64,000 nt of DNA from Thauera aromatica K172 (GTDB lineage: Bacteria; Pseudomonadota; Gammaproteobacteria; Burkholderiales; Rhodocyclaceae). The translations under genes were made by a program, and so were the position numbers. A model generated the notes under the pieces. That model saw only the letters and a list, made by a program, of their open reading frames with translations, was not told the origin of the DNA and ran no database searches. Positions 1 to 64,000 of this stretch are shown here, piece by piece. The stretch spans positions 3,418,041 to 3,482,040 of the forward strand of contig NZ_CP028339.1 of NCBI RefSeq assembly GCF_003030465.1. The letters run 5' to 3'. The stretch's first letter is position 1. Every line of letters starts with the position of its first letter.

Positions 1-95
1 ACAACGACCACCGCCTCGAACATCGCGGCAAGGCGGCGTGCGCGGTGGAGGCCGCGGACTGCAGCACGGGAGATTGCCGCGCGGTGTGCGAGTGA
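1..95 (+). CDS. C-terminal fragment of an unidentified cysteine-rich protein
   Basis: Only the last 30 or so codons lie in the window; the gene begins upstream. The readable frame ends in TGA at 93-95. The tail has four cysteines in the last 18 residues (pattern CSTGDC and a final CRAVCE), which suggests metal binding or disulfides. The family cannot be named from so little. It is convergent with the metal-chaperone-type GTPase next door, which would fit a metal-related role, but that is only inference. Confidence 0.45.
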   Translation, partial: NDHRLEHRGKAACAVEAADCSTGDCRAVCE

Positions 96-112
96 GCGCC
101 GCCGAGTTGTGA

Positions 113-1147
113 TCAGTCCGGCGCCGTCGACGGCGGCCCGATGAAGGCGGCCAGGATCGCGGCCACTTCGTCCTGCGCCAGGTCGCGGACGATGAAGACG
201 AGACGGCTGTGGCGCTTCTCGCCGGGCGGCCACGCCGCCAGGCTGGTAGCGGGATAGACGCTGTGCTGGACACACTGCAGCACCCGCGGCAAGGGATCGC
301 CGGCGACGTCGAGCACGCCCTTGACCCGCAGGATGCGTCCGCCATGGACCTGGAGGAGCAGCGCGAGGGCGTCGGAAAATTCGTACCAGGGCAGCGGCGC
401 ATCGTAGCGCAGCACGAAACTGCCCACTCCGGCGTCATGGCGCGGGGTGCGCCCCAGCGCCGCCTCCCCGAGCCAGGCGGTGACGTCCGGCGCCTTGCCG
501 GCGGCATCGTACAGGCCGCAGTCGAACAGTTCGGCGGCCGCCACCACGCCGCCGCACACTTCCACCTGGCGTGCCCCCGGGTTGAGCAGGGCGAGGCGGG
601 TAGCCACCGCCGCGCGCGCCGCCGCATCGGCGAGGTCGCACTTGGTGAGCAGCAGGCGGTCGGCCATCGCCACCTGGCGCACGGCCTCGTTGTGTTCGGC
701 GAGCTGGGCCAGCGCACGGGTCGCATCCACCGCGGCGACCACGCCGTCGATGCGGTAGCGCTCGGCGAGGAAGGGCTCGGCCATCAGGGTGTGGATCAGC
801 GGCGCCGGATCGGCCAGCCCCGTGGTTTCGATCAGCACCCGGCGCAGGCCCTTCAGCTCGCGCCGCAGCGCGCGCATGAACAGCCCTTTCAGCGCCCGCA
901 CCAGATCGCCGCGGACGCTGCAGCAGACGCAGCCCGAATCGAGCACGATCAGGGTCTCGTCGACCTTTTCCACCAGGTGGTGGTCGACGGCGACGGCACC
1001 GAGCTCGTTGATCAGCACCGCGCAGCCCTCCATCCGCGGCTGGCGCAGCAGGTGGTTGAGCAGCGTGGTCTTGCCCGCACCGAGAAAACCGGTGAGCACG
1101 GTGACGGGAATGCGGCGGTCGTCGGGGCGGGAAGCGTCGTCGTTCAT
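113..1147 (-). CDS. CobW/COG0523 family GTPase (G3E metallochaperone)
   Basis: A 344-residue P-loop GTPase of the G3E family, cytosolic, whose members deliver or insert metals (Zn, Co, Ni, Fe) in a GTP-dependent way. Visible motifs in order: Walker [10 protein letters not shown] (20-28), the metal-binding CVCC signature (73-76), the switch motif ETTGLADP (107-114), and the base-specificity TKCD (168-171). The C-terminal half matches the CobW_C beta domain. The ATG at 1147 is chosen because the N-terminus then starts 20 residues before the P-loop, as usual. It is over 30 kb from the B12 genes, so it is more probably a zinc/metal chaperone than true CobW. The actual metal cannot be read from sequence. 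Confidence 0.88.
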
Positions 1148-1247
1148 GTCCGGGGTCCTGGTAGCGCGCGCAAAGGCCGGATGGGCGGCCCGGCGGAGCG
1201 CAGGGCCATTTTCACACTCCGGGCGATGCGCGGCGAGCGCCAGGGTA

Positions 1248-2021
1248 TCAGGCTGCGGCCGGCAGCGCGGCTGCGCCGTCCCCCGCCACGCCGGCGAGGC
1301 AGCCGGTGCTGCGGAACAGGTGGCGGTAGAGAAAGCCCTGGACGTGATCGAAGCCGATCGCGGCGGCGAACGCACGCTGCCATTCGTGCTCGATGCCTTC
1401 CAGGATCGTCTGCTTGCCGCACTCGCGGGCGAAGGCGACCAGGTGGCGCAGCGCGGCCACGCGCACCGGATCGTCCGGGTGGAGGATCCACGAACGGTCG
1501 AACTTGAGGAAATCGACCGCGAGCAGGATCGGCAGCGACAGCATCGTGTGCGGCGCGCCGATGTCGTCGAGGGCGAGTTCGACCGCAGTTCCGGCGAAGG
1601 CGGCGACCATCGCGTCGCTCAGATCGGCATCGTTGATGCTGCTGTTCTCGATGATTTCGACCACCACGCCAGGGCGGGCGGCGAGCAGCGCCACCAGCGG
1701 GTGGCGCTCGTCGGCGACGGCGACCTGGAAGGCGTCGGGGTCGAGATTGACGAACAGGCGCCCGGCCTCCGGCGGCGCATGGGCGAGCTGCAGGCGCTTC
1801 ATTTCGTACTCGACCTGGAACAGGCTCAGCGGGCTGCTGTGGAGCGAATCGAACACCTGCTGCGGCGGCAGCATGCCCCCGTGCGCATCATGAAAGCGCG
1901 CCAGCGCCTCGTAACCGATGACCGCCCCGTCGACGAGCGAAAGAACGGGTTGGTACTCGACACCGAAACGGCGCTGCTCGATCAGTTCGAGCAGCGCCTG
2001 GGCAGGGAGTCGCGGATGCAT
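1248..2021 (-). CDS. EAL-domain cyclic-di-GMP phosphodiesterase
   Basis: A stand-alone EAL domain of 257 residues with no sensor, GGDEF or membrane segment, so it acts in the cytosol. EAL enzymes hydrolyse c-di-GMP to pGpG. The catalytic set looks complete: YEALARF (EAL at 38-40), VNLDP, EIIENSS, LDDIG, FLKFD, EGIE and VQGFLY, so it is predicted to be active. The ATG at 2021 has an AGAGG just upstream; a GTG six bases further out lacks room for a ribosome binding site. It is not obviously part of the neighbouring operons. Confidence 0.85.
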
Positions 2022-2108
2022 GCGCACCTCTAGTAATGAGAATGCTTCGCATTTTATACCAGCCGACTACGATCCGCCCGAATTCGACCCCTGCCCGTGC
2101 CGATCGCG

Positions 2109-3599
2109 CTACTGCCAGCCGCCGCCGAGCGCCTTGTACAGTGCGACGCGGCTGGTCGCGTCCGACAAGCGGGTGGCGATCAGCTCCAGCTCGGCGGCGT
2201 ACAGGCTGCGCTGGGCATCGAGCAGGTTCAGGTAACTGTCCACCCCGCCCCGGTAACGCGCCTCGGACAGCTCGAAGCTGCGCGCCGCCGCCGCCGCCAG
2301 CCGGCGCCGGGCGTCGAGCTGCTCGGCCAGGGTGGCACGCTCGGCCAGCGCATCGGCAACCTCGCAGAAGGCGGACTGGATCGCCTTTTCGTATCCGGCA
2401 ACCTGGATGTCGCGCTGGATCTCGGCTACATCCAGGCTCGCCTGCAGGCGGCCGGCCTCGAAGATCGGCAGGCGGATCTGCGGCACGAAGCTCCACGCCC
2501 GCGAGCCGCTCTCGAACAGGCCGTCGAGCGCGGTACTGGCGCTGCCGGCGCTGGCAGTGAGGCTGATGCGCGGGAAGAAGGCGGCGCGCGCCGCGCCGAT
2601 GCTGGCATTGGCCGCCTGCAGCGCACGTTCGGCCTGCACGATGTCGGGACGGCGGGCAAGCACTTCGGACGGCAGCCCGGCGGGCAGTTCGGCGACCGCG
2701 GCGGCGTCCTCGCCGAGGGCCTGCGGCAGCAGTGCGGTCGGCACCGCGGCGCCGACGACGAGGGCGAGCGCGTTTTCGTCCTGCGCGACCTGCGCCGTGT
2801 AGCGCGCGACGTCGGCGCGCGCGCCCTGGAGCAGGGTCTCGGCCTGCTGCAGGTCGAGCGCCGACACTGCGCCGAGGTCGAAGCTGCGCCGGGTCAGCTC
2901 GTAGGACTTCTGCCGGGTCTCGAAAGTGCTGCGCGCCAGCGCCAGGCGCTCGCGGTCGGCACCCAGGCGCAGCCAGGCGCCGGCGACCTCGGCGACGAGG
3001 CTGATCTGCGCGCTGCGGCGGGCCTCCTCGGTGCCGAGGTAGGTCTGCAAGGCCTGCTCCTCGAGGCTGCGCACGCGGCCGAAGAAGTCGAGCTCGTAGG
3101 CAGCGAAGCCGAGGCTGGCGCTGTACTGGCGGCTCACGGTCGATTCGCCGCCGGCGTTGAACGCGCCCGGCGCGCGCTGCGCGTTCTGGCCGCCGCTCAG
3201 CGCGATCGAGGGGAACAGGTCGGCGCGCTGGATGCCGTACTGGGCACGTGCGCGTTCGATGGCGAGGGCGGCGACGCGCAGGTCGCGGTTGTTCTCCAGC
3301 GCGAGCGCGATCAGCTGGCGCAGGCGCGGATCGGCGAAGTAGTCGCGCCAGGCGATGGCATCGGCCGCGGGCGCGGCCGGAGCGGCTGCCGGCGCCTGCG
3401 GGAAGCTCGCCGGCACCGGCGCCGCCGGGCGCTCGTAGGCGGGAATCAGCGTGCAGGCGCCGAGCGTGGCGGCGGCGAAGGCCAGCCCCAGGGCGCGCAA
3501 CGCGCGGCGCGCGCCGGGCACCGTGACGAGCGCCCGCCCGCTGGGCGCGCGCGCCGCCGCCGGCGCGGAGACGGCGGATTGTGCAGCGAAGTCATTCAT
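2109..3599 (-). CDS. RND efflux outer-membrane lipoprotein (NodT/OprM family)
   Basis: The outer-membrane channel of a tripartite multidrug efflux pump, 496 residues. An N-terminal lipoprotein signal ends in a lipobox-like LGAC around residue 49, unusually far in; the first ~25 residues may be non-essential and a downstream start is possible. Two OEP repeats follow, with the family's LARRPDIVQAE and ARAAFFPRISL motifs in the middle. It is the third gene of the operon: its ATG lies one base after the permease stop codon, indicating translational coupling. Substrates cannot be predicted from sequence. Confidence 0.92.
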   Translation of the reverse strand: MNDFAAQSAVSAPAAARAPSGRALVTVPGARRALRALGLAFAAATLGACTLIPAYERPAAPVPASFPQAPAAAPAAPAADAIAWRDYFADPRLRQLIALALENNRDLRVAALAIERARAQYGIQRADLFPSIALSGGQNAQRAPGAFNAGGESTVSRQYSASLGFAAYELDFFGRVRSLEEQALQTYLGTEEARRSAQISLVAEVAGAWLRLGADRERLALARSTFETRQKSYELTRRSFDLGAVSALDLQQAETLLQGARADVARYTAQVAQDENALALVVGAAVPTALLPQALGEDAAAVAELPAGLPSEVLARRPDIVQAERALQAANASIGAARAAFFPRISLTASAGSASTALDGLFESGSRAWSFVPQIRLPIFEAGRLQASLDVAEIQRDIQVAGYEKAIQSAFCEVADALAERATLAEQLDARRRLAAAAARSFELSEARYRGGVDSYLNLLDAQRSLYAAELELIATRLSDATSRVALYKALGGGWQ

Positions 3600-3600
3600 T

Positions 3601-6600
3601 TCAACGTCCCTCCTGGGCGGCCGGCGCGGCGGCCTCTTTCCTCGGCTTGTCCGGGAAAACGCGCTTGATCGCGACGTAGAACAGCGGCACGAAGAAGATC
3701 CCGAGCGCGGTCGCAGCGATGGTGCCGCCGAGCACGCCGGTGCCGATTGCGTTCTGGCTGCCGGCGCCGGCACCGGTGGCGATCGCCAGCGGCAGCACGC
3801 CGAAGCCGAAGGCGAGCGAAGTCATCAGGATCGGGCGCAGGCGCATGCGCACCGCGGCGAGGGTGGCGGCGACCAGATCCTTGCCTTCTTCCATCTGCGC
3901 CTTGGCGAACTCCACGATCAGGATCGCGTTCTTCGACGACAGGCCGATGGTGGCGAGCAGGCCGACCTGGAAGTAGATGTCGTTCGACATTCCGCGCCCG
4001 GTGGCGGCGAGCAGCGCGCCGAGCACACCGAGCGGCACCACCAGCATCACCGCGAACGGCACCGACCAGCTCTCGTACAGCGCCGCCAGGCACAGGAACA
4101 CCACCAGCAGCGACAGCGCGTACAGCGCCGGCGCCTGCGAGCCGCTGCGCCGTTCCTCGTAGGACGTGCCGGACCAGTCGTAGCCGATGCCGGCGGGCAG
4201 CTTCGCCATGATCTCCTCCACCGCCGCCATCGCCTCGCCCGAGGACAGTCCGGGCGCGGCCTGGCCGAGGATCTCCATCGACGGCTGGCCGTTGAAGCGC
4301 TCCAGGCGCGGCGAGCCGTAGGTCCAGTGCGCAGTGGCGAAGGCCGAGAACGGCACCATCCCGCCCGCCTTGTTGCGCACGTACCACTTGCCGAGGTCCT
4401 CCGGGGTCATCCGCGCCGGAGCATCGCCCTGCAGATAGACCTTCTTGATCCGGCCGCGGTCGAGGAAGTCGTTGATGTAGCTGCCGCCCCAGGCGGTCGA
4501 CAAGGTGTCGTTGATGTCGGCGATCGACAGCCCGAGCGCGCCGGCCTTGGCGTGGTCGATGTCGAGCTTGAGCTCGGGCATGTCCTCCTGGCCGTTGGGG
4601 CGCACCCCGACCAGGCGCTTGTCCTGCGCCGCCATGCCGAGGAACTGGTTGCGCGCGCCGAGCAGGGCGTCGTGGCCGAGGCCGGAGCGGTCCTGCATCT
4701 GCACGGTGAAGCCGCCCGAGGTGCCAAGCTCGATCACCGCCGGCGGCACGAAGGCGAACACCATCGCCTCGCGGATCTGGGCGAACGCGCCCATCGCCCG
4801 CCCGGCGACCGACTTCACGTCCAGCCCCGGCGCCTGGCGCTCGTCCCAGTGCTTGAGATTGACGAAGCCGATGCCCATGTGCTGGCCGCTGCCACCGAAG
4901 CTGAACCCGGCGACGGTAAACAGCGCGCGCACGGTGTCCTTTTCGTTCTCGAGGAAGTGGTGCTCGACCTTCTTCAGCACTTCCAGCGTGCGCTCCTGGG
5001 TGGCTCCGGCGGGCAGCGACACCTGGGTGAACATCACGCCCTGGTCTTCCTCGGGCAGGAAGGAAGTCGGCATGCGGACGAACAGCAGGCCGAGCACGGC
5101 GACGATGGCGAGGTAGATGGCGAGGAAGCGCACGCTGCGCTTGACGATGCCGCCGACGGCCGACTCGTAGCGCCGCGTGCCGCGCTCGAACTTGACGTTG
5201 AACCAGTGGAAGAAGCGGCCGAAGAGGCCGCCTTCGCCATGCTCGTGGCCCTTTTCCACCCTCTTCAGCAGGGTCGCGCACAGCGCCGGCGTGAATACGA
5301 TCGCGACCAGCACCGACAGCGCCATCGCCGAGACGATGGTGATCGAGAACTGGCGGTAGATGACGCCGGTCGAGCCGCCGAAGAAGGCCATCGGCACGAA
5401 CACCGCGGAGAGCACCAGGCCGATGCCGATCAGCGCGCTGGTGATCTGGTCCATCGAGCGCTTGGTCGCTTCCTTCGGCGGCAGCCCCTCCTCGGTCATC
5501 ACCCGCTCGACGTTCTCGACCACGACGATGGCGTCATCCACCAGCAGGCCGATCGCCAGCACCATGCCGAACATGGTCAGAGTATTGATCGAAAAGCCGA
5601 ACGCCGCCATCAGGCCGAAGGTGCCGAGCAGCACCACTGGAATCGCCATGGTCGGGATCAGCGTGGCGCGGAAGTTCTGCAGGAACAGGTACATCACGAG
5701 GAAGACCAGCACCACCGCCTCGATCAGCGTCATCACCACCGATTCGATGGAGATCTTGACGAAGGGCGTGGTGTCGTAAGGCACGACGTACTTCACTCCG
5801 GCGGGGAAGTAGCGCTGCATCTCGTCGAGGCGGGTGCGCACCGCGGTCGCGGTATCGAGGGCGTTGGCCCCCGACGCGAGGCGGATGCCCACGCCGGCGG
5901 CGGGCTGGCCGTTGAAGCGCGCCACGGTGCCGTAGTTCTCGGCGCCGATCTCGACGCGGGCGACGTCCTTCAGGCGCACTTCACCGCCCTGCGTGCTGCT
6001 GCGCAGCAGGATGTCCTCGAACTCGGCCACGGTCTGCAGCCGGCTCTGCGCGGTGATTGTGGCGGTGAAGCCCTGGCCCGGAAGGGCCGGCGTGCCGCCG
6101 AGCTGGCCCGCCGAGACCTGGGTGTTCTGCGCCAGCAGCGCGCTGCGCACGTCGCCCGGAGTGAGGCGGTAGTTGGTCAGCTTCGCCGGATCCACCCACA
6201 CCCGCATCGCGTACTGGGCGCCGAACACGGTCACTTCGCCGACGCCGTCGACCCGCGACAGCGGGTCCTGCACCGAGGACACGAGGAAGTCCGACAGGTC
6301 GGTGCCCGACTGCGAGTTGTCCTCCGACACGAAGCCGACCACCATCAGGAAGTTCATCGCCGACTTGGCGACCGTCACCCCCTGCTGCTGCACCGCCTGC
6401 GGCAGCAGCGGCAGCGCGGTCTGGATCTTGTTCTGCACCTGGACCTGGGCGATGTCCGGGTCGGTGTCGGCGGAGAAGGTCAGCGTGGTCGAGGCGTTGC
6501 CATAGGCGTCGCTGGTCGACTTCATGTACAGCAGGCCGTCGAGGCCGGTGAGCTTCTGCTCGATGATCTGCGTCACCGAGTCTTCCACCGCCTTGGCCGA

Positions 6601-6756
6601 GGCGCCCGGGTACTTGGCGTTGATGACGATCGCCGGGGGCGCGATCGACGGGTACTGGGACACCGGCAGCTGCTGGATGGAGAGCGCTCCCGCCAGCATG
6701 ATGACGATCGCGATGACCCAGGCGAAGATGGGGCGGTCGATGAAGAAACGGGCCAT
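3601..6756 (-). CDS. RND multidrug efflux permease (AcrB/HAE1 family)
   Basis: An inner-membrane proton-driven pump of 1051 residues, the normal size for HAE1 transporters. It starts with the conserved [17 protein letters not shown] segment. The fourth membrane helix carries the paired acidic residues of the proton relay ([13 protein letters not shown]), and [17 protein letters not shown] and [15 protein letters not shown] are typical HAE1 stretches. Two large periplasmic loops and 12 membrane helices are evident. It works with the adaptor encoded 10 bases upstream and the outer-membrane channel one base downstream. Confidence 0.96.
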
Positions 6757-6766
6757 GGCGCCTACC

Positions 6767-7945
6767 TCACTGCGCCGGGGCGGCCGGCGCCGCCCCCGCT
6801 TCCTGGGCCTGCACCGGCGCACCGGGACGGATCTTCTGCAGGCCTTCGACGACGACGCGCTCGCCGCTGGCGAGGCCGCCGGTGATCACCCAGCGTTCGC
6901 CGATCGACTGCGCGACCGTCACCGGGCGCGCCTCGGCCTTGCCTGCGCCATCGACCACCATCACCAGCGCGGTGCCGCGCGCATCGCGCGACAGCGCCGC
7001 ATGCGGCACCAGGATCGCATCGCTGCGCACGCCCTGCGGCAGGCGCGCACGCACGTACATGCCGGGCAGCAGCTCGCCCTTCGGGTTGGGAAAGCGCGCC
7101 CGCAAGGTAACGCTGCCGGTGCTCTCGTCGACGGTGACTTCGGACACCGCGAGGCGGCCTTCGGCGGCGTACTCGCTGCCGTCTTCGAGCATGAGCTTCA
7201 CCGGCACCTCGCCCTTCGCCCCCGCCTGCAGGCGGCCGGCGGCGATTTCGCGGCGCAGGCGCAGCAGCTCGACGCTCGACTGGGTGAGGTCGACGTAGAT
7301 CGGGTCGAGCTGCTGCACGGTGGCGAGCACGGCGTCCTGGTTGGCGGTGACGAGCGCGCCCGGGGTCACCGCCGAGCGGCCGATGCGCCCCGCGATCGGC
7401 GACTTCACCCGGGTGTAGTCGAGATCGATCTTCGCCTTCTCCAGCGCCGCCTTCGCCGCCGCGACCTCGGCCCGCGCCTGGCCGAGCGCAGCGGCGGCAT
7501 CGTCGTTGGCCTGGCGGCTGACGGCTTCGATCCTGACCAGCTCGGCGTAGCGTTCGCTCTTCAGGCGCGCGGCATGGAGGTTGGCCTCGGCGCGGGCGAG
7601 GTCGGCCGCGGCGCTGGCATGCACGGCCTGGTAGGGGGCGGGGTCGATCTGGTACAGGACCTGCCCGGCCCTGACCTCGCTGCCCTCGGTGAATGAGCGC
7701 TCCTTGACGATGCCGGTGACCTGGGGACGCAGTTCGGCGATCAGGTAGGGCGCGGTACGGCCGGGAAGCTCCGCCACCATCGGCACGGTCTCGGCGTGCA
7801 CCGTGACGACGGTGACCATCGGCGCCGGCGGCGGCGCCGACTGCGGCGCGGCACCGGGTTCGCCGCCGCTGCAGGCGGCGAGCAGGGTCGCGCTCAGCGC
7901 GGCGACGGCAAGGGAATCGAGCAGCGGGTTGCGACGGGTCTGCAT
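6767..7945 (-). CDS. RND efflux periplasmic adaptor (AcrA/HlyD family)
   Basis: The membrane-fusion lipoprotein that bridges permease and outer-membrane channel, 392 residues. The lipobox LLAAC sits about residue 24, so it is anchored to the inner membrane. The order is the usual one: lipoyl half-motif, a coiled-coil hairpin (about 95-165, Ala/Glu/Lys rich), the second lipoyl half ([17 protein letters not shown]), then beta-barrel and membrane-proximal domains, ending in a Pro/Ala-rich tail. It is first gene of the efflux operon and divergent from the TetR regulator, whose probable operator lies between them. Confidence 0.94.
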
Positions 7946-8020
7946 GAAGGGCGTCTCCGGACGAGGATCGGGCGACACTGCCGGCTCGGGACCGGCAGCG
8001 ACAAACCAGATCACTCGAAT

Positions 8021-8038
8021 GTTCATTCTAGATTGAAC
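8021..8038. promoter_or_regulatory. Probable TetR operator between efflux operon and regulator
   Basis: An 18-bp near-perfect palindrome, GTTCATTCTAGATTGAAC (arms mismatch only at one symmetric pair), lies in the AT-richer 165-bp gap between the divergent adaptor and TetR genes. The octamer TCATTCTA recurs at 8023-8030 and 8041-8048. Position and symmetry are what is expected of an AcrR-type operator controlling both directions; binding is inferred. Confidence 0.6.
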
Positions 8039-8110
8039 GCTCATTCTATGTTAGCCTTTGCTGCAATGCAAGATACGCGTGCGCCCGCCGCACGCCCAGG
8101 AGAACCCGCG

Positions 8111-8728
8111 ATGCCCGTCCCGCCCCCTTTCGCCGCCGAGCAGCCGCGCGCCGAAGCGCGCCGCCAGCAGATCCTGTGCGCCGCCGCCCAGTGCTTCCGC
8201 GAGCATGGCTTCCACGGCGCCAGCATCGCGCAGATTTCCAAGACCGCGGGCATGAGCGCGGGCCACATTTATCACTACTTCGAGAACAAGGAAGCGATCA
8301 TCGCCGCGATCGTGGCGCAGGATCTCGAAGACCTGCTGACCCTGACGGCAGAGCTGCGTTCGGCCAGCAACGTGCGCGCGGCGATGATCGAGCGCGTCGC
8401 CGAGGGCGTGCTCGATCAGCTCGACCCGCTGCGCGCCGGGCTGAAGCTGGAAATCGTCGCCGAAGCGGCACGCAACCCGCGGGTGGCCGAAATCGTGCGC
8501 GATGCCGACATCGCCTGCCGGCGCGGGCTCGCCGACACCATCCGCGACATCCGCCGCGCCGCCGGCCACGCCGACGACGAGGCCGCGATCGCGAGCATGG
8601 TCGAGGTCCTGGCGACGCTGTTCGAAGGCCTGCTGCTGCGCAGCATCCGCAATCCCGCGATCGACCACGCGCAGGTGATCCGCCGCATCCAGGCCGCGGT
8701 CGACGACCTGCTCGACCAGGAGTCGTGA
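8111..8728 (+). CDS. TetR/AcrR family repressor of the RND operon
   Basis: A 205-residue one-component regulator. The N-terminal helix-turn-helix is clear (REHGFHGASIAQISKTAGMS followed by HIYHYFENKEAI), with a C-terminal ligand/dimer domain. The start at 8111 is preferred because AGGAGA lies eight bases upstream; ATGs at 8048 and 8066 have no such site. It is divergent from the efflux genes with a palindromic operator between, so it most likely represses them and itself until an inducer binds. The inducer is unknown. Confidence 0.9.
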   Translation: MPVPPPFAAEQPRAEARRQQILCAAAQCFREHGFHGASIAQISKTAGMSAGHIYHYFENKEAIIAAIVAQDLEDLLTLTAELRSASNVRAAMIERVAEGVLDQLDPLRAGLKLEIVAEAARNPRVAEIVRDADIACRRGLADTIRDIRRAAGHADDEAAIASMVEVLATLFEGLLLRSIRNPAIDHAQVIRRIQAAVDDLLDQES

Positions 8729-8827
8729 GCCCGTGTATCGACCAACATCCACGCCGCCCGCAGCATCAGCCAACCACTCGCACACAAACCAAGCAGCGCC
8801 TGACCCCCTCTCCCGCCCGGGGCAGGC

Positions 8828-11587
8828 TCAGTGCGCCTCGTCCCAGTTGTTCCCCGCACCGACCTCCACCAGCAGCGGCACCTGCAGCGCTGCGACCTCC
8901 CCCATCAGCCGCGGCAGCTCGGCACGGACCGCCTCCAGCTCGGCGCGCGGCACTTCCAGCACCAGTTCGTCATGGACCTGGAGGACCAGCTTCGACTTCA
9001 GCGCCGAGCTTGCCAGCCAGCGGCTGACCGCGATCATCGCCTTCTTGATCAGGTCGGCGGCGGTGCCCTGCATCGGCGCGTTGATCGCCGCGCGCTCGGC
9101 GGCCTGGCGGCGGCCGGCCTGCTGGGCGCGGATGTCGGGCAGGTAGAGGCGGCGGCCGAACACGGTCTCGACGTAGCCCGCCGCCTTGGCCTCGGCCTTG
9201 ATCCGCTCCATGTAGTCGGCCACGCCGGGGTAGCGGGCGAAGTAGCGGTCGATCCAGCCCTGCGCGGCGGCGCGCTCGATGCCGAGGTTCTTCGCCAGGC
9301 CGTGCGCGCTCATGCCGTAGATGAGGCCGAAGTTGATCACCTTGGCGTAGCGGCGCTGCTCGCTCGTGACTTCGGCCGGGGTGCAGCCGAAGACCTCGGC
9401 GGCGGTGGCGCGGTGCACGTCCTCGCCGCGGGCGAAGGCTTCGAGCAGGCGGGCATCGCCCGACAGGTGGGCCATGATGCGCAGTTCGATCTGCGAATAG
9501 TCGGCGGAGACGATGAGGTGCTCGCGCGGGGCGATGAAGGCGGCGCGGATGCGGCGGCCTTCGGGCGTGCGGATCGGAATGTTCTGCAGGTTGGGCTCGG
9601 AGCTCGACAAGCGCCCGGTGACGGCGGTGGCCTGGGAGAAGCTGGTGTGCACCCGGCCGGTGCGCGGATCGACCATGCGCGGCAGCTTGTCGGCGTAGGT
9701 GCTCTTGAGTTTCGACAAGCTGCGGTGTTCGAGCAGCAGCTTCGGCAGCGGGTAGTCCTCGGCGAGTTGGGTGAGCACGTCCTCGTCGGTGGACGGCTGG
9801 CCGGTGGCGGTTTTTTTCACCACCGGCAGGCCGAGCTTGACGAACAGGATTTCGCCGAGCTGCTTGGGCGAGCCGAGGTTGAAGGGCTGGCCGGCGAGGG
9901 CGTGGGCCTCGCGTTCGAGCTCGTGCACGCGGCGGCCGAGCTCCTCGCCGTGCTGGGCGAGCAGGAAGGGGTCGATCAGCACCCCGGTGCGCTCCATCTC
10001 GAGCAGCACTTCGAGTACCGGCAGCTCGAGGTCGCGATACAGCGCGGCCAGCCGCGGCGCGGCCTCGAGCTGGGGCCACAGCTTGCGGTGCAGGCGCAGG
10101 GTGAGGTCGGCGTCCTCGGCGGCGTACTCGGTGGCGCGCTCGATCGTGACCTCGTCGAAGCCGATCTGTTTGGCGCCCTTGCCGCAGACCTCGGTGTAGG
10201 GGATGGCCGTCAGGCCGAGGTGGCGGCGGGCGAGCGAATCCAGGTCGTGCGTCTTGTCGCTTTCGAGCACGTAGGATTCGAGCAGGGTGTCGTGGGTGAT
10301 GCCGCGCAGGGTGATGCCGTGGTTGGCAAGCACGTGGGCGTCGTACTTCAGGTTCTGGCCGAGCTTGGGGTGGCGGTCGGATTCCAGCCAGGGCCTGAGC
10401 TTGACCAGCACTTCGGCGAGCGCCAGCTGCGCGGGCAGGTCCTGGCCACGATGCGCCAGCGGCAGGTAGGCGGCCTCGCCCGGGGCGACCGCGAACGACA
10501 TCCCGACCAGCTTTGCCGCCATCGGGTCGAGGCTGGTGGTCTCGGTGTCGAAGGCGGTGAGCCCGGCGGCGCCGATCTTCGCCAGCCAGGCGTCGAACGT
10601 GGGCCAATCGAGGATCGCGACGTAGCCGCTGCGGTGGGCGCCGGGGGCGCACGGCGGGTCGTCCGCCACTGTGCCCTCGTCGGCGAAGCGGCGCGCCTCG
10701 GTCGCCGCCTTGGCGTCGGCGACGCTCGCCACTCCCGCCGCGGCGCCATCGAGATCCTTCAGCCAGCCGCGGAACTCGAAACGTTCGTACAGCGCGCGCA
10801 GCGCCGCCTTGTCGTCGTCGCGCGCGGGCAGCTCGTCAAGCGTCACCGGCAGGGCGAGGTCGGTCACCACCGTCACCAGGCGCCGCCCGAGGGGCAGGAA
10901 ATCGAGGTGCCGGCGCAGGTTGTCGCCGACCTTGCCGCCGACCTTGGCGGCGTTGGCGACCAGGGCGTCGAGGCTGCCGTACTCGGTGAGCCACTTCACC
11001 GCCGTCTTCGGTCCGCACTTCTCCACGCCGGGCACGTTGTCGACGGTGTCGCCGACCAGCGCCAGATAATCGACGATGCGCTCGGGCGGGACGCCGAACT
11101 TGGCGGTGACGCCGGCTTCGTCGAGCACCTCCTCGCTCATCGTGTTGACCCAGCGCACGCCCGGGCGCACGAGCTGGGTGAGGTCCTTGTCGCCGGTCGA
11201 GATCACCACTTCCCAGCCGCGCTCGAGCGCCTGGCGGGTCAGGGTGCCGATGACGTCGTCGGCCTCGACCCCATCGACCGCCAGCAGCGGCCAGCCTTCG
11301 GCCCGCACCGCCTCGTGCAGCGGCTCGATCTGGGCGCGCAGGTCGTCGGGCATCGGCGGACGGTGGGACTTGTAGTCGGGATACCAGTCGTCACGAAAGG
11401 TCTTCCCCTTGGCATCGAACACGCAGGCGCGGAATTCGGCCTTGTAGTCGCTTTCGAGGCGACGTAGCATCGACAGCACGCCCCGGATCGCCCCCGTCGG
11501 CTCGCCCCGCGAATTGCGCAGGTCGGGCAGGGCGTGGAAGGCGCGGTACAGGTAGCTGGAACCGTCGACGAGAAGCAAAGTGGACAT
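8828..11587 (-). CDS. polA: DNA polymerase I
   Basis: A 919-residue PolA with all three domains: N-terminal 5'-3' exonuclease (MSTLLLVDGSSYLYRAFHAL, VEADDVIGTL, STGDKDLTQLV), central 3'-5' exonuclease with the acidic FDTETTSLDP motif intact, and C-terminal polymerase with DYSQIELR (motif A), the O-helix region RRYAKVINFGLIYG (motif B) and QVHDELVLEVP (motif C). It fills gaps in repair and removes Okazaki primers. It is convergent with the TetR gene and divergent from the LOG gene. Proofreading residues are present, unlike in some bacterial PolA proteins. Confidence 0.97.
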   Translation of the reverse strand: MSTLLLVDGSSYLYRAFHALPDLRNSRGEPTGAIRGVLSMLRRLESDYKAEFRACVFDAKGKTFRDDWYPDYKSHRPPMPDDLRAQIEPLHEAVRAEGWPLLAVDGVEADDVIGTLTRQALERGWEVVISTGDKDLTQLVRPGVRWVNTMSEEVLDEAGVTAKFGVPPERIVDYLALVGDTVDNVPGVEKCGPKTAVKWLTEYGSLDALVANAAKVGGKVGDNLRRHLDFLPLGRRLVTVVTDLALPVTLDELPARDDDKAALRALYERFEFRGWLKDLDGAAAGVASVADAKAATEARRFADEGTVADDPPCAPGAHRSGYVAILDWPTFDAWLAKIGAAGLTAFDTETTSLDPMAAKLVGMSFAVAPGEAAYLPLAHRGQDLPAQLALAEVLVKLRPWLESDRHPKLGQNLKYDAHVLANHGITLRGITHDTLLESYVLESDKTHDLDSLARRHLGLTAIPYTEVCGKGAKQIGFDEVTIERATEYAAEDADLTLRLHRKLWPQLEAAPRLAALYRDLELPVLEVLLEMERTGVLIDPFLLAQHGEELGRRVHELEREAHALAGQPFNLGSPKQLGEILFVKLGLPVVKKTATGQPSTDEDVLTQLAEDYPLPKLLLEHRSLSKLKSTYADKLPRMVDPRTGRVHTSFSQATAVTGRLSSSEPNLQNIPIRTPEGRRIRAAFIAPREHLIVSADYSQIELRIMAHLSGDARLLEAFARGEDVHRATAAEVFGCTPAEVTSEQRRYAKVINFGLIYGMSAHGLAKNLGIERAAAQGWIDRYFARYPGVADYMERIKAEAKAAGYVETVFGRRLYLPDIRAQQAGRRQAAERAAINAPMQGTAADLIKKAMIAVSRWLASSALKSKLVLQVHDELVLEVPRAELEAVRAELPRLMGEVAALQVPLLVEVGAGNNWDEAH

Positions 11588-11759
11588 GCTGGAAAAATCC
11601 TTGCGGGAACACCGGGCGAGCGAAGCAGGAGCAACAGGGTAAGGCACCACGGCGCAGCGAGCGTACCGCCCCGGCCCGCAGCACCCGACCGTGTCCGCGC
11701 CCCGGCAGCGAATCCGGCGGGCACGCGCGAAGAGCCTGCCCCCACCCTACGAGAACAAC

Positions 11760-12485
11760 ATGACCGCGAAAGAAAAACTCCCCCGCAGCGTGCCGGACGG
11801 CACGGCGCCGCGCTACAACGCGCGTGAATCCTGGCGAATCTTTGGAATTATGGCAGAGTTCGTCGAGGCCACCGAACGCCTGTCGGCGATCCGCCCCGCG
11901 GTGTCGATCTTCGGTAGCGCGCGCACGCCGCCGGACCACATGTACTACATGCTCACCGAGAAGATCGCCCGCCTGCTGTCGGACTCGGGCTTTTCGGTGA
12001 TTTCGGGCGGCGGCCCGGGCATCATGGAAGCGGCGAACAAGGGCGCCTTCTTCGGCAAGAGCCCGTCGGTGGGGCTGAACATCCAGCTCCCGCTCGAGCA
12101 GGGCGCCAACCCCTACCAGGACATCTCGCAGACCTTCCAGCACTTCTTTGCGCGCAAGTTCATGTTCGTCAAGTTCGCCGCGGCCTACGTCGTCATGCCG
12201 GGCGGTTTCGGCACGCTCGACGAGCTGCTCGAAGCGATGACGCTGATCCAGACCAAGAAGAGCCGGCGCATCCCGATCATCCTGGTCCACGGCCCGTTCT
12301 GGAACGGCCTGCTCGACTGGCTGCGCGACCGCCTCGTCACCGAAGGCATGATCAACCGCGAGGATCTCGACTTGGTGCAGGTCATCGACAAGCCCGAAGA
12401 AGTGGTCGAGGCGATCTTCAAGCATTACGAGCGCCGCGGTTTCCAGCCTCTGCCGGCAGAGCACGAGATGATGCTGAACCTTTGA
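11760..12485 (+). CDS. LOG-family protein (TIGR00730-type nucleotide 5'-monophosphate phosphoribohydrolase)
   Basis: A 241-residue Rossmann-like protein. The two family signatures are present: SGGGPGIMEAANKGA and PGGFGTLDELLEA. LOG proteins release free bases from nucleoside 5'-monophosphates (cytokinin activation in plants; PpnN-like nucleotide turnover in bacteria). The ATG at 11760 gives a normal-length N-terminus. It is transcribed divergently from polA across a 172-bp gap. Bacterial function in this organism is inferred. Confidence 0.85.
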   Translation: MTAKEKLPRSVPDGTAPRYNARESWRIFGIMAEFVEATERLSAIRPAVSIFGSARTPPDHMYYMLTEKIARLLSDSGFSVISGGGPGIMEAANKGAFFGKSPSVGLNIQLPLEQGANPYQDISQTFQHFFARKFMFVKFAAAYVVMPGGFGTLDELLEAMTLIQTKKSRRIPIILVHGPFWNGLLDWLRDRLVTEGMINREDLDLVQVIDKPEEVVEAIFKHYERRGFQPLPAEHEMMLNL

Positions 12486-12590
12486 GCGGCGCGGCACCGG
12501 CGCGCTGCCGGCGAATCGGGCGATACGCTGCCCCGGGCGCCGAAAGCGCCCGCGAAACGGCTAGAATCCAGCCATCTTCAGGAGAACATC

Positions 12591-12914
12591 ATGCGCCGCA
12601 CCCTGACCGCCCTGCTGCTCGCCGCTGCACTGCCCGCGTTCGCCCAGCAGCCCCCGGCCCTCGAGCCGATTCCCGAACCGCCGCCGATGCCGGCCGACAA
12701 CGAAGCCGTCGACGAGCCCGAAGTCACCATCGTCAAGCGTGGCGAGGACACCGTCACCGAGTACCGCATCCGCGGCAAGCTCTACATGGTCAAGGTCACG
12801 CCGCCGCACGGCGTGCCCTACTACCTGATCGACAAGGAAGGCAACGGCCAGATGGTGCGCGACGACAGCGCGCCGACGCTGGCGGTGCCGATGTGGGTGG
12901 TCAAGTCCTGGTGA
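12591..12914 (+). CDS. DUF2782 exported small protein
   Basis: A 107-residue protein with a cleavable signal peptide (about 1-19, ending AFAQ), a proline-rich linker, then a compact domain containing VTEYRIRGKLYMVKVTP and GVPYYLIDKEGNGQ. This matches the DUF2782 family, common next to polA/thrB in Betaproteobacteria, of unknown function and presumably periplasmic. AGGAGA precedes the ATG. Its stop overlaps the start of the next gene, so the two are probably co-translated. Confidence 0.85.
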   Translation: MRRTLTALLLAAALPAFAQQPPALEPIPEPPPMPADNEAVDEPEVTIVKRGEDTVTEYRIRGKLYMVKVTPPHGVPYYLIDKEGNGQMVRDDSAPTLAVPMWVVKSW

Positions 12915-13558
12915 GCCAGCCCCCCCGCACCGCCGCCGCCGCGCCCCGCGGGGAGGCCGGGCGAGTGCGCAGCTTCCCGCCGGTGTTCCGCGCCGACGCC
13001 CGGGTCCTGGTCCTCGGCAGCATGCCGGGCGCGGCCTCGCTGGCGGCGGCGCAGTACTACGCCCACCCGCGCAATGCCTTCTGGCCGATCATGGGCGCCC
13101 TGTTCGGCGCCGGGCCGCAGCTGCCCTACCCCGACCGTCTCGACCGCCTGCTCGCCGCGGGCGTCGCCCTGTGGGATGTGATCGGCAGCTGCGCGCGCGA
13201 CGGCAGCCTCGACCGCGCGATCGCCGCCGACAGCATCGTACCCAACGATTTCGCCGCCCTGTTCGCCGCCTGCCCGCAGCTCAGCGCGGTGTTTTTCAAC
13301 GGCGCCGCGGCCGAGACCGCCTTCCGCCGCCACGTCCAGCGCGCCGCCGGCAGCCCGCCGCTGCATCTTGCCCGCCTGCCGTCGACCAGCCCAGCCCACG
13401 CCGCGCGCCGCTTCGAAGCCAAGCTCGAAGCCTGGCAGGCGCTGCGGGTCGCCGCCGGCGAGGGTCCGGCGCCGGCCTGCACACCGGCCCGCCGCGGCAC
13501 GTTGCCCGACCCTTCGGCCGGCCCTTCGCCCGCAGCGGCGCGCGCCCTCGCCGCCTGA
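12911..13558 (+). CDS. DNA-deoxyinosine glycosylase (uracil-DNA-glycosylase superfamily)
   Basis: A 215-residue member of the UDG fold, family usually labelled DNA-deoxyinosine glycosylase. Seen motifs: VLVLGSMPGAASLAAAQYYAHPRNAFWPIMG at the active-site end (here in part), LWDVIGSCARDGSLD, and the C-terminal LPSTSPAHA loop. It should excise deaminated purine in base-excision repair. The GTG start at 12911 overlaps the DUF2782 stop codon. After about residue 175 there is a Pro/Ala-rich low-complexity tail that is probably disordered. Confidence 0.8.
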   Translation: MSQPPRTAAAAPRGEAGRVRSFPPVFRADARVLVLGSMPGAASLAAAQYYAHPRNAFWPIMGALFGAGPQLPYPDRLDRLLAAGVALWDVIGSCARDGSLDRAIAADSIVPNDFAALFAACPQLSAVFFNGAAAETAFRRHVQRAAGSPPLHLARLPSTSPAHAARRFEAKLEAWQALRVAAGEGPAPACTPARRGTLPDPSAGPSPAAARALAA

Positions 13559-13587
13559 GCCGGCCGCCGCCGCCCCCTGGAGCCCGC

Positions 13588-14544
13588 ATGTCCGTCTTCA
13601 CTCCCGTCCCCGAACCCGCGCTCGCCGAGTGGCTGCAGGACTACGCCATCGGCCGCCTGGTCGCATTGAAGGGCATTTCCGCCGGGGTCCAGAACAGCAA
13701 TTTCTTCGTCACCACCACCCTCGGGCGCTACGTGCTGACCCTGTTCGAAGGCATGACCCGCGCCGAACTGCCCTATTACCTGCACCTGATGGCGCACCTG
13801 TCGCGCCACGGCCTGCCGGTGCCGGGGCCGATCGCCAACCGCCACAACGAATACCTCGGCACCCTGCAGGAGCGCCCCGCGGCGCTGGTGATGCGCCTGT
13901 CGGGCGCCTCCGAGATGAACCCCGGCCCGGGCCACTGTGCGAAAGTCGGCGCCATGCTCGCCGGCCTGCACCTGGCCGGCCTGTCCTACGGCCGCCGCCA
14001 GGACAATCCACGCGGTCCGGCCTGGCGCAGCGAAACCGCACGCGCGGTGCACGACTTCCTGCCCGCCGACGAACGCCGCCTGCTCGATGCCGAAATCGCC
14101 TTCCAGGCCACGGTCGACCTCGCCCGCCTGCCTGCCGGCGCGATCCACGCCGACCTCTTCCGCGACAACGTGCTGTGGGAGACGGGCGATGACGACGAAG
14201 CGCACATCGGCGGCGTCATCGATTTCTACTTCGCCGGCTTCGACACCCTGCTGTTCGACGTCGCCGTCACCGTCAACGACTGGTGCTCCACTCCCGACGG
14301 CCGCCTCGACCCCGCCCGCAGCGCCGCCCTGCTCGCCGCCTACCACGCCGAGCGCCCGTTCACCGCGGACGAAGCCGACGCCTGGCCGGCAATGCTGCGC
14401 GCCGCCGCGCTGCGCTTCTGGCTGTCGCGCGCCGCCGACTTCCACCTGCCGCGCAGCGGCGAGCTGGTGCTGGTGAAAAACCCCGACGAATACCGCGACA
14501 TCCTGCGCCTGCGCATCACCAACGTGCCGCCCCTGCCGCGATGA
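13588..14544 (+). CDS. thrB: Homoserine kinase (type II, APH fold)
   Basis: A 318-residue kinase that phosphorylates L-homoserine in threonine synthesis. It is of the choline/aminoglycoside-kinase fold used by many Proteobacteria rather than the GHMP type. It starts MSVFTPV, has the nucleotide region KGISAGVQNSNFFV, the catalytic loop IHADLFRDNVLW and the metal-binding GVIDFYFAG. The stop TGA overlaps the ATG of the following membrane protein. Threonine synthase is not in the window. Confidence 0.93.
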   Translation: MSVFTPVPEPALAEWLQDYAIGRLVALKGISAGVQNSNFFVTTTLGRYVLTLFEGMTRAELPYYLHLMAHLSRHGLPVPGPIANRHNEYLGTLQERPAALVMRLSGASEMNPGPGHCAKVGAMLAGLHLAGLSYGRRQDNPRGPAWRSETARAVHDFLPADERRLLDAEIAFQATVDLARLPAGAIHADLFRDNVLWETGDDDEAHIGGVIDFYFAGFDTLLFDVAVTVNDWCSTPDGRLDPARSAALLAAYHAERPFTADEADAWPAMLRAAALRFWLSRAADFHLPRSGELVLVKNPDEYRDILRLRITNVPPLPR

Positions 14545-15344
14545 ACGCCCCCCGCCCCCTCCCGCCTCCGCCCGCACCGGGCGATGTCGCTCCCGGCCAC
14601 GCCCTGCAGTGGATCAGCGCCGGCTGGCGCCTGTTCATGCAGGCGCCGGGCACCTGGGCGGTGCAGGCGCTGATCTTCATCATCGTCATCACCGCCCTCG
14701 GCTTCCTCCCCGTCCTCGGCTGGGCGGCGGCGCCGATCGCGCTGCCGGTGCTGGTCGCCGGCATGCTGGCGGGCGCGCAGGCACTCGACCGCGGCCAGAC
14801 GCTGCGCGTCGACCACTTGTTCGAGGGCATCCGCCGCCACGCCGGCAACCTGCTGCTGGTGGGCGTCTTCCACCTGCTCGGCCTGCTGCTGGCGGCGATG
14901 GTGGCGGCGGCCAGCGGCGGCAGCGCGATGCTCACCGGCGCGGCGATCGGCGCCTTCGCCGGGATGGGCATGGCCGCCGGCGGCATGATGCTGGGAATGC
15001 TGGTGTTTACCGTGCTGTGGGCGCTGCTGATGATGGCGCTCTGGTTCGCCCCCGCGCTGGTGATGCTGCACGGCGTGGCTCCGCTCGACGCGATGCAGCT
15101 GTCGGCGCGCGCCTGCGTCCACAACCTGCTCGCCTTCCTCGTCCTGGCGGCGCTGCTGTACGTGCTGCTGTGGGTGGCGATGCTGCCCGCCGGGCTCGGC
15201 ATGCTGATCCTGATCCCGGTGATCGCTGGCGCGCTGTACGCGGCGTGGAAGGAAACCTTCTCCCCCTCGCTCGGGCTGCCGGCGAGCCCTGCCGGCGACG
15301 ATCCGCAACCCGCCCCGCCCCCCTCCGAACCCCCTCGACCCTGA
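14541..15344 (+). CDS. BPSS1780-family integral membrane protein (first copy)
   Basis: A 267-residue hydrophobic protein with about five or six membrane segments and proline-rich N- and C-terminal tails. The pattern GWRLFMQAPGTW before the first helix and the LWFAPALVMLHG segment match the BPSS1780 family, of unknown function. It overlaps thrB by 4 bp and is followed 8 bp later by a related gene of identical length, so the pair probably arose by duplication. Confidence 0.75.
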   Translation: MNAPRPLPPPPAPGDVAPGHALQWISAGWRLFMQAPGTWAVQALIFIIVITALGFLPVLGWAAAPIALPVLVAGMLAGAQALDRGQTLRVDHLFEGIRRHAGNLLLVGVFHLLGLLLAAMVAAASGGSAMLTGAAIGAFAGMGMAAGGMMLGMLVFTVLWALLMMALWFAPALVMLHGVAPLDAMQLSARACVHNLLAFLVLAALLYVLLWVAMLPAGLGMLILIPVIAGALYAAWKETFSPSLGLPASPAGDDPQPAPPPSEPPRP

Positions 15345-15352
15345 AAAGACCC

Positions 15353-16156
15353 ATGCAAGCGAACCAACTCCCGATGCAGCGCGGCTGGACCTGGCTGCGC
15401 GACGGCGTGCAGCTGTGGCGCCGCAACCCGGCGCTGATCACGTTCGCCACCTTCGGCTACCTGCTGACCCTGGTGGTGCTGAGCGTAGTGCCGCTGATCG
15501 GCCAGCTCGCCGCCTCGCTGATCATGCCGGCGCTGTCGGTGGGCGTGCTCAACGCCTGCCGCGCCATCGACGCCCGCCGCAAGGCCGGCCCCGACGTGCT
15601 GTTTTCCGGGTTCAAGGTCAACCTCCAGGCGCTGGTGGCAATCGGCGGCCTCTATCTGATCGCCACCATGGTGGTGCTGCTGATCCTCAGCGCGATCGAC
15701 GACGGCACCCTGTTCGAGATCCTGCGCGGCGGCGAAGTCGACGCACAGACGGCGGGCGACTCGACCCTCGGCTTCACCCTGCTCGTCGCCGTCGCGCTGT
15801 CGACCCCGGTGATGATGGCCTACTGGTTCGCCCCCATGCTCTCGGCATGGTGGCGGGTGTCCGCGCCGAAGGCGCTGTTCTTCAGCTTCCATGCCTGTCT
15901 GCGCAACTGGCGCCCCTTCCTCGCCTATGCCATCGGCCTGGCGATCTTCGGCGCGATCCTGCCCGGCATCGTCATCGGCGTGCTCGGCCTGATCTCGCCC
16001 GCGCTCGGCACCCTGGCCTCGCTGCCGATCCCGCTGCTGATCGTGCCGGTGATCTTCGCCAGCTTCTACACCTGCGCGCGCGACGTCTTCGGGCTGCCCG
16101 ACGGCGGCACCCTACCGGCGATCGACACCGCAGCGGACAGCCGCGATGGCGGTTGA
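15353..16156 (+). CDS. BPSS1780-family integral membrane protein (second copy)
   Basis: A second 267-residue membrane protein related in layout to its upstream neighbour: a short amphipathic start (RGWTWLRDGVQLWRRNP replacing GWRLFMQAP), then helices and the YWFAPMLSAWW segment corresponding to LWFAPALVMLH in the first copy. Function unknown. Its end overlaps the start of nadD by 11 bp, tying it to the same transcript. Confidence 0.75.
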   Translation: MQANQLPMQRGWTWLRDGVQLWRRNPALITFATFGYLLTLVVLSVVPLIGQLAASLIMPALSVGVLNACRAIDARRKAGPDVLFSGFKVNLQALVAIGGLYLIATMVVLLILSAIDDGTLFEILRGGEVDAQTAGDSTLGFTLLVAVALSTPVMMAYWFAPMLSAWWRVSAPKALFFSFHACLRNWRPFLAYAIGLAIFGAILPGIVIGVLGLISPALGTLASLPIPLLIVPVIFASFYTCARDVFGLPDGGTLPAIDTAADSRDGG

Positions 16157-16838
16157 CACCGGTGCCGCGGCGGCTCCGCCGGGTGGCCCGCTCGGCATCC
16201 TCGGCGGCACCTTCGACCCCATCCACCTCGGCCATCTGCGCCTCGCCGAAGAAGCCCGCGAAGCGCTCGCCCTGGCCGCCGTGCGCCTGATTCCCGCCGG
16301 CCAGCCGCCGCACCGCGGCACGCCGCACAGCACCGCAGAAGACCGTCTGGCAATGGCGCGGCTGGCCACGGCGGGCAACCCCGCCCTCGAAGTGGACGAC
16401 GGCGAAGTGCGCGCGGACGAGAAAAGTTACACCGTGCTCACCCTCCAGCGCCTGCGCGCCGAACTCGGCGCCCAGCGCCCGCTGGTGCTGATCCTCGGCG
16501 CCGACGCCTTCGCCGGCCTGCCGGGCTGGCATCGCTGGGAAGCGCTGTTCGAGCTCGCCCACATCGCCGTCGCCAACCGCCCCGGCTACGCGCCCCACGG
16601 CCGGCGCTGGCCCGCCACCCTGTCGCCGGCGCTCGATGCCGCCTGCCGCGGCCGCCACAGCGCCGACCCGGCCGATCTGCGCACCGCCCCGGCCGGCCGG
16701 ATCGTCCCGTTCGACATGACTCCGCTCGCCATTTCCGCCTCGCTGATCCGCGACCTGGTGAAGAACGGCCACAGCGTGCGCTATTTGCTGCCCGATCCGG
16801 TTCTCGACTATATTGCCGCGCACCGCCTGTATCGCTGA
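16146..16838 (+). CDS. nadD: Nicotinate-nucleotide adenylyltransferase
   Basis: A 230-residue NadD, which adenylates nicotinate mononucleotide to deamido-NAD. Nucleotidyltransferase motifs GGTFDPIHLGHL near the N-terminus and ISASLIRDL near the C-terminus are intact, as is LILGADAFAGLPGWHRW. The ~15-residue N-terminal extension before LGILGG is longer than usual, and the true start could be slightly downstream. It precedes rsfS and rlmH, the standard order in Betaproteobacteria. Confidence 0.95.
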   Translation: MAVDTGAAAAPPGGPLGILGGTFDPIHLGHLRLAEEAREALALAAVRLIPAGQPPHRGTPHSTAEDRLAMARLATAGNPALEVDDGEVRADEKSYTVLTLQRLRAELGAQRPLVLILGADAFAGLPGWHRWEALFELAHIAVANRPGYAPHGRRWPATLSPALDAACRGRHSADPADLRTAPAGRIVPFDMTPLAISASLIRDLVKNGHSVRYLLPDPVLDYIAAHRLYR

Positions 16839-16956
16839 CGCCCCCCCGCCGCGCGGCGCTCCCGGCATCTGCCGGCGAAGGCCCTGCGGCGCCGGCCGGG
16901 CCGCATCGATCGGGCCGCGCCCCTACCGAACCCCGCCCACCCTCACCAGGACCTGA

Positions 16957-17313
16957 ATGGACATCCCCGCCCTGCAGAAAATCGTCGTCCAAGCGCTCGA
17001 GGACATCAAGGCGCGCGACATCGAAGTCATCGACACCGCCCGCCACACCCCGCTGTTCGACCGCATCGTCATCGCCAGCGCCGACTCCGGGCGCCAGACC
17101 CGCGCCCTCGCGCACAACGTCCAGGACAAGGTGAAATCCGCCGGTGGCGAGGTGCTCAGCACCGAAGGTGAGGAAAGCGGCGAATGGGTCCTCGTCGACC
17201 TCGGCAGCATCGTCGTGCACATCATGCAACCCGCGGTACGCAGCTATTACAAGCTCGAGGAGCTGTGGGGCCACGCTCCGGCTTCGCCCCGCTCCGCCGC
17301 CGCCGGCCGGTGA
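16957..17313 (+). CDS. rsfS: Ribosome silencing factor
   Basis: A 118-residue RsfS/Iojap protein that binds ribosomal protein L14 and blocks subunit joining in starvation. The family core is readable: [51 protein letters not shown] and YYKLEELWG. It is immediately upstream of rlmH (one base between stop and GTG), so the two are likely coupled. Confidence 0.94.
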
Positions 17314-17314
17314 C

Positions 17315-17785
17315 GTGCGCCTCACCGTCGTCGCCGTCGGCCACCGCATGCCCGGCTGGGTGCAGGCCGGCTTCGACGAGTTCGCCCGCCGCATGCCGCG
17401 CGAGCTGCCGCTGCAACTGCTGGAAGTGAAGGCCGAGTCGCGCACCAGCGGCAAGAGCGTCGACGCGCTGATGGCCGCCGAAGCCGTCCGCATCGAAGCC
17501 GCGCTGCCGCCGCGCTGCCGGCGGGTGATCCTCGATGAGCACGGCGCCGACCTGACGACGCCGGCCCTCGCCCGCCGGCTCGAAGCCTGGCAGGCCGGCG
17601 GCACCGACATCGCCCTCATCGTTGGCGGCCCCGACGGCCTCGCTCCGGCGCTCAAGGCCAGCGCCGACGAGGCGATCCGCCTCTCCAGCCTGACCCTGCC
17701 GCACGCGCTGGTGCGCCCGCTGCTGGCCGAGGCGCTGTACCGCGCCTGGACGGTACTGCGCAAGCACCCCTATCACCGCGAATGA
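17315..17785 (+). CDS. rlmH: 23S rRNA (pseudouridine1915-N3)-methyltransferase
   Basis: A 156-residue SPOUT-class methyltransferase, the normal RlmH length. It methylates pseudouridine 1915 in helix 69. The SAM-binding knot is marked by LIVGGPDG and the C-terminal [10 protein letters not shown]-type stretch (here [12 protein letters not shown]), ending LRKHPYHRE. The GTG at 17315 gives the exact family length. Confidence 0.95.
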
Positions 17786-17794
17786 GGCCTCGCC

Positions 17795-18433
17795 ATGCCC
17801 ATCAGTCCGCGCATCTATCTCGCCTCCACCAGCCCGCGCCGCCGCGAACTGCTGCGCCAGATCGGCGTCGGCTTCGACGTCCTCGCCTTCCGTAACGGCG
17901 AGCGCGGCGAGGACGCCGACGTCGACGAGACGCCGCTGCCCGGCGAGACGGTCGAACGCTACGTCGAACGCCTCGCCCTCGCCAAGGCCGAAGCCGGCGT
18001 GCGCCGCGTGCTGTGGCGCAGGCTGCCGCAGCGCCCGGTGCTCGCCGCCGACACCGCGCTCGAAGTCGACGGCGACATCATCGGCAAACCGGTCGACGCC
18101 GCCGCTGCCCACGCCATCCTGTCCCGCCTGTCCGGGCGCAGCCACCGGGTGCTGACCGCGGTCGCGGTCGGCGACGGCCGGCGCATCCGCAGCCGGCTGT
18201 CGGTCAGCGAAGTGCGCTTCCGCCCCCTCGGCGAAGACGACATCCGCCACTACATCGCCTGCGGCGAACCGATGGACAAGGCCGGCGCCTACGGCATCCA
18301 GGGGCGCGCCGCGGTGTTCGTCGAGGAGATCCGCGGCAGCTACTCGGGCATCATGGGGCTGCCGCTGTTCGAGACCGCACAGTTGCTCGACGCCTTCGGC
18401 TGCGCCGTCATCGGCAGTGGGATCAGCTCTTGA
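17795..18433 (+). CDS. maf: Maf-family nucleotide pyrophosphatase
   Basis: A 212-residue Maf protein, a house-cleaning enzyme acting on dTTP/UTP and modified nucleotides. Motifs: [17 protein letters not shown] at the N-terminus, [12 protein letters not shown], and [19 protein letters not shown] with [12 protein letters not shown]. Placed between rlmH and rng as in many Betaproteobacteria. Confidence 0.93.
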
Positions 18434-18501
18434 ATTCGCGCCTCCCCACCGCCGCCGGCGGCAGCGCAGAAGCAAGACCTGATCCCATTCAAGACGACAT
18501 C

Positions 18502-19956
18502 ATGAGCATCGAATTCCTCATCAACTGCACCCCGCAGGAAACCCGGGTGGCGATCGTCGAGCAGGGCGTGGTGCAGGAACTGCACATCGAGCGCACCACC
18601 TGCCGCGGCATCGTCGGCAACATCTACCTCGGCAAGGTGGTCCGCGTGCTGCCCGGCATGCAGTCGGCCTTCATCGACATCGGCCTCGAGCGCACCGCCT
18701 TCCTCCACGTCGCCGACATCTGGACCGACCGCCCCCATGGCGAGCCGGCGCGGCCGATCGAGCGCATCCTCGCCGAAGGCCAGAGCCTGATGGTGCAGGT
18801 GCTGAAGGATCCGCTCGGCACCAAGGGCGCGCGCCTGTCCACCCAGATCAGCCTCGCCGGGCGCCTGCTCGTCTATCTCCCCCAGGAAAAACACATCGGC
18901 ATTTCGCAGCGGATCGAGGACGAAGCCGAGCGCGAAGCCCTGCGCGGCCGCCTCACCGCGCTGGTGCCGGAGGACGAACCGGGCGGCTTCATCGTCCGGA
19001 CGATGGCCGAATCCGCCTCCGACGCCGAGCTCGCGGCCGACATCGCCTACCTGCGCAAGCTGTGGGGCGAGATTTCCGGCAGCACCCGCGGCGAGTTCCC
19101 GCCCAAGCTGGTGCACGAGGACCTCGGCCTGGGCCAGCGCACCCTGCGCGACCTGGCCAACGACGAGACCACCCGCATCCGCATCGATTCGCGGGAAAAC
19201 TTCCAGAAGCTTTCGGCCTTCGCCGCCGAATACACCCCCAAGGTGCTGCCCCTGCTCGAGCACTACAGCGGCGAACGCCCGCTGTTCGAGCTCTACAACG
19301 TCGAAGAGGAAATCCAGAAGGCGCTCGCCCGCCGCGTGGACCTGAAGTCGGGCGGCTACCTGATCATCGACCAGACCGAGGCGATGACCACGGTGGACGT
19401 CAATACCGGGGGTTTCGTCGGCGCGCGCAACTTCGACGACACCATCTTCAAGACCAACCTCGAGGCCAGCCAGGCGATCGCCCGCCAGCTGCGCCTCCGC
19501 AACCTCGGCGGCATCATCATCATCGACTTCATCGACATGGAGAACGTCGAGCACCGCGAAATGGTGCTGGAGGAATTCCGCAAGGCACTGGCGCGCGACC
19601 ACACCAAGATGAGCATCAACGGCTTCACCGCGCTCGGCCTGGTGGAGATGACGAGGAAGCGCACCCGCGAGTCGCTCGCCCACCTGCTGTGCGAGCCCTG
19701 CCCCACCTGCAGCGGCCGCGGCGAAGTCAAGACCGCACGTACGGTGGCCTACGAGATCCTGCGCGAGCTGCTGCGCGAGGCGCGCCAGTTCAATGCCAAG
19801 GAGTTCCGCGTCCTCGCCGCGCCCAACGTCATCGACCTCTTCCTCGACGAGGAAAGCCAGTCGCTGGCGATGCTGTCGGACTTCATCGACAAGAAAGTCT
19901 CGCTCCACGCCGAAGGCAGCTACACCCAGGAGCAGTTCGACATCGTCCTGCTGTGA
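18502..19956 (+). CDS. rng: Ribonuclease G
   Basis: A 484-residue RNase E/G-type endoribonuclease (16S rRNA 5' maturation, mRNA turnover). An S1 domain occupies about residues 38-130, the catalytic acidic motif DVNTGGFVG is present with IIIIDFIDM downstream, and the zinc link is CEPCPTCSGRG. It lacks the long C-terminal scaffold of RNase E, so RNase G is the better call. End of the nadD-rsfS-rlmH-maf-rng run. Confidence 0.95.
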   Translation: MSIEFLINCTPQETRVAIVEQGVVQELHIERTTCRGIVGNIYLGKVVRVLPGMQSAFIDIGLERTAFLHVADIWTDRPHGEPARPIERILAEGQSLMVQVLKDPLGTKGARLSTQISLAGRLLVYLPQEKHIGISQRIEDEAEREALRGRLTALVPEDEPGGFIVRTMAESASDAELAADIAYLRKLWGEISGSTRGEFPPKLVHEDLGLGQRTLRDLANDETTRIRIDSRENFQKLSAFAAEYTPKVLPLLEHYSGERPLFELYNVEEEIQKALARRVDLKSGGYLIIDQTEAMTTVDVNTGGFVGARNFDDTIFKTNLEASQAIARQLRLRNLGGIIIIDFIDMENVEHREMVLEEFRKALARDHTKMSINGFTALGLVEMTRKRTRESLAHLLCEPCPTCSGRGEVKTARTVAYEILRELLREARQFNAKEFRVLAAPNVIDLFLDEESQSLAMLSDFIDKKVSLHAEGSYTQEQFDIVLL

Positions 19957-20209
19957 CCTCCCGCCGCGCGGGCCGACCCGCTTCCGCCGCTCGCCACCCG
20001 CCCGAAACATTGATCCAGGTCAAAGGACCATAACAACAGCATAGCGTGCCCTGCTTGTGGATATCCGCCCGAGGTAAGCTCCGAATGTCGTAGCGTTAGA
20101 AGATGCCGGGGCACCCGCGCCGGCATCGCTGCCCTGCCTCCCGGCACCAGCGCCCTGCGGCAACGACGACCGGCCAAGACCGGACCGGCTATCCAGGAGA
20201 CAGGCATCC
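19957..20209. other. Intergenic region upstream of chemoreceptor gene
   Basis: A 253-bp gap. It is AT-richer around 20020-20100 than its surroundings, so the chemoreceptor promoter probably lies there, but no convincing -35/-10 pair, hairpin or operator was identified. GGAGACAGG sits 8-16 bp before the next start codon and is a good ribosome binding site. Confidence 0.4.
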
Positions 20210-21982
20210 ATGCAAAAACGCAGTCGGTCCGCGGGCGCTTCCCGCTCGCTGAAAAGCTTCCTTTCCCTCAGGCTCCAGAACAAGATCCTGCTGCTGGTGC
20301 TGATCCCGCTCGTGATCGCCTCCACCAGCCTGGTGGTCATGGAGAACATGGCGCGGATCGAAGACACCCGCACCCAGCTCGCGCAGCAGCGCAAGCTGCT
20401 CATCGAGTCCCGCCAGCAGGGCGTCGAAGACGTCGTCGCCCTGGCCAGATCGATGGTGAAGCAGGTGGCCGCGGGAACGGCCGACCCCGAAGTCGCCAAG
20501 GAAACCGCCAAGGCCCTGCTGCGCAGCATGCGCTTCGACGACAACAACTACGTGTTCGTTTTCGATCATGCGGGCACCATGCTCGTCCAGCCTGCCGTGC
20601 CCCGCCAGGAAGGCACCCGGATGATCGACGCCACCGACCCCAACGGCAAGCCGCTGATCCGCGACATGATCGACATCGCCCGCAACGGCGGCGGCCACTA
20701 CCAGTACGCCTGGCCTCATCCGGGCACCGGCAAGCAGGAGCCGAAATACTCCTACGTCGCCAACCTGCCCGAATGGGGCTGGGTGATCGGCGCCGGCGTC
20801 TACGTCACCGAGATCGACGCCGCGATGGCCACCATCGAACAGGCCGCGCAGGGAAATCTGCGCGCCACGCTGATCCGCTTGTTCTTCATTGCCTCGGCCC
20901 TGCTGCTCCCCATCACGGCAATCACCGTCCTCGTCACCCGCCGGATCGCCCGCCAGGTCCGCGACACCGCGACCGCCATGGAAAAGATCGCCCATGAGGT
21001 GGCCGAAGGCCGGGGCGACCTCACCCGCCGCCTGCGCATCACCAGCAGCGACGAGATCGGCGAGCTCGCCACCCAGTTCAACGGTTTTCTGGCCCGCATC
21101 CAGGCGACCCTGATCGAAGTCCGCCAGAGCGCATCCGACGTCTACCAGGCCTCCACCGAGATCGCCCAGAGCAGCGAGGAACTGGCCTCGCGCACCGACC
21201 AGGCCGCCGCCAGCCTGCAGCAGACCTCCTCGGCGATGGAGCAGATCACCTCCACCGTCGGCAACAACGCCGAGCACGCCCAGGAGGCCGACCGTCTCGT
21301 CCAGTCCGCCGCCCAGGTGGCACACCAGGGCAGGGAGGCGATGGAGAAGGTGGAAAAGACCATGGCCGACATCAGCCGGTCGTCGACGCAGATCGGCGAC
21401 ATCGTCTCGATGATCGACGCGATCGCCTTCCAGACCAACATCCTCGCCCTCAACGCCTCGGTGGAGGCGGCCCGGGCCGGCGATCACGGCCGCGGCTTCG
21501 CCGTCGTCGCCCAGGAAGTCCGCATGCTGGCGCAGCGCTCGGCCGATGCGGCAAAGCAGATCAAGACCCTGATCGGGGAGTCCGTCGAGCACTCCCGCAG
21601 CGGCGCCGAGATCGTGCAACAGGCCGGCAGGACGATGCAGCTGATCGTGCAGCGCGTCACCGAAGTGACCAGCGCCATCGCCGAAATCAGCGCCGGCTCA
21701 CGCGAGCAAAGCATCGGCATCGGCGAAGTCAACACCGCGGTCACCCAGATGGACACCATGACCCAGCAGAACGCCGCCATGGTCGAGCAGAATTCCGCCA
21801 CTGCCAGCACCATGCGCGCCCATGCCGAGCACCTGAACCACCTGATCGGCACCTTCGTCCTCGGCGATGCCCCGGACGGACAGGCTGCGATGTCCGCCCC
21901 CGAAACCCTGCTGCCGTTCCCGAACGAGGCTCCCCAGCACGCCGCGCCCCTGCCGCACCGGCGCGTCCTGTCCGCCGGTTGA
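20210..21982 (+). CDS. Methyl-accepting chemotaxis protein with Cache sensor
   Basis: A 590-residue transmembrane chemoreceptor. Layout: membrane helix about 25-44, periplasmic single Cache domain ([17 protein letters not shown], then [18 protein letters not shown]), membrane helix about 219-243, HAMP linker, and a cytoplasmic signalling coiled coil with the conserved tip [19 protein letters not shown]. It signals to CheA/CheW; sCache_2 domains often bind small organic acids, but the ligand is unknown. No C-terminal CheR-docking pentapeptide is present. The next gene encodes a secreted protein of the same Cache type. Confidence 0.93.
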
Positions 21983-22089
21983 GCCCTGCGGGGAGCAGCA
22001 AAAAATGATTTCCGCAATCAATCACTTGTCGAGCGTACCGTTGTATCTTCGTGCACCGGCCGTCCTACCTTTTTGAGTGAGCTCCCATC

Positions 22090-22959
22090 GTGAAATCGAC
22101 ACACGCCCTGATTGCCGCTTCCATCCTTGTGGTGATGCCCCTCTCCGCTCCGGCTGCAGAAACGGCGGAACGCATCGCCGTGGCTCCGGTCTCCGACAGC
22201 GCCGCCGCCAAGGCGCTCCTGGAGCGCGCCGTTGCTCGCTACAAGGCCGACGGTGATGCCGCCTTCGCCGCCTTCAGCCGTGCCGGTGAATTCCTCTCCG
22301 GCGACCTCTACGTCTATGCGCTCGGCGTCGACGGCACCATGAAGGCCAGCGGCGGCCCCTCCATCACCCTGATCGACCGCAATATCGGCGACCTGAAGGA
22401 TGCCGACGGCAAGCCCTTCATCCGTGAAATGCTCGACGGCGCCCGGAGCAGCGGCGCGGGTACGGTCAAATACCGCTGGCTCAATCCGCAGTACGGCAAG
22501 TCGGTCCCGAAAGTCGTCCATTACCAGGCCGTAGGCGAGGTCATCATCGCGGTCGGCTACTACATCCCGCATTCCTCGGCGGACCAGGCCCGGTCGATGC
22601 TCTGGCGGGCGGTTCATGAGATGAAGCAGGAGCCGGAAGCAGCCATCCGGACCTTCAACGATCTCAACGGCGGCTTTGTCCAGGACGATCTCTACGTCTT
22701 CGTGATCGATGTGGACGACCAGCGGACGCTCGCCCATGGCGCGCAACCGCGTCAGATCGGCAAGACCGTCGGCGATCTGCGCGACCCGGACGGGAAACTG
22801 TTCATCCAGGAAATGATCCGCCTGAGCGCGGAGCAGGATGTCGCCGAGGTCGATTATCTGTGGATGAATCCCGTCACCCGCAAGACGGAGAAGAAGGTTT
22901 CCTACGTAAAGCGCGTGGGCCGCCATCTGGTCGGCGTGGGCGCCTACACGAAGCGGTGA
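22090..22959 (+). CDS. Secreted tandem Cache-domain protein
   Basis: A 289-residue protein with a signal peptide (about 1-23) and no membrane anchor or signalling domain. It holds two successive Cache-like repeats: the first has DLYVYALGVDGTMKASGG, DRNIGDLKDADGKPFIREML and VHYQAVGEVIIAVGYYI; the second repeats this as DLYVFVIDVDDQRTLAHG, GKTVGDLRDPDGKLFIQEMI and SYVKRVGRHLVGVGAYTKR. It starts at GTG and sits 107 bp after the Cache chemoreceptor. It may be a periplasmic ligand-binding accessory; that is inference. Confidence 0.8.
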   Translation: MKSTHALIAASILVVMPLSAPAAETAERIAVAPVSDSAAAKALLERAVARYKADGDAAFAAFSRAGEFLSGDLYVYALGVDGTMKASGGPSITLIDRNIGDLKDADGKPFIREMLDGARSSGAGTVKYRWLNPQYGKSVPKVVHYQAVGEVIIAVGYYIPHSSADQARSMLWRAVHEMKQEPEAAIRTFNDLNGGFVQDDLYVFVIDVDDQRTLAHGAQPRQIGKTVGDLRDPDGKLFIQEMIRLSAEQDVAEVDYLWMNPVTRKTEKKVSYVKRVGRHLVGVGAYTKR

Positions 22960-23123
22960 TTGTCGAAATCGGCACCGGCACGCCCCGTCCGCCGGCCGGG
23001 CCCTGCGGGCGGCAGCGGACGGCCTTACGTTTTCGTGCATGTGCGGGGCGGCGCTGATACCCTGCCGGTTCTGATCGCCCACGCGCCGGCTCCGCCCGGC
23101 GCGAAACGCCCGCCTGCCGCCCC

Positions 23124-24089
23124 GTGAACGCCGCCTCGCCCCCTCCTGCCGCCCCCCATCCTGCCGAACCCCGCCCGGAACGCTACCGCAGCGCGCTCGC
23201 CCGCCATTTCGCCGCCACCCGCCCGGCCTTCCTCGCCGTCACCCTGGTCGCCTGCCTGATCGGCCTCGCCAGCGCGCACGCCGACGGCATTACCATCGAC
23301 GCATGGACGGCCCTGCCGACCCTGCTCGCCGCCCTCGCCGCCCATGCCGGCGGCAACGTCATCAACGACTACCACGATGCCGTCAGCGGTGCCGACGACG
23401 CCAACCGCGGACGCCTGTTTCCGTTCACCGGGGGCAGCCGCTTCATCCAGAACGGCATCCTCGGTGCCCGCCACACCGCCCGCTTCGGCTACAGCCTGCT
23501 CGCCGCGGTGATCCCCGCGGGATTGTGGCTCGCCACCCAGGCCGGCCCCGGCCTGGTGCTGGTCGGCGCCGCCGGACTCGTCCTCGGCTGGGCCTACTCC
23601 GCCCCGCCGCTGCAACTGGTCCATCGCGGCTGCGGCGAACTGGTAATCACCGCCTGCTGGCTGCTGGTCGTGGTCGGCGCCGATTACGTGCAGCGCGGCG
23701 CCTTCGCCATGCTGCCGGTCGCCGCCGGCCTGTCCTACGCCCTGCTGGTGGCTAACCTGCTGTTCATCAACCAGTTTCCCGACCATGACGGCGATGCCGC
23801 CGCCGGCAAGCGCACCCTGGTCGTGCGCCTCGGCCCGCAGGTCGCAAAATGGGGCTACCTGCTGATCGCGATCACCGCCTACGCCTGGCTCATCGCCATG
23901 ATCACCGCCCACCAGCTGCCGCAAAAAGCCGCCGCCGCCGCGCTGACGGTGGCGATTTCCTTTCCCGCCGCCCGTGACCTGCTCGAATATGCCGCCACCC
24001 CGGCCGAACTCGCCCCCGCGATCCGGCGCACCATCGCCGCCACCCTGGTCCACGGCCTGCTCCTCGCCGCCGCGCTGGCGTTGTTCTGA
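23124..24089 (+). CDS. UbiA-superfamily prenyltransferase (MenA-like)
   Basis: A 321-residue integral membrane prenyltransferase with about eight or nine helices. The two aspartate-rich Mg-prenyl-diphosphate motifs are visible: [11 protein letters not shown] (after GGNVIN) and [17 protein letters not shown]. Sequence style is closest to MenA (1,4-dihydroxy-2-naphthoate polyprenyltransferase), but no other menaquinone gene lies nearby, so the aromatic acceptor is uncertain. GTG start; no clear operon partner. Confidence 0.8.
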
Positions 24090-24157
24090 CCGGGGCGATG
24101 CCGCCCTGCCGCGGCCAGGCTGGTACACTCGGCGTCTCACCTCCCGGACGCCTTCCG

Positions 24158-24757
24158 ATGATCGGCCGCCTCACCGGCACCCTGCTGGAAAAAACTCCCC
24201 CCCAGATCCTCATCGACGTCCACGGCGTCGGCTACGAAGTCGACGTGCCGATGAGCACCTTCTACGGCCTGCCGGCGGCCGGTGCGCAGGTCAGCCTGCA
24301 CACCCACTTCGTCGTGCGCGAGGACGGCCACTTCCTGTTCGGTTTCGCCACCGCCGAAGAGCGCACCACCTTCCGCCAGTTGCTGAAAGTATCCGGCGTC
24401 GGCGCGCGCATGGCGCTCGCGGTGCTGTCGGGACTTTCGGTGAACGACCTCGCCCAGGCGGTTGCGCTGCAGGAAGCCGGCCGCCTGGTGAAGATTCCCG
24501 GCATCGGCAAGAAGACCGCCGAGCGCCTGCTGCTCGAGTTGCGCGACAAGCTCGGCAAGGCCCTGCCGAACCTGGCTGGCACCAAGCTCGCCGCCGCCCC
24601 CGGCACACCGCCCGATGCGAAGAGCGACATCCTCAACGCGCTCCTCGCGCTCGGCTACAACGAACGCGAGGCGCTCGGCGCGATGAAGGGGCTGGCCGAG
24701 GACGCAGGCGTGTCCGAAGGCATCCGCCAGGCGCTGAAGGCGCTGTCGAAGGCCTGA
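24158..24757 (+). CDS. ruvA: Holliday junction DNA helicase subunit RuvA
   Basis: A 199-residue RuvA. It begins [21 protein letters not shown] (OB fold), has two helix-hairpin-helix stretches ([17 protein letters not shown] and [19 protein letters not shown]) and a C-terminal RuvB-binding domain ([15 protein letters not shown]). It tetramerises on the junction and recruits RuvB, encoded 55 bp downstream. RuvC is not in the window. Confidence 0.96.
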
Positions 24758-24812
24758 ACGAATCCACAGTCCGGAGCGCACCGAGCCGTACCGGAACGGC
24801 TACACTCACGCC

Positions 24813-25874
24813 ATGATCGAAACCGACAAGCTGCAGGCCGCTCCCGCCGAACGGCTGATCTCGCCGCGCCCCGCCGACCGCCAGGAAGACGCTGTCGAGC
24901 GCGCGCTGCGCCCCAAGCGCCTGGCCGAATACGTCGGCCAGGCGAAGATCCGCGAGCAGCTCGAGATCTTCATCACTGCCGCCCGCAACCGCAGCGAAGC
25001 GCTCGACCACGTGCTGCTGTTCGGCCCCCCCGGCCTGGGCAAGACCACCCTCGCCCACATCGTCGCCGCCGAGATGGGGGTGAACCTGCGCCAGACCTCG
25101 GGGCCGGTGCTCGAACGCGCCGGGGATCTCGCCGCACTGCTCACCAACCTCGAACCGCACGACGTCCTCTTCATCGACGAAATCCACCGTCTCTCGCCGG
25201 TGGTGGAGGAAATCCTCTACCCGGCCCTCGAAGACTTCCAGATCGACATCATGATCGGCGAAGGCCCGGCGGCGCGCTCGGTGAAGCTCGACCTGCCGCC
25301 GTTTACGCTCGTCGGCGCCACCACCCGCGCCGGCATGCTCACCAATCCGCTGCGCGACCGCTTCGGCATCGTCTCGCGGCTCGAGTTCTATACCGCGGAC
25401 GAGCTCGCCTTTATCGTCGGCCGCTCGGCGCGGCTGTTGAACGTCGCCATCGACGACGCCGGCGCGCTCGAAATCGCCCGCCGCGCGCGCGGTACCCCGC
25501 GCATCGCCAACCGCCTGCTGCGCCGCGTGCGCGACTACGCCGAAGTGAAGGCCGGCGGCCACATCAGCAGCGCAGTGGCCGATGCGGCGCTGAAGATGCT
25601 CGACGTCGACCATCTCGGCCTCGACCTGATGGACCGCAAGCTGCTCGGCGCGATGCTGGAGAAGTTCGGCGGCGGCCCGGTCGGGCTCGACAACCTCGCC
25701 GCCGCGATCGGCGAATCGAGCGACACCATCGAGGACGTCATCGAGCCCTACCTGATCCAGCAAGGCTACCTGCAGCGCACTCCGCGCGGGCGCATGGCGA
25801 CACTTTCGATCTGGCAGCACTTCGACCTCGCCCCGCCGCGCAGCGGGCAGGGCGGAGACCTGTTCGGCGCCTAA
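24813..25874 (+). CDS. ruvB: Holliday junction branch-migration ATPase RuvB
   Basis: A 353-residue AAA+ motor. Walker [13 protein letters not shown], Walker B FIDEIHRL, sensor 1 GATTRAG and arginine-finger region PLRDRFGI are all intact, and the winged-helix C-terminus ends with [14 protein letters not shown] putative SOS box was not found upstream of ruvA in this window. Confidence 0.97.
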
Positions 25875-25956
25875 TTCGGAGCGCCAGGGCGGTCCCGCAC
25901 GGGGCGGCACGGGCGCCGCGCCGCGTTCCGGAGCGCCGGCCCGGCGCCCGCCGGCT

Positions 25957-26988
25957 TCAGCCGTCGCCGTCGCTTTCCCCGCTCCCGCCCCCGCCCGCCG
26001 CCGGGGGGTCCTTCCCCGCAGGGGAGCCTTTTCCCACCGGGAGGTCTTTTTTCGCCGGAAAACCTTTTCCCGCCTGGTCGGCCTTGCGCGCGCGCGGATG
26101 GGCGCGGTCATAGACTTTGGCCAGGTGCTGGAAATCAAGGTGGGTGTAGACCTGGGTGCTGCGGATGCTGGCATGGCCGAGCAGTTCCTGCACCGCGCGC
26201 AGGTCGCCGCTCGATTGCAGCAGGTGGCTGGCGAAACTGTGGCGCAGCATGTGCGGATGGACATGGACTCCCAGCCCCAGCGCCTGTGCCCGCCGCGCCA
26301 GCCGGCTGGCGATGCCGCTCGGCGACAGGCGGGTGCCGTGGCGGGTGACGAACAGCGCCCGCTCACCGCCCCGCGCGAACTGCGCGCGCACTGCCAGCCA
26401 GTCCCCGAGCGCGGCCCGCGCCCGCGCCCCGACCGGCACGCTGCGCATGCGATTGCGCTTGCCGCTGACGGTCACCATGCCCTCGACGAAATCGACTCCC
26501 CGCTCCACGTCGAGCGCGGCGGCTTCGGCGACCCGCAGCCCGGACGAATAGATGAGCTCGAACAGCGCCACATCGCGCACTTCGAGCGCGCTTTCCGCCT
26601 CAGGATCGAGCAGCGCCGCAGCCTGGTCGGGCGACAGCGCACGCGGCAGCAACGCGGGCGATTTCGGCGGGCGCACTCCGAGCGCCGGATTGGCGCGCAC
26701 CCCGTGGTGGCGGATCAGCCAGCGGTACAGCCCGCGCCAGGCCGCGAGGTGGAGCGCGATCGAGCGCCCGGCCAGGCCCTCGCCGTGGAGGCGGGCGACG
26801 AAGCGGCGGATGTCCTGCACTTCGAGAGCAGGCAACGCCCGCCCGTCGGCCAGGCGCAGCAGCGCGTGGACGCAGGCGCGGTAGGCTTTCAGCGTCGGCG
26901 CCGCGGCGCGGCGCTGGGTCGCCAGCCACTCCAGCCAGGCTTCGATTTCCGCCGACAGCATCGCCTCCGGCCGTTCCGCGCCCATCAT
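25957..26988 (-). CDS. xerC: Tyrosine recombinase XerC with low-complexity C-terminal tail
   Basis: A 343-residue tyrosine recombinase, partner of XerD in resolving chromosome dimers at dif. Catalytic residues are visible: Arg in SSGLRVAEA, Lys in VSGKRNR, His and Arg in HMLRHSFASHLL, His in LLGHAS, and the nucleophile Tyr in VYTHLD. The genomic context DUF484-dapF upstream is the classic XerC context. After the normal end (about residue 300) there is a 40-residue Lys/Gly/Pro/Asp tail with repeated GKG-P-AKK/AGK units, unusual for XerC and probably disordered. Confidence 0.93.
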   Translation of the reverse strand: MMGAERPEAMLSAEIEAWLEWLATQRRAAAPTLKAYRACVHALLRLADGRALPALEVQDIRRFVARLHGEGLAGRSIALHLAAWRGLYRWLIRHHGVRANPALGVRPPKSPALLPRALSPDQAAALLDPEAESALEVRDVALFELIYSSGLRVAEAAALDVERGVDFVEGMVTVSGKRNRMRSVPVGARARAALGDWLAVRAQFARGGERALFVTRHGTRLSPSGIASRLARRAQALGLGVHVHPHMLRHSFASHLLQSSGDLRAVQELLGHASIRSTQVYTHLDFQHLAKVYDRAHPRARKADQAGKGFPAKKDLPVGKGSPAGKDPPAAGGGGSGESDGDG

Positions 26989-27058
26989 CGCCCCGCCTCT
27001 TTGCCCTGCCGGAAGGGTCCGCCTGCCGCCGCCGGCAGGCCGGAGCCGGACCGCGGAC

Positions 27059-27706
27059 TCAGGCCGGGCTCCGCGCCAGCGCCGCCGCCACCAGCTCGCC
27101 GATGCGTCCCAGGTAGAGCGTGCCCATTCCGGGGTAGAAGCGCTCGGGTTCGCCACTGCCGAGCCCGAGCAGGCCGAAGCAGACTCCCTGGCGGCGCAGC
27201 GGCATCAGCGCGAGGGAGCGGATGTGGGCGCCAGATTCGCCGAACCAGCCCGCCATTTCGGCATGCTCCGGCACGCCGCAGTAGGGCTGGCGCAGGCCGT
27301 CGAGCTGGCGCCGCGCCGCCTCCCCGACTTCGTCCGCCTCCGCTGCCACGGAATCCGCAACCCACAGCTTGAGCGCGACATAGGGCACGGCGAAGTCGTC
27401 CTGCAGGCTGTCGGTCAGCGCCTGGCGCACGCCTTCGGCGCTGCCGGCTTCGAGCAGGGCGAGCGACAGGCGATGCACTTTGGCGCTGATGTCGTCGTTG
27501 TCGGCGCCGAACCGGATCAGCTCGGCGAGATCGAGTTCGAGCTGGCGAATCCGCTCGCGCAGGGTGTGCAGCTGGCGCTCAGCGAGCGAGATCGCCTGCC
27601 CGCCGTGCTGCGGATGCGGCACGGTCAGCCCGGCGAACACCTCGCCATGCTCACAGAGGAAGTCGGGGTGTTCGCGCAGGTAGCGCGCGAGATCTTCGGC
27701 ATTCAT
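27059..27706 (-). CDS. DUF484 family protein
   Basis: A 215-residue DUF484 protein, usually found between dapF and xerC. A short N-terminal helix (YLREHPDFLCEHGEVFAGL) and a coiled coil (about 45-75) lead into a GAF-like domain. Function not established. The ATG at 27706 is preferred over upstream in-frame codons because it begins MNAEDLARYLREHP, the family's usual start. Confidence 0.88.
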   Translation of the reverse strand: MNAEDLARYLREHPDFLCEHGEVFAGLTVPHPQHGGQAISLAERQLHTLRERIRQLELDLAELIRFGADNDDISAKVHRLSLALLEAGSAEGVRQALTDSLQDDFAVPYVALKLWVADSVAAEADEVGEAARRQLDGLRQPYCGVPEHAEMAGWFGESGAHIRSLALMPLRRQGVCFGLLGLGSGEPERFYPGMGTLYLGRIGELVAAALARSPA

Positions 27707-27876
27707 CGCTTCCACTCCTGGGGGCCGCCGGGCGGCCCGAAGTTCGTTCCGTTGTGCCGGTCGCGGCATTCCCGCGACGTGAACCGCAGCCTGCGCCGGC
27801 AGCGCAGGCTCCCGCCGATTCTCCTCCTTCCGTTTTGCAACCCGAAGACCGTGCCCGCAACGGGGCCGCCGCCCCC

Positions 27877-28710
27877 TCAGTCGAGCGCCATCTCGCCTTC
27901 GAACACGGTGACCGCCGGTCCGGTCATCCGCACGTTGGTAGCGGGACCATCCCAGGCGATTTCGAGCTCGCCGCCGCGGGTCTCGATCCGCACCGGCGAC
28001 TCGAGCAAGCCGCGCAGGATGCCGGCCACCGCCGCCGCGCAGGCGCCGGTGCCGCAGGCCAGGGTCTCGCCGGCGCCGCGCTCGAACACGCGCAGGCGCG
28101 CACGATGGGGATCGACCACCTGCAGGAAGCCGGCATTGACCCGCGCCGGAAAACGCTCATGGCGCTCGATCAGCGCCCCCTGCGCGGCCACCGGCGCGGC
28201 ATCGACATCGGCCACCACCTGCACCGCGTGCGGGTTGCCCATCGACACCACGGTGATCGCCAGGGTGACCTCGCCCACCTGCAGCGGCTGGACCACGGCG
28301 TCGGAGTCGGAGCGGAAGGGAATCTTCGCCGGCGCCAGCTCGGGCACGCCCATGTCCACCGTGACCAGACCGTCCTCGCGCAGGCGCGGCGCGATGATGC
28401 CGGACCGGGTCTCGACGCGGATCTCGCGCTTCGCGGTAAGGCCCTTGTCGTGGACGAAGCGGGCGAAGCAGCGCGCGCCGTTGCCGCACTGCTCGACCTC
28501 GCCGCCGTCGGCGTTGAAGATGCGATAGCGGAAGTCGACATCCACCCGGCTCGCCGGCTCGACCACCAGCAGCTGGTCGCAGCCGACGCCGAAATGGCGG
28601 TCGGCGATCGCCCGCACCCGCGCCGGATTGAGGTCGACCGGGGCGCGGGTGGCGTCGATGACGACGAAGTCGTTGCCGAGGCCGTGCATCTTGGTAAAGC
28701 GCAGTTTCAT
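27877..28710 (-). CDS. dapF: Diaminopimelate epimerase
   Basis: A 277-residue DapF that interconverts LL- and meso-diaminopimelate for lysine and peptidoglycan. It starts [19 protein letters not shown], and both catalytic cysteines are present in QCGNGARC and [10 protein letters not shown]. Lies upstream (in the transcription direction) of DUF484 and xerC. Confidence 0.96.
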
Positions 28711-28747
28711 CGGTTCGTTCCGGGACCGGGACGGTCCATGTACTCGG

Positions 28748-29620
28748 TCAATAAAAGCGCGGCTCGCCCGCAGGCCGCGTCTTGAAGCGTCGATGGACCC
28801 AATAATACTGCTCCGGCATGGTGCGGATCACCCCTTCGAGCCAGGTATTCATGCGCCGGGTATCGGCTTCGACGTCGTCCGACGGGTAGTCCGCCCACGG
28901 CGCTCCCAGCTCCAGCAGGTAGCCCGCGCCACCAGGCAGGATGCGGGTGACGCACGGCACCACCGCCGCCCCCGCCAGGCGCGCCAGGCGCGGCAGGCCG
29001 GTGATGGTGGCCGCGGGTACGCCGAAGAAGGGGACGAAGATCGATTCCTTGCGTCCGTAGTCGAGGTCGGGCAGGTAGTAGAACGGGCGCCCGGCCTTCA
29101 TCGCCTTCACCGTCGCCCGCACGCCGTCGTGGCGCGACAGCAGCAGCTGGTCGTTGAAGCGGCTGCGGCCGTGGTACAGCCAACGGTCGAAGACCTTGTC
29201 CTTCTGCCGCGCGTAGACGCTGACGAAGTCGCCTTCCATCGACAGCCGGGTGCCGGCCATGTCGAGGCCGACGAAGTGCGGCGCGAGCAGGATCACCGGG
29301 CGGCCGGCCGCCTTCAGCGCGTCCAGCCGCTCCAGCCCCTCGATGCGCACCGTCGCCCGCAGGCGCGCGGGGCTCGCCCACCACGCCAGGCCGCGTTCGA
29401 GCATGCTGCGCCCGGTGACGGCGAAGTTGCGCCGGGCGAGGGCGCGGCGCTCGCCCTCGGACAATTCGGGAAAGCACAGCCGCAGGTTGGTCAGCACCAC
29501 CTTGCGCCGCGGCGCCACCAGCACGTACAGGAGCAGGCCGAAGGCCTCGCCGAGCGGCGCGAGTACGGACAGCGGCAGCCAGTGCAGGAGCCAGAACAGG
29601 GCGATCGCGAGGCGGCTCAT
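28748..29620 (-). CDS. LpxL/HtrB-type lipid A acyltransferase (downstream copy)
   Basis: A 290-residue inner-membrane lysophospholipid-type acyltransferase that would add a secondary acyl chain to lipid A. It has an N-terminal membrane helix, the catalytic APHFVGLD (H-x4-D), the [22 protein letters not shown] segment and the C-terminal [12 protein letters not shown]. Its ATG overlaps the stop of the second acyltransferase, so the pair is co-translated. Which acyl position it serves cannot be decided. Confidence 0.9.
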
Positions 29621-30519
29621 CGCGGCGGCTCCTGCTCCGCCGAAGTCCCTGCCGCTTCATCCTCGCGCCCCTTGCGCGGCTGCTTGTAGCGGTTGTAGCC
29701 CCACAGATACTGCTGCGGACACTGCAGGATGAGGCGTTCGACTTCGCGGTTGATGGTCGCCACGTCGGCCTCCAGCTCGCCCGACAAGGCCTCGGCCGGC
29801 GCCTGCAGGCGGAACACGTAGCCTGCGCCGCGCGGCAGGCGCTCGGCCCAGGTGTAGATCACCCGCACGCCCTTGACCGCAGCCAGGCGCGCGGCGAGCG
29901 TCATCGTCCACGCCGGCTTGCCGAAGAACGGCGCCCACACGCCTTCACCGGCCCCCGGCACCTGGTCGGGCAGCATCCCCACCGCCTCGTGACTGCGCAG
30001 AGTCTTCACCAGCCTGCGCACCCCCGACACGTCGGCCGGCGCGGTGCGCATCCGGCCACGCGCGCGGCCGGCCTCCATCAGCGGCTGCAGCGCGGCCTTG
30101 CGCGGCGGACGATAGAGCACGGTGATCGGGATCTGCGCCGCGATGCACTGCGCGGTGATCTCGAAGCAGCCCAGGTGCGGCGTGATGAAGAGGATTCCGG
30201 CGCCTTCGGCGCGTGCCTGCTCGACCAGCTCCCAGCCTTCGGTGCGCACCGCGGCGGCCACCACCTCGGACGCCGGACGCAGCCAGAGGAAGGGCAGCTC
30301 GAGGGCCTGGCGGCCGGCTTCGGCGATCGCCGCGCGCCGCACCGCATCGTCCTCGCGGCCGAGAGCGTTGGCCAGGTTGGCGCGCAGGCGGCGGGCGTAG
30401 GACGGCGAAGCCCAGTAGGCGAGCCAGCCCATCCAGCCGCCGAGGCGGTGCAGCCAGGGCAAGGGCAGGCGCGAGAGCAGGCGGAAGAGGAGGTCGAGCA
30501 GCACGTCGGCGACTGGCAT
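29617..30519 (-). CDS. LpxL/HtrB-type lipid A acyltransferase (upstream copy)
   Basis: A 300-residue acyltransferase of the same family. The catalytic motif here is TPHLGCFE (H-x4-E), with [20 protein letters not shown] and the C-terminal [12 protein letters not shown]. First gene of the acyltransferase pair, transcribed divergently from metK. The C-terminus is charged and ends [15 protein letters not shown], which is dispensable-looking. Confidence 0.9.
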
Positions 30520-30667
30520 GGGGAGTTGCAGGACCCGAATGCTTACACAGCCGGCGATCCCGGTCTATAATCCGGCCTCACCGCCGAGTTAACTCGACAA
30601 CTTGCAGGGCGGTACGGCAGGCGCAGGCCGCCGGCAAAAATACTGCTAAAGCGTCGGCTGCTCGACG

Positions 30668-30715
30668 AAATCCCCGGAGCTGGCCGCAGACGCAAGGCCG
30701 ACAGCACGGGGATTT
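30668..30715 (+). promoter_or_regulatory. Structured metK leader hairpin
   Basis: In the leader of metK, AAATCCCC (30668-30675) can pair with GGGGATTT (30708-30715). Inside it GCTG/CAGC and GGCC/GGCC can extend the stem around a loop GCAGACGCAA. A T-rich stretch and then AAGGAG (the metK ribosome binding site) follow directly. It could be an attenuator or a metabolite-sensing leader. It does not match the SAM or SAH riboswitch consensus as far as can be seen by eye. Confidence 0.4.
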
Positions 30716-30737
30716 TGGTTTTTCAAGGAGTGGCACC

Positions 30738-31901
30738 ATGGCTGAATTTCTGTTTACGTCCGAATCGGTTTCCGAAGGCCATCCCGACAAGGTCGCCGAC
30801 CAGGTCTCCGACGGCGTGCTCGACGCCATCCTCGCCGACGACCCGAAGGCGCGCGTGGCCTGCGAGACCCTGGTGTCGACCGGTCTCGTCGTGATCTCGG
30901 GCGAGATCACCACCACCGCCCACCCCAACTACCGCGAGATCGCCCAGGAAGTCATCCGCCGCATCGGCTACGACAATTCCGACATCGGCTTCGACTACAA
31001 GAGCTGCGCGGTGCTGGCGGCGATCAACCGCCAGTCGCCCGACATCGCCCAGGGCGTGAACGAAGGCGAAGGTCTCGATCTCGACCAGGGCGCGGGCGAC
31101 CAGGGCCTGATGTTCGGCTACGCCACCGATGAAACCCCGAGCCTGATGCCGCTGCCGATCTACTACGCCCACCGCATCATGCAGCGCCAGGCCGAAGTGC
31201 GGAAGGACGGCCGCCTGCCGTGGCTGCGCCCGGACGCGAAGAGCCAGATTACGGTGAAGTACGTCGACGGCAAGCCGGTGGCGATCGACACCGTGGTGGT
31301 GTCCACCCAGCACCACCCGGACGTGTCGCACGCGCAGATTTCCGAAGCGGTGATCGAGGAAATCATCAAGCCGGTGCTGCCGAAGGAGCTGATGCAGGGC
31401 GACGTCCGCTACCTGATCAACCCCACCGGCCGTTTCGTCATCGGCGGCCCGCACGGCGACTGCGGCCTCACCGGGCGCAAGATCATCGTCGACACCTACG
31501 GCGGCGCCGCCCACCACGGCGGCGGCGCGTTCTCGGGCAAGGACCCGTCGAAGGTCGACCGCTCGGCCGCCTACGCCGGCCGCTACGTCGCCAAGAACGT
31601 CGTCGCTGCGGGCCTGGCGGCCAAGTGCGAAGTGCAGGTCGCCTACGCCATCGGCGTGGCGCGCCCGGTGTCGCTGATGGTCAACACCTTCGGTACCGGC
31701 AGGATCGCCGACGACCGCATCGCCGCCCTGATCGGCAAGCACTTCGACCTGCGCCCGAAGGCGATCATCCAGACCCTCGACCTGCTGCGCCCGATCTACT
31801 CCAAGACCGCCGCCTACGGCCACTTCGGCCGCGACGAGCCGGAGTTCACCTGGGAGCAGACCGACAAGGCCGCCGCGCTGCGCGCCGACGCCGGGCTGTA
31901 A
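30738..31901 (+). CDS. metK: S-adenosylmethionine synthetase
   Basis: A 387-residue MetK that makes SAM from methionine and ATP. Starts [21 protein letters not shown]; the signature [12 protein letters not shown] and the P-loop-like [19 protein letters not shown] are intact. AAGGAG is well placed ahead of the ATG. SAM is also the methyl donor for the many corrin methyltransferases further along, though there is no operon link. Confidence 0.97.
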
Positions 31902-31917
31902 GCGGCACCGTTTCATC

Positions 31918-31961
31918 GCCGCGGCGGCGGGCGGGATCGGACATCGCCTGCCGCCGCCGGC
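31918..31961 (+). terminator. GC-rich hairpin after metK, possible terminator
   Basis: A strong GC stem can form between about 31918-31933 and 31945-31961, starting 17 bp after the metK stop. There is no immediate T-run (a short TTTTT comes about 20 bp later), so it is not a canonical intrinsic terminator and may only be a 3' stabilising structure. Confidence 0.3.
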
Positions 31962-31996
31962 ATTCAGACCTCCATCAACGACTTTTTGTACCGCCC

Positions 31997-33070
31997 ATGC
32001 TCCAGCAAGTCCTGATGTTCGTCCTCGGTCTCGTCGTCCTCGTCGCCGGCGCGGAACTGCTGGTGCGCGGCGCCTCGCGGCTGGCGGTGTCCTTCGGCGT
32101 GTCGCCGCTGGTGGTGGGGCTGACCGTGGTCGCATTCGGCACCAGCGCACCGGAAATGGCGGTGTCGGTCGGCTCGGCGCTGGCCGGCAGCCCCGACCTG
32201 GCGATCGGCAACGTGGTCGGCAGCAACATCGCCAACATCCTGCTGATCCTGGGCATTTCGGCGCTGATCACGCCGCTGCTGGTGGACGAGCAGATCATCC
32301 GCCAGGAAATCCCGATCATGATCGGGGTCTCGGCGCTGCTCGTGGTGATGGCCCTCGACGGCCGGCTGAGCCTGCTCGAATCGGCGATTCTCTTCGGCCT
32401 CGTGCTGGCCTACACCGTGTTCCTGGTGGTGCAGTCGCGGCGCGCCTCGAAAGGGGTCCAGGACGAGTTCGAAACCGAACTCCCGACCTCGACCTGGGAC
32501 CGTCACTGGAGCGTGCAGCTGGCACTGATCGCGGTCGGCCTCGCGATGCTGGTGGTGGGCGCCGACTGGCTGGTCGATGCCGCAGTCGCCTTCGCCCGCG
32601 CCTTCGGCGTCAGCGACCTGGTGATCGGCCTCACCATCGTCGCCGTCGGCACTTCGATGCCCGAAATCGCCACTTCGATCGTCGCCGCGCTGCGCGGCCA
32701 GCGCGACATCGCCGTGGGCAACGTCGTCGGCAGCAACGTCTTCAACATCCTCGCCGTGCTCGGCGCCGCCGGCATCGCCTCGGGCGCCGGCCTGCCGGTC
32801 TCGGAGGCGGCGCGCAACTTCGACCTGTGGGTGATGCTCGCAGTCGCCTTCGCCTGCCTGCCGATCATGATCACCGGGCGCGAGATCGCACGCTGGGAAG
32901 GCGGCATCTTCCTCGGCTACTACGCCGCCTACACCGCCTGGCTGGCCCTCCAGGCTCAGCAGCACGCCAGCCTGCCCGCCGTCTCCAGCGTCATGCTCGG
33001 CTACGTGATGCCGCTCACCGTGATCACCCTGGTGGTCAGCATCGTGCGCCACAACGGCAGCCGGCGCTGA
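31997..33070 (+). CDS. CaCA-family calcium/sodium antiporter (YrbG type)
   Basis: A 357-residue inner-membrane exchanger of the CaCA superfamily. The two inverted alpha repeats are evident: VVAFGTSAPEMAVSVGSALAG with GNVVGSNIANILLILG, and VAVGTSMPEIATSIVAALRG with GNVVGSNVFNILAVLG; the Glu residues in each are the ion ligands. About ten membrane helices. It likely exports Ca2+ against Na+ or H+. Not linked to the B12 genes that follow. Confidence 0.93.
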   Translation: MLQQVLMFVLGLVVLVAGAELLVRGASRLAVSFGVSPLVVGLTVVAFGTSAPEMAVSVGSALAGSPDLAIGNVVGSNIANILLILGISALITPLLVDEQIIRQEIPIMIGVSALLVVMALDGRLSLLESAILFGLVLAYTVFLVVQSRRASKGVQDEFETELPTSTWDRHWSVQLALIAVGLAMLVVGADWLVDAAVAFARAFGVSDLVIGLTIVAVGTSMPEIATSIVAALRGQRDIAVGNVVGSNVFNILAVLGAAGIASGAGLPVSEAARNFDLWVMLAVAFACLPIMITGREIARWEGGIFLGYYAAYTAWLALQAQQHASLPAVSSVMLGYVMPLTVITLVVSIVRHNGSRR

Positions 33071-33192
33071 GCGAGCCGCGGGCCAATCCCGCCCCAGCCG
33101 GCACCGGGCGATCGAGGCCGGCGTCGGCAAAGCGCCGCAACCGCAGCGTCCGCCATCAACGGCTGCCCTCCGCCGCGGCGCTCCTCCGCCGC

Positions 33193-33221
33193 TTGCGAAA
33201 AATCCCCCGCCTCCATTAAGC
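33193..33221 (+). promoter_or_regulatory. Possible promoter ahead of the first cobalamin riboswitch
   Basis: TTGCGA (33193-33198) and TTAAGC (33216-33221) are separated by 17 bp, a sigma70-like spacing, and end a few bases before the riboswitch. It sits in the only AT-rich patch of the gap after the antiporter gene. Tentative. Confidence 0.3.
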
Positions 33222-33224
33222 TAG

Positions 33225-33430
33225 GCCCGCATTCGATCCGGGTGCTCCGCCCTGCAGCCGCAGGACGGAGTGAAACGGGAAGTCCGGTGACGCTGAAACC
33301 CACGCGTTTCAGCCAGTCCGGCGCAGCCCCCGCTGCTGTGAGCCTGACGACTCCGCCAACACGCCACTGAGCCTTGCGCTCGGGAAGGCCGGTGGACGAG
33401 GAAGAAGGCAAGCCAGAAGACCGGCCCGAT
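33225..33430 (+). promoter_or_regulatory. Cobalamin riboswitch (plus strand)
   Basis: The standard B12-riboswitch landmarks appear in order: GAAACGGGAA near 33272, the B12-box-like GCAGCCCCCGCTGCTGTGA at about 33323-33341, GCCACTGAG at 33363, CGGGAAGGC at 33381 and the closing GCCAGAAGACCGGCC at 33412-33426. Adenosylcobalamin binding is expected to shut down the downstream cbiM-cob operon. About 195 bp separate it from the cbiM start, room for an expression platform. Confidence 0.9.
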
Positions 33431-33625
33431 CGAGTTTCGTGATGTGTGACCCCGGGGTGAGGGTTCGATCCGACTGGTCTGCCGCCGGCCGCATGCGTCC
33501 GGCTTCCAGCCGAATCCGCTGTACATGCTGTCCGCCTGGTCGCGGCCCTGCCGCGCCACGGTTCCGTCCGCATGCCCCCCACGCCGGTGTCCGCATCCTT
33601 ATCGACGCACTCGTGGGGAGTCACC

Positions 33626-34264
33626 ATGCACATCGAACCGGGCATCCTTTCCGGCGCCAAGATCGCCGCCGCCAACCTCGCCGCCGCTTCACTCATCGCC
33701 GCCCAGGCGCCGCAGCTGCTCAGGAAACCGCAGCGCATCCTGCACACGCTACTCGCGGCGCTGTTCTTCTCCGTCTTCATGCAGAGCTTCCACCTGCCCG
33801 CGGGCGCGTCGGAGCTGCACTTCATCGGCGTGATGCCGATCTACCTGACGCTGGGCTTCATCCCCACCCTGCTCGGCTTCGGCCTCGGCCTGCTGCTGCA
33901 GGGCGTGATCTTCGAGCCCGCCGACCTGCTCCACCTGGGGGTGAACTTTCTGTCGCTCGCCGTGCCACTGCTCGCGCTGCACGCCACGCTGGGCCGCAAG
34001 CTCGCCGCCGGCGCCGCCACCAAGGTCGGCTCGGTGCTGAAGCTCGATGCCCGCTACTACGCCGGCGTCGCGCTGATGGTCGGCTTCTGGCTGGCGATGG
34101 GGGAAACCGCCACACCCTTCGCGGCGTGGATAAGCTTCGCCGCCGCCTACCTGCCGGTGGTGCTGATCGAGCCGGTGCTGACGGTGGCGGTGGTCCGGCT
34201 GCTGCAGTCGCAGGCCCACCGTCCGCTGGTCCGGCTCTGCTTCGCCGTCCCGGCGCGCGGCTGA
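33626..34264 (+). CDS. cbiM: CbiM-like energy-coupling-factor permease (cobalt/nickel uptake)
   Basis: A 212-residue membrane protein with about six helices that begins MHIEPGILSGAKIAAANLA, the CbiM/NikM-style start in which the N-terminal His and neighbouring residues coordinate the metal. It would be the substrate-specific component for Co2+. GGGGAG precedes the ATG at 33626; upstream in-frame codons add an unrelated leader. CbiN, CbiQ and CbiO are absent next to it. The stop overlaps cobM (TGATG). Confidence 0.8.
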   Translation: MHIEPGILSGAKIAAANLAAASLIAAQAPQLLRKPQRILHTLLAALFFSVFMQSFHLPAGASELHFIGVMPIYLTLGFIPTLLGFGLGLLLQGVIFEPADLLHLGVNFLSLAVPLLALHATLGRKLAAGAATKVGSVLKLDARYYAGVALMVGFWLAMGETATPFAAWISFAAAYLPVVLIEPVLTVAVVRLLQSQAHRPLVRLCFAVPARG

Positions 34265-35088
34265 TGAGCGGCCGGCCCGGCACGGTCTGGTTCGTCGGCG
34301 CCGGCCCCGGCGACCCGGACCTGATCACGGTGAAAGGCCGCCGCCTGCTCGAGCAGGCGGGCGCGATCCTGTTCGCCGGCTCACTGGTCGATCAGGCGGC
34401 GACGCAGCACGCGCCCGCCGGCTGCGCGATCCGTGACTCGAAGGACATGACCCTCGAGGCGATGAACGCCTGGCTGATCGACGCCTGCGCCCGTCACCGC
34501 ACCGTGGTGCGCCTGCAGACCGGCGACCCCGGCCTGTACGGCGCGCTCGTCGAGATGACCCGCCCGCTTGGCGCCGCCGGCATCCCCTGGCGGGTGGTGC
34601 CGGGCGTGTCCTCGGCGATGGCCGCGGCCGCGGCGGCCGGCGAGACCCTGACCCTGCCCGAGCTCACCCAGACCGTCATCCTCACCCGCGTCGCCGGCCG
34701 CACCCCGATGCCCGCGGGCGAGGAGCTGGAGGCGCTCGCCGCCCACCGCACGACGCTGTGCATCTTCTTGTCGATCACCCTGCTGCACGAGGTGCAGCGC
34801 GCGCTGCGCGCCGCCGGCTGGCCGGAGGAGGCGCCCATCGTGGTGGTGCACAAGGCGAGCTGGTCGGGCGCGGAGAAGATCGTGCGCGGCACGCTGGCCG
34901 ACATCAAGCGCCGCTGCCAGGACGAGAAGATCGCCAGCCAGGCCATGATCCTCGCCAGCCCCGCACTCGGCGCCCGCCTGTGGCCCGACATCGCGCGCTC
35001 GAAGCTCTACGACCCCGGCTTCGGCCACCGCTTCCGCAAGGCGGCCGCAGCCGTAGAGGCCACCGCGCCCACCGGAAATCCCACATGA
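34264..35088 (+). CDS. cobM: Precorrin-4 C11-methyltransferase
   Basis: A 274-residue SAM-dependent tetrapyrrole methylase (CobM/CbiF). Family motifs: VWFVGAGPGDPDLITVKG, LQTGDPGLYGALVEM, VVPGVSSAMAAAA and TVILTRVAGRTPMP, which is characteristic of the C11 enzyme. It methylates C11 of (cobalt-)precorrin-4. Start overlaps cbiM stop; its own stop overlaps cbiX, so translation is coupled throughout. Confidence 0.94.
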   Translation: MSGRPGTVWFVGAGPGDPDLITVKGRRLLEQAGAILFAGSLVDQAATQHAPAGCAIRDSKDMTLEAMNAWLIDACARHRTVVRLQTGDPGLYGALVEMTRPLGAAGIPWRVVPGVSSAMAAAAAAGETLTLPELTQTVILTRVAGRTPMPAGEELEALAAHRTTLCIFLSITLLHEVQRALRAAGWPEEAPIVVVHKASWSGAEKIVRGTLADIKRRCQDEKIASQAMILASPALGARLWPDIARSKLYDPGFGHRFRKAAAAVEATAPTGNPT

Positions 35089-36035
35089 ACGACACCGCCC
35101 TGCTCCTCGTCGGCCACGGCTCGCGCAAGCGCGAGGGCAACCAGGAGATCCTGCACTTCGCCGCGCAATGGCGCCAACGCCATCCCGGCTGGCGCATCGA
35201 GACCTGCTTCATCGAGCACGCCGAGGTGCTGCTCGACGAAGGCCTCGACCGCGCCGCGCACGACACCCGCCGCGTGCTCGCGATCCCCTTCATCCTCAAC
35301 GCCGCCGGCCACGTCAAGATGGAACTGCCGGCCGCGCTCGAGCGCGCCCGCGCGCGCCACCCCGGCGTCGACTTCGCCTGCACCCGTCACCTCGGCATGG
35401 GGCGCGAGCTCTTCGCCGTGCTGCGCGGCCAGCTCGATCGCCTGATGCGCCGGCTCGACCGGCCCGACCCTCGCACCACCGGCGTGGTGCTGCTCGGCCG
35501 CGGCTCCTCGGACGCCGGCGCCAACGGCGAGCTGGCGAAAATGGCGCGCTGGCTGTTCGAGGACGGCGACCACGAGCTGGTCGATCTCGCCTTCACCGGC
35601 GTGACCTGGCCGCGGCTCGAAACCGTGGTCCAGCGCCAGGCCCGACTCGGTATGACGCAGATCTGCATCGTGCCGGTGTATCTGTTCACCGGCGTGCTGA
35701 TGGAGCGCATCCGCGCCCAGGTCGAGCGCCTGCAGCGCCAGTACCCGCAGCTCGCCTTCGCCCTCGGCACCCACTTCGGCTTCGACGAGGGCATCTTCAC
35801 CCTGGTCGACGCGCGCGTGGCCGAGGGTTGCGCGGACGCCGACGGCGGAGGCGCCGGCCACGGCCTGCTCGAGTGCGACGGCTGCCGCTACCGCCTCGCC
35901 GCCGAGGACGAGCACCTGCACGACCACAGCCACACCGCCTGCGGCCACGCCCACGCCCACGCAAGCCACGGCAGCACCGCGGGACACGGCGCGGACGCGC
36001 ACGCCCACCCTCATCCCCACTCCGCCCACGCCTGA
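35085..36035 (+). CDS. cbiX: Sirohydrochlorin cobaltochelatase CbiX (long form, His-rich tail)
   Basis: A 316-residue chelatase that inserts Co2+ into sirohydrochlorin, the entry step of the cobalt-early pathway. Two CbiX repeats: LLLVGHGSRKREGN with FILNAAGHVKMELP, then VVLLGRGSSDAGAN with VYLFTGVLMERI. A DGCRYR/CDGC element follows, then a tail with 14 histidines in about 40 residues, probably for cobalt storage or delivery. The long form suggests an ancient duplication and fusion of CbiXS. Confidence 0.93.
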   Translation: MNDTALLLVGHGSRKREGNQEILHFAAQWRQRHPGWRIETCFIEHAEVLLDEGLDRAAHDTRRVLAIPFILNAAGHVKMELPAALERARARHPGVDFACTRHLGMGRELFAVLRGQLDRLMRRLDRPDPRTTGVVLLGRGSSDAGANGELAKMARWLFEDGDHELVDLAFTGVTWPRLETVVQRQARLGMTQICIVPVYLFTGVLMERIRAQVERLQRQYPQLAFALGTHFGFDEGIFTLVDARVAEGCADADGGGAGHGLLECDGCRYRLAAEDEHLHDHSHTACGHAHAHASHGSTAGHGADAHAHPHPHSAHA

Positions 36036-36051
36036 GCACGGAGGCCATCCC

Positions 36052-36732
36052 ATGCACGCCAACACCATCACCGAACAGCTCACCGCCGCCGGCCGTGCAA
36101 TCGAGCACGACTCCTTTTCCATCATCGACGCCGAGGCCGGGGCGCATGCCTACACCGCGGGGCAATGGCCGATCGTGCGCCGCATGATCCACGCCAACGC
36201 CGACTTCGAGTTCAACGGCCTCACCGAATTCCATCCGCATGCGATCGAGGCCGGGCTGGCGGCGGTCCTCGCCGGCGGCACGCCGATCGTCGCCGACGTC
36301 GAGATGATCTGCGTCGGGCTGTCGAAGGGCCGGCTCGCACACTTCGGCCTGCACCCCCACGAGTTCATCTCCGACCCCGACGTGATCGAGGCCGCGCGCA
36401 CCGCCGACACCACGCGCGCGGTGCAGGCGATGAAGAAGGCGCAGCGCCTCGGCCTGCTCGACGGCGCCATCGTCGGCATCGGCAACGCCCCCACCGCGCT
36501 GATCGAACTCGTGCGCCTGATCCGCGACGACGGCGTGCGCCCGGCGCTGGTCGTCGGCATGCCGGTCGGCTTCGTGTCGGCGGCCGAGTCCAAGGCGCTG
36601 CTCGCCGCGGTGGACGCGGTGCCGTGGATCACCATCCGCGGCCGCAAGGGCGGCTCCACCCTGGTCGTCGCCGCCCTCCACGCGTTGCTCGGCCTCGCCG
36701 AAAGCCGCCAGCTGCAAACCTCGCGGGCGTAA
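36052..36732 (+). CDS. cobH: Precorrin-8X methylmutase
   Basis: A 226-residue CobH/CbiC, which moves the C11 methyl to C12 to give cobyrinate (or hydrogenobyrinate). Seen: FSIIDAEAGAH, FEFNGLTEFHPHAIEAG with the likely catalytic His, and VGMPVGFVSAAESKALL. GGAGG-like ribosome binding site before ATG. Part of the riboswitch-controlled operon. Confidence 0.93.
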   Translation: MHANTITEQLTAAGRAIEHDSFSIIDAEAGAHAYTAGQWPIVRRMIHANADFEFNGLTEFHPHAIEAGLAAVLAGGTPIVADVEMICVGLSKGRLAHFGLHPHEFISDPDVIEAARTADTTRAVQAMKKAQRLGLLDGAIVGIGNAPTALIELVRLIRDDGVRPALVVGMPVGFVSAAESKALLAAVDAVPWITIRGRKGGSTLVVAALHALLGLAESRQLQTSRA

Positions 36733-36791
36733 GCCCGGACGCCACCGCGCACGGATATCCGACCGCCCGCAACCTCCTCCTGCCCTACCCG

Positions 36792-37952
36792 ATGGACACC
36801 TCCGCAGCGCCCCCCGACAAGATCCGCAAAGGCGACCGCCGTCGCCAGCGCGGCAACCGTACCGGCCTCACCACCGGCGCCACCGCCGCCGCCGCGGCAG
36901 CCGCGGCCACGCTCGGGCTGGTGCGCGGGACAGTACCCGAGCGGGTGGCGTGCGCGCTGCCCAACGGCATGCGGGCCGAGTTCGCCATCCTCGACGGTCG
37001 GGTGGAGCGGATCGACGCCACCGACTGCGCCCATGCGGTGGCGATCAAGGATGGCGGCGACGACCCCGACGCCACCCACGGTGCGCACATCACGGTGGAG
37101 GTCCGCCGCATCCCCGGCGGGGGCGGCGAAGTCGTGCTCGAGGGCGGCCCCGGCGTCGGCGTCGTGACCAGGCCGGGGCTGGGCCTCGAGGTGGGGGGGC
37201 CGGCGATCAACCCGGTGCCGCGGCGCAACATCGTCGCCAACGTCGCCGCCGCCGGCGCGGCCATCCTGCAGGCCGGTGACGGCCTGGCGGTGAGGATCTC
37301 GGTGCCCGGCGGCGAGGAGATGGCGAAGAAGACCCTCAACGCCCGCCTCGGCATCCTCGGCGGCATCAGCATCCTCGGCACCACCGGCATCGTGCGCCCG
37401 TTCTCCACCGCAGCCTGGCGCGCCAGCGTGGTGCAGGCGATCGAGGTCGCCGCGGCACAGGGGCAGACCACGCTGGTGCTGACCACCGGCGGGCGCACCG
37501 AGAAAGGCGCGATGCGCGTCTTCCCCGAGCTCGACCCGGCCTGCTTCGTCGAGTTCGGCGACTTCGTCAAGGCGGCGTTCACCACCGCAGTCAAGCTGGG
37601 CATGCGCCATATCGTGCTCGGCGCGATGGTCGGCAAGCTGACCAAGATCGCCCAGGGCCTGTCGGTAACCCACGCCTGGCGCGGCGAGATCGACCGCGCG
37701 CTGATCGCCGGCGCCGCTGCCGAGGTCGGTGCGCCACCTGCGCTGGTGGCCGAGATCCGCGCCGCCGAGACCGCCCGCTTCGCCGCCGAACGCCTCGCCG
37801 AGCTGGGCCTCGCGCCCGCCTTCCACCGTGCGCTGGCCGAGCGCGCGCTGCGCAGCCTGCGTGAACGCTACCCCGGCCCGCACCGCCTCACCGTGCTCGC
37901 CTGCAACTTCGAGGGCGCGCCGATCGTGAGCATCGACGAGGACGCGCCGTGA
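36792..37952 (+). CDS. cbiD: Cobalt-precorrin-5B C1-methyltransferase
   Basis: A 386-residue CbiD, the methylase used by the cobalt-early (anaerobic-type) pathway. N-terminal GNRTGLTTGATAAAAA and central GPAINPVPRRNIVANV, LGGISILGTTGIVRPFS and LTTGGRTEKGAM are diagnostic. Together with CbiX and CbiG it places the ring-contraction chemistry on the cobalt-early route. The ATG at 36792 is used; 60 bp follow the cobH stop. Confidence 0.94.
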   Translation: MDTSAAPPDKIRKGDRRRQRGNRTGLTTGATAAAAAAAATLGLVRGTVPERVACALPNGMRAEFAILDGRVERIDATDCAHAVAIKDGGDDPDATHGAHITVEVRRIPGGGGEVVLEGGPGVGVVTRPGLGLEVGGPAINPVPRRNIVANVAAAGAAILQAGDGLAVRISVPGGEEMAKKTLNARLGILGGISILGTTGIVRPFSTAAWRASVVQAIEVAAAQGQTTLVLTTGGRTEKGAMRVFPELDPACFVEFGDFVKAAFTTAVKLGMRHIVLGAMVGKLTKIAQGLSVTHAWRGEIDRALIAGAAAEVGAPPALVAEIRAAETARFAAERLAELGLAPAFHRALAERALRSLRERYPGPHRLTVLACNFEGAPIVSIDEDAP

Positions 37953-38097
37953 GCCGACGCAGGGCCTCCTCCCCCATCGCCGGCCGCACACCGGCCGCAT
38001 CGCCATGGCCCGCGCCGCACTCCGGCGGCGGCCAGACCCCGGCGGCAACGGCCGCCGTTACCCGCTTTTGCACCGCCATGCCCGCCGCAGCGGACCG

Positions 38098-39492
38098 ATG
38101 ACGACACCGAACGCACTCCCTTCCTGCACCATCGTCGGCATCCTCGACGACGGCTGGCCGGGTCTGTCCGACCTCGCTCGCGCCCGCCTCGCCGGCGCCG
38201 CCTGCGTCATCGGCGCCGGCCGCACGCTCGAGCTGGTGGCCGAGTTCCTGCCCGCGGCCGCCCGCCGCCACGCCCTCGACGGCGCCTTCGCCCGCCTGCC
38301 GGGCTGGATCGCCGAGGCGCAGGCCGCCGCCGGCCGCGCCGTCGTGCTCGCCACCGGCGACCCGCTCTGTCATGGCATCGCCGCCACCCTGATCGACAAG
38401 CTCGGCGCGCACGCGGTGGAGGTCCTGCCCGCGCCGTCGACGCTGCAACTGGCTTTCGCCCGCCTCAAGCTGCCGTGGCAGGACGCCCACATCGCTTCCT
38501 GCCATGGCGCCGACGCCGGCGAATGGCAACCCGATCCGCTGCAGCCGGCACCCGGCCCCGCCCATGGCCTGTACCGGATCGTGCGTGCAGTGGCCGAGCA
38601 GCCGCTGGTGGCCGCCTTCACCAGCCCGGCCAACGGCCCCGACCGCCTCGCCCGCGCCCTCCGCGCTGCCGGCTACGGCGAAGCCGGCAGCGGCGAGGAG
38701 GTTCGCCTGTCGGTCGTCGCCCGCCTGTGCCTCGCCGACGAAGCGGTGTTCCCCCGGCTGGCGCTTGCCGAAGCCGCGCAGCGCCGTTTCCCCGGGCCCA
38801 ACGTCGTCATCGTCGAGCGCCTGCCGGCGTCCACCCACGACGCTCCGGCGTCCGCCCCGGCCGACGTCGCCGCCGCGCCGGCCGCCCACCCGCTGCCGGC
38901 GAGCGCACCGCTGTTCGGCTTCGACGACCTCGACTACGTCCAGCGCACACCGGAAAAGGGCCTGATCACCAAGCTCGAGGCGCGCGCGCTGTCGCTGGCC
39001 AAACTCGCCCTGCGCACCGACAGCGTGGTCTGGGACATCGGCGCCGGCGCCGGCTCGGTCGGCCTGGAGGCGAGCCGCCTCTCCCACCACGGTCACGTCT
39101 GGGCGATCGAGAAGAACGCCGCCGACGCCGCCAACGCACGCGCCAACGCGCGCCGGCTGCGCGCCACCAACTACAGCCTGTTCGAAGGCAAGGCCCCCGC
39201 CGGGCTGGAACACTGGCCTGACCCCGACGCCGTCTTCGTCGGCGGCTCGGGCGGCGAGCTCGCCGAGCTGATCGCCCTCGTGCTCAGCCGCCTGAGGCCG
39301 GGCGGCCGCCTGGTGATGAACTTCGTCACCCTGGAAAACCTCGCCACCGCCACCACCGCACTGGCCGCGGCCGGCGCCGCCTGGGAAGTCACCATGCTGT
39401 CGGCCGCGCGCAGCCAGCCCATCCTCGACCTGCACCGGCTCGCCGCGCAGAACCCGGTGTGGATCGTCACCGCCCGCAAGGAAGCTCCATGA
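38098..39492 (+). CDS. cobL: CbiE-CbiT fusion: precorrin-6Y C5,15-methyltransferase (decarboxylating)
   Basis: A 464-residue fusion equivalent to CobL. The N-terminal tetrapyrrole-methylase half (CbiE, about 10-215: TIVGILDDGWPGLS, VLATGDPLCHGI) adds a methyl at C5; after an Ala/Pro linker the C-terminal class I methyltransferase (CbiT, about 265-460: GLITKLEARALSLAKL, VWDIGAGAGSVGLEASR) methylates C15 with loss of CO2. The start at 38098 is the first ATG giving normal CbiE length; a weak ribosome site leaves some doubt. 145 bp separate it from cbiD. Confidence 0.92.
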   Translation: MTTPNALPSCTIVGILDDGWPGLSDLARARLAGAACVIGAGRTLELVAEFLPAAARRHALDGAFARLPGWIAEAQAAAGRAVVLATGDPLCHGIAATLIDKLGAHAVEVLPAPSTLQLAFARLKLPWQDAHIASCHGADAGEWQPDPLQPAPGPAHGLYRIVRAVAEQPLVAAFTSPANGPDRLARALRAAGYGEAGSGEEVRLSVVARLCLADEAVFPRLALAEAAQRRFPGPNVVIVERLPASTHDAPASAPADVAAAPAAHPLPASAPLFGFDDLDYVQRTPEKGLITKLEARALSLAKLALRTDSVVWDIGAGAGSVGLEASRLSHHGHVWAIEKNAADAANARANARRLRATNYSLFEGKAPAGLEHWPDPDAVFVGGSGGELAELIALVLSRLRPGGRLVMNFVTLENLATATTALAAAGAAWEVTMLSAARSQPILDLHRLAAQNPVWIVTARKEAP

Positions 39493-40313
39493 ACCCGCCC
39501 CCCGCCGCCCCCACCCCCGCCCGCTTCGGCCGCCTGATCGGCGTCTCCCTCGGCCCCGGTGACCCCGAGCTGATCACCCGCCGCGGCTGGGCCGCGCTGC
39601 AGTCGCACGCGCGCTGGGCCTATCCGGTGAAGAAGGCGGAGGAATCCTCCTACGCCCTCGACATCGCCCGCCGCGGCGGCCTGGCGATTCCCGCCGACGC
39701 CGTCGAGCTGGTGTTCCCGATGACGCGCGACGCCGTCGCCCTGGCCAAGGCCTGGGCGCGCGCCGCGGCGCAGACCGTGCAGCTGCTCGCCGAGGGGCGC
39801 GACCTCGCCTTCCTCGTCGAGGGCGACGCCTCCACCTACTCCACCTTCCGCCACCTCGCGCGCGCGGTGCGCGAGCTCGCGCCCGAGATCACCGTCGACA
39901 CCATCGCCGGGGTCAGCTCCTTCGCCGCCGCCGCCGCGGTCGCCGACCTCGCGCTCGCCGAGGAGGACGAGACGATGGCGGTGATTCCCGCCGCCTACGG
40001 CGTGGAAGTAATCGACCGCCTGCTCGACGAGTTCGACACCCTGGTGCTGATGAAGGTGAAGCCGCTGGTGGACGAGATCCTCGAGCTGCTCGAGCGCCGC
40101 GGCCTCACCGCCACCAGCTGCTTCGTCGAGAAGGTCGGTGCCCCCGAGGAGCGCGTGGTGCACGACCTCACCCGCCTGCGCGGCGAGAAGGTCAATTATC
40201 TCTCGCTGCTGCTGGTGCAGAACCCGAAACGCGCCCGCGGCGAACTGCGCCGCGGCTGCCGCGAGCGCGCTGCGCCAGCCGCCGGATCGCTCGCCGCCGT
40301 AATCGACGCCTGA
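39489..40313 (+). CDS. cobI: Precorrin-2 C20-methyltransferase
   Basis: A 274-residue CobI/CbiL. It opens with LIGVSLGPGDPELITRRGW and has LVEGDASTYSTFRHLAR, TIAGVSSFAAAAA and the closing KVNYLSLLLVQNPKR. Adds the methyl at C20 of (cobalt-)precorrin-2. The ATG overlaps the cobL stop. Normal family length. Confidence 0.94.
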   Translation: MNPPPAAPTPARFGRLIGVSLGPGDPELITRRGWAALQSHARWAYPVKKAEESSYALDIARRGGLAIPADAVELVFPMTRDAVALAKAWARAAAQTVQLLAEGRDLAFLVEGDASTYSTFRHLARAVRELAPEITVDTIAGVSSFAAAAAVADLALAEEDETMAVIPAAYGVEVIDRLLDEFDTLVLMKVKPLVDEILELLERRGLTATSCFVEKVGAPEERVVHDLTRLRGEKVNYLSLLLVQNPKRARGELRRGCRERAAPAAGSLAAVIDA

Positions 40314-40344
40314 ACATCCCCCCCGCCGGCAAGAACAGCATCCG

Positions 40345-41151
40345 ATGCCCCAGCAACACCTTCCTTTCCCCAACGGCCGCCTCGCCGTCGTCGCCATCAC
40401 CCGCCACGGCATCGCCCTCGGCGGGCGCGTGCTCGCCGCCCTGCCCGGCGCCACGCTGTTCGCGCCGGAGAAGTTCCGCGCCACGGCCGAGGCCGCCGCC
40501 CCCGGCGCCTGCGCCTGCTTCGCCGGCAAGGTCGGCGACCAGATCCCGGCGCTGTTCGCCGCCTTCGACGGCATCGTCGCGATCGTCTCGCTCAGCGCCG
40601 TCGTGCGCCTGATCGCGCCCCACCTGAAGAGCAAGGAAACCGACCCCGGCGTCGTCGTCGTCGACGAGGCCGGGCGCTGGGCGATCCCGCTGCTATCGGG
40701 CCACCTCGGCGGCGCCAACGCCATCGCCGCCGCGCTGCAGCAGGCGGTGGGCGCCACCCCGGTGCTGACCACCGCCTCCGACGCGCGCGCGACGCTCGCC
40801 GTCGACCTGCTCGGGCGCGAGCTCGGCTGGACCTTCGACGCCAGCCACGACGAGCTCGTGCGCGCCAGCGCCGCGGTGGTGAACGACGAGCCGGTCGCCC
40901 TCGTGCAGGAAGCCGGCAGCCGCGACTGGTGGGCGCGCCACGCCAACGGCCGCAGCGGCCCGCTGCCGGCCAACCTGCACTGCTTTGCACGCCTCGAGGA
41001 CATCGACCCGGCGCGCTTCGGCGCGGTGCTGTGGATCAGCCACCGCGCGCTGCCCGCGGGCTGGGCCGCACGCCTCGCCGGCAAGCGCGTGATCTACCGC
41101 CCGCCGCAGGAGGCAGCGCGGGAGGAGAGGGCGTGGGAGGAAACAGCGTGA
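40345..41151 (+). CDS. cbiG: Cobalt-precorrin-5A hydrolase CbiG, N-terminal/central part
   Basis: A 268-residue protein with the CbiG N-terminal and central domains: VVAITRHGIALGGRV, FDGIVAIVSLSAVVRLIAPHL, DEAGRWAIPLLSGHLGGAN and TTASDARATLAVD. It opens the delta-lactone with loss of C20. The family's C-terminal third is encoded by the next, overlapping gene rather than fused. GGAGG and GAGG sequences near its 3' end double as the ribosome binding site for that gene. Confidence 0.9.
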   Translation: MPQQHLPFPNGRLAVVAITRHGIALGGRVLAALPGATLFAPEKFRATAEAAAPGACACFAGKVGDQIPALFAAFDGIVAIVSLSAVVRLIAPHLKSKETDPGVVVVDEAGRWAIPLLSGHLGGANAIAAALQQAVGATPVLTTASDARATLAVDLLGRELGWTFDASHDELVRASAAVVNDEPVALVQEAGSRDWWARHANGRSGPLPANLHCFARLEDIDPARFGAVLWISHRALPAGWAARLAGKRVIYRPPQEAAREERAWEETA

Positions 41152-41642
41152 GAGGGGACGCTTTGAGAGAAGGCGGTCCGAGACTGGCGCTGGGCCTCGG
41201 CTGCGACCGCGGCACGCCCGAGGCGACGATCGCGCGCGCGGTGGACGAAGCGCTCGCGCAGGCCGGCGCGCGCCTCGAAGACGTCGCCGCCGTCGCCAGC
41301 ATCTCGCTCAAGGCCGACGAGCCCGGCCTGCTCGCGCTCGCCCGCCGTCACCGCTGGCGCATCGCCTTCCACCCGCCCGCCGTGCTCGCCCGCGTCGTCG
41401 TGCCCAACCCGTCGGAAACGGTGCGCCGCTACACCGGCACACCCTCGGTGTCCGAGGCCGCCACGCTGCTCGCCGCCGGCACCGACCTCGCCACCGACCC
41501 CGGCGCGCTGCTGGTCGAAAAGCACAAGCTGCGCGGCGCCGACGGGCGCAACGCCACGGTGTCGATCGCCCGCCTGCCCCCGCCCATCCACCCCCACCTG
41601 CCCCCAGGACAGGCCTTCCTTTCGGAGCCCCCTTCATGCTGA
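41148..41642 (+). CDS. cobE: CobE/CbiG C-terminal domain protein
   Basis: A 164-residue protein equal to the CbiG C-terminal (CobE) domain: LALGLGCDRGTPEATIARAVDEAL, DVAAVASISLKADEPGL and GALLVEKHKLRGADGRNATVSIARL. GTG at 41148 overlaps the upstream stop and has GGAGG at ideal spacing; a TTG 15 bases later is possible. Overlaps cobJ by 7 bp. Its own activity is not established. Confidence 0.88.
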   Translation: MRGDALREGGPRLALGLGCDRGTPEATIARAVDEALAQAGARLEDVAAVASISLKADEPGLLALARRHRWRIAFHPPAVLARVVVPNPSETVRRYTGTPSVSEAATLLAAGTDLATDPGALLVEKHKLRGADGRNATVSIARLPPPIHPHLPPGQAFLSEPPSC

Positions 41643-42625
41643 GCGCCGCGATTCCCGTTTCCAGCCCGCCCACCACCACCGCCGGCAAGATCATGCTGGT
41701 GGGCCTCGGCCCCGGTAGCCAGGCGCACCTCACCGCACGCGCGCGCGCCGCGATCGCCGAAGCCGACACCGTGATCGGCTACGTCACCTACATCCGCCTC
41801 GTCGCCGAGCTGCTCGAAGGCAAGGAGATCATCCGCAAGTCGATGACCGAAGAGCTCGACCGCGCCATCGAAGCCCTCGAGCGTGCGCGCCGGGGGCGCA
41901 AGGTGGCGCTGATTTCCTCGGGCGACGCCGGCGTGTACGGCATGGCCGGGCCGACTTTCGAGGTTCTGTTCCAGGCCGGGTGGACGCCGGATGCGGAGAT
42001 CGAGGTCGAGATCGTGCCCGGCGCCTCGGCGCTCAACACCTGCGCCGCACTGGTCGGCGCGCCGCTGACCCACGACTTCTGCGCAATCTCGCTATCGGAC
42101 CTGCTCACCCCATGGCCGACGATCGCGCGCCGGCTCGACGCCGTCGCCTACGCCGACTTCGTCGTCGCCCTCTACAACCCCAAGAGCGGCCGCCGCGCCC
42201 AGCAGATCGTCGAGGCCCAGCGCCTGTTCCTGCGCCATCGCCGCGCCGACACCCCGGTGGCCATCGTCAAGTCGGCCTACCGGCCCAAGCAGCGCATCGA
42301 GTTCACCACCCTGGAACGCATGGCCGAGGCCGACATCGGCATGCTGAGCACGGTGCTGATCGGCAACTCCAACACCTTCGTGCGCGACGGTCTGATGGTG
42401 ACGCCGCGCGGCTATGCGAACAAGTACGAGGTCGCCGCCGGCGAGCGCACCACGCTGGGGGGCGAGCAGGCCGGGCGCTCGCTGTCGACCGGCCTTGCCG
42501 GCTGGCTGGAGACGATCCGTGCGAGCGGCCGCAGCGCCGCCGAGCTCGCCGCCGAATACCGCCTGCCGGAAGATTACCTCGCCGCCGTGCTGACGCCGTC
42601 GCCGTCGAGCAGCGCATCCGGCTGA
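41636..42625 (+). CDS. cobJ: Precorrin-3B C17-methyltransferase
   Basis: A 329-residue CobJ/CbiH, the ring-contracting methylase. KIMLVGLGPGSQAHLTARA, VALISSGDAGVYGMAGP, EIVPGASALNTCAALVGAPLTHDFCAISLSDLLTPW (read in part) and VALYNPKSGRRAQQI are characteristic. A C-terminal extension of about 70 residues follows the methylase core. Its last 52 bp overlap the 3' end of cobB on the other strand. Confidence 0.94.
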   Translation: MLSAAIPVSSPPTTTAGKIMLVGLGPGSQAHLTARARAAIAEADTVIGYVTYIRLVAELLEGKEIIRKSMTEELDRAIEALERARRGRKVALISSGDAGVYGMAGPTFEVLFQAGWTPDAEIEVEIVPGASALNTCAALVGAPLTHDFCAISLSDLLTPWPTIARRLDAVAYADFVVALYNPKSGRRAQQIVEAQRLFLRHRRADTPVAIVKSAYRPKQRIEFTTLERMAEADIGMLSTVLIGNSNTFVRDGLMVTPRGYANKYEVAAGERTTLGGEQAGRSLSTGLAGWLETIRASGRSAAELAAEYRLPEDYLAAVLTPSPSSSASG

Positions 42626-43998
42626 GCCGTCCGCAGCGCGCCCTCCTCGCCCGCCCCACCGGCGGCGCCGAACAGGGCCGCGACCGCGACCGGGTTCGAC
42701 GGGAACCAGAAATGCACGTAGGACGCGGTGAGCGCGCCGCAGCGGTAGATCGCCTCGCCCTCGCCGCCATCGGGGCGGCGCGCGCGCAGCGCCGGCACGA
42801 GCGCGGTTTCGGTCTTCGAATAGTGGAAGGTATGGCCGCTGAGGCGGCCCTCGGGCAGTGTCACTTCCTGCAGGCCGAGCGCCGCGAGGCGTTGCTGCAT
42901 CCGCGCGCACCCGGGCAGCAGGCCGGCAAAGGCGTGGGCCGCGCCGTCGCGGTCCACCACCGTTTCGAGCAGGCTCATCAGCCCCCCGCATTCGGCCAGC
43001 AGCGCCTTGCCGGCGGCAACATGGGCGCGCAGTGCCGACCACAGGGCGGTGTTGGCGGCGAGCGCGACGGCATGGAGTTCCGGGTAGCCGCCGGGCAGCC
43101 ACACCGCGTCGCTGCCCGGCGGCAGGGGCTCGCCGGCGAGCGGGGAAAAGAACACCGGCTCGGCGCCGAGCGCGCGCAAGGTGTCGAGGTTGGCCGGGTA
43201 GAGGAAGCCGTAGGCCGCATCGCGCGCCACCGCCACCCGCCGCCCGGCGAGCAGGGGCGGAATCAGCTGCGCCGGCACCGCGGGAAACGCCACTGCCGGC
43301 GGCAATTCGGCCGCACCGGTGTGCTGCAGATGGTCGGCGAGGCGCTCGAGGCGGGCGTCGAGGTCTTCGATCTCGCTCGCCTGCAACAGGCCCAGATGGC
43401 GTTCGGGCAGGGCCGCGGCCGCATCGCGCATCACCGCGCCGAACCAGCGCATGCCGGCGGGCAGCGATGCGCGCAGCAGCTCGGCGTGGCGCGCGCTGCC
43501 GACGTGGTTGGCGAGCACGCCGGCGAAGGGCAGGCCGGGTTGGTAGTGGGCGAGGCCGTGGGCGATGGCGCCGAAAGTCTGCGCCATCGCCCGCGCGTCG
43601 ATCACCGCCATCACCGGGAGGCCGAAGCGGCGGGCGATGTCGGCCCCCGAAGGGGCACCGTCGTACAGCCCCATCACCCCTTCGACCAGGATCAGATCGG
43701 CCTCGCCCGCCGCCCGGTGCAGGCGCCAGGCGATGTCGGCCGCGCCGCACATGCCGAGGTCGACGTTATCCACCAGCGCGCCGCTGGCTACTGCATGGAT
43801 CTGCGGGTCGAGGAAGTCGGGGCCGCACTTGAACACCCGCACGCGGCGCCCGAGCCGGGTGTGCAGGCGGGCGAGCGCGGCGGTGATCGTGGTCTTGCCC
43901 TGGCCCGAAGCCGGTGCGGCGACGAACAGCGCCGGGCAGCGCGCCGCGGCCGTTTGCGGGGCAGCCGCCGCAGCCTGGCGCACCACGACGGTGCTCAC
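42574..43998 (-). CDS. cobB: Cobyrinate a,c-diamide synthase
   Basis: A 474-residue CobB/CbiA that amidates the a and c side chains with ATP and glutamine. N-terminal P-loop FVAAPASGQGKTT with KCGPDFLDPQ and LILVEGVMGLYDG; C-terminal class I glutamine amidotransferase domain with the nucleophile in AECGGLMSLLE and the His-bearing YVHFWFPSNP. GTG at 43998 overlaps the cobA stop. Converges on cobJ with a 52-bp 3' overlap. Confidence 0.94.
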   Translation of the reverse strand: MSTVVVRQAAAAAPQTAAARCPALFVAAPASGQGKTTITAALARLHTRLGRRVRVFKCGPDFLDPQIHAVASGALVDNVDLGMCGAADIAWRLHRAAGEADLILVEGVMGLYDGAPSGADIARRFGLPVMAVIDARAMAQTFGAIAHGLAHYQPGLPFAGVLANHVGSARHAELLRASLPAGMRWFGAVMRDAAAALPERHLGLLQASEIEDLDARLERLADHLQHTGAAELPPAVAFPAVPAQLIPPLLAGRRVAVARDAAYGFLYPANLDTLRALGAEPVFFSPLAGEPLPPGSDAVWLPGGYPELHAVALAANTALWSALRAHVAAGKALLAECGGLMSLLETVVDRDGAAHAFAGLLPGCARMQQRLAALGLQEVTLPEGRLSGHTFHYSKTETALVPALRARRPDGGEGEAIYRCGALTASYVHFWFPSNPVAVAALFGAAGGAGEEGALRTAQPDALLDGDGVSTAAR

Positions 43999-44843
43999 TT
44001 CCGGCCCTCCCCATGCACCACCGCACAGCCGGCGTGCGGCAGCGGCGAAGCCTGAGGCTGGGCGGCGGGTTCGAACCATGACAGCTTCGGGTAGAGGCCG
44101 ACCACGCGGCCGATCACGGTGAGCGAGGGCGGGCGCACCCCTTCCTGGTGGACGCGCTCGGCGAGGGTCGCCAGATCCGCCACCACCACCCGCTGCGCAT
44201 GGGTGGTGCCGCGCTCGATGACCCCCGCCGGCGTGTCCGGCGGCAGGCCGTGGGCGATGAACTGGCGGCAGATCTCGGCCAGGCGCGAAATGCCCATGTA
44301 GATCACCACCGTCTGCTGCGGGCGGGCGAGCATCGCCCAGTCCAGATCGAGCGCGCCGTTTTTCAGGAAACCGGTGGTGAACACCACCGATTGCGCATGG
44401 TCGCGGTGGGTCAGCGGGATGCCGGCATAGGCCGCCACCCCGGCCGCGGCGGTGACGCCGGGGACGACCTCGACGGTGATCCCGGCCTCGACCAGCACCT
44501 CCATCTCCTCGCCGCCGCGGCCGAAGATGAAGGGGTCGCCGCCCTTGAGCCGCACCACCCGCTTGCCGGCCTGCGCCAGGCGCAGCAGCAGGCGGTTGAT
44601 CTCGTCCTGCGGCAGGGTGTGGTCGGCGGCCTTCTTGCCGACGTAGATGCGCTCGGCCGCCGCCGGGGCGAGGTCGACGATCGCCGGGCTGACGAGGTTG
44701 TCATGGACGACGACATCCGCCCCCGCCACCAGGCGCGCGCCGCGCAGGGTGAACAGCTCCGGGTCGCCGGGGCCGGCGCCCACCAGGTACACATGCCCCG
44801 GCAGCGGGCCGGGACGGTAAACCGCGAGATCGGGCAGTGCCAT
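43995..44843 (-). CDS. cobA: Uroporphyrinogen-III C-methyltransferase
   Basis: A 282-residue SUMT (CobA type, without the CysG dehydrogenase/chelatase part) that makes precorrin-2, the branch point to B12 and siroheme. Motifs: VYLVGAGPGDPELFTLRGARL, VVRLKGGDPFIFGRGGEEM, VVPGVTAAAGVAAYAGIPLTHRD (shown in pieces) and VIYMGISRLAEI. ATG at 44843 lies two bases after the cobO stop with GGAG upstream. Confidence 0.94.
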   Translation of the reverse strand: MALPDLAVYRPGPLPGHVYLVGAGPGDPELFTLRGARLVAGADVVVHDNLVSPAIVDLAPAAAERIYVGKKAADHTLPQDEINRLLLRLAQAGKRVVRLKGGDPFIFGRGGEEMEVLVEAGITVEVVPGVTAAAGVAAYAGIPLTHRDHAQSVVFTTGFLKNGALDLDWAMLARPQQTVVIYMGISRLAEICRQFIAHGLPPDTPAGVIERGTTHAQRVVVADLATLAERVHQEGVRPPSLTVIGRVVGLYPKLSWFEPAAQPQASPLPHAGCAVVHGEGRK

Positions 44844-44845
44844 CT

Positions 44846-45454
44846 TTACCACTCCATGCCGGGCATCGCCTTCACCCCGGCGGCGAAGGCATGCTTGACC
44901 GGCGTCATGTCGGTGACGGTGTCGGCGGCGTCGAGCAGCGCGGCCGGCGCGCCGCGGCCGGTGACCACCACGTGTTGCCGCAGCGGACGGGCGCGCAGGT
45001 CGGCGAGCACCGCGTCCACCTCCAGGTAATGGTGCTTGAGCGCGATGTTGAGCTCGTCGAGCACCACCAGGCCGATGCCCGGATCCTGAAGCATCTCGCG
45101 TGCCAGCGCCCACGCCGCCTGCGCGCGGGCGACGTCGCGCGCGCGGTCCTGGGTGTCCCAGGTGAAGCCATCGCCCATCACGTGCCAGCGCACGCCGGGC
45201 TGGTTGCGGAAGAAGGCCTCCTCGCCGGTGTCGGCGCGGCCCTTGATGAACTGCACCACGCCCACCTGCAGGCCGTGGCCGAGGGCGCGCGCCACCAGGC
45301 CGAAGCCGGCGCTCGACTTGCCCTTGCCGTTGCCGGTGTTGACCAGCAGCACGCCGCGCTCGGCCTGTGCGTGCGCGATCCGGTCATCGATCACCGCCTT
45401 CTTGCGCGCCATGCGCGCGTTGTGGCGGGCGTCGCGTTGCTCGTTTTCGGTCAT
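44846..45454 (-). CDS. cobO: Corrinoid adenosyltransferase (CobO/BtuR type)
   Basis: A 202-residue ATP:cob(I)alamin adenosyltransferase that adds the upper 5'-deoxyadenosyl ligand and also salvages imported corrinoids. P-loop LLVNTGNGKGKSSAGFG, GFTWDTQD, VVLDELNIALKH and HVVVTGRGAP are typical. AGGAAGGA upstream of the ATG. It ends MPGMEW two bases before cobA. Confidence 0.95.
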   Translation of the reverse strand: MTENEQRDARHNARMARKKAVIDDRIAHAQAERGVLLVNTGNGKGKSSAGFGLVARALGHGLQVGVVQFIKGRADTGEEAFFRNQPGVRWHVMGDGFTWDTQDRARDVARAQAAWALAREMLQDPGIGLVVLDELNIALKHHYLEVDAVLADLRARPLRQHVVVTGRGAPAALLDAADTVTDMTPVKHAFAAGVKAMPGMEW

Positions 45455-45531
45455 GCTGTCCTTCCTCGATTCACCGCATCGCGCGCCCCGGCGCGCACGG
45501 TGCACATTGTCCCCGATCTGCCGGCGCGCGT

Positions 45532-46335
45532 TCAGTCCGGCACGAAAATCGCCCGGCCGTCGAGTTCGCAGCGCCGCAGCGGGTGGCCGAAGGCCTCGCT
45601 CAGCAGGTCGGCGCGCAGCACCTGGTCGCGCCCGCCCGCGGTGACGCCGCCGCGGCCATCGAGCAGGATCACCTGGTCGGCGAAGCGCGCGGCGAGGTTC
45701 AGGTCGTGCATCACCATGACCACGCCGCGGCCCGCCGGATCGCTGCGGGCGATGCGGCGGAACAGCTCCAGGGTGGCGATCTGGTGGTGCAGGTCGAGGT
45801 GGTTGAGCGGTTCGTCGAGCAGGAACAGGCGCGGCGCCTGCGCGAGCAGGGCAGCGATCGCCACGCGCTGGCGCTCGCCGCCGGACAGGGTCAGCACGTC
45901 GCGCCCCTCGAACCCGGCGAGGCCGGCGTCGGCCAGCGCCCGGCGGGCGATGGCGACATCCTCGGCGCCCTCCCAGCCCCAGCGGCCGAGGTGGGGATGG
46001 CGGCCGATCAGCACCGTCTCGAGCACGCTCGCGGCGAAATGGTCCGGCTGCTGCTGCACCAGCAGGCCGCGGAACCGCGCCGCCTCCAGCGTCGGCCACG
46101 CCGCGTAGGGCCGCCCGCCCAGGCGCACCGCGCCCACCGTGGGCGCGCGCAGCCCGGCCAGGGTGTGCAGCAAGGTGGTCTTGCCCGCACCATTGGGGCC
46201 GAGCAGCACCAGGCACTCCCCCGCCGCCAGGCTCAGGCTGAACTCGCAGCACAGCCAGCGCTCGCCCACCTGCAGCGCGAGGCGCTCGGCCTCGAGCAAG
46301 GGAGCGTCGTCGACGGGGCGGCGGACGGCGTTCAT
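45532..46335 (-). CDS. btuD: Corrinoid/siderophore ABC transporter ATPase (BtuD/FecE type)
   Basis: A 267-residue ABC ATPase. Walker [15 protein letters not shown]-loop VQQQPDHF, signature LSGGERQRVAIA, Walker B LFLLDEPLNHLD and switch His VMVMHDLN are all intact. The ATG overlaps the permease stop by 4 bp. Context (btuB, permease, cobO under a B12 riboswitch) supports vitamin B12 rather than heme or iron; the binding protein BtuF is not nearby. Confidence 0.88.
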   Translation of the reverse strand: MNAVRRPVDDAPLLEAERLALQVGERWLCCEFSLSLAAGECLVLLGPNGAGKTTLLHTLAGLRAPTVGAVRLGGRPYAAWPTLEAARFRGLLVQQQPDHFAASVLETVLIGRHPHLGRWGWEGAEDVAIARRALADAGLAGFEGRDVLTLSGGERQRVAIAALLAQAPRLFLLDEPLNHLDLHHQIATLELFRRIARSDPAGRGVVMVMHDLNLAARFADQVILLDGRGGVTAGGRDQVLRADLLSEAFGHPLRRCELDGRAIFVPD

Positions 46336-47348
46336 CGCGGGCTGCGCGAGAGCAGGAACAGAAAGACCGGCACCCCGATCAGCGCGGTCAGCACCCCCAC
46401 CGGCAGCTGCTGGGGCGCGATCACCGTGCGCGCCGCGGTATCGGCCAGGGTCAGCAGGGTGCCGCCGGCGAGCGCCGCGGCCGGAATCAGCACGCGCTGG
46501 TCGTTGCCCACCGCCAGCCGCACCAGGTGGGGCACGATCAGGCCGACGAAGCCGACCGAGCCCACCAGCGTCACCGCGGTGGCGGTCAGCAGCGAAGCGA
46601 GCACGTACAGGCCGACGCGCAGGCGGGGTACCGCCACCCCGAGCGCACGTGCGCCAAGCTCGCCGCGCGCGAGCACGTTGAGGTCGCGCGCGCAGGGCGC
46701 CACCAGCGCCAGCGCCCCCACCAGCACCAGCACCGCCGGCCACGGCCGCACCGCCGCGCTGGCGTCCCCCATCAGCCAGAACAGCATCGATTTCACCCGC
46801 GTATCCGATGCCAGCGCGAGCATCAGCGACACCGCCGCGCCGCAGCCGGCGGCGACGATGACTCCGGTCAGCAGCAGCCGGGTCTGCGTCCAGCTGCCCT
46901 CGCCGTGCGCCAGCCCGAACACCAGCAGCATCGCGGTGAGTGCGCCAACGAAGGCCGATGCATCGATCCAGAAGCTCGCCGCGCCGAGCGTGATCGCGCC
47001 CAGCGCCCCCACCGCTGCGCCACCGGAAATGCCGAGGATGTAGGGGTCGGCGAGCGGATTGCGCAGCAGCACCTGCATCAGCGCGCCGGCGGTGGCGAGC
47101 AGGCCGCCGCAGACGAAGGCGGCGACCGCACGCGGCAGGCGCAGTTCGCGCACGATCGCGGCGGACATGCCCTGCTCGCTGCCGAACAGGGCGCCGAACA
47201 CCGTGCCCGCCGGAATGTCGAGCTCGCCCGCCGACAAGGCCCACAGCAGGGCCAGCGCCGCCGACAGCGCAAGCCCGGCAAGGACGATCCGCGCCCGCCG
47301 TCCGGCAAGCGCGGGGCCGTGGGCGGAAGGCGGGCGGAACACGGCCAC
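46332..47348 (-). CDS. btuC: Corrinoid ABC transporter permease (BtuC/FecCD type)
   Basis: A 338-residue FecCD permease with about ten helices. Seen: ELRLPRAVAAFVCGGLLATAG, QVLLRNPLADPYILGISGGAA (in part) and the cytoplasmic coupling stretch with GLIVPHLVRL. GTG at 47348 or GTG 6 bases downstream could be used. Six bases after the btuB stop, so the receptor and inner-membrane importer are one operon. Confidence 0.88.
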   Translation of the reverse strand: MAVFRPPSAHGPALAGRRARIVLAGLALSAALALLWALSAGELDIPAGTVFGALFGSEQGMSAAIVRELRLPRAVAAFVCGGLLATAGALMQVLLRNPLADPYILGISGGAAVGALGAITLGAASFWIDASAFVGALTAMLLVFGLAHGEGSWTQTRLLLTGVIVAAGCGAAVSLMLALASDTRVKSMLFWLMGDASAAVRPWPAVLVLVGALALVAPCARDLNVLARGELGARALGVAVPRLRVGLYVLASLLTATAVTLVGSVGFVGLIVPHLVRLAVGNDQRVLIPAAALAGGTLLTLADTAARTVIAPQQLPVGVLTALIGVPVFLFLLSRSPR

Positions 47349-47354
47349 CGGGGC

Positions 47355-49184
47355 TCAGCGCGGGGTGTAGCGCAGGCCGACGAAGGCGGTGCGCCCTTCG
47401 GTGGCGAACACCGTGTTCTGGTAGCCGCGCTCGAGGACGTAGTCCTTGTCGCCCACGTTCTTGACTTGCGCCTCCAGCGTCCACGCCTTGTCGAAGCGGT
47501 AACGGGCGAACAGATCGACCAGGCCATAGCCGCCCATGCGCTGATCGTTGGCGGAATCTTCGTAGCGCGCGCCGACCGCGGTCCACTGGCCGCCCACGGT
47601 CCACGCGCCGACGCTGTAATCGACTCCGGCGAGCAGGCGCTGGCGGGGGCGCCGGCGCAGCACGTTGTCGGTTTCCTCGTCGCGCGGATCGAGGAAATCG
47701 GCGACCACGTTCCACTGCCAGGCCTGCGCGCGACCGCGGTAGCTGGCGGTCAGGCCGCGGATCCTGGCCTTGCCGATGTTCTCCGGAGTGAACCCCCAGT
47801 CGATGAGGTCGGAGATCCGGTTGTCGAAGTAGACCACGCGCACTTCCTCGCCGGCGCGCTCCCAGGCGAGGCCGACCTCACGGTTGCGCGCCGACTCCGG
47901 CGCGAGGTCCGGATTGCCGCCGAAGCAGCCGAAGGAAAAGCAGTTCACCGGATAGTACAGGTCGTTGAAACTGGGCGCCTTGAACGCCGTCCCCAGCGAG
48001 GCGAAGGCGCGCAGCGCCTCGGTGAGCTGGTAGCCGTAGGCGGCCGACCAGGTCTTCTCGCTGCCGAAGCGTTCGATGTCGTCGTGGCGGACGTTGATCT
48101 GCACGCCGTGCGCGCCGAACGCGGCGGTCCAGCCCAGGAAAGCCGAATCGGTGGTCCGCGAATCGACCACCAGGGCGCCGCTGGTGTCGACCTCCTGGCG
48201 CTGCTGCTCAATGCCGGCGAGCCAGGTGCCCCATGCCGTGCGAATGTCGTTCTGCCAGGAGACGAGGCCGGTATCGGTGACGAAGCGGTCCTTGGCCCCG
48301 GGGCGGAAGTTGTCGGCAGCGTATTCCATCGCCCCCACCCGCAGCGTGGACGTCCACCGCTCGCTCAGCCGGTTTCGCGTATAGGCGTTCCAGCTCAGGA
48401 TGTCGTTGTCGGTGTGGTTGTCGAAATCGAAGTCGCCGTCGGTGTGGTTCTCGTCGGCGGAGCGCAGCACGTGCACGCCGAGCTCATGGCCCTCGGCCGG
48501 GCGCCACTGCAGGCTGCCCGAAGCGGCGCTGTTCTTGTAGCCGTCGCGGTCGGGATTGGCGCTCGGGCCGCGCGTCGCCGAGATGCCATCGGTCTGGAGC
48601 CGGCTGGCCGACAGCGCATAGGACCATTGCCCGGTTCCGCCGGCAACGCCGGCCTGCAGGTCGCGCGTGTCATGACTGCCGTAGCGCAGCGCCAGCCGCG
48701 GCTTGGCCGGGCCCTGGCCGCGGCGGGTGAACACCTGAACCACGCCGCCGATCGCCTCCGAGCCGTACAGCGACGAGGCCGGCCCGCGCAGGATCTCGAT
48801 GCGCTCGATTTCGGCCGCGTTCAGGGTTTCGAACGGCGCCTGCCCGAGGGTGGCGGAGGTGACCGGCATGCCGTCGATGAGGAGCAGCGCGTGTCCGCTG
48901 TCGGTGCCGCGGATCAGCACCGAAACGGTTTTGCCCGGCAAGCCGCCGTCGGTGACGAACACCCCGGCGGTGCGGGACAGCACTTGCGCCAGGGTGGTGT
49001 CGCCGAGGCGTTCGATCTGTTCACGAGTGACCACGGTCACGTCGGCGAGCAAGTCGTCGGCCCTGCTTTCCTGGCGGGTCGCGGTGACCACGACGTGGTC
49101 GAGCTGGGGGTCGTCGGCCTGGGCCGGGACGAACGGATAAGCGAGCGCGCACGCGGAAACGAGCGCGGAAAGGCGGATTTTCAT
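47355..49184 (-). CDS. btuB: TonB-dependent cobalamin receptor
   Basis: A 609-residue outer-membrane receptor, the BtuB size. Signal peptide about 1-23; a TonB-box-like [11 protein letters not shown]; plug domain with [19 protein letters not shown] and [22 protein letters not shown]; a 22-strand barrel with [13 protein letters not shown] and [18 protein letters not shown]12 riboswitch sits directly upstream, which identifies the substrate as cobalamin or a corrinoid. The last residue is Arg rather than the common aromatic residue. Confidence 0.93.
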
Positions 49185-49328
49185 TTGAACGAGGAACTCC
49201 TTTCGCCATGGCGGGCGTCCCCGCACGTCATGGCAGCTGCACATGGACGTGCCGGGAGCGAGAGCGCACCGAACCGAGCAGGAAAACCCGCGCCCGTCGC
49301 CACCACCCCGCGGCACATCCGCCAATCG

Positions 49329-49547
49329 CGTTCGGCCGGTCTCCGGGCTCGGGCGCTGTACCGGCTGATGGGCCGGTCGCAGCGGATCGCCTTCCCGGGA
49401 GGGTGTCCCAGTGGCTGCGTGATCCGCCTTGCGCGCACTTACCGTTGCGGGGGCAGCACAGGCATTGCGACCATCGTTCAAGCGATGGGCCGCGCACCTG
49501 TTTCCCGTTTAACCCGGGGCGAGGACCGCCCACGGGCACCGATAACG
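49329..49547 (-). promoter_or_regulatory. Cobalamin riboswitch (minus strand)
   Basis: Read on the minus strand the landmarks follow the consensus closely: AAACGGGAAACAGGTG (complement of about 49495-49510), the B12 box TGCCTGTGCTGCCCCCGC (complement of about 49447-49464), GCCACTGGGA (near 49400-49409), GGGAAGG and the closing CCCGAGCCCGGAGACCGGCC (49335-49354). It controls btuB and the downstream transport, adenosyltransferase, methylase and amidase genes. 144 bp separate it from the btuB start. Confidence 0.95.
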
Positions 49548-49658
49548 CGTTGCCCCTTCCGGGGCAATGGGAATGGATGATACCGTCCCGGCCAAGATCG
49601 TGCAGCACGATCGACGACTCGACCCCGCTCCCACGCTCACCCGGACCTCCTGATTGTC

Positions 49659-50207
49659 ATGACCTGCGAACTGATCCTGGGCGGGGCGCGCTCGGGCAAG
49701 AGCGGCGAGGCCGAGCGCCGCGCCGCCGCCTCCGGCCTCGCCGTCACCGTCATCGCCACCGCCGAGGCGCTCGACGACGAGATGGCGGCGCGCATCCGCC
49801 GCCACCGCGCCGACCGTCCCGCCGCCTGGCGCACCGTCGAAGCGCCGCTCGCGCTCGCCGCCACCCTGCGCCGCGAGGCCGCACCCGCGCGCTGCCTCGT
49901 CGTCGACTGCCTGACGCTGTGGCTCGCCAACCTCCTCGCCGGTGCCGAGACCCTGCCCCCCGGCGCCGACGCCGAGGCCCTGCCACGCTTTCGCGACGAG
50001 CGCGCCGCGCTCCTTGCCGCCCTCCCCGCCCTGCCCGGCCGGGTGATCCTGGTGGCGAACGAAGTCGGCCTCGGTCTGGTGCCGGAAACCCCGCTCGGGC
50101 GCCTGTTCCGCGACGAGGCCGGGCGGCTCAACCAGGCGGTGGCGGCGTGCTGCACGCAGGTGGTGTTCGTCGCCGCCGGCCTGCCGCTGGTGCTCAAGCA
50201 GGGCTAA
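49659..50207 (+). CDS. cobU: Adenosylcobinamide kinase / GTP:adenosylcobinamide-phosphate guanylyltransferase
   Basis: A 182-residue CobU/CobP. P-loop [10 protein letters not shown] (6-15), [12 protein letters not shown], and [24 protein letters not shown] are diagnostic. It phosphorylates and guanylylates the aminopropanol arm, preparing for CobS. Divergent from the btuB operon; the minus-strand riboswitch lies between them, so a second plus-strand promoter must exist in 49548-49650. Confidence 0.94.
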
Positions 50208-50240
50208 ACTGCGCCCTGGACGCCAACCGAGGAGCACGAC

Positions 50241-50834
50241 ATGGGCCTGCCCGCCGCAAAGCACGCCATGAACCTGGACCAATTCCTCGCCTGGGAGGCG
50301 CAACAGCCCGAACGCTGGGAGTTCGTCGACGGCGAAGCCTTCGCCATGGCAGGCGGCACCGACGTGCACAACACGATCTGCCTGAACACGGCCTTCGCCC
50401 TGCGCAGCGCATTGGCCGGCACCCGCTGCAGCGTCTTCATGACCGACGTCCGCCTGCGCCTGGCCGCGGACGACAGCCTGTTCTACCCCGACGTCTTCGT
50501 CAGCTGCGCGGATGCCGACCGCGCCCGCCGCCAGGTGAAGGAAGACCCGGCGCTGATCGCCGAAGTGCTGTCGCCGTCCACCGAAGCCTACGACCGCGGC
50601 CGCAAGTTCGAGGCCTACCGCCGCTTTCCCGGCCTGCGCACGGTGCTCTTCCTGTCACAGGAGCACGCCCACGTCGAGTGCTACAGCCGCCTCGACGACG
50701 GCGGCTGGCTGCTGAGCGAAGCCAGCGGCGAGCGCGCTGCCCTGCACCTCCCGGCGCTCGGCTTCGAGCTGGCGCTGGGCGAGCTCTACCGCGACCTTCC
50801 CGACGACTCCGCCACCACCGACACCCCCTCATGA
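50241..50834 (+). CDS. Uma2-family (DUF820) putative endonuclease
   Basis: A 197-residue protein of the Uma2/DUF820 restriction-nuclease-like family: [44 protein letters not shown] (in part), [29 protein letters not shown] (in part). The spaced D-x-E-V core in PD-(D/E)xK style appears intact. Function unknown. It sits between cobU and cobT, and its stop overlaps the cobT ATG, so it is embedded in the B12 operon though not a B12 enzyme. Confidence 0.88.
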
Positions 50835-51877
50835 ACTTCGACATCGCCGCGCCCGACTCCGCCCTCGCCCCCGCCCTCCAGCACAAGATCGACCAGAAGA
50901 CCAAGCCCCCCGGTGCGCTCGGCCGGCTGGAAGCGCTCGCGCTGCAGATCGGCCTGATCCAGCAGACGCTGACCCCCGCGCTGCGCCAGCCCCACCTCGC
51001 CGTCTTCGCCGCCGACCACGGCGCAGCGCGCGCCGGCGTGTCGGCCTTCCCCCAGGACGTCACCTGGCAGATGGTGGAGAACTTCCTCGCCGGCGGCGCC
51101 GCGATCAACGTCTTCAGCCGCCAGCTCGGCCTCGACCTCAGCGTCGTCGATGCCGGCGTCAATCACACATTCGCCCCCCGCCCGGCGCTGATCGACGCCA
51201 AGATCGCCGCCGGCACGGCCAACTACCTCGAACGCCCGGCGATGAGCGCCGAACAGCGCGACGCCGCGCTCGAGCGCGGACGCCGCCTCGCCCATGCGCT
51301 GGCGGACAACGGCTGCAACTGCATCGGCTTCGGCGAGATGGGCATCGGCAACACCGCCGCCGCCTCGCTGCTGACCCACTGCCTGATCGGCGCCGAGCGC
51401 GATGCCGACCTCGACACCGTCACCGGCCGCGGCACCGGCCTGGACGACACCGGCCTCGCACGCAAGCGCGCCCTGCTGCGCCAGGCGCTGGCGCGCGGCG
51501 GCTACCCGACCGACGCCCTGGAAGCGCTCGCCGAATACGGCGGGCTGGAAATCGCGATGATGGCCGGCGCCATGCTCGGCGCCGCGGAAAAGCGCATGGT
51601 GCTGCTGATCGACGGCTTCATCGTCACCTCGGCCCTGCTCGTCGCCCACGCCCTCGCCCCCGCGATCCTGCCCTACTGCGTGTTCGCCCACCGCTCGCAG
51701 GAGCCCGGCCACCGCGTCCAGCTCGCCTTCCTCGGCGCCGAACCGCTGATGGAGCTCGACCTGCGCCTGGGCGAAGGCACCGGCGCCGCGCTCGCCTACC
51801 CCCTCGTCCAGGCCGCGGTGAACTTCCTCAACGAGATGGCGAGCTTCGAGTCGGCCGGGGTCAGCGAGAAGGGCTGA
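50831..51877 (+). CDS. cobT: Nicotinate-nucleotide--dimethylbenzimidazole phosphoribosyltransferase
   Basis: A 348-residue CobT that activates the lower-ligand base to alpha-ribazole phosphate. Markers: [36 protein letters not shown] (in part), [13 protein letters not shown] and [19 protein letters not shown] overlaps the Uma2 stop. Followed 21 bp later by cobS. Confidence 0.95.
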
Positions 51878-51898
51878 AGGCGGAACCGGCCCGCGACG

Positions 51899-52678
51899 AT
51901 GCGCTACCAGCTCGAACTTTTCTTCACCGCACTCGGTTTCTTCACCCGCCTGCCGGTGCCGGCCTGGGTGCCGTGGTCAACCGAGCGCCTGAACCACGCC
52001 GCGCGCTACTTCCCGCTCGTCGGCTGGGTGGTGGCGGGAATCGGCGCGGCGAGCTACCTCGCCCTCGCCCAGCTGCTGCCGCCCGCGCTCGCCGTGATCC
52101 TGTCGATGGCGGTGACCATCCGCGCCACCGGCGCCTTCCACGAGGACGGCTTCGCCGACGCCTGCGACGGCTTCGGCGGCGGCTGGGACAAGGCACAGGT
52201 GCTGACGATCATGAAGGACTCGCGCATCGGCAGCTACGGCACCGTCGGCATCGTGCTGATGCTGCTCGCCAAGGCTGCGGCCCTGCTCGAACTGGCGGCG
52301 GCCGGCGGCGGGCCCGCGGTGGCGCTCGCACTCTTCGTCGCCCACCCGCTGTCGCGCCTGGCCTCGACCAGCCTGATCCACCTGCTGCCCTACGTGCGCG
52401 AGGACGAAACCGCCAAGTCGAAGCCGCTCGCCAAACGCCTGACGCCGGCCGAACTCGCCATCGCCGCCGTCTTCGGCCTGCTCCCGCTGGTCTGGCTGGC
52501 GCCGGCGCAGGCGCTCGCCGCGGTGGCCGCGGTGGCCGGCGTCACCGCCTGGGCCGCGCGCATCTTCGTGCGCCGCCTCGGCGGCTACACCGGCGACCTG
52601 CTCGGCGCGACCCAGCAGGCAGCGGAGCTCGCCTGCTATGCCGGCCTGCTCGCCGGCGCGCGAGCGATCGCCCTGTAG
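51899..52678 (+). CDS. cobS: Adenosylcobinamide-GDP ribazoletransferase (cobalamin synthase)
   Basis: A 259-residue membrane enzyme with six or seven helices that joins AdoCbi-GDP and alpha-ribazole (phosphate). [17 protein letters not shown] is the active-site motif, with [11 protein letters not shown] and the C-terminal [16 protein letters not shown]. The final ~100 bp of this gene and the 20 bp after it recur, diverged, three more times within the next 3.5 kb; this copy is the intact one. Confidence 0.95.
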
Positions 52679-52701
52679 CCGCGCGCACCGGCGCGGTCCT
52701 C
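52581..52701 (+). repeat. cobS 3'-end repeat, native copy
   Basis: The reference copy: it runs from the codons for GGYTGDLLG through the cobS stop TAG (52676-52678) and about 23 bp beyond. A 34-bp segment (52668-52701, including the stop codon) is identical to 54902-54935, and 52581-52601 is identical to 53369-53389 (21 bp). The repeat ends one base before the stop codon of the minus-strand ParE-type gene. Confidence 0.85.
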
Positions 52702-52702
52702 G

Positions 52703-53017
52703 TCATGCGCCGAAGTCGTCCCGGAAGCGCTCGATCTGGTGCATCCGCTCGTGCAGGAGGGTGACGATGCCGATATCGCCGTTCGAAAGCCGGCGCCAGT
52801 AGACGACGTGCCGTTCGTAGCGGAAGAAGTAGCCCTCGATGCCGAACTCGGCGGGGATGGGCCTGGATGATGTGCGGTGGGTATCGATGCCGTCGAAGGA
52901 CTCGAACAGGCCGGAAATGTAGCGGTCGGCTTGTTCCGTGCCCCAGCGATCGCGCGTGTAGCGATAGATCTCGTCAAGCCTCCAAGACGCCGCCTCCTGG
53001 ATCAGGACCTGAGCCAT
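52703..53017 (-). CDS. RelE/ParE-family toxin
   Basis: A 104-residue toxin of the RelE/ParE superfamily: LDEIYRYTRDRWGTEQADRYI, then EGYFFRYERHVVYWRRLSNGDIGIVTLLHERM, which has the R-Y-x-V/I-Y-W core of ParE-type toxins (partial motif). ParE members poison gyrase; RelE members cut mRNA; the ParD-like partner favours ParE. Four bases after the antitoxin stop, so one operon. Its stop codon abuts the cobS 3'-end repeat. Confidence 0.85.
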   Translation of the reverse strand: MAQVLIQEAASWRLDEIYRYTRDRWGTEQADRYISGLFESFDGIDTHRTSSRPIPAEFGIEGYFFRYERHVVYWRRLSNGDIGIVTLLHERMHQIERFRDDFGA

Positions 53018-53021
53018 GCCG

Positions 53022-53282
53022 TCAGCCTCGATTGCGCGCGATCACGTCGGCGGCGGCAAGGGGGCGGTACGAGTTCTCCGGAGCGGCAAAGGCATGGGCC
53101 AGTTCGGCCTTCAGCCGGTCGAAGGCTTCCTGCTCCTTGCGTTCCTTGTCGCGACGAATCAGGTCGCGCACGTATTCGCTGACATTCTCGTAGTCACCAT
53201 GCTCGCCCACGTTGGCGGCGACGAAATCGCTGAGCGGTCCGCGGAGGCGAACCGTCATGGTCGTGGTCGTTGTCCGGGACAT
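53022..53282 (-). CDS. ParD/CopG-type antitoxin
   Basis: An 86-residue antitoxin with an N-terminal ribbon-helix-helix (TMTVRLRGPLSDFV, VSEYVRDLIRRDKERKEQEA) and a charged C-terminal tail that should wrap the toxin. It probably represses its own operon at the GTATTC/GAATAC dyad just upstream. Precedes the toxin as usual for ParDE. Confidence 0.85.
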   Translation of the reverse strand: MSRTTTTTMTVRLRGPLSDFVAANVGEHGDYENVSEYVRDLIRRDKERKEQEAFDRLKAELAHAFAAPENSYRPLAAADVIARNRG

Positions 53283-53305
53283 GCCTGGCTCCTGTTGCGG
53301 TCAAT

Positions 53306-53332
53306 GTATTCAATATAATCAAAAATGAATAC
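53306..53332. promoter_or_regulatory. Inverted repeat upstream of the ParD-type gene
   Basis: GTATTC (53306-53311) and GAATAC (53327-53332) flank 15 AT-rich bases, 24 bp upstream of the antitoxin start. Position suits an autoregulatory operator overlapping the promoter. The same heptamer arms (TGAATAC/GTATTCA) form the RelB operator further along. Confidence 0.5.
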
Positions 53333-53368
53333 GCCGGCAAACATCCGGCAGGCTCTTCCTTGCCCGGT

Positions 53369-53410
53369 GCGGCTACACCGGCGACCTGCCCGGGGCGCTG
53401 GAGCATGCCG
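53369..53410 (+). repeat. cobS 3'-end repeat, copy A, 5' half
   Basis: The first 21 bp are identical to the cobS codons for GGYTGDL at 52581-52601; similarity then weakens to about 53410, where it stops. The other half of such a repeat begins at about 54834, on the far side of the AAA ATPase gene, as if the ATPase segment had been inserted into a cobS-tail copy. 53411-53599 holds no gene; it becomes AT-rich toward the ATPase start and likely contains its promoter. Confidence 0.7.
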
Positions 53411-53599
53411 CCTCACCAACGACTACCAAAGGATGGGGTTTGTGGAGCGCTTACGGTGATATCGACCCCGAAGAGGCATTAATCACCTCGGTGGCCCTCC
53501 AAAACTCACACGCGACCACATGCAATCATCACCTATAGTAAAATTTGCGAAGTTATTCAATTGCTGTAAATTCTAAAATTTATAGATAAACTGCACTGC

Positions 53600-54787
53600 A
53601 TGGACCCTATCCGCAATCCTTTTTCCCCCGGCGCTGGCACTCCGCCCCCCGAACTTGCCGGCCGTGATGACCTGCGCGAATCCTTGCGCATCGCGCTCGA
53701 GCGCGCCAGGATCGGTCGCCCGGCGAAGAGCGCCATGCTGGTCGGCCTGCGCGGTGTCGGCAAGACGGTACTGCTGGACCGCATCAGGATGGATGCCGAG
53801 GCGGCCGGCATCCACACGGCCCGAGTCGAGGCGCCCGAAGGGCGTTCACTGCCAGCCCTGCTTTCACCTCAGTTGCGTCAGGCTCTGCTGCGCCTGAGTC
53901 AGATCGCGGCCGCGAAGGACTACGCCGTGCGCGGTCTGCGTGCGCTGGCGGGTTTCGTCCGCAAGCTCAAGGTCACTTTCGGCGATATTGAGGTGGGCAT
54001 CGACTACGAGCCCGAGCCGGGCTTGGCCGACAACGGCGATCTTGAGCACGACCTGCAAGCGCTGTTCGAGCAAGTCGGCCTAGCGGCCAAATCGGCCAAC
54101 ACGGCCCTGGCGATCTTCATCGACGAACTGCAATACGTGGAGGAGGTGCAACTGGCAGCCCTCATCACGGCAATACATCGGACCGAGCAGCGGCAGTTGC
54201 CCATCGTTCTGGTCGGTGCAGGTCTGCCACAATTACGAGGGCAGATGGGGAACGCTAAGTCGTATGCCGAACGCCTGTTTGATTTCCCCATGATCGGACC
54301 GCTGCCGCCCGCCGCAGCCCGCCTCGCAATCGAGAAGCCAATCGAGAACGAGGGCGAGGCGATCACCGAACGAGCCGTGAGCCAGATACTGCAGGTCACC
54401 CAAGGCTACGCATACTTCCTGCAGCAGTGGGGCAGCCACACGTGGCAGGCGGCGCAGGCATCACCGATCGATATCGATGCCGTCAATGCAGCGTCCGTCA
54501 CCGCCGTGGCGGCGCTCGATGAGAGCTTCTTCCGCGTGCGCTTCGACCGCCTCACCCCGAAAGAGAAAAAGTATCTCCGTGCAATGGCCGAGTTGGGCGA
54601 AGGCCCCCACAGATCGGGTGACATCGCCACCTGCTTCAACGCAGCAGTGTCTTCACTGGCGCCGACACGCAGTTCCCTGATCACCAAGGGCATGGTCTGG
54701 AGCCCCAACCACGGTGACACCGCCTTTACGGTGCCGATGTTTGATGAGTTCATGAAGCGGATCATGCCGGGGAACGACTGGCGCTGA
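53600..54787 (+). CDS. AAA-family ATPase, function unknown
   Basis: A 395-residue P-loop ATPase of the AAA_16/Orc1-like type. The start GRDDLRESLRIALER precedes Walker A GLRGVGKT (49-56); Walker B is IFIDELQYV (about 170) with sensor-like VLVGAGLPQ. A C-terminal winged-helix-like part follows (FDRLTPKEKKYLRAMAELG, SSLITKGMVWS). No second domain or partner gene is adjacent, so role (defence, regulation, NTPase toxin partner) is open. AT-richer upstream and flanked by halves of a cobS-tail repeat, hence probably acquired. Confidence 0.85.
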   Translation: MDPIRNPFSPGAGTPPPELAGRDDLRESLRIALERARIGRPAKSAMLVGLRGVGKTVLLDRIRMDAEAAGIHTARVEAPEGRSLPALLSPQLRQALLRLSQIAAAKDYAVRGLRALAGFVRKLKVTFGDIEVGIDYEPEPGLADNGDLEHDLQALFEQVGLAAKSANTALAIFIDELQYVEEVQLAALITAIHRTEQRQLPIVLVGAGLPQLRGQMGNAKSYAERLFDFPMIGPLPPAAARLAIEKPIENEGEAITERAVSQILQVTQGYAYFLQQWGSHTWQAAQASPIDIDAVNAASVTAVAALDESFFRVRFDRLTPKEKKYLRAMAELGEGPHRSGDIATCFNAAVSSLAPTRSSLITKGMVWSPNHGDTAFTVPMFDEFMKRIMPGNDWR

Positions 54788-54833
54788 TCGTGCTTGGCTG
54801 CTTTCGGTGCGCACGCTCATCCGCAGTAGGAGC

Positions 54834-54959
54834 CAGCGGGCTCCTGCAGCAGGCGACGAAACTCGCCTGCTATGTCGGCCTGTTGACAGGCGTGGGAAGA
54901 GTCGCCCTGTAGCCGCGCGCACCGGCGCGGTCCTCACCCACGCTGCGTGCAGCACGATC
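54834..54959 (+). repeat. cobS 3'-end repeat, copy A, 3' half
   Basis: Aligns to the last ~75 bp of cobS and the region after its stop. The cobS reading frame is kept and would encode LACYVGLLTGVGRVAL followed by TAG, against [16 protein letters not shown] in the real gene. 54902-54935 is identical to 52668-52701. Its last 22 bp (54938-54959) are shared with copy B at 56100-56121 but not with the native copy. The RelE-type stop codon starts 1 bp later. Confidence 0.8.
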
Positions 54960-54960
54960 G

Positions 54961-55227
54961 TCAGCGGTAAACCTCGCCCCGGTTGCCAAGTTGCACGACC
55001 AGCACCCGCATCCGGCCGTCTTGCAGATCGCAGATCACTCGGTAATCACCCACCCGATAACGCCACAACCCACCCAGCGGGCCGGTAAGCGCCTTGCCGG
55101 CGCTGCACGGGTCGCCGCTGCCGACCACCCGACCGTCGAGGTAGTCGAGGATGCGACGGGCCGTGGGCTTGTCCAGTCCGCGCAACTGCTTGAGCGCGGT
55201 GTCGGTGTAATCAATCATCCAGGCCAA
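54961..55227 (-). CDS. relE: RelE-family mRNA-interferase toxin
   Basis: An 88-residue RelE toxin: IDYTDTALKQLRGLDKPTARRIL, LTGPLGGLWRYRVGDYRVICDL and the C-terminal VLVVQLGNRGEVYR, with the Arg and Tyr residues used for ribosome-dependent mRNA cleavage. Overlaps the antitoxin gene by 17 bp, typical of RelBE. Its stop abuts a cobS-tail repeat. Confidence 0.9.
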   Translation of the reverse strand: MAWMIDYTDTALKQLRGLDKPTARRILDYLDGRVVGSGDPCSAGKALTGPLGGLWRYRVGDYRVICDLQDGRMRVLVVQLGNRGEVYR

Positions 55228-55438
55228 GATCCGCCCTCACGTCAGCGGCGGAGTGCACCGGCTCCTGACCCTTGCGCACACGTTCGAGCACATCGGCGGA
55301 GAGGTAGTAATCCTCCATGTCCTCGATGCCCTGCTCGATGATCTGCCGCAGGTAGAACGCCTTGCTGCGGCCGGTGGTGGTAGCAAGCAGATCAAGCCGA
55401 CGCTCGATCTCGGTATCAAGTCGGATGGAAGTAGGCAT
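55211..55438 (-). CDS. relB: RelB-family antitoxin
   Basis: A 75-residue ribbon-helix-helix antitoxin: MPTSIRLDTEIERRLDLLATTTGRSKAFYLR then an acidic C-terminus ending ADLGLDD. The start at 55438 is chosen because upstream codons run through the operator palindrome. Autorepression at 55448-55469 is expected, with RelE as conditional co-repressor. Confidence 0.88.
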   Translation of the reverse strand: MPTSIRLDTEIERRLDLLATTTGRSKAFYLRQIIEQGIEDMEDYYLSADVLERVRKGQEPVHSAADVRADLGLDD

Positions 55439-55447
55439 GATCGCCCC

Positions 55448-55469
55448 TAATGAATACGTGTATTCATTA
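55448..55469. promoter_or_regulatory. RelB operator palindrome
   Basis: TAATGAATAC and GTATTCATTA, a perfect pair of 10-bp arms around a central GT, lies 9 bp upstream of the RelB start codon. This is a typical RHH antitoxin operator overlapping the promoter. Confidence 0.7.
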
Positions 55470-55540
55470 AAGCACAAGGCGGAGACGACGTCGACGCGCC
55501 GCCCGGCCATCGATGCAGTCGAGAATGGGGCGCCGCCGCT

Positions 55541-55982
55541 TCAACCACTCATGCCCAGGCTGAGCAGCCCCACCATCGACTTGACTGATCGTGTCAAAAC
55601 CGGGGCTGCGTTCCCCCGAAAGAGCTTTGTAGAGGCTTTCGCGGGAGAGCCCGGCGTCTCTGACGACCTGAGCCATGCCTTTAGCGCGGGCAATGTCACC
55701 AAGCGCTTTGGCAATGAAGAGCCTGTCAGAAATTTTGCGCGCGAGGCGTAAGGCGGCCTTGATGTCCCTGGCCTGAATGCTCTTGTCGCCACCGGCCAGC
55801 AGAATGATCAGCTCACGCCCTCGCTGCTTGAAATACACCCGGTAGCCGGGACCGTAGTTGATTCTCAGCTCGGAGACACCTTCGCCAATAGGCTCGACAT
55901 CGCCGGGATTTCCACCGGCAAGACGCTCAATTCTGGCTTGGACTCGCGCCCGCGCCTGGATGTCGCGCAAAGTGTCGAGCCA
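55541..55982 (-). pseudogene. Decayed HigB-HigA-type toxin-antitoxin pair (fused, truncated, frameshifted)
   Basis: Toxin-like residues (WLDTLRDIQARARVQARI, GVSELRINYGPGYRVYFKQRG, LLAGGDKSIQARDIKAA) run without a stop into antitoxin helix-turn-helix residues (FIAKALGDIARAKGMAQ, DAGLSRESLYKALSG). A deletion removed the toxin stop and roughly the first 40 antitoxin residues. The toxin start (about 12 residues) is missing: homology begins exactly where the cobS-tail copy B starts. After SPGFDTI the frame shifts; the lost antitoxin end (KSMVGLLSLGM) is readable in another frame to 55541. Clearly a remnant. Confidence 0.75.
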
Positions 55983-56121
55983 CTCCGGCGACCTGCTCGG
56001 GGCGCTGCAGCAAACGGCGGAACTCGCCTGCCATGTCGGCCTGTTACACAGGCGCGCGAGTGATCGTCCTGTAGCAGCGCACACCGGCGAGGTCCTCATC
56101 CACGCTGCGTGCAGCACGATC
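55981..56121 (+). repeat. cobS 3'-end repeat, copy B
   Basis: The most complete extra copy: it spans the region for SGDLLGALQQTAELACHVGLL through the position of the cobS stop and on to the shared 22-bp downstream end (56100-56121). A one-base insertion relative to cobS after GLL shifts its frame, so it is not a working C-terminus. 55985-56000 is identical to cobS 52590-52605. Its left edge coincides with the truncation point of the HigB-like toxin. Confidence 0.8.
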
Positions 56122-56226
56122 ACTTCGTGACCAAGACGGTTGCGCATGGGCACGAAGGGTCAGTCACTTAGCGGCCACCGACTTCTGCCGACCCGTTACT
56201 GCCGTTGAGCTTATAGGGAAGCTGTC

Positions 56227-56286
56227 ATTCAACGAACAAGGTAAGCCGGCCGCCCTAGGCGGCTCGACCTGACCGCAAAGTTAGAT
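56227..56286 (-). repeat. attC-like integron recombination site
   Basis: Read on the minus strand, ATCTAAC (RYYYAAC, complement of 56280-56286) and GTTGAAT (GTTRRRY, complement of 56227-56233) bound 60 bp whose centre folds into a GC-rich hairpin (CAGGT/ACCTTG and GCCGCC/GGCGGC around TAGG). It begins one base after the stop codon of an AT-rich minus-strand gene, where a cassette attC should be. No integrase is in the window. Similarity is to the consensus, not checked against a covariance model. Confidence 0.5.
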
Positions 56287-56366
56287 GTTAGCGTTTATTA
56301 TTAATGTTGACTGCATAAAAATTAATATATTGAATTGTTCCAACTCCGGAATTCACCATGATTTTA

Positions 56367-57820
56367 GGCTCTATGCCGTTTCCAGTGGAAATTGACTTCT
56401 CAACAGACATGAGCATCGGTGGTACAACCGCCCAACGCTGACAGTAACCGTAACCTCGCACCGCATGAACACCCAGATCGAAGCCCTCTTCACCACCGCA
56501 CTTGGCCTGCAGCCGCCCTGGCACGTTGCCAAGGTCGAACTCAACACGGGCAAGCGCCGGATCGACTTCGAGGTCGAGCACACCGGTCGTCGTGCCGCGT
56601 GTCCGGCGTGTGGAGCCGAGCACCAGTTGGTCCACGACCGCGTGCGGCGCAGCTGGCGTCACCTGGATTTCTTTCAGTTCGAAGCGTGGCTGCATGCCGA
56701 GATCCCGCGTGTGCAGTGCAACGGCTGCGGCAAGACCACGCAGTTGCCGGTGCCGTGGGCGCGTGAGGGGAGCGGCTTTACCCTGCTGTTCGAGGCGCTG
56801 AGCCTGTCGCTGTGCCAGGAGATGCCGGTGAGCCAGGCAGCCAACCTGTTGCGGGTTGCGCCCAAGCGCCTGTGGCGTCGGGTGCGCCATTACGTCGAGG
56901 TGGCCCGTGCCAAGGACGACATGTCGGGCGTGCGCTACGTCGGGATCGACGAGACCAGCGTCAAGCGCGGGCACGCGTACATCACCGTCGTGCATGACCT
57001 TGAAGCCAAGCGCTTGCTGTTCGCCACACCAGGCCGCGATCACGTGACGGTGCAGGCCTTTGCGCAGGACATGCGCGCGCACGGCGGCGACCCGCAGGCC
57101 ATCGAGCATGCCTGCATCGACATGAGCGCAGCCTACGCCAAGGGGATCGGCCAGTCGCTGCCCAATGCCCAGATCAGCTACGACCGCTTTCATGTCGTCG
57201 CGCTGGCAAGCGCGGCGATGGACGAGGTCCGACGCGAAGAGATGCGCAGCTCCGCGGCAGCGGTTCGTGAAGCGGTCGGCGCACAGAGCAAGAAGACGCT
57301 GCGCCAGCTGCTGTGGGGGATGCGCAAGAACCCGGTGAGCTGGACCCGCGCTCAGTTCGAGGCGATGCACTGGCTGCAGCGTTCGAATCTGAAGAGTGCG
57401 CGCGCCTGGCGCCTGAAGCAGGCACTGCGCCTGGTCTACAGCGAAGCGGGCGCGAGCAACAGCGAGGAGCTCGCGCACGGGGCGATGTCGAAATGGTTGA
57501 GCTGGGCACGCCGCAGTCGCCTGGAGCCCTTCAAGCGGCTGGCCGCCACGCTGAAGGCGCACCTCGGTGGCGTCGTACGCGGCATGCTCGACGGTCGCAG
57601 CAACGCCTACGTCGAAGCGATGAACGGTCTGCTCCAGCAGACCAAGACCGCCGCCCGAGGCTTCCGCAACATCGACAACTTCATCGCCATGGCCTACCTG
57701 CGCATGTCTAAGCTCAAGCATCTACCGAACAACCCCTTGGTGCCGGCCATCCCCCGCGACTACGGGCGCTACCGTCATGTCTGTTGAGAAGTCAATTTCC
57801 ACTGGAAACGGCATAGAGCC
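56367..57820 (+). mobile_element. Intact ISL3-family insertion sequence
   Basis: A 1454-bp element bounded by 46-bp perfect inverted repeats (56367-56412 and 57775-57820, beginning GGCTCTATGCCGTTTCC) and an 8-bp target duplication TGATTTTA (56359-56366 and 57821-57828), the duplication length typical of ISL3. One transposase gene fills it. Intact ends and matching duplications indicate a recent, potentially active insertion. Confidence 0.95.
56465..57787 (+). CDS. ISL3-family transposase
   Basis: A 440-residue DDE transposase. N-terminal zinc finger (CPACGAEHQLVHDR, then CNGCGKTTQLPVPW), helix-turn-helix, and a DDE domain with VGIDETSVKRGH, IDMSAAYAKGI and YVEAMNGLLQQTK supplying the three acidic residues. 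Reading frame is complete and ends inside the right inverted repeat, as usual for compact elements. Confidence 0.93.
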   Translation: MNTQIEALFTTALGLQPPWHVAKVELNTGKRRIDFEVEHTGRRAACPACGAEHQLVHDRVRRSWRHLDFFQFEAWLHAEIPRVQCNGCGKTTQLPVPWAREGSGFTLLFEALSLSLCQEMPVSQAANLLRVAPKRLWRRVRHYVEVARAKDDMSGVRYVGIDETSVKRGHAYITVVHDLEAKRLLFATPGRDHVTVQAFAQDMRAHGGDPQAIEHACIDMSAAYAKGIGQSLPNAQISYDRFHVVALASAAMDEVRREEMRSSAAAVREAVGAQSKKTLRQLLWGMRKNPVSWTRAQFEAMHWLQRSNLKSARAWRLKQALRLVYSEAGASNSEELAHGAMSKWLSWARRSRLEPFKRLAATLKAHLGGVVRGMLDGRSNAYVEAMNGLLQQTKTAARGFRNIDNFIAMAYLRMSKLKHLPNNPLVPAIPRDYGRYRHVC

Positions 57821-58865
57821 TGATTTTAACTCTGGCGGACGATTTTTTTTTGGAAAATGCAGAGAACTCAGGCAAGTCATTATCGATTGTCCATGTGGCA
57901 GAATCACCCTTTAATTCATTGTATTTTCCCATTGCGAGATCACTTTTTCTTGGGAGTGTTTCTATTGACTGCACCAAAATCTGATTTTCTAAATCGTATT
58001 TAACTAAAGAAATATTTACATACCTGTTATCTGTTACAAAATTTATATGCAATATCTTGTTTTTTGATTTTGCCACTTCTGATGCGTCAAGTGTAGCATT
58101 ATCATATGTGTTGTATTGCCAATTCTTTGTATTTAGCTGATTCATTATGACACCTTCATACACGGTAAATGCATCGTCGCTTGATATTTGAAGTGCATTT
58201 TTTATGTGATCAGTTATTTTCTTGTCGTCGCCACTAAGGCTTTCATAGCCGCCTAATGCCCATGAATTTAGACTAAATATGGCAAGAAAAATAAATACTT
58301 TAATTTTCATAAGAAATCTCGTTTGGTTGGTAAAAAATTTTGTAACTACTCAGTAGGCCCCACCGGTTCAGCAATTCAAGCGAATCGAGGCTAATGACAT
58401 CCCATTACACATAACTCAACCTGATTAGCAATGAACCTCAGCGGTCCGAATCGCGCGCTGCGGGAGCGGCCCGCAGTTGGCTGCGGCGACGAGCAGGCGC
58501 GTATGCAGTGCCCGGAGATCGAATCGGCGGTTGAAGCGGTAGGCGAAAGCGGCGAGGTAACGCGCCGCATACTTTCGGAAGTCGAATGCATGGTAGCTCC
58601 CGTTCAGACTGGTCTTGAGGTTGCCCAGCACGGTGTTGATCCACTGGAATTCGGGCAAGTCCTTCGGTTTGCGTCCAGCGACGACGGTCGGCTGATGCGT
58701 GCATCCAGCCGCCGTGACCGCACCGAAACACGCCAGCCCATCGGAGAACACAGTGCTGCCGGGGGCCAGATGCGTCGTCGCCCACTGCCCGATCGCCTGG
58801 AGGCTGAAGCCCGGTACGGGCGTGAGTTTGGCGCGCAGTAAGCGGTAACTGACCGGCGTCCTTGC

Positions 58866-60489
58866 CTACTTCGAGATTGCGAAGAGATCGGATCGCAACG
58901 GGTTGGCAGCGAAGTGCTGCTTCCACAGCCTGGGGGTGAGTTGCGCCACGTCGGCGGCCGGGTGCTGCCCGACACGCTGGAGCACATCGACCAGGTACGC
59001 ATAGGGGTCGATGTCGTGCAGGCGGCAGGTGGCGATCAGGCTTTGCGCGATGCCCACGTATTTGGCGCCGACCTCGGTCCAGCAGAAGAGCCAGTTGCGA
59101 CGGCCCATCGGCACCACGCGCAGGGCGCGCTCCAGGTGATTGGTGTCGATCGGCACCTCGGGGTCGGCCAGATACACCTCGAGGGCGGCGCGGCGCTCGC
59201 GCACATACGCCATGGCGGTGGTGAGCGGGGAGCTGGGAGCTGGGCAGCAGGCCCTGGGATTCGAACTGGGCATCGACCCAGGCGAAGAACTGGTGGACCA
59301 CGGGCTTCGCCTGCGCGAGCCGGTGCGCGCGGCGTGCTTCGCCGACGAGCTTGGCTTCGCGGATGTGCTTCTCCACCGCGTACAGCTTGCCAATCATGTC
59401 CAGCGCCTGGCCTGCGCGCTCGGGCTCGACCGACTGCGCATCGAAGAACTTCCGCCTCGAATGGGCCCAGCATTGAGCGTGTGTGAGCCCGCATTTTTCA
59501 GCGTAGCGTTCGTAGGCCCCGTAGCCATCAGTGAGCAGCACCGCCCCCTTGGGCGGCGGGTCGGTGCCCAGTGTCTGCGCGATGTGCTTGCCGCCCCGGC
59601 CCTCGTGATAGGGGAAGCAGATCTCGTCACGCTCGCCATAGACCGGCCAGAAATAGCCGCCCTTCATCTTGCCCGGGCCGGCACGGCCCGCCTTGATCGG
59701 GGTCTCGTCCATCGCCTTGACCCGGCTCGCGCGGATCGAGTCGAGTTGGGCGACAAAGACCGGTTCGAGCAGTGAGAGCGCCGCGTGGGTGAGTTGCGTG
59801 AGCCACGGGCGCGAGACCTTGATGCCGTTGTCCCCGAGCCGTTGGTGCTGGCGATACAGCGGCTGGTGGTAGCAGAACTTGTCGGTGATGAGCCCGGCGA
59901 CGAAGCTCACGTCGGCCCGGCTGCCCTCGATCACCCCGACCGGCGCCGCCGGGCAAGACATCACCTGGGTGTCGCGGTGCTTGATCACCGGGCGCACGTA
60001 TTTGAGGATGACGTAGCTGCCCGGGCGCTGCGCGAGCCGGAAACTCGTCTTCTCGCCAATCACCTCGTACTGGTCCGGGGCGAGCCCTTCGGCGTCCGGG
60101 TTGGGCAGCGCGATCGTCTCGACCGGCACCCGGGTCTCGTCAAAGAACAGCGCCGGCTCGTCGTCCCGGGCGTAATCGGTGGCGCGGGCCCGGCGGGTGT
60201 GGGCGGCGATGTCCTTGCCAGGCGGCGGGGGCGAGGATTCGGGCACCGGCAACTCGCCCAGGTGCATCTGATGCGGGTCGGCCTCGAAGAGGCGCTTCTC
60301 GCTCTTCTGGCCGAACAGCTGCCGCCGGAACCAGTCGAGCTGGTGTTTCATCGCCTGGAACTCAAGCCGCATCGCATCGAGTTGGCGCTGTGTGGCCGCG
60401 TTCGCCTGGGCCAGTTCCACGACTTGCTCAGGGGCCCAGCGGGCGGCCTCGGCAAGCGTCGGAACGGTCAGGAAAACGGGCGTTGTCAT
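58866..60489 (-). pseudogene. tnpC: IS66 transposase TnpC, frameshifted by a 7-bp tandem duplication
   Basis: The DDE transposase of IS66. The N-terminal leucine-zipper/zinc region (LDWFRRQLFGQKSEKRLFE) and DDE core (VKAMDETPIKAGR, LLTDGYGAYERYA, CGLTHAQCWAHSRRKFFDA) are in one frame; the C-terminus (AYVRERRAALEVYLADPEV, LERALRVVPMGRRNWLFC) is in another. At about 59228-59241 the heptamer AGCTGGG is present twice in tandem; deleting one copy restores a 538-codon frame. The duplication thus inactivates the protein. Confidence 0.9.
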
Positions 60490-60518
60490 GGCCCGCATTT
60501 TACCGCAAAAGCCAGCAT

Positions 60519-60878
60519 TCATGCGGCTTTCACCGCGATTTCTGGCAGTTTGAAGCGGCGTTTGAAGCGCGCCGGCTCGATGCCTTCGAGCAGCAATTTG
60601 AGCCCTGTCCAGTCCATCTCGCGGCTGACCGCCTTGGACCAGTCCGACACGAAGCGCCCCGACTCGAGCCGCTTGGCCCAGATGCAAAAGCCGCTGCGAT
60701 CCCAGTACAGCACCTTCATCTGGGTCGCCCGCCGGTTGATGAACACGAACAGATGCCCCGACAAAGGGTCCTGTCCCACGCCGTGGTGTGCCAGTGCATA
60801 GAGCCCGTCGAAGGATTTGCGCATATCGACCGGCCGACCATACAGGTGCACCCGTACCGTGCCCTCCGGGAAGAACAT
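60519..60878 (-). CDS. tnpB: IS66 accessory protein TnpB
   Basis: A 119-residue IS66 Orf2 protein: MFFPEGTVRVHLYGRPVDMRKSFDGLYAL, SGHLFVFINRRATQMKVLYWDRSGF (in part), and WTGLKLLLEGI. Required for IS66 transposition, mechanism unclear. The ATG overlaps the tnpA stop (ATGA). Confidence 0.93.
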   Translation of the reverse strand: MFFPEGTVRVHLYGRPVDMRKSFDGLYALAHHGVGQDPLSGHLFVFINRRATQMKVLYWDRSGFCIWAKRLESGRFVSDWSKAVSREMDWTGLKLLLEGIEPARFKRRFKLPEIAVKAA

Positions 60879-61183
60879 CAGCCGCGCACCAGGTGCAGTA
60901 CCAGTCCGCCACCCAGATCGAGCTTGAGCTCGAGGCGCGAGGCGCCGCCTGAGCCCAGCACGCCCAGATCGACGAACGCCTCTTGCCGAGCCGGCGTTCG
61001 AGCGTCTGCTGCACCGCTCGCCAGAGCAACGAGTGCCCGCCAGCGTTGAAAGCTCGAGACGCTGATCGACTCGCGCGCGCAAAACGCCGCCACGCTCAGT
61101 CCGCTCGATACATGGCGGGCGAACACCTCCCGCCACTCGTCCCGACTGCGCCGCCGCCACTTGCGCTTGATTGCTCCTGCCAT
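60878..61183 (-). CDS. tnpA: IS66 accessory protein TnpA
   Basis: A 101-residue helix-turn-helix protein typical of IS66 Orf1: KRKWRRRSRDEWREVFARH, GLSVAAFCARESISVSSFQRWR. A GTG six bases upstream is an alternative start. First gene of the tnpABC operon. Confidence 0.88.
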   Translation of the reverse strand: MAGAIKRKWRRRSRDEWREVFARHVSSGLSVAAFCARESISVSSFQRWRALVALASGAADARTPARQEAFVDLGVLGSGGASRLELKLDLGGGLVLHLVRG

Positions 61184-61838
61184 GAACACCGCCTCCGTTG
61201 TTGAACCTGGAGGCGATTGTCCACGCCGATCATGCGACCGGGAACAACGCCGGGCAGTTACCGCTTACGGCGCGCAAGGGGTGGCCGTCATCACTGAGGG
61301 AGACGGCGGCGACGAAAGGGACCTTGTTTTCCGAGCCGCGACCGACCTTGCCTCCGCTGCGCTCACCGCCGAGGTAGGCATCATCGATCTGGACCTGGCC
61401 TTCGAGGACATAGCGCTGCTCGCGTTCGGCCATCGCCTGCATCAGCTTGTGGTGGATCAGCCAGGCGGTCGGGTAGCTCACCCCCAGGTGCCGCTTGAGG
61501 GCGAGCGCCGACAGACCGGTCTTGGCTTGGCTGATGAGGTAGATCGCGAGGAACCACACGGTCAGGGCCAATTTCGTGCCCTGCATCACGGTGCCCGCGA
61601 TCAGCGAGGTCTGATGCCGACAGGCCTGGCACTGGAACAGCGCGTGGGTTCGCCCGCGCACCCGGCTGTAGGCGGCCCCATCGCAACTCGGGCACCGAAA
61701 CCCCTGCGGCCAGCGCGCCTGCTCCAACGCCGCCGCGCACTGCGCTTCGGTCCCGTAGCGCTTGAGAAACTCGGGCATCGACAGGCCGGGTTGAAACTGG
61801 ATTCGGTTCATTGCCATGGCTCCACCTCTCACCAGATA

Positions 61839-61858
61839 TACTGTACGTACATACAGTA
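61839..61858. promoter_or_regulatory. LexA (SOS) box upstream of the IS1595 transposase
   Basis: TACTGTACGTACATACAGTA fits CTGT-N8-ACAG exactly, with the extended TA flanks of the strong proteobacterial SOS box. It lies in the short leader between the IS1595 end and the transposase ATG (61817), where bound LexA would block transcription. Confidence 0.75.
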
Positions 61859-61915
61859 TAGGCCCGGCGACCGTGGCCGGCCAGCTTGGCTGATCATCAT
61901 TGCTAATCAAGTAAC

Positions 61916-62812
61916 TCATTCACCGTCTTCAAGCTCTCGCTCAAACTGCCGCCCTGCCGCGTACTCCATGATCCGCTGCAGCCCCGATCCAGATCGTTTT
62001 CACACCGGGCTCACCGTCGCCTTTGCGCCCCAGAAATCCCCCCAACTTGGCTACCAGGCGGATGACTTCGTTGAGCGGAGGGGGCGTCTTGGGTGGTCGG
62101 CGCTTGTTGAGGATGAAGGCCGCTTCCCATTCATCGCGTTCGAAAAGCAGTTCTGCTTCCAGGTCCGGGCAGGTGCGCCCCAGCCGCATCAGCCGGCCGA
62201 TGCGCCACGACACCACCATGAACAGCGTCAGTGCCCGTTCCAGCCGTTCGATAGACTGCAGCTGCAGCGCTTCGACCTTACAGCCGTTTTTAAGTACATG
62301 AAAAAAAGCTCAATTTCCCAACGCGCACGGTACCAGTCAATCAGCTCCACGGCGGCTTCGAAGTCGGGCGCTTCGCGATTGGTGATCAGGCGCCATTCGA
62401 GCCCTTTGACGTCTTCAGGCGGGTCGATTTCGCGCGCGATGACGCAGGTGGCGTCCATCACGTCCTTGCGGCCGATCTTGATCTGCACCCGTTCGACCCA
62501 TACGTGCTGACGGAACACGCGTGCCGGCTGCCCCGGACGCGCCGGCAGGGTAAAGCGCACAGCGCCCAGCGGTGCCGTGGCCAGCATGCGTTGCTGTGTG
62601 CAGGTGGCGTGCGGCGCGAGCAGATCCTCCCAACCGACATCGTCATGGGAGAACAGTCGATAAGCCCGCTGCGTCTCGGCCCAGCCGCCACAGGCCGCCG
62701 GAATGCTTGCCGTGGGCTGCGCAGCCAGCCGCTCGGCGAGCAGGGCTGTGCGCCGGTTCAGGCGTTGGTCGCCCAGGTCGAGGGTGCGGAATTCTTCGGT
62801 AGCCCAGCTCAT
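61916..62812 (-). pseudogene. IS4-family (Tn5-like) transposase remnant
   Basis: The N-terminus is recognisable (WATEEFRTLDLGDQRLNRR, GGWAETQRAYRLFSHDD), but after TCTQQRMLA it jumps in frame to LGAVRFTLPARPG, losing well over 100 residues with the first catalytic aspartates. The WYRARWEIELFF segment with the catalytic Glu is present, then a missing A in an A-run near 62288 shifts frame; LILNKRRPPKTPP-type sequence resumes to 61941, and another shift near 61975 precedes the old end QFERELEDGE. Non-functional. Confidence 0.8.
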
Positions 62813-62886
62813 CGGAGGTCGGAAGGAAGGGAAAGGGGACGGCAGGTTACGCTATGACGCGGGAGTTGTGTGTAATGGGATGGCAT

Positions 62887-63126
62887 AAAGCATATCACTT
62901 CGCCCAGATGACCGCTATCCGGATTGGGTGGTTAGCGACGGCTTGTGGTCGAAACTATGCCTGCCAGCATCGGTCCCGTAAGCGGCCGCGCGTCACGTCG
63001 CGGACTCGCAGGAAACGGCCGTGGCGTCAGACCAAGACGCCGGGGTCTTGCATACCAGCGGGCGCGATGCCATAGGACAACCCCACTCTCCTGAACCTGT
63101 GCCTTCGCATTGTCATTTTTCCAGCC
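62887..63126. other. Intergenic segment between IS4 remnant and Fic gene
   Basis: 240 bp with no supported gene, RNA or repeat. Short open frames here look random. Confidence 0.5.
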
Positions 63127-63774
63127 TCAATCACGCCCAGCCTCCCGCTCCAGCCACGCCGAAAACTCCAGCGGCCTGAGCCCGAAGCGGATCGCATTGC
63201 CGGGGTGAAGCGTCTTGAATTCGGCCAGCGTCAACGTCACGAAACGTCCCCGGTCCTCCTCGGCCACCTTTGCCGGCAACACGGCGCGGATCGCTGCTTC
63301 GTCGGCGGCCTGCCCGCCGCGCACGATGGCGGCAACGGCTGCGGCGAGTTCGTTGCGGTAGCGCAGGCGGAACGTGTCGGGCGGCACGAGCTGCTGCTGC
63401 ACGGCGACGTATTGCTGGCACGAACGCTCGTAGGCCCAGACGAATACATCGCGCAGCAGGGCGACGTCGTTGAGTTCATACACCCCCAGCATCGCATCGA
63501 CGTAAGCCTGTGCCGGCACGTCGATGAAGGACAGCGGGCAGAGATTGTGGCGGACCAGCGGAAAGTTGGCGGCGAGGCGCGAAACACGTTTATTCACGTC
63601 TTCGAAGGGTTGCAGGTAAGGCAGGTGCACCATCAGGAAGAAGGCCTGCTCGAAGGGGTCGTCGATCTCGCCGGCAATCTCGAGCACGATGCCGAACAGC
63701 TCTGCGAGGCGCTGCGGCAGCGCGACCGGGAGATAAACGCTGCCGCCGATGCCTTCCGGATGTCGGGCGGTCAC
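63127..63774 (-). CDS. Fic-family protein, N-terminally truncated, atypical motif
   Basis: A 215-residue C-terminal part of a Fic protein. The core is HLPYLQPFEDVNKRVSRLAAN: it keeps PF-x-D-x-N-x-R-x-x-R but the residue at the place of the catalytic His is Gln. Fic enzymes transfer AMP or other groups from nucleotides. Coding-like sequence continues upstream (IRTEAFQPIVDV) to about 63810 and is then cut by a stop and foreign repeats, so the N-terminal part is lost. GTG at 63774 is only a nominal start; it may be a pseudogene. Confidence 0.65.
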   Translation of the reverse strand: MTARHPEGIGGSVYLPVALPQRLAELFGIVLEIAGEIDDPFEQAFFLMVHLPYLQPFEDVNKRVSRLAANFPLVRHNLCPLSFIDVPAQAYVDAMLGVYELNDVALLRDVFVWAYERSCQQYVAVQQQLVPPDTFRLRYRNELAAAVAAIVRGGQAADEAAIRAVLPAKVAEEDRGRFVTLTLAEFKTLHPGNAIRFGLRPLEFSAWLEREAGRD

Positions 63775-63799
63775 GTCGACGATGGGCTGAAATGCCTCG

Positions 63800-63870
63800 G
63801 TGCGGATTTTTTTGGCATGAATCAGCTTTATTTGGCGCGCAAATCAGTTTATCTGGCGCGCAACATCGAA
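63800..63870 (-). repeat. Short direct repeats resembling an insertion-sequence end
   Basis: On the minus strand GCGCGCCA-A/G-ATAAA recurs with a spacer of about 12 bp (complement of 63852-63862 and 63834-63840 region), beginning TGTTGCGCGCC at 63865. Repeated blocks near a TG-starting terminus are a feature of IS21-family ends. It abuts the broken Fic N-terminus, so an IS end may have caused the truncation. 63871-64000 shows nothing else supportable. Confidence 0.3.
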
Positions 63871-64000
63871 TCGCGCCACAAAAATGCGCTGCAATGAGAG
63901 CGGCCATGCCGGAAACCGGTAACGCGCAGAAAGCGCCGTCCCCGGAGTGATTTTGCAGATCGAACGTTTTATCTAAGATCCGCACCACAGACACCGATCG

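Follow-up and report, generated by a model that had tools for sequence, protein, structure and literature searches.

The 3′ end of cobS in Thauera aromatica K172 is followed by diverged copies of itself, and between these copies lie toxin-antitoxin genes and an ATPase gene (Table 1). This region was analysed within a window of 64,000 nucleotides (contig NZ_CP028339.1, positions 3,418,041 to 3,482,040 of the forward strand). The gene, which we take to be cobS, carries the name given in a preliminary description of the window, on the basis of its relatives and general knowledge of the CobS family; CobS relatives were found in 35 of 61 genomes. The next gene is cobC, which lies at about position 64071, beyond the window, and the cobS–cobC junction spans 11.4 kb here.

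Table 1 Features of the cobS junction (window positions).
Feature	Coordinates	Strand	Basis
cobS, adenosylcobinamide-GDP ribazoletransferase gene	51899–52678	+	ORF, CobS relatives
T1, tail copy 1: working cobS end and 23 bp beyond the stop	52581–52701	+	Window self-comparison, site comparison
TA1 module: ParE-type toxin (52703–53017), ParD-like antitoxin (53022–53282), upstream region to next tail	52702–53367	−	PF05016, sub-cutoff TIGR02606
T2, second tail copy, 5′ part	53369–53405	+	Window self-comparison
Segment with AAA_16 ATPase gene (53600–54787), splitting the second tail; 8-bp near-repeat at edges	53406–54843	+	ORF, Pfam scan
T3, second tail copy, 3′ part, then ancestral flank	54844–54959	+	
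TA2 module: RelE/ParE-type toxin (54961–55227), RelB-like antitoxin (55211–55441)	54961–55475	−	PF05016, NF048017
TA3, HigBA-type remnant, toxin start missing	55476–55984	−	TIGR02683 and TIGR02684 in a single frame
T4, tail copy 3, displaced original cobS end, frameshifted	55985–56121	+	Match to G025 native cobS end
Recurrent 46-bp motif (56189–56234) and attC-like site (56227–56286), closing the ancestral flank	56189–56286	+	
ISL3-family transposase, an insertion past the attC-like site	56465–57787	+	Pfam/profile families

Copies of the cobS end and their cargo

The tail repeats are real and lie far beyond chance. Window self-comparison confirmed the three exact stretches previously described: 34 bp with zero mismatches across the stop codon (52668–52701 and 54902–54935), 21 bp with the first mismatch at 52602 (52581–52601 and 53369–53389) and 22 bp preceded by the last T3/T4 mismatch at 54937 (54938–54959 and 56100–56121). 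The same comparison aligned T3 with T4 over 117 bp (84.6%, E = 1.7e-29), T1 with T4 over 122 bp (82.0%, E = 8.7e-27) and T1 with T3 over 89 bp (83.1%, E = 3.5e-19), and a separate comparison recovered the same repeat families. As a control, 121-bp pieces were drawn at random from the window (up to 200, with draws at 51.5–57 kb left out); five of them had a same-strand match of E ≤ 1e-4 within the next 4 kb, the best reaching 4.7e-9, whereas the cobS tail reached 3.2e-30. Searched against its own genome, the tail has four match places down to E = 2.2e-5, and the next match stands at 5.1e-4.

The preliminary description had counted separate recurrences at 53369–53410, 54834–54959 and 55981–56121. 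All are genuine, but judging from their alignments they are best read, together with the working end, as three copies of the last ~120–140 bp of cobS: T1, T2+T3 and T4. T2 contains just the 5′ part of the tail and T3 just the 3′ part, and they meet at an 8-bp near-repeat (CTGGAGCA at 53398–53405, CTGCAGCA at 54844–54851), so the two probably represent one copy split by the ATPase segment; a reading as four independent copies was rejected because these parts are complementary. An intact alternative cobS C-terminus had also been proposed, and T3 is indeed open for 21 codons to a stop, but it lacks the upstream part and T4 is frameshifted. T2 starts at the equivalent of cobS position 52581 and T4 at that of 52590, 9 bp apart; the stretch common to T1 and T2 is 21 bp, whereas T1 and T4 share CCGGCGACCTGCTCGG only from 52590 on. 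The conserved GGYTGDL codons of cobS occupy about 52581–52603, and the 21-bp windows at 52581 and 52590 rank 28th and 120th of 760 in conservation across 25 cobS genes of the genus.

Cargo and tails meet closely, as first described. The stop codons of toxins 1 and 2 begin at 52703 and 54961, with one base between each and the repeat end, and toxin 3 is truncated at the T4 start, where the homology of TA3 relatives ends (55982–55984). A homology edge at a toxin stop is partly expected if the flanks are unrelated, and is not counted here as proof of discrete mobility. In DNA comparisons TA1 and TA2 are shown to be gene-sized, with homology ending at the tails. TA1 matches NZ_CP039632.3 at 89% (52702–53371) and genome G595 at 87%, from tail edge to tail edge in both outside copies, and the ParDE copy at 89% identity sits among ICE-type genes. 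A 321-bp direct repeat (90%) beside TA1 in G595 was considered as a second stranded gene end and set aside, a decayed or tandem ICE being simpler. TA1 matches occur in 6 of 29 genomes of the genus (own included), none of them at cobS; no closer donor was found there, module identity being at most 78%, below that of the ICE-type copy. Sampled genomes of the order yielded 6 of 300 and those of the class 3 of 369 at E ≤ 1e-60 (own included in both), and none was found in E. coli genomes. The edges of TA2 are seen in four genomes of the genus. Because both HigBA profiles fall in one frame and relatives show toxin-antitoxin spacing, the TA3 toxin and antitoxin are read as fused by a deletion, leaving a dead remnant. 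The five cargo proteins include no known defence family.

By Pfam, the junction ORFs encode ISL3, IS66, IS1595 and Tn5-type transposases, toxin-antitoxin, AAA and Fic proteins, and two ORFs have no family. Among these scanned ORFs, which included some of the small ones, none was recognised as a tyrosine or serine integrase. The earlier statement that no integrase is present thus holds for the scanned junction proteins, but the genome does carry an integron integrase gene on its second contig.

The displaced end and the junction in other genomes

The T4 region matches G025, at its native cobS end and the flank behind it, at 84% over 268 bp, and T4 runs on into the sequence that lies behind cobS in the nearest compared species, up to the attC-like site. 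Because of this continuity with the flank that follows the native cobS of G025, T4 is read as the original cobS 3′ end. The fold of the attC-like site reaches a z value of only −1.69, and a query of 56122–56310 gave one match in its own genome. In integron cassette arrays every unit ends in an attC site, and toxin-antitoxin genes occur as integron cargo. Like integrons, the locus has an attC-like site behind T4 and a genome that encodes an integron integrase. Unlike them, it has this one attC-like site only: none was seen by eye at the TA1 or TA2 edges, and the tails were discarded as attC sites on inspection by eye. A literature search combining Thauera, integron and attC returned nothing related.

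Of 24 genomes of the genus, 15 have a cobS–cobC gap no longer than 84 bp, and 7 carry coding cargo in the junction. The preliminary description had proposed looking for empty cobS sites and different cargo in related genomes, and both were found. The VapBC and ATPase cargo at this junction in other genomes comes without stranded tails and so lends no support to a dedicated attachment site. No stranded tail occurs in the other 23 readable junctions of the genus. Nor does a comparable second tail lie beside cobS in 33 other loci, where the matches outside cobS either fell on the shared cobC start (part of the query) or were weak and short, with E = 1e-5 as the best value for the coding part. A whole-genome search of 28 other genomes of the genus, 10 of which gave no match even to their own cobS, likewise revealed no stranded tail, and in the 25 loci taken from a set of 80, tail copies were limited to short matches (best 37 bp, E = 4e-7, L112). 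G025 has the ancestral flank in common with T4, and next to its cobS no second tail was observed. In G023, a genome with 8% contamination, a cut-off cobS end lies directly before cobC on another contig and probably comes from a second strain in the bin.

No cobS tail was found on mobile elements in PLSDB, INPHARED or IMG/VR, the last searched with one exact pattern and degenerate peptides that a diverged tail could escape, and no tail-bearing donor was found in other genomes of the genus.

Between the window and G025, the later cobS body has 13 differences in 324 and the tail 11 in 93 (Fisher p = 0.009), the highest tail-to-body ratio among 11 close pairs, whereas G025 and G023 show no tail rise (45/324 and 11/93). 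The 15 differences between T1 and T3 in 89 columns all fall within the first 55 (P = 3e-4), and the two are identical past the stop codon. At 52611, 52627 and 52654, T1 has the G023 state and T4 (with T3 where present) the G025 state; T3 and T4 have common states at 52649 and 52652; and at 52663 and 52683, T1, T3 and T4 stand together against G025 and G023. A different origin is suggested only for the middle of T1, at three sites. In their 3′ parts T1, T3 and T4 seem to belong to a single lineage, so the tail donor would be close kin or the copies would have been made locally. The proposal that each cassette brought its own version of the tail fares poorly against the identity of T1 and T3 past the stop and the two sites that unite all three tails.

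Accounts of the copied tails

The cobS end seems to have received toxin-antitoxin genes on at least two occasions, with the older end stranded downstream each time. Repeated acquisition at this end, as first proposed, is supported, with cargo bounded by tails. In the account that we prefer, though at somewhat less than an even chance, donor DNA that carried a cobS end and, attached to it, a toxin-antitoxin module underwent crossover at least twice inside cobS, in or beside the GGYTGDL codons. The working gene would gain a complete incoming tail, and the old tail would be left downstream. A first event would have set TA2 and TA3 behind a new tail and ahead of T4, and a second would have placed TA1 between T1 and the first-event tail (T2+T3), which an ATPase-bearing segment would later have split. 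We infer the conserved-block crossover, this order of events and the driver, which would be recombination with DNA from close relatives, either general (RecA) or one-sided and illegitimate. Because a crossover inside cobS is survivable only if the incoming DNA supplies the rest of the gene, the copied part would run from the conserved block to just past the stop.

The continuity of T4 with the G025 flank, the T2 and T4 starts within the conserved block, the edge-to-edge homology of TA1 and the T1 middle that is out of line with the body divergence all favour such an exchange. Against it stand the single lineage suggested by the 3′ parts, the lack of a tail-bearing donor in the plasmid, phage and viral collections and other genomes of the genus, the other junction cargo without tails, the different starting bases of T2 and T4, and the restriction of the pattern to a single genome. 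Homology-facilitated illegitimate recombination, as outlined in PMC3240628, joins one homologous and one illegitimate end without a recombinase and adds ~1 kb of foreign DNA, usually with loss of a similar recipient length and 3–10 bp of microhomology at the join. The cobS junction resembles this outline in its one-end homology, lack of a recognised recombinase and ~1 kb gain. It differs in that recipient DNA is duplicated, not deleted, and the TA3/T4 and TA1/T2 joins overlap by ~0–1 bp by eye.

A local origin of the copies is a possible but less probable reading. Staggered-break repair, template switching or unequal sister joining would have captured a toxin-antitoxin fragment past the cobS stop while copying the last 120–140 bp on its far side, much like a very long target duplication; no tail would have come in, and the T1 middle would have been altered later by allelic recombination. 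This would suit the single-lineage look of the 3′ parts, the 34 identical bases across the stop in the two youngest tails and the failure to find an outside source. Yet with insertion points past the stop, copying the tail brings no benefit and still happened twice over almost the same interval (starts 9 bp and ends 20 bp apart), and duplication alone leaves the odd middle of T1 unexplained.

Site-specific integration is unlikely. Here a tyrosine recombinase that has since been lost or that acts in trans would use a core within the GGYTGDL codons, each attachment site would carry a replacement cobS end, and integrase-less remnants would accrete in tandem. The anatomy is that reported for icd and many tRNA genes, in which, according to PMC10111431, the attP site supplies a substitute for the 3′ end of the target gene and the identity block can reach about 250 bp; PMC5431349 names icd as the attachment site of e14. 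As there, cobS retains a complete, partly different 3′ end (T1 completes the gene) while the old end (T4, on ancestral flank) is displaced beyond the insert, and the copied blocks of 120–140 bp fall inside the reported range; the 21 bp common to T1 and T2 lie at the presumed core. Cis-mobilizable elements (CIMEs) offer a second parallel: in PMC5704250 these are decayed ICEs or IMEs with functional attL and attR that lack integration genes and accrete. The tail exchange that we prefer would work like either system minus the defining integrase. The cobS units, however, have no recognised integrase, prophage or island genes, are as small as 666 bp and recur; units reduced to precisely one toxin-antitoxin module do not resemble decayed elements; and the T4 match begins at 52590, not 52581. 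No parent element was found at cobS, where the repeats are at most putative att sites, and none of the 23 other readable junctions of the genus holds an integrase-bearing element or a stranded tail.

An improbable further reading makes the cobS end a homology-anchored docking site, at which tail-plus-toxin-antitoxin units would leave as circles and re-enter by general recombination at the GGYTGDL codons, forming an integrase-free cassette array.

Improbable too is an old tandem duplication of the cobS end into which the modules and the ATPase segment were later inserted independently. The tails do lie close together in direct orientation, and the junction accepts unrelated insertions across the genus, but both modules would have had to hit tail–tail junctions exactly, the tails end differently (after 52701 and after 54959) and so are not one repeated unit, and no second tail was detected beside cobS in G025, which has the ancestral flank. 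The uniform order across genomes that such a duplication might leave, raised in the preliminary description, was not seen in the loci compared. Assembly error or chance similarity is scarcely credible: repeats are a classic source of misassembly, but the genome is in 2 contigs (99.95% completeness, 0.12% contamination), the copies differ by 15–18% and so are not collapsed or copied reads, and the E-values are too low for chance.

Significance of the insertion record

The route by which small toxin-antitoxin modules that lack their own recombinase travel as gene-sized units is, to our knowledge, not settled, and our literature search returned no paper linking three or more of toxin-antitoxin, cobS, insertion hotspot and Thauera. 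The cobS junction is an unusual insertion record and not a proven new mechanism. It holds two sharp-edged modules that are unrelated to each other and have relatives elsewhere, a dated cobS relic marks each step and sister species hold empty sites, which could make a mechanism directly testable. If the docking site were true, each new unit would renew the cobS end and thereby remain linked to a B12 gene that is intact. Even a process driven by homology or repair alone would leave the locus a clear example of how a conserved gene end can tolerate growth through insertion.

Copies of the cobS end and their lineage

The genome is in two contigs, with the window spanning bases 3418041–3482040 of contig 1 and cobC, the usual next gene after cobS, at about window position 64071, just beyond the window edge and 11.4 kb from cobS. 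The preliminary description claimed that copies of the cobS 3′ end recur downstream around toxin-antitoxin and ATPase cassettes, and these repeats are found at the positions claimed, far above chance expectation. They comprise the working end of cobS (T1) and copies T2, T3 and T4. An 8-bp near-repeat lies at the meeting point of T2 and T3, which we read as a putative single tail split by a segment bearing an ATPase with an AAA_16 domain. Counted in this way, there are three tails in all (T1, T2 plus T3, and T4). Elsewhere in the window, a 152-bp direct repeat (70% identity, spacing 510 bp) occupies 32091–32241 and 32601–32751.

Features of the cobS region, in window coordinates
Feature	Position	Remarks
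cobS	51899-52678	
TA1	52702-53367	toxin-antitoxin unit
T2	53369-53405	5′ part of the tail only
T3	54844-54959	3′ part of the tail only
TA2	54961-55475	toxin-antitoxin unit
TA3	55476-55984	toxin-antitoxin unit
attC-like site	56227-56286	ATTCAAC, variable hairpin, GTTAGAT

Between the window and G025, the nearest genome by CobS (93%), differences affect 13/324 sites of the later gene body and 11/93 sites of the tail (Fisher p = 0.009), a rise that is absent between G025 and a further genome, G023. With the tail taken as 66 sites, the window–G025 pair has the highest tail-to-body ratio among 11 close pairs. At 52611, 52627 and 52654, T1 has the G023 state and T4 the G025 state; 52649 and 52652 carry states common to T3 and T4, and 52663 and 52683 unite T1, T3 and T4. 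All 15 differences between T1 and T3 (89 columns) fall within the first 55 (P = 3e-4), and the last 34 bp are identical. From these site patterns, the tails look to be largely of one lineage, with a different origin suggested, by few sites, for the middle of T1 only. The proposal that each cassette brought its own version of the tail was too strong.

Cargo modules and the ancestral flank

TA1 encodes a ParE-type toxin and a ParD-like antitoxin, and queries reaching well past the module show homology from 52702 to 53371–53372, reaching from the border of one tail to that of the next. At the DNA level TA1 matches a copy amid ICE-type genes on Pseudomonas veronii plasmid NZ_CP039632.3 at 89% identity and one in genome G595 at 87%. 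In the latter (locus L250), the TA1-bearing segment is flanked by a 321-bp direct repeat (7880–8197 and 9344–9664, 90% identity) that represents the 5′ portion of a PFL_4669-type ICE gene; an ICE in decay or in tandem is the probable explanation. TA2, which combines a RelE/ParE-type toxin and a RelB-like antitoxin (the antitoxin above cut-off), has matches in 8/29 genus genomes, own included; the match starts at 54961 in G011, G012, G027 and G008, and ends at 55475 in three of these and at 55467 in one. TA3 is a dead HigBA-type remnant, in which both families lie in one frame and a stretch kept in relatives is absent between them. Its toxin homology ends at 55982–55984, where T4 starts (nine relatives compared).

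By sequence comparison, T4 is the original cobS end: window 55979–56244 aligns over 268 bp, at 84% identity, with the end of the native cobS of G025 and its flank, and this match stops at the attC-like site. The motif preceding that site occurs at 20 places in 14/29 genus genomes, own and G025 among them. A strict GTTRRRY follows 40–115 bases later at six of these places, against a letter-shuffle mean of 1.3 (six reached in 2/1000 shuffles). The site in G025 itself does not fit this strict pattern, and folding of the site in the window stands out only weakly (z −1.69); we call it attC-like, short of a proven attC. This recurring motif, 46 bp long (window 56189–56286; loci L215–L233), may be a common 3′ end, a terminator-like hairpin, of integron cassettes in the genus. 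An integron-integrase model scores above cut-off in 12/29 genomes, including the second contig of this genome (21129–22516; TIGR02249 at 508 bits, next to another, partial match); under cut-off, signal also appears in all 14 control genomes. Beyond the attC-like site, a perfect 47-bp inverted repeat (56366–56412 and 57775–57821) surrounds an ISL3-family element.

The cobS–cobC junction across the genus

Whole or partial cobS is present in 27/29 genomes (missing from G011 and G021), and both genes are readable on one piece in 24 of these 27 (G020, G024 and G026 excepted). In 15/24, no more than 84 bp separate cobS from cobC; two others have spacers of 215 and 282 bp that lack any convincing gene. 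The remaining seven junctions hold genes. Besides the window, these are G025 (VapB, a PIN-domain protein, a transposase fragment and a Fic gene), G009 and G005 (a MazE/AbrB-like antitoxin, below cut-off, with a PIN-domain toxin), G027 (the same kind of antitoxin with a cut-off toxin), G004 (proteins similar to the cargo of G009, G005 and G027) and G007 (a DUF4143/AAA_14 gene).

No comparable second tail was found in 33 other loci, each searched with its own cobS end. A whole-genome search with T4 gave one match in each of 18 other genomes, all native cobS save a 28-bp match in G021, and is uninformative for the 10/28 others, which lack any match. In G023, which has 8% contamination, a second, cut-off cobS end lies at a contig edge (contig 93, 1–203 of L068) with cobC directly after. 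The final cobS codons of G006 (L058, about 2250–2310) resemble the last codons of the G009 junction toxin (L056, about 2945–2980), as though loss of a toxin-antitoxin pair had joined cobS to the toxin end.

Possible routes of acquisition

We tentatively prefer a tail swap, in which incoming DNA carrying a cobS end and cargo would cross over at a conserved block near 52581/52590; this would supply the working gene with a complete tail and strand its former one downstream, a pattern seen twice. In cobS coordinates T2 starts at 52581 and T4 at 52590, positions that rank 28 and 120 for conservation among 760 windows (25 genes). The main rival, local duplication coupled to cargo capture, is favoured by the shared lineage of the tails, while the use of a near-identical interval two times and the T1 middle count against it; it is somewhat less likely than the tail swap.

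The tail swap shares its gene-end replacement logic, stranded end included, with icd/e14-type integration and its logic with the accretion of integrase-less remnants, as these are described in PMC10111431 and PMC5704250, respectively. The integrase that defines the icd/e14 type was not found at cobS, which is therefore kept out of that class; site-specific integration by a tyrosine recombinase, acting in trans or since lost, is a little less likely than local duplication. Gene-end insertion with a displaced end is a kind of event already known, and the cobS tails, in the one genome on which the case is based, represent an unusual variant of it: repeated, without a recognised integrase and with exact toxin-antitoxin modules as cargo.
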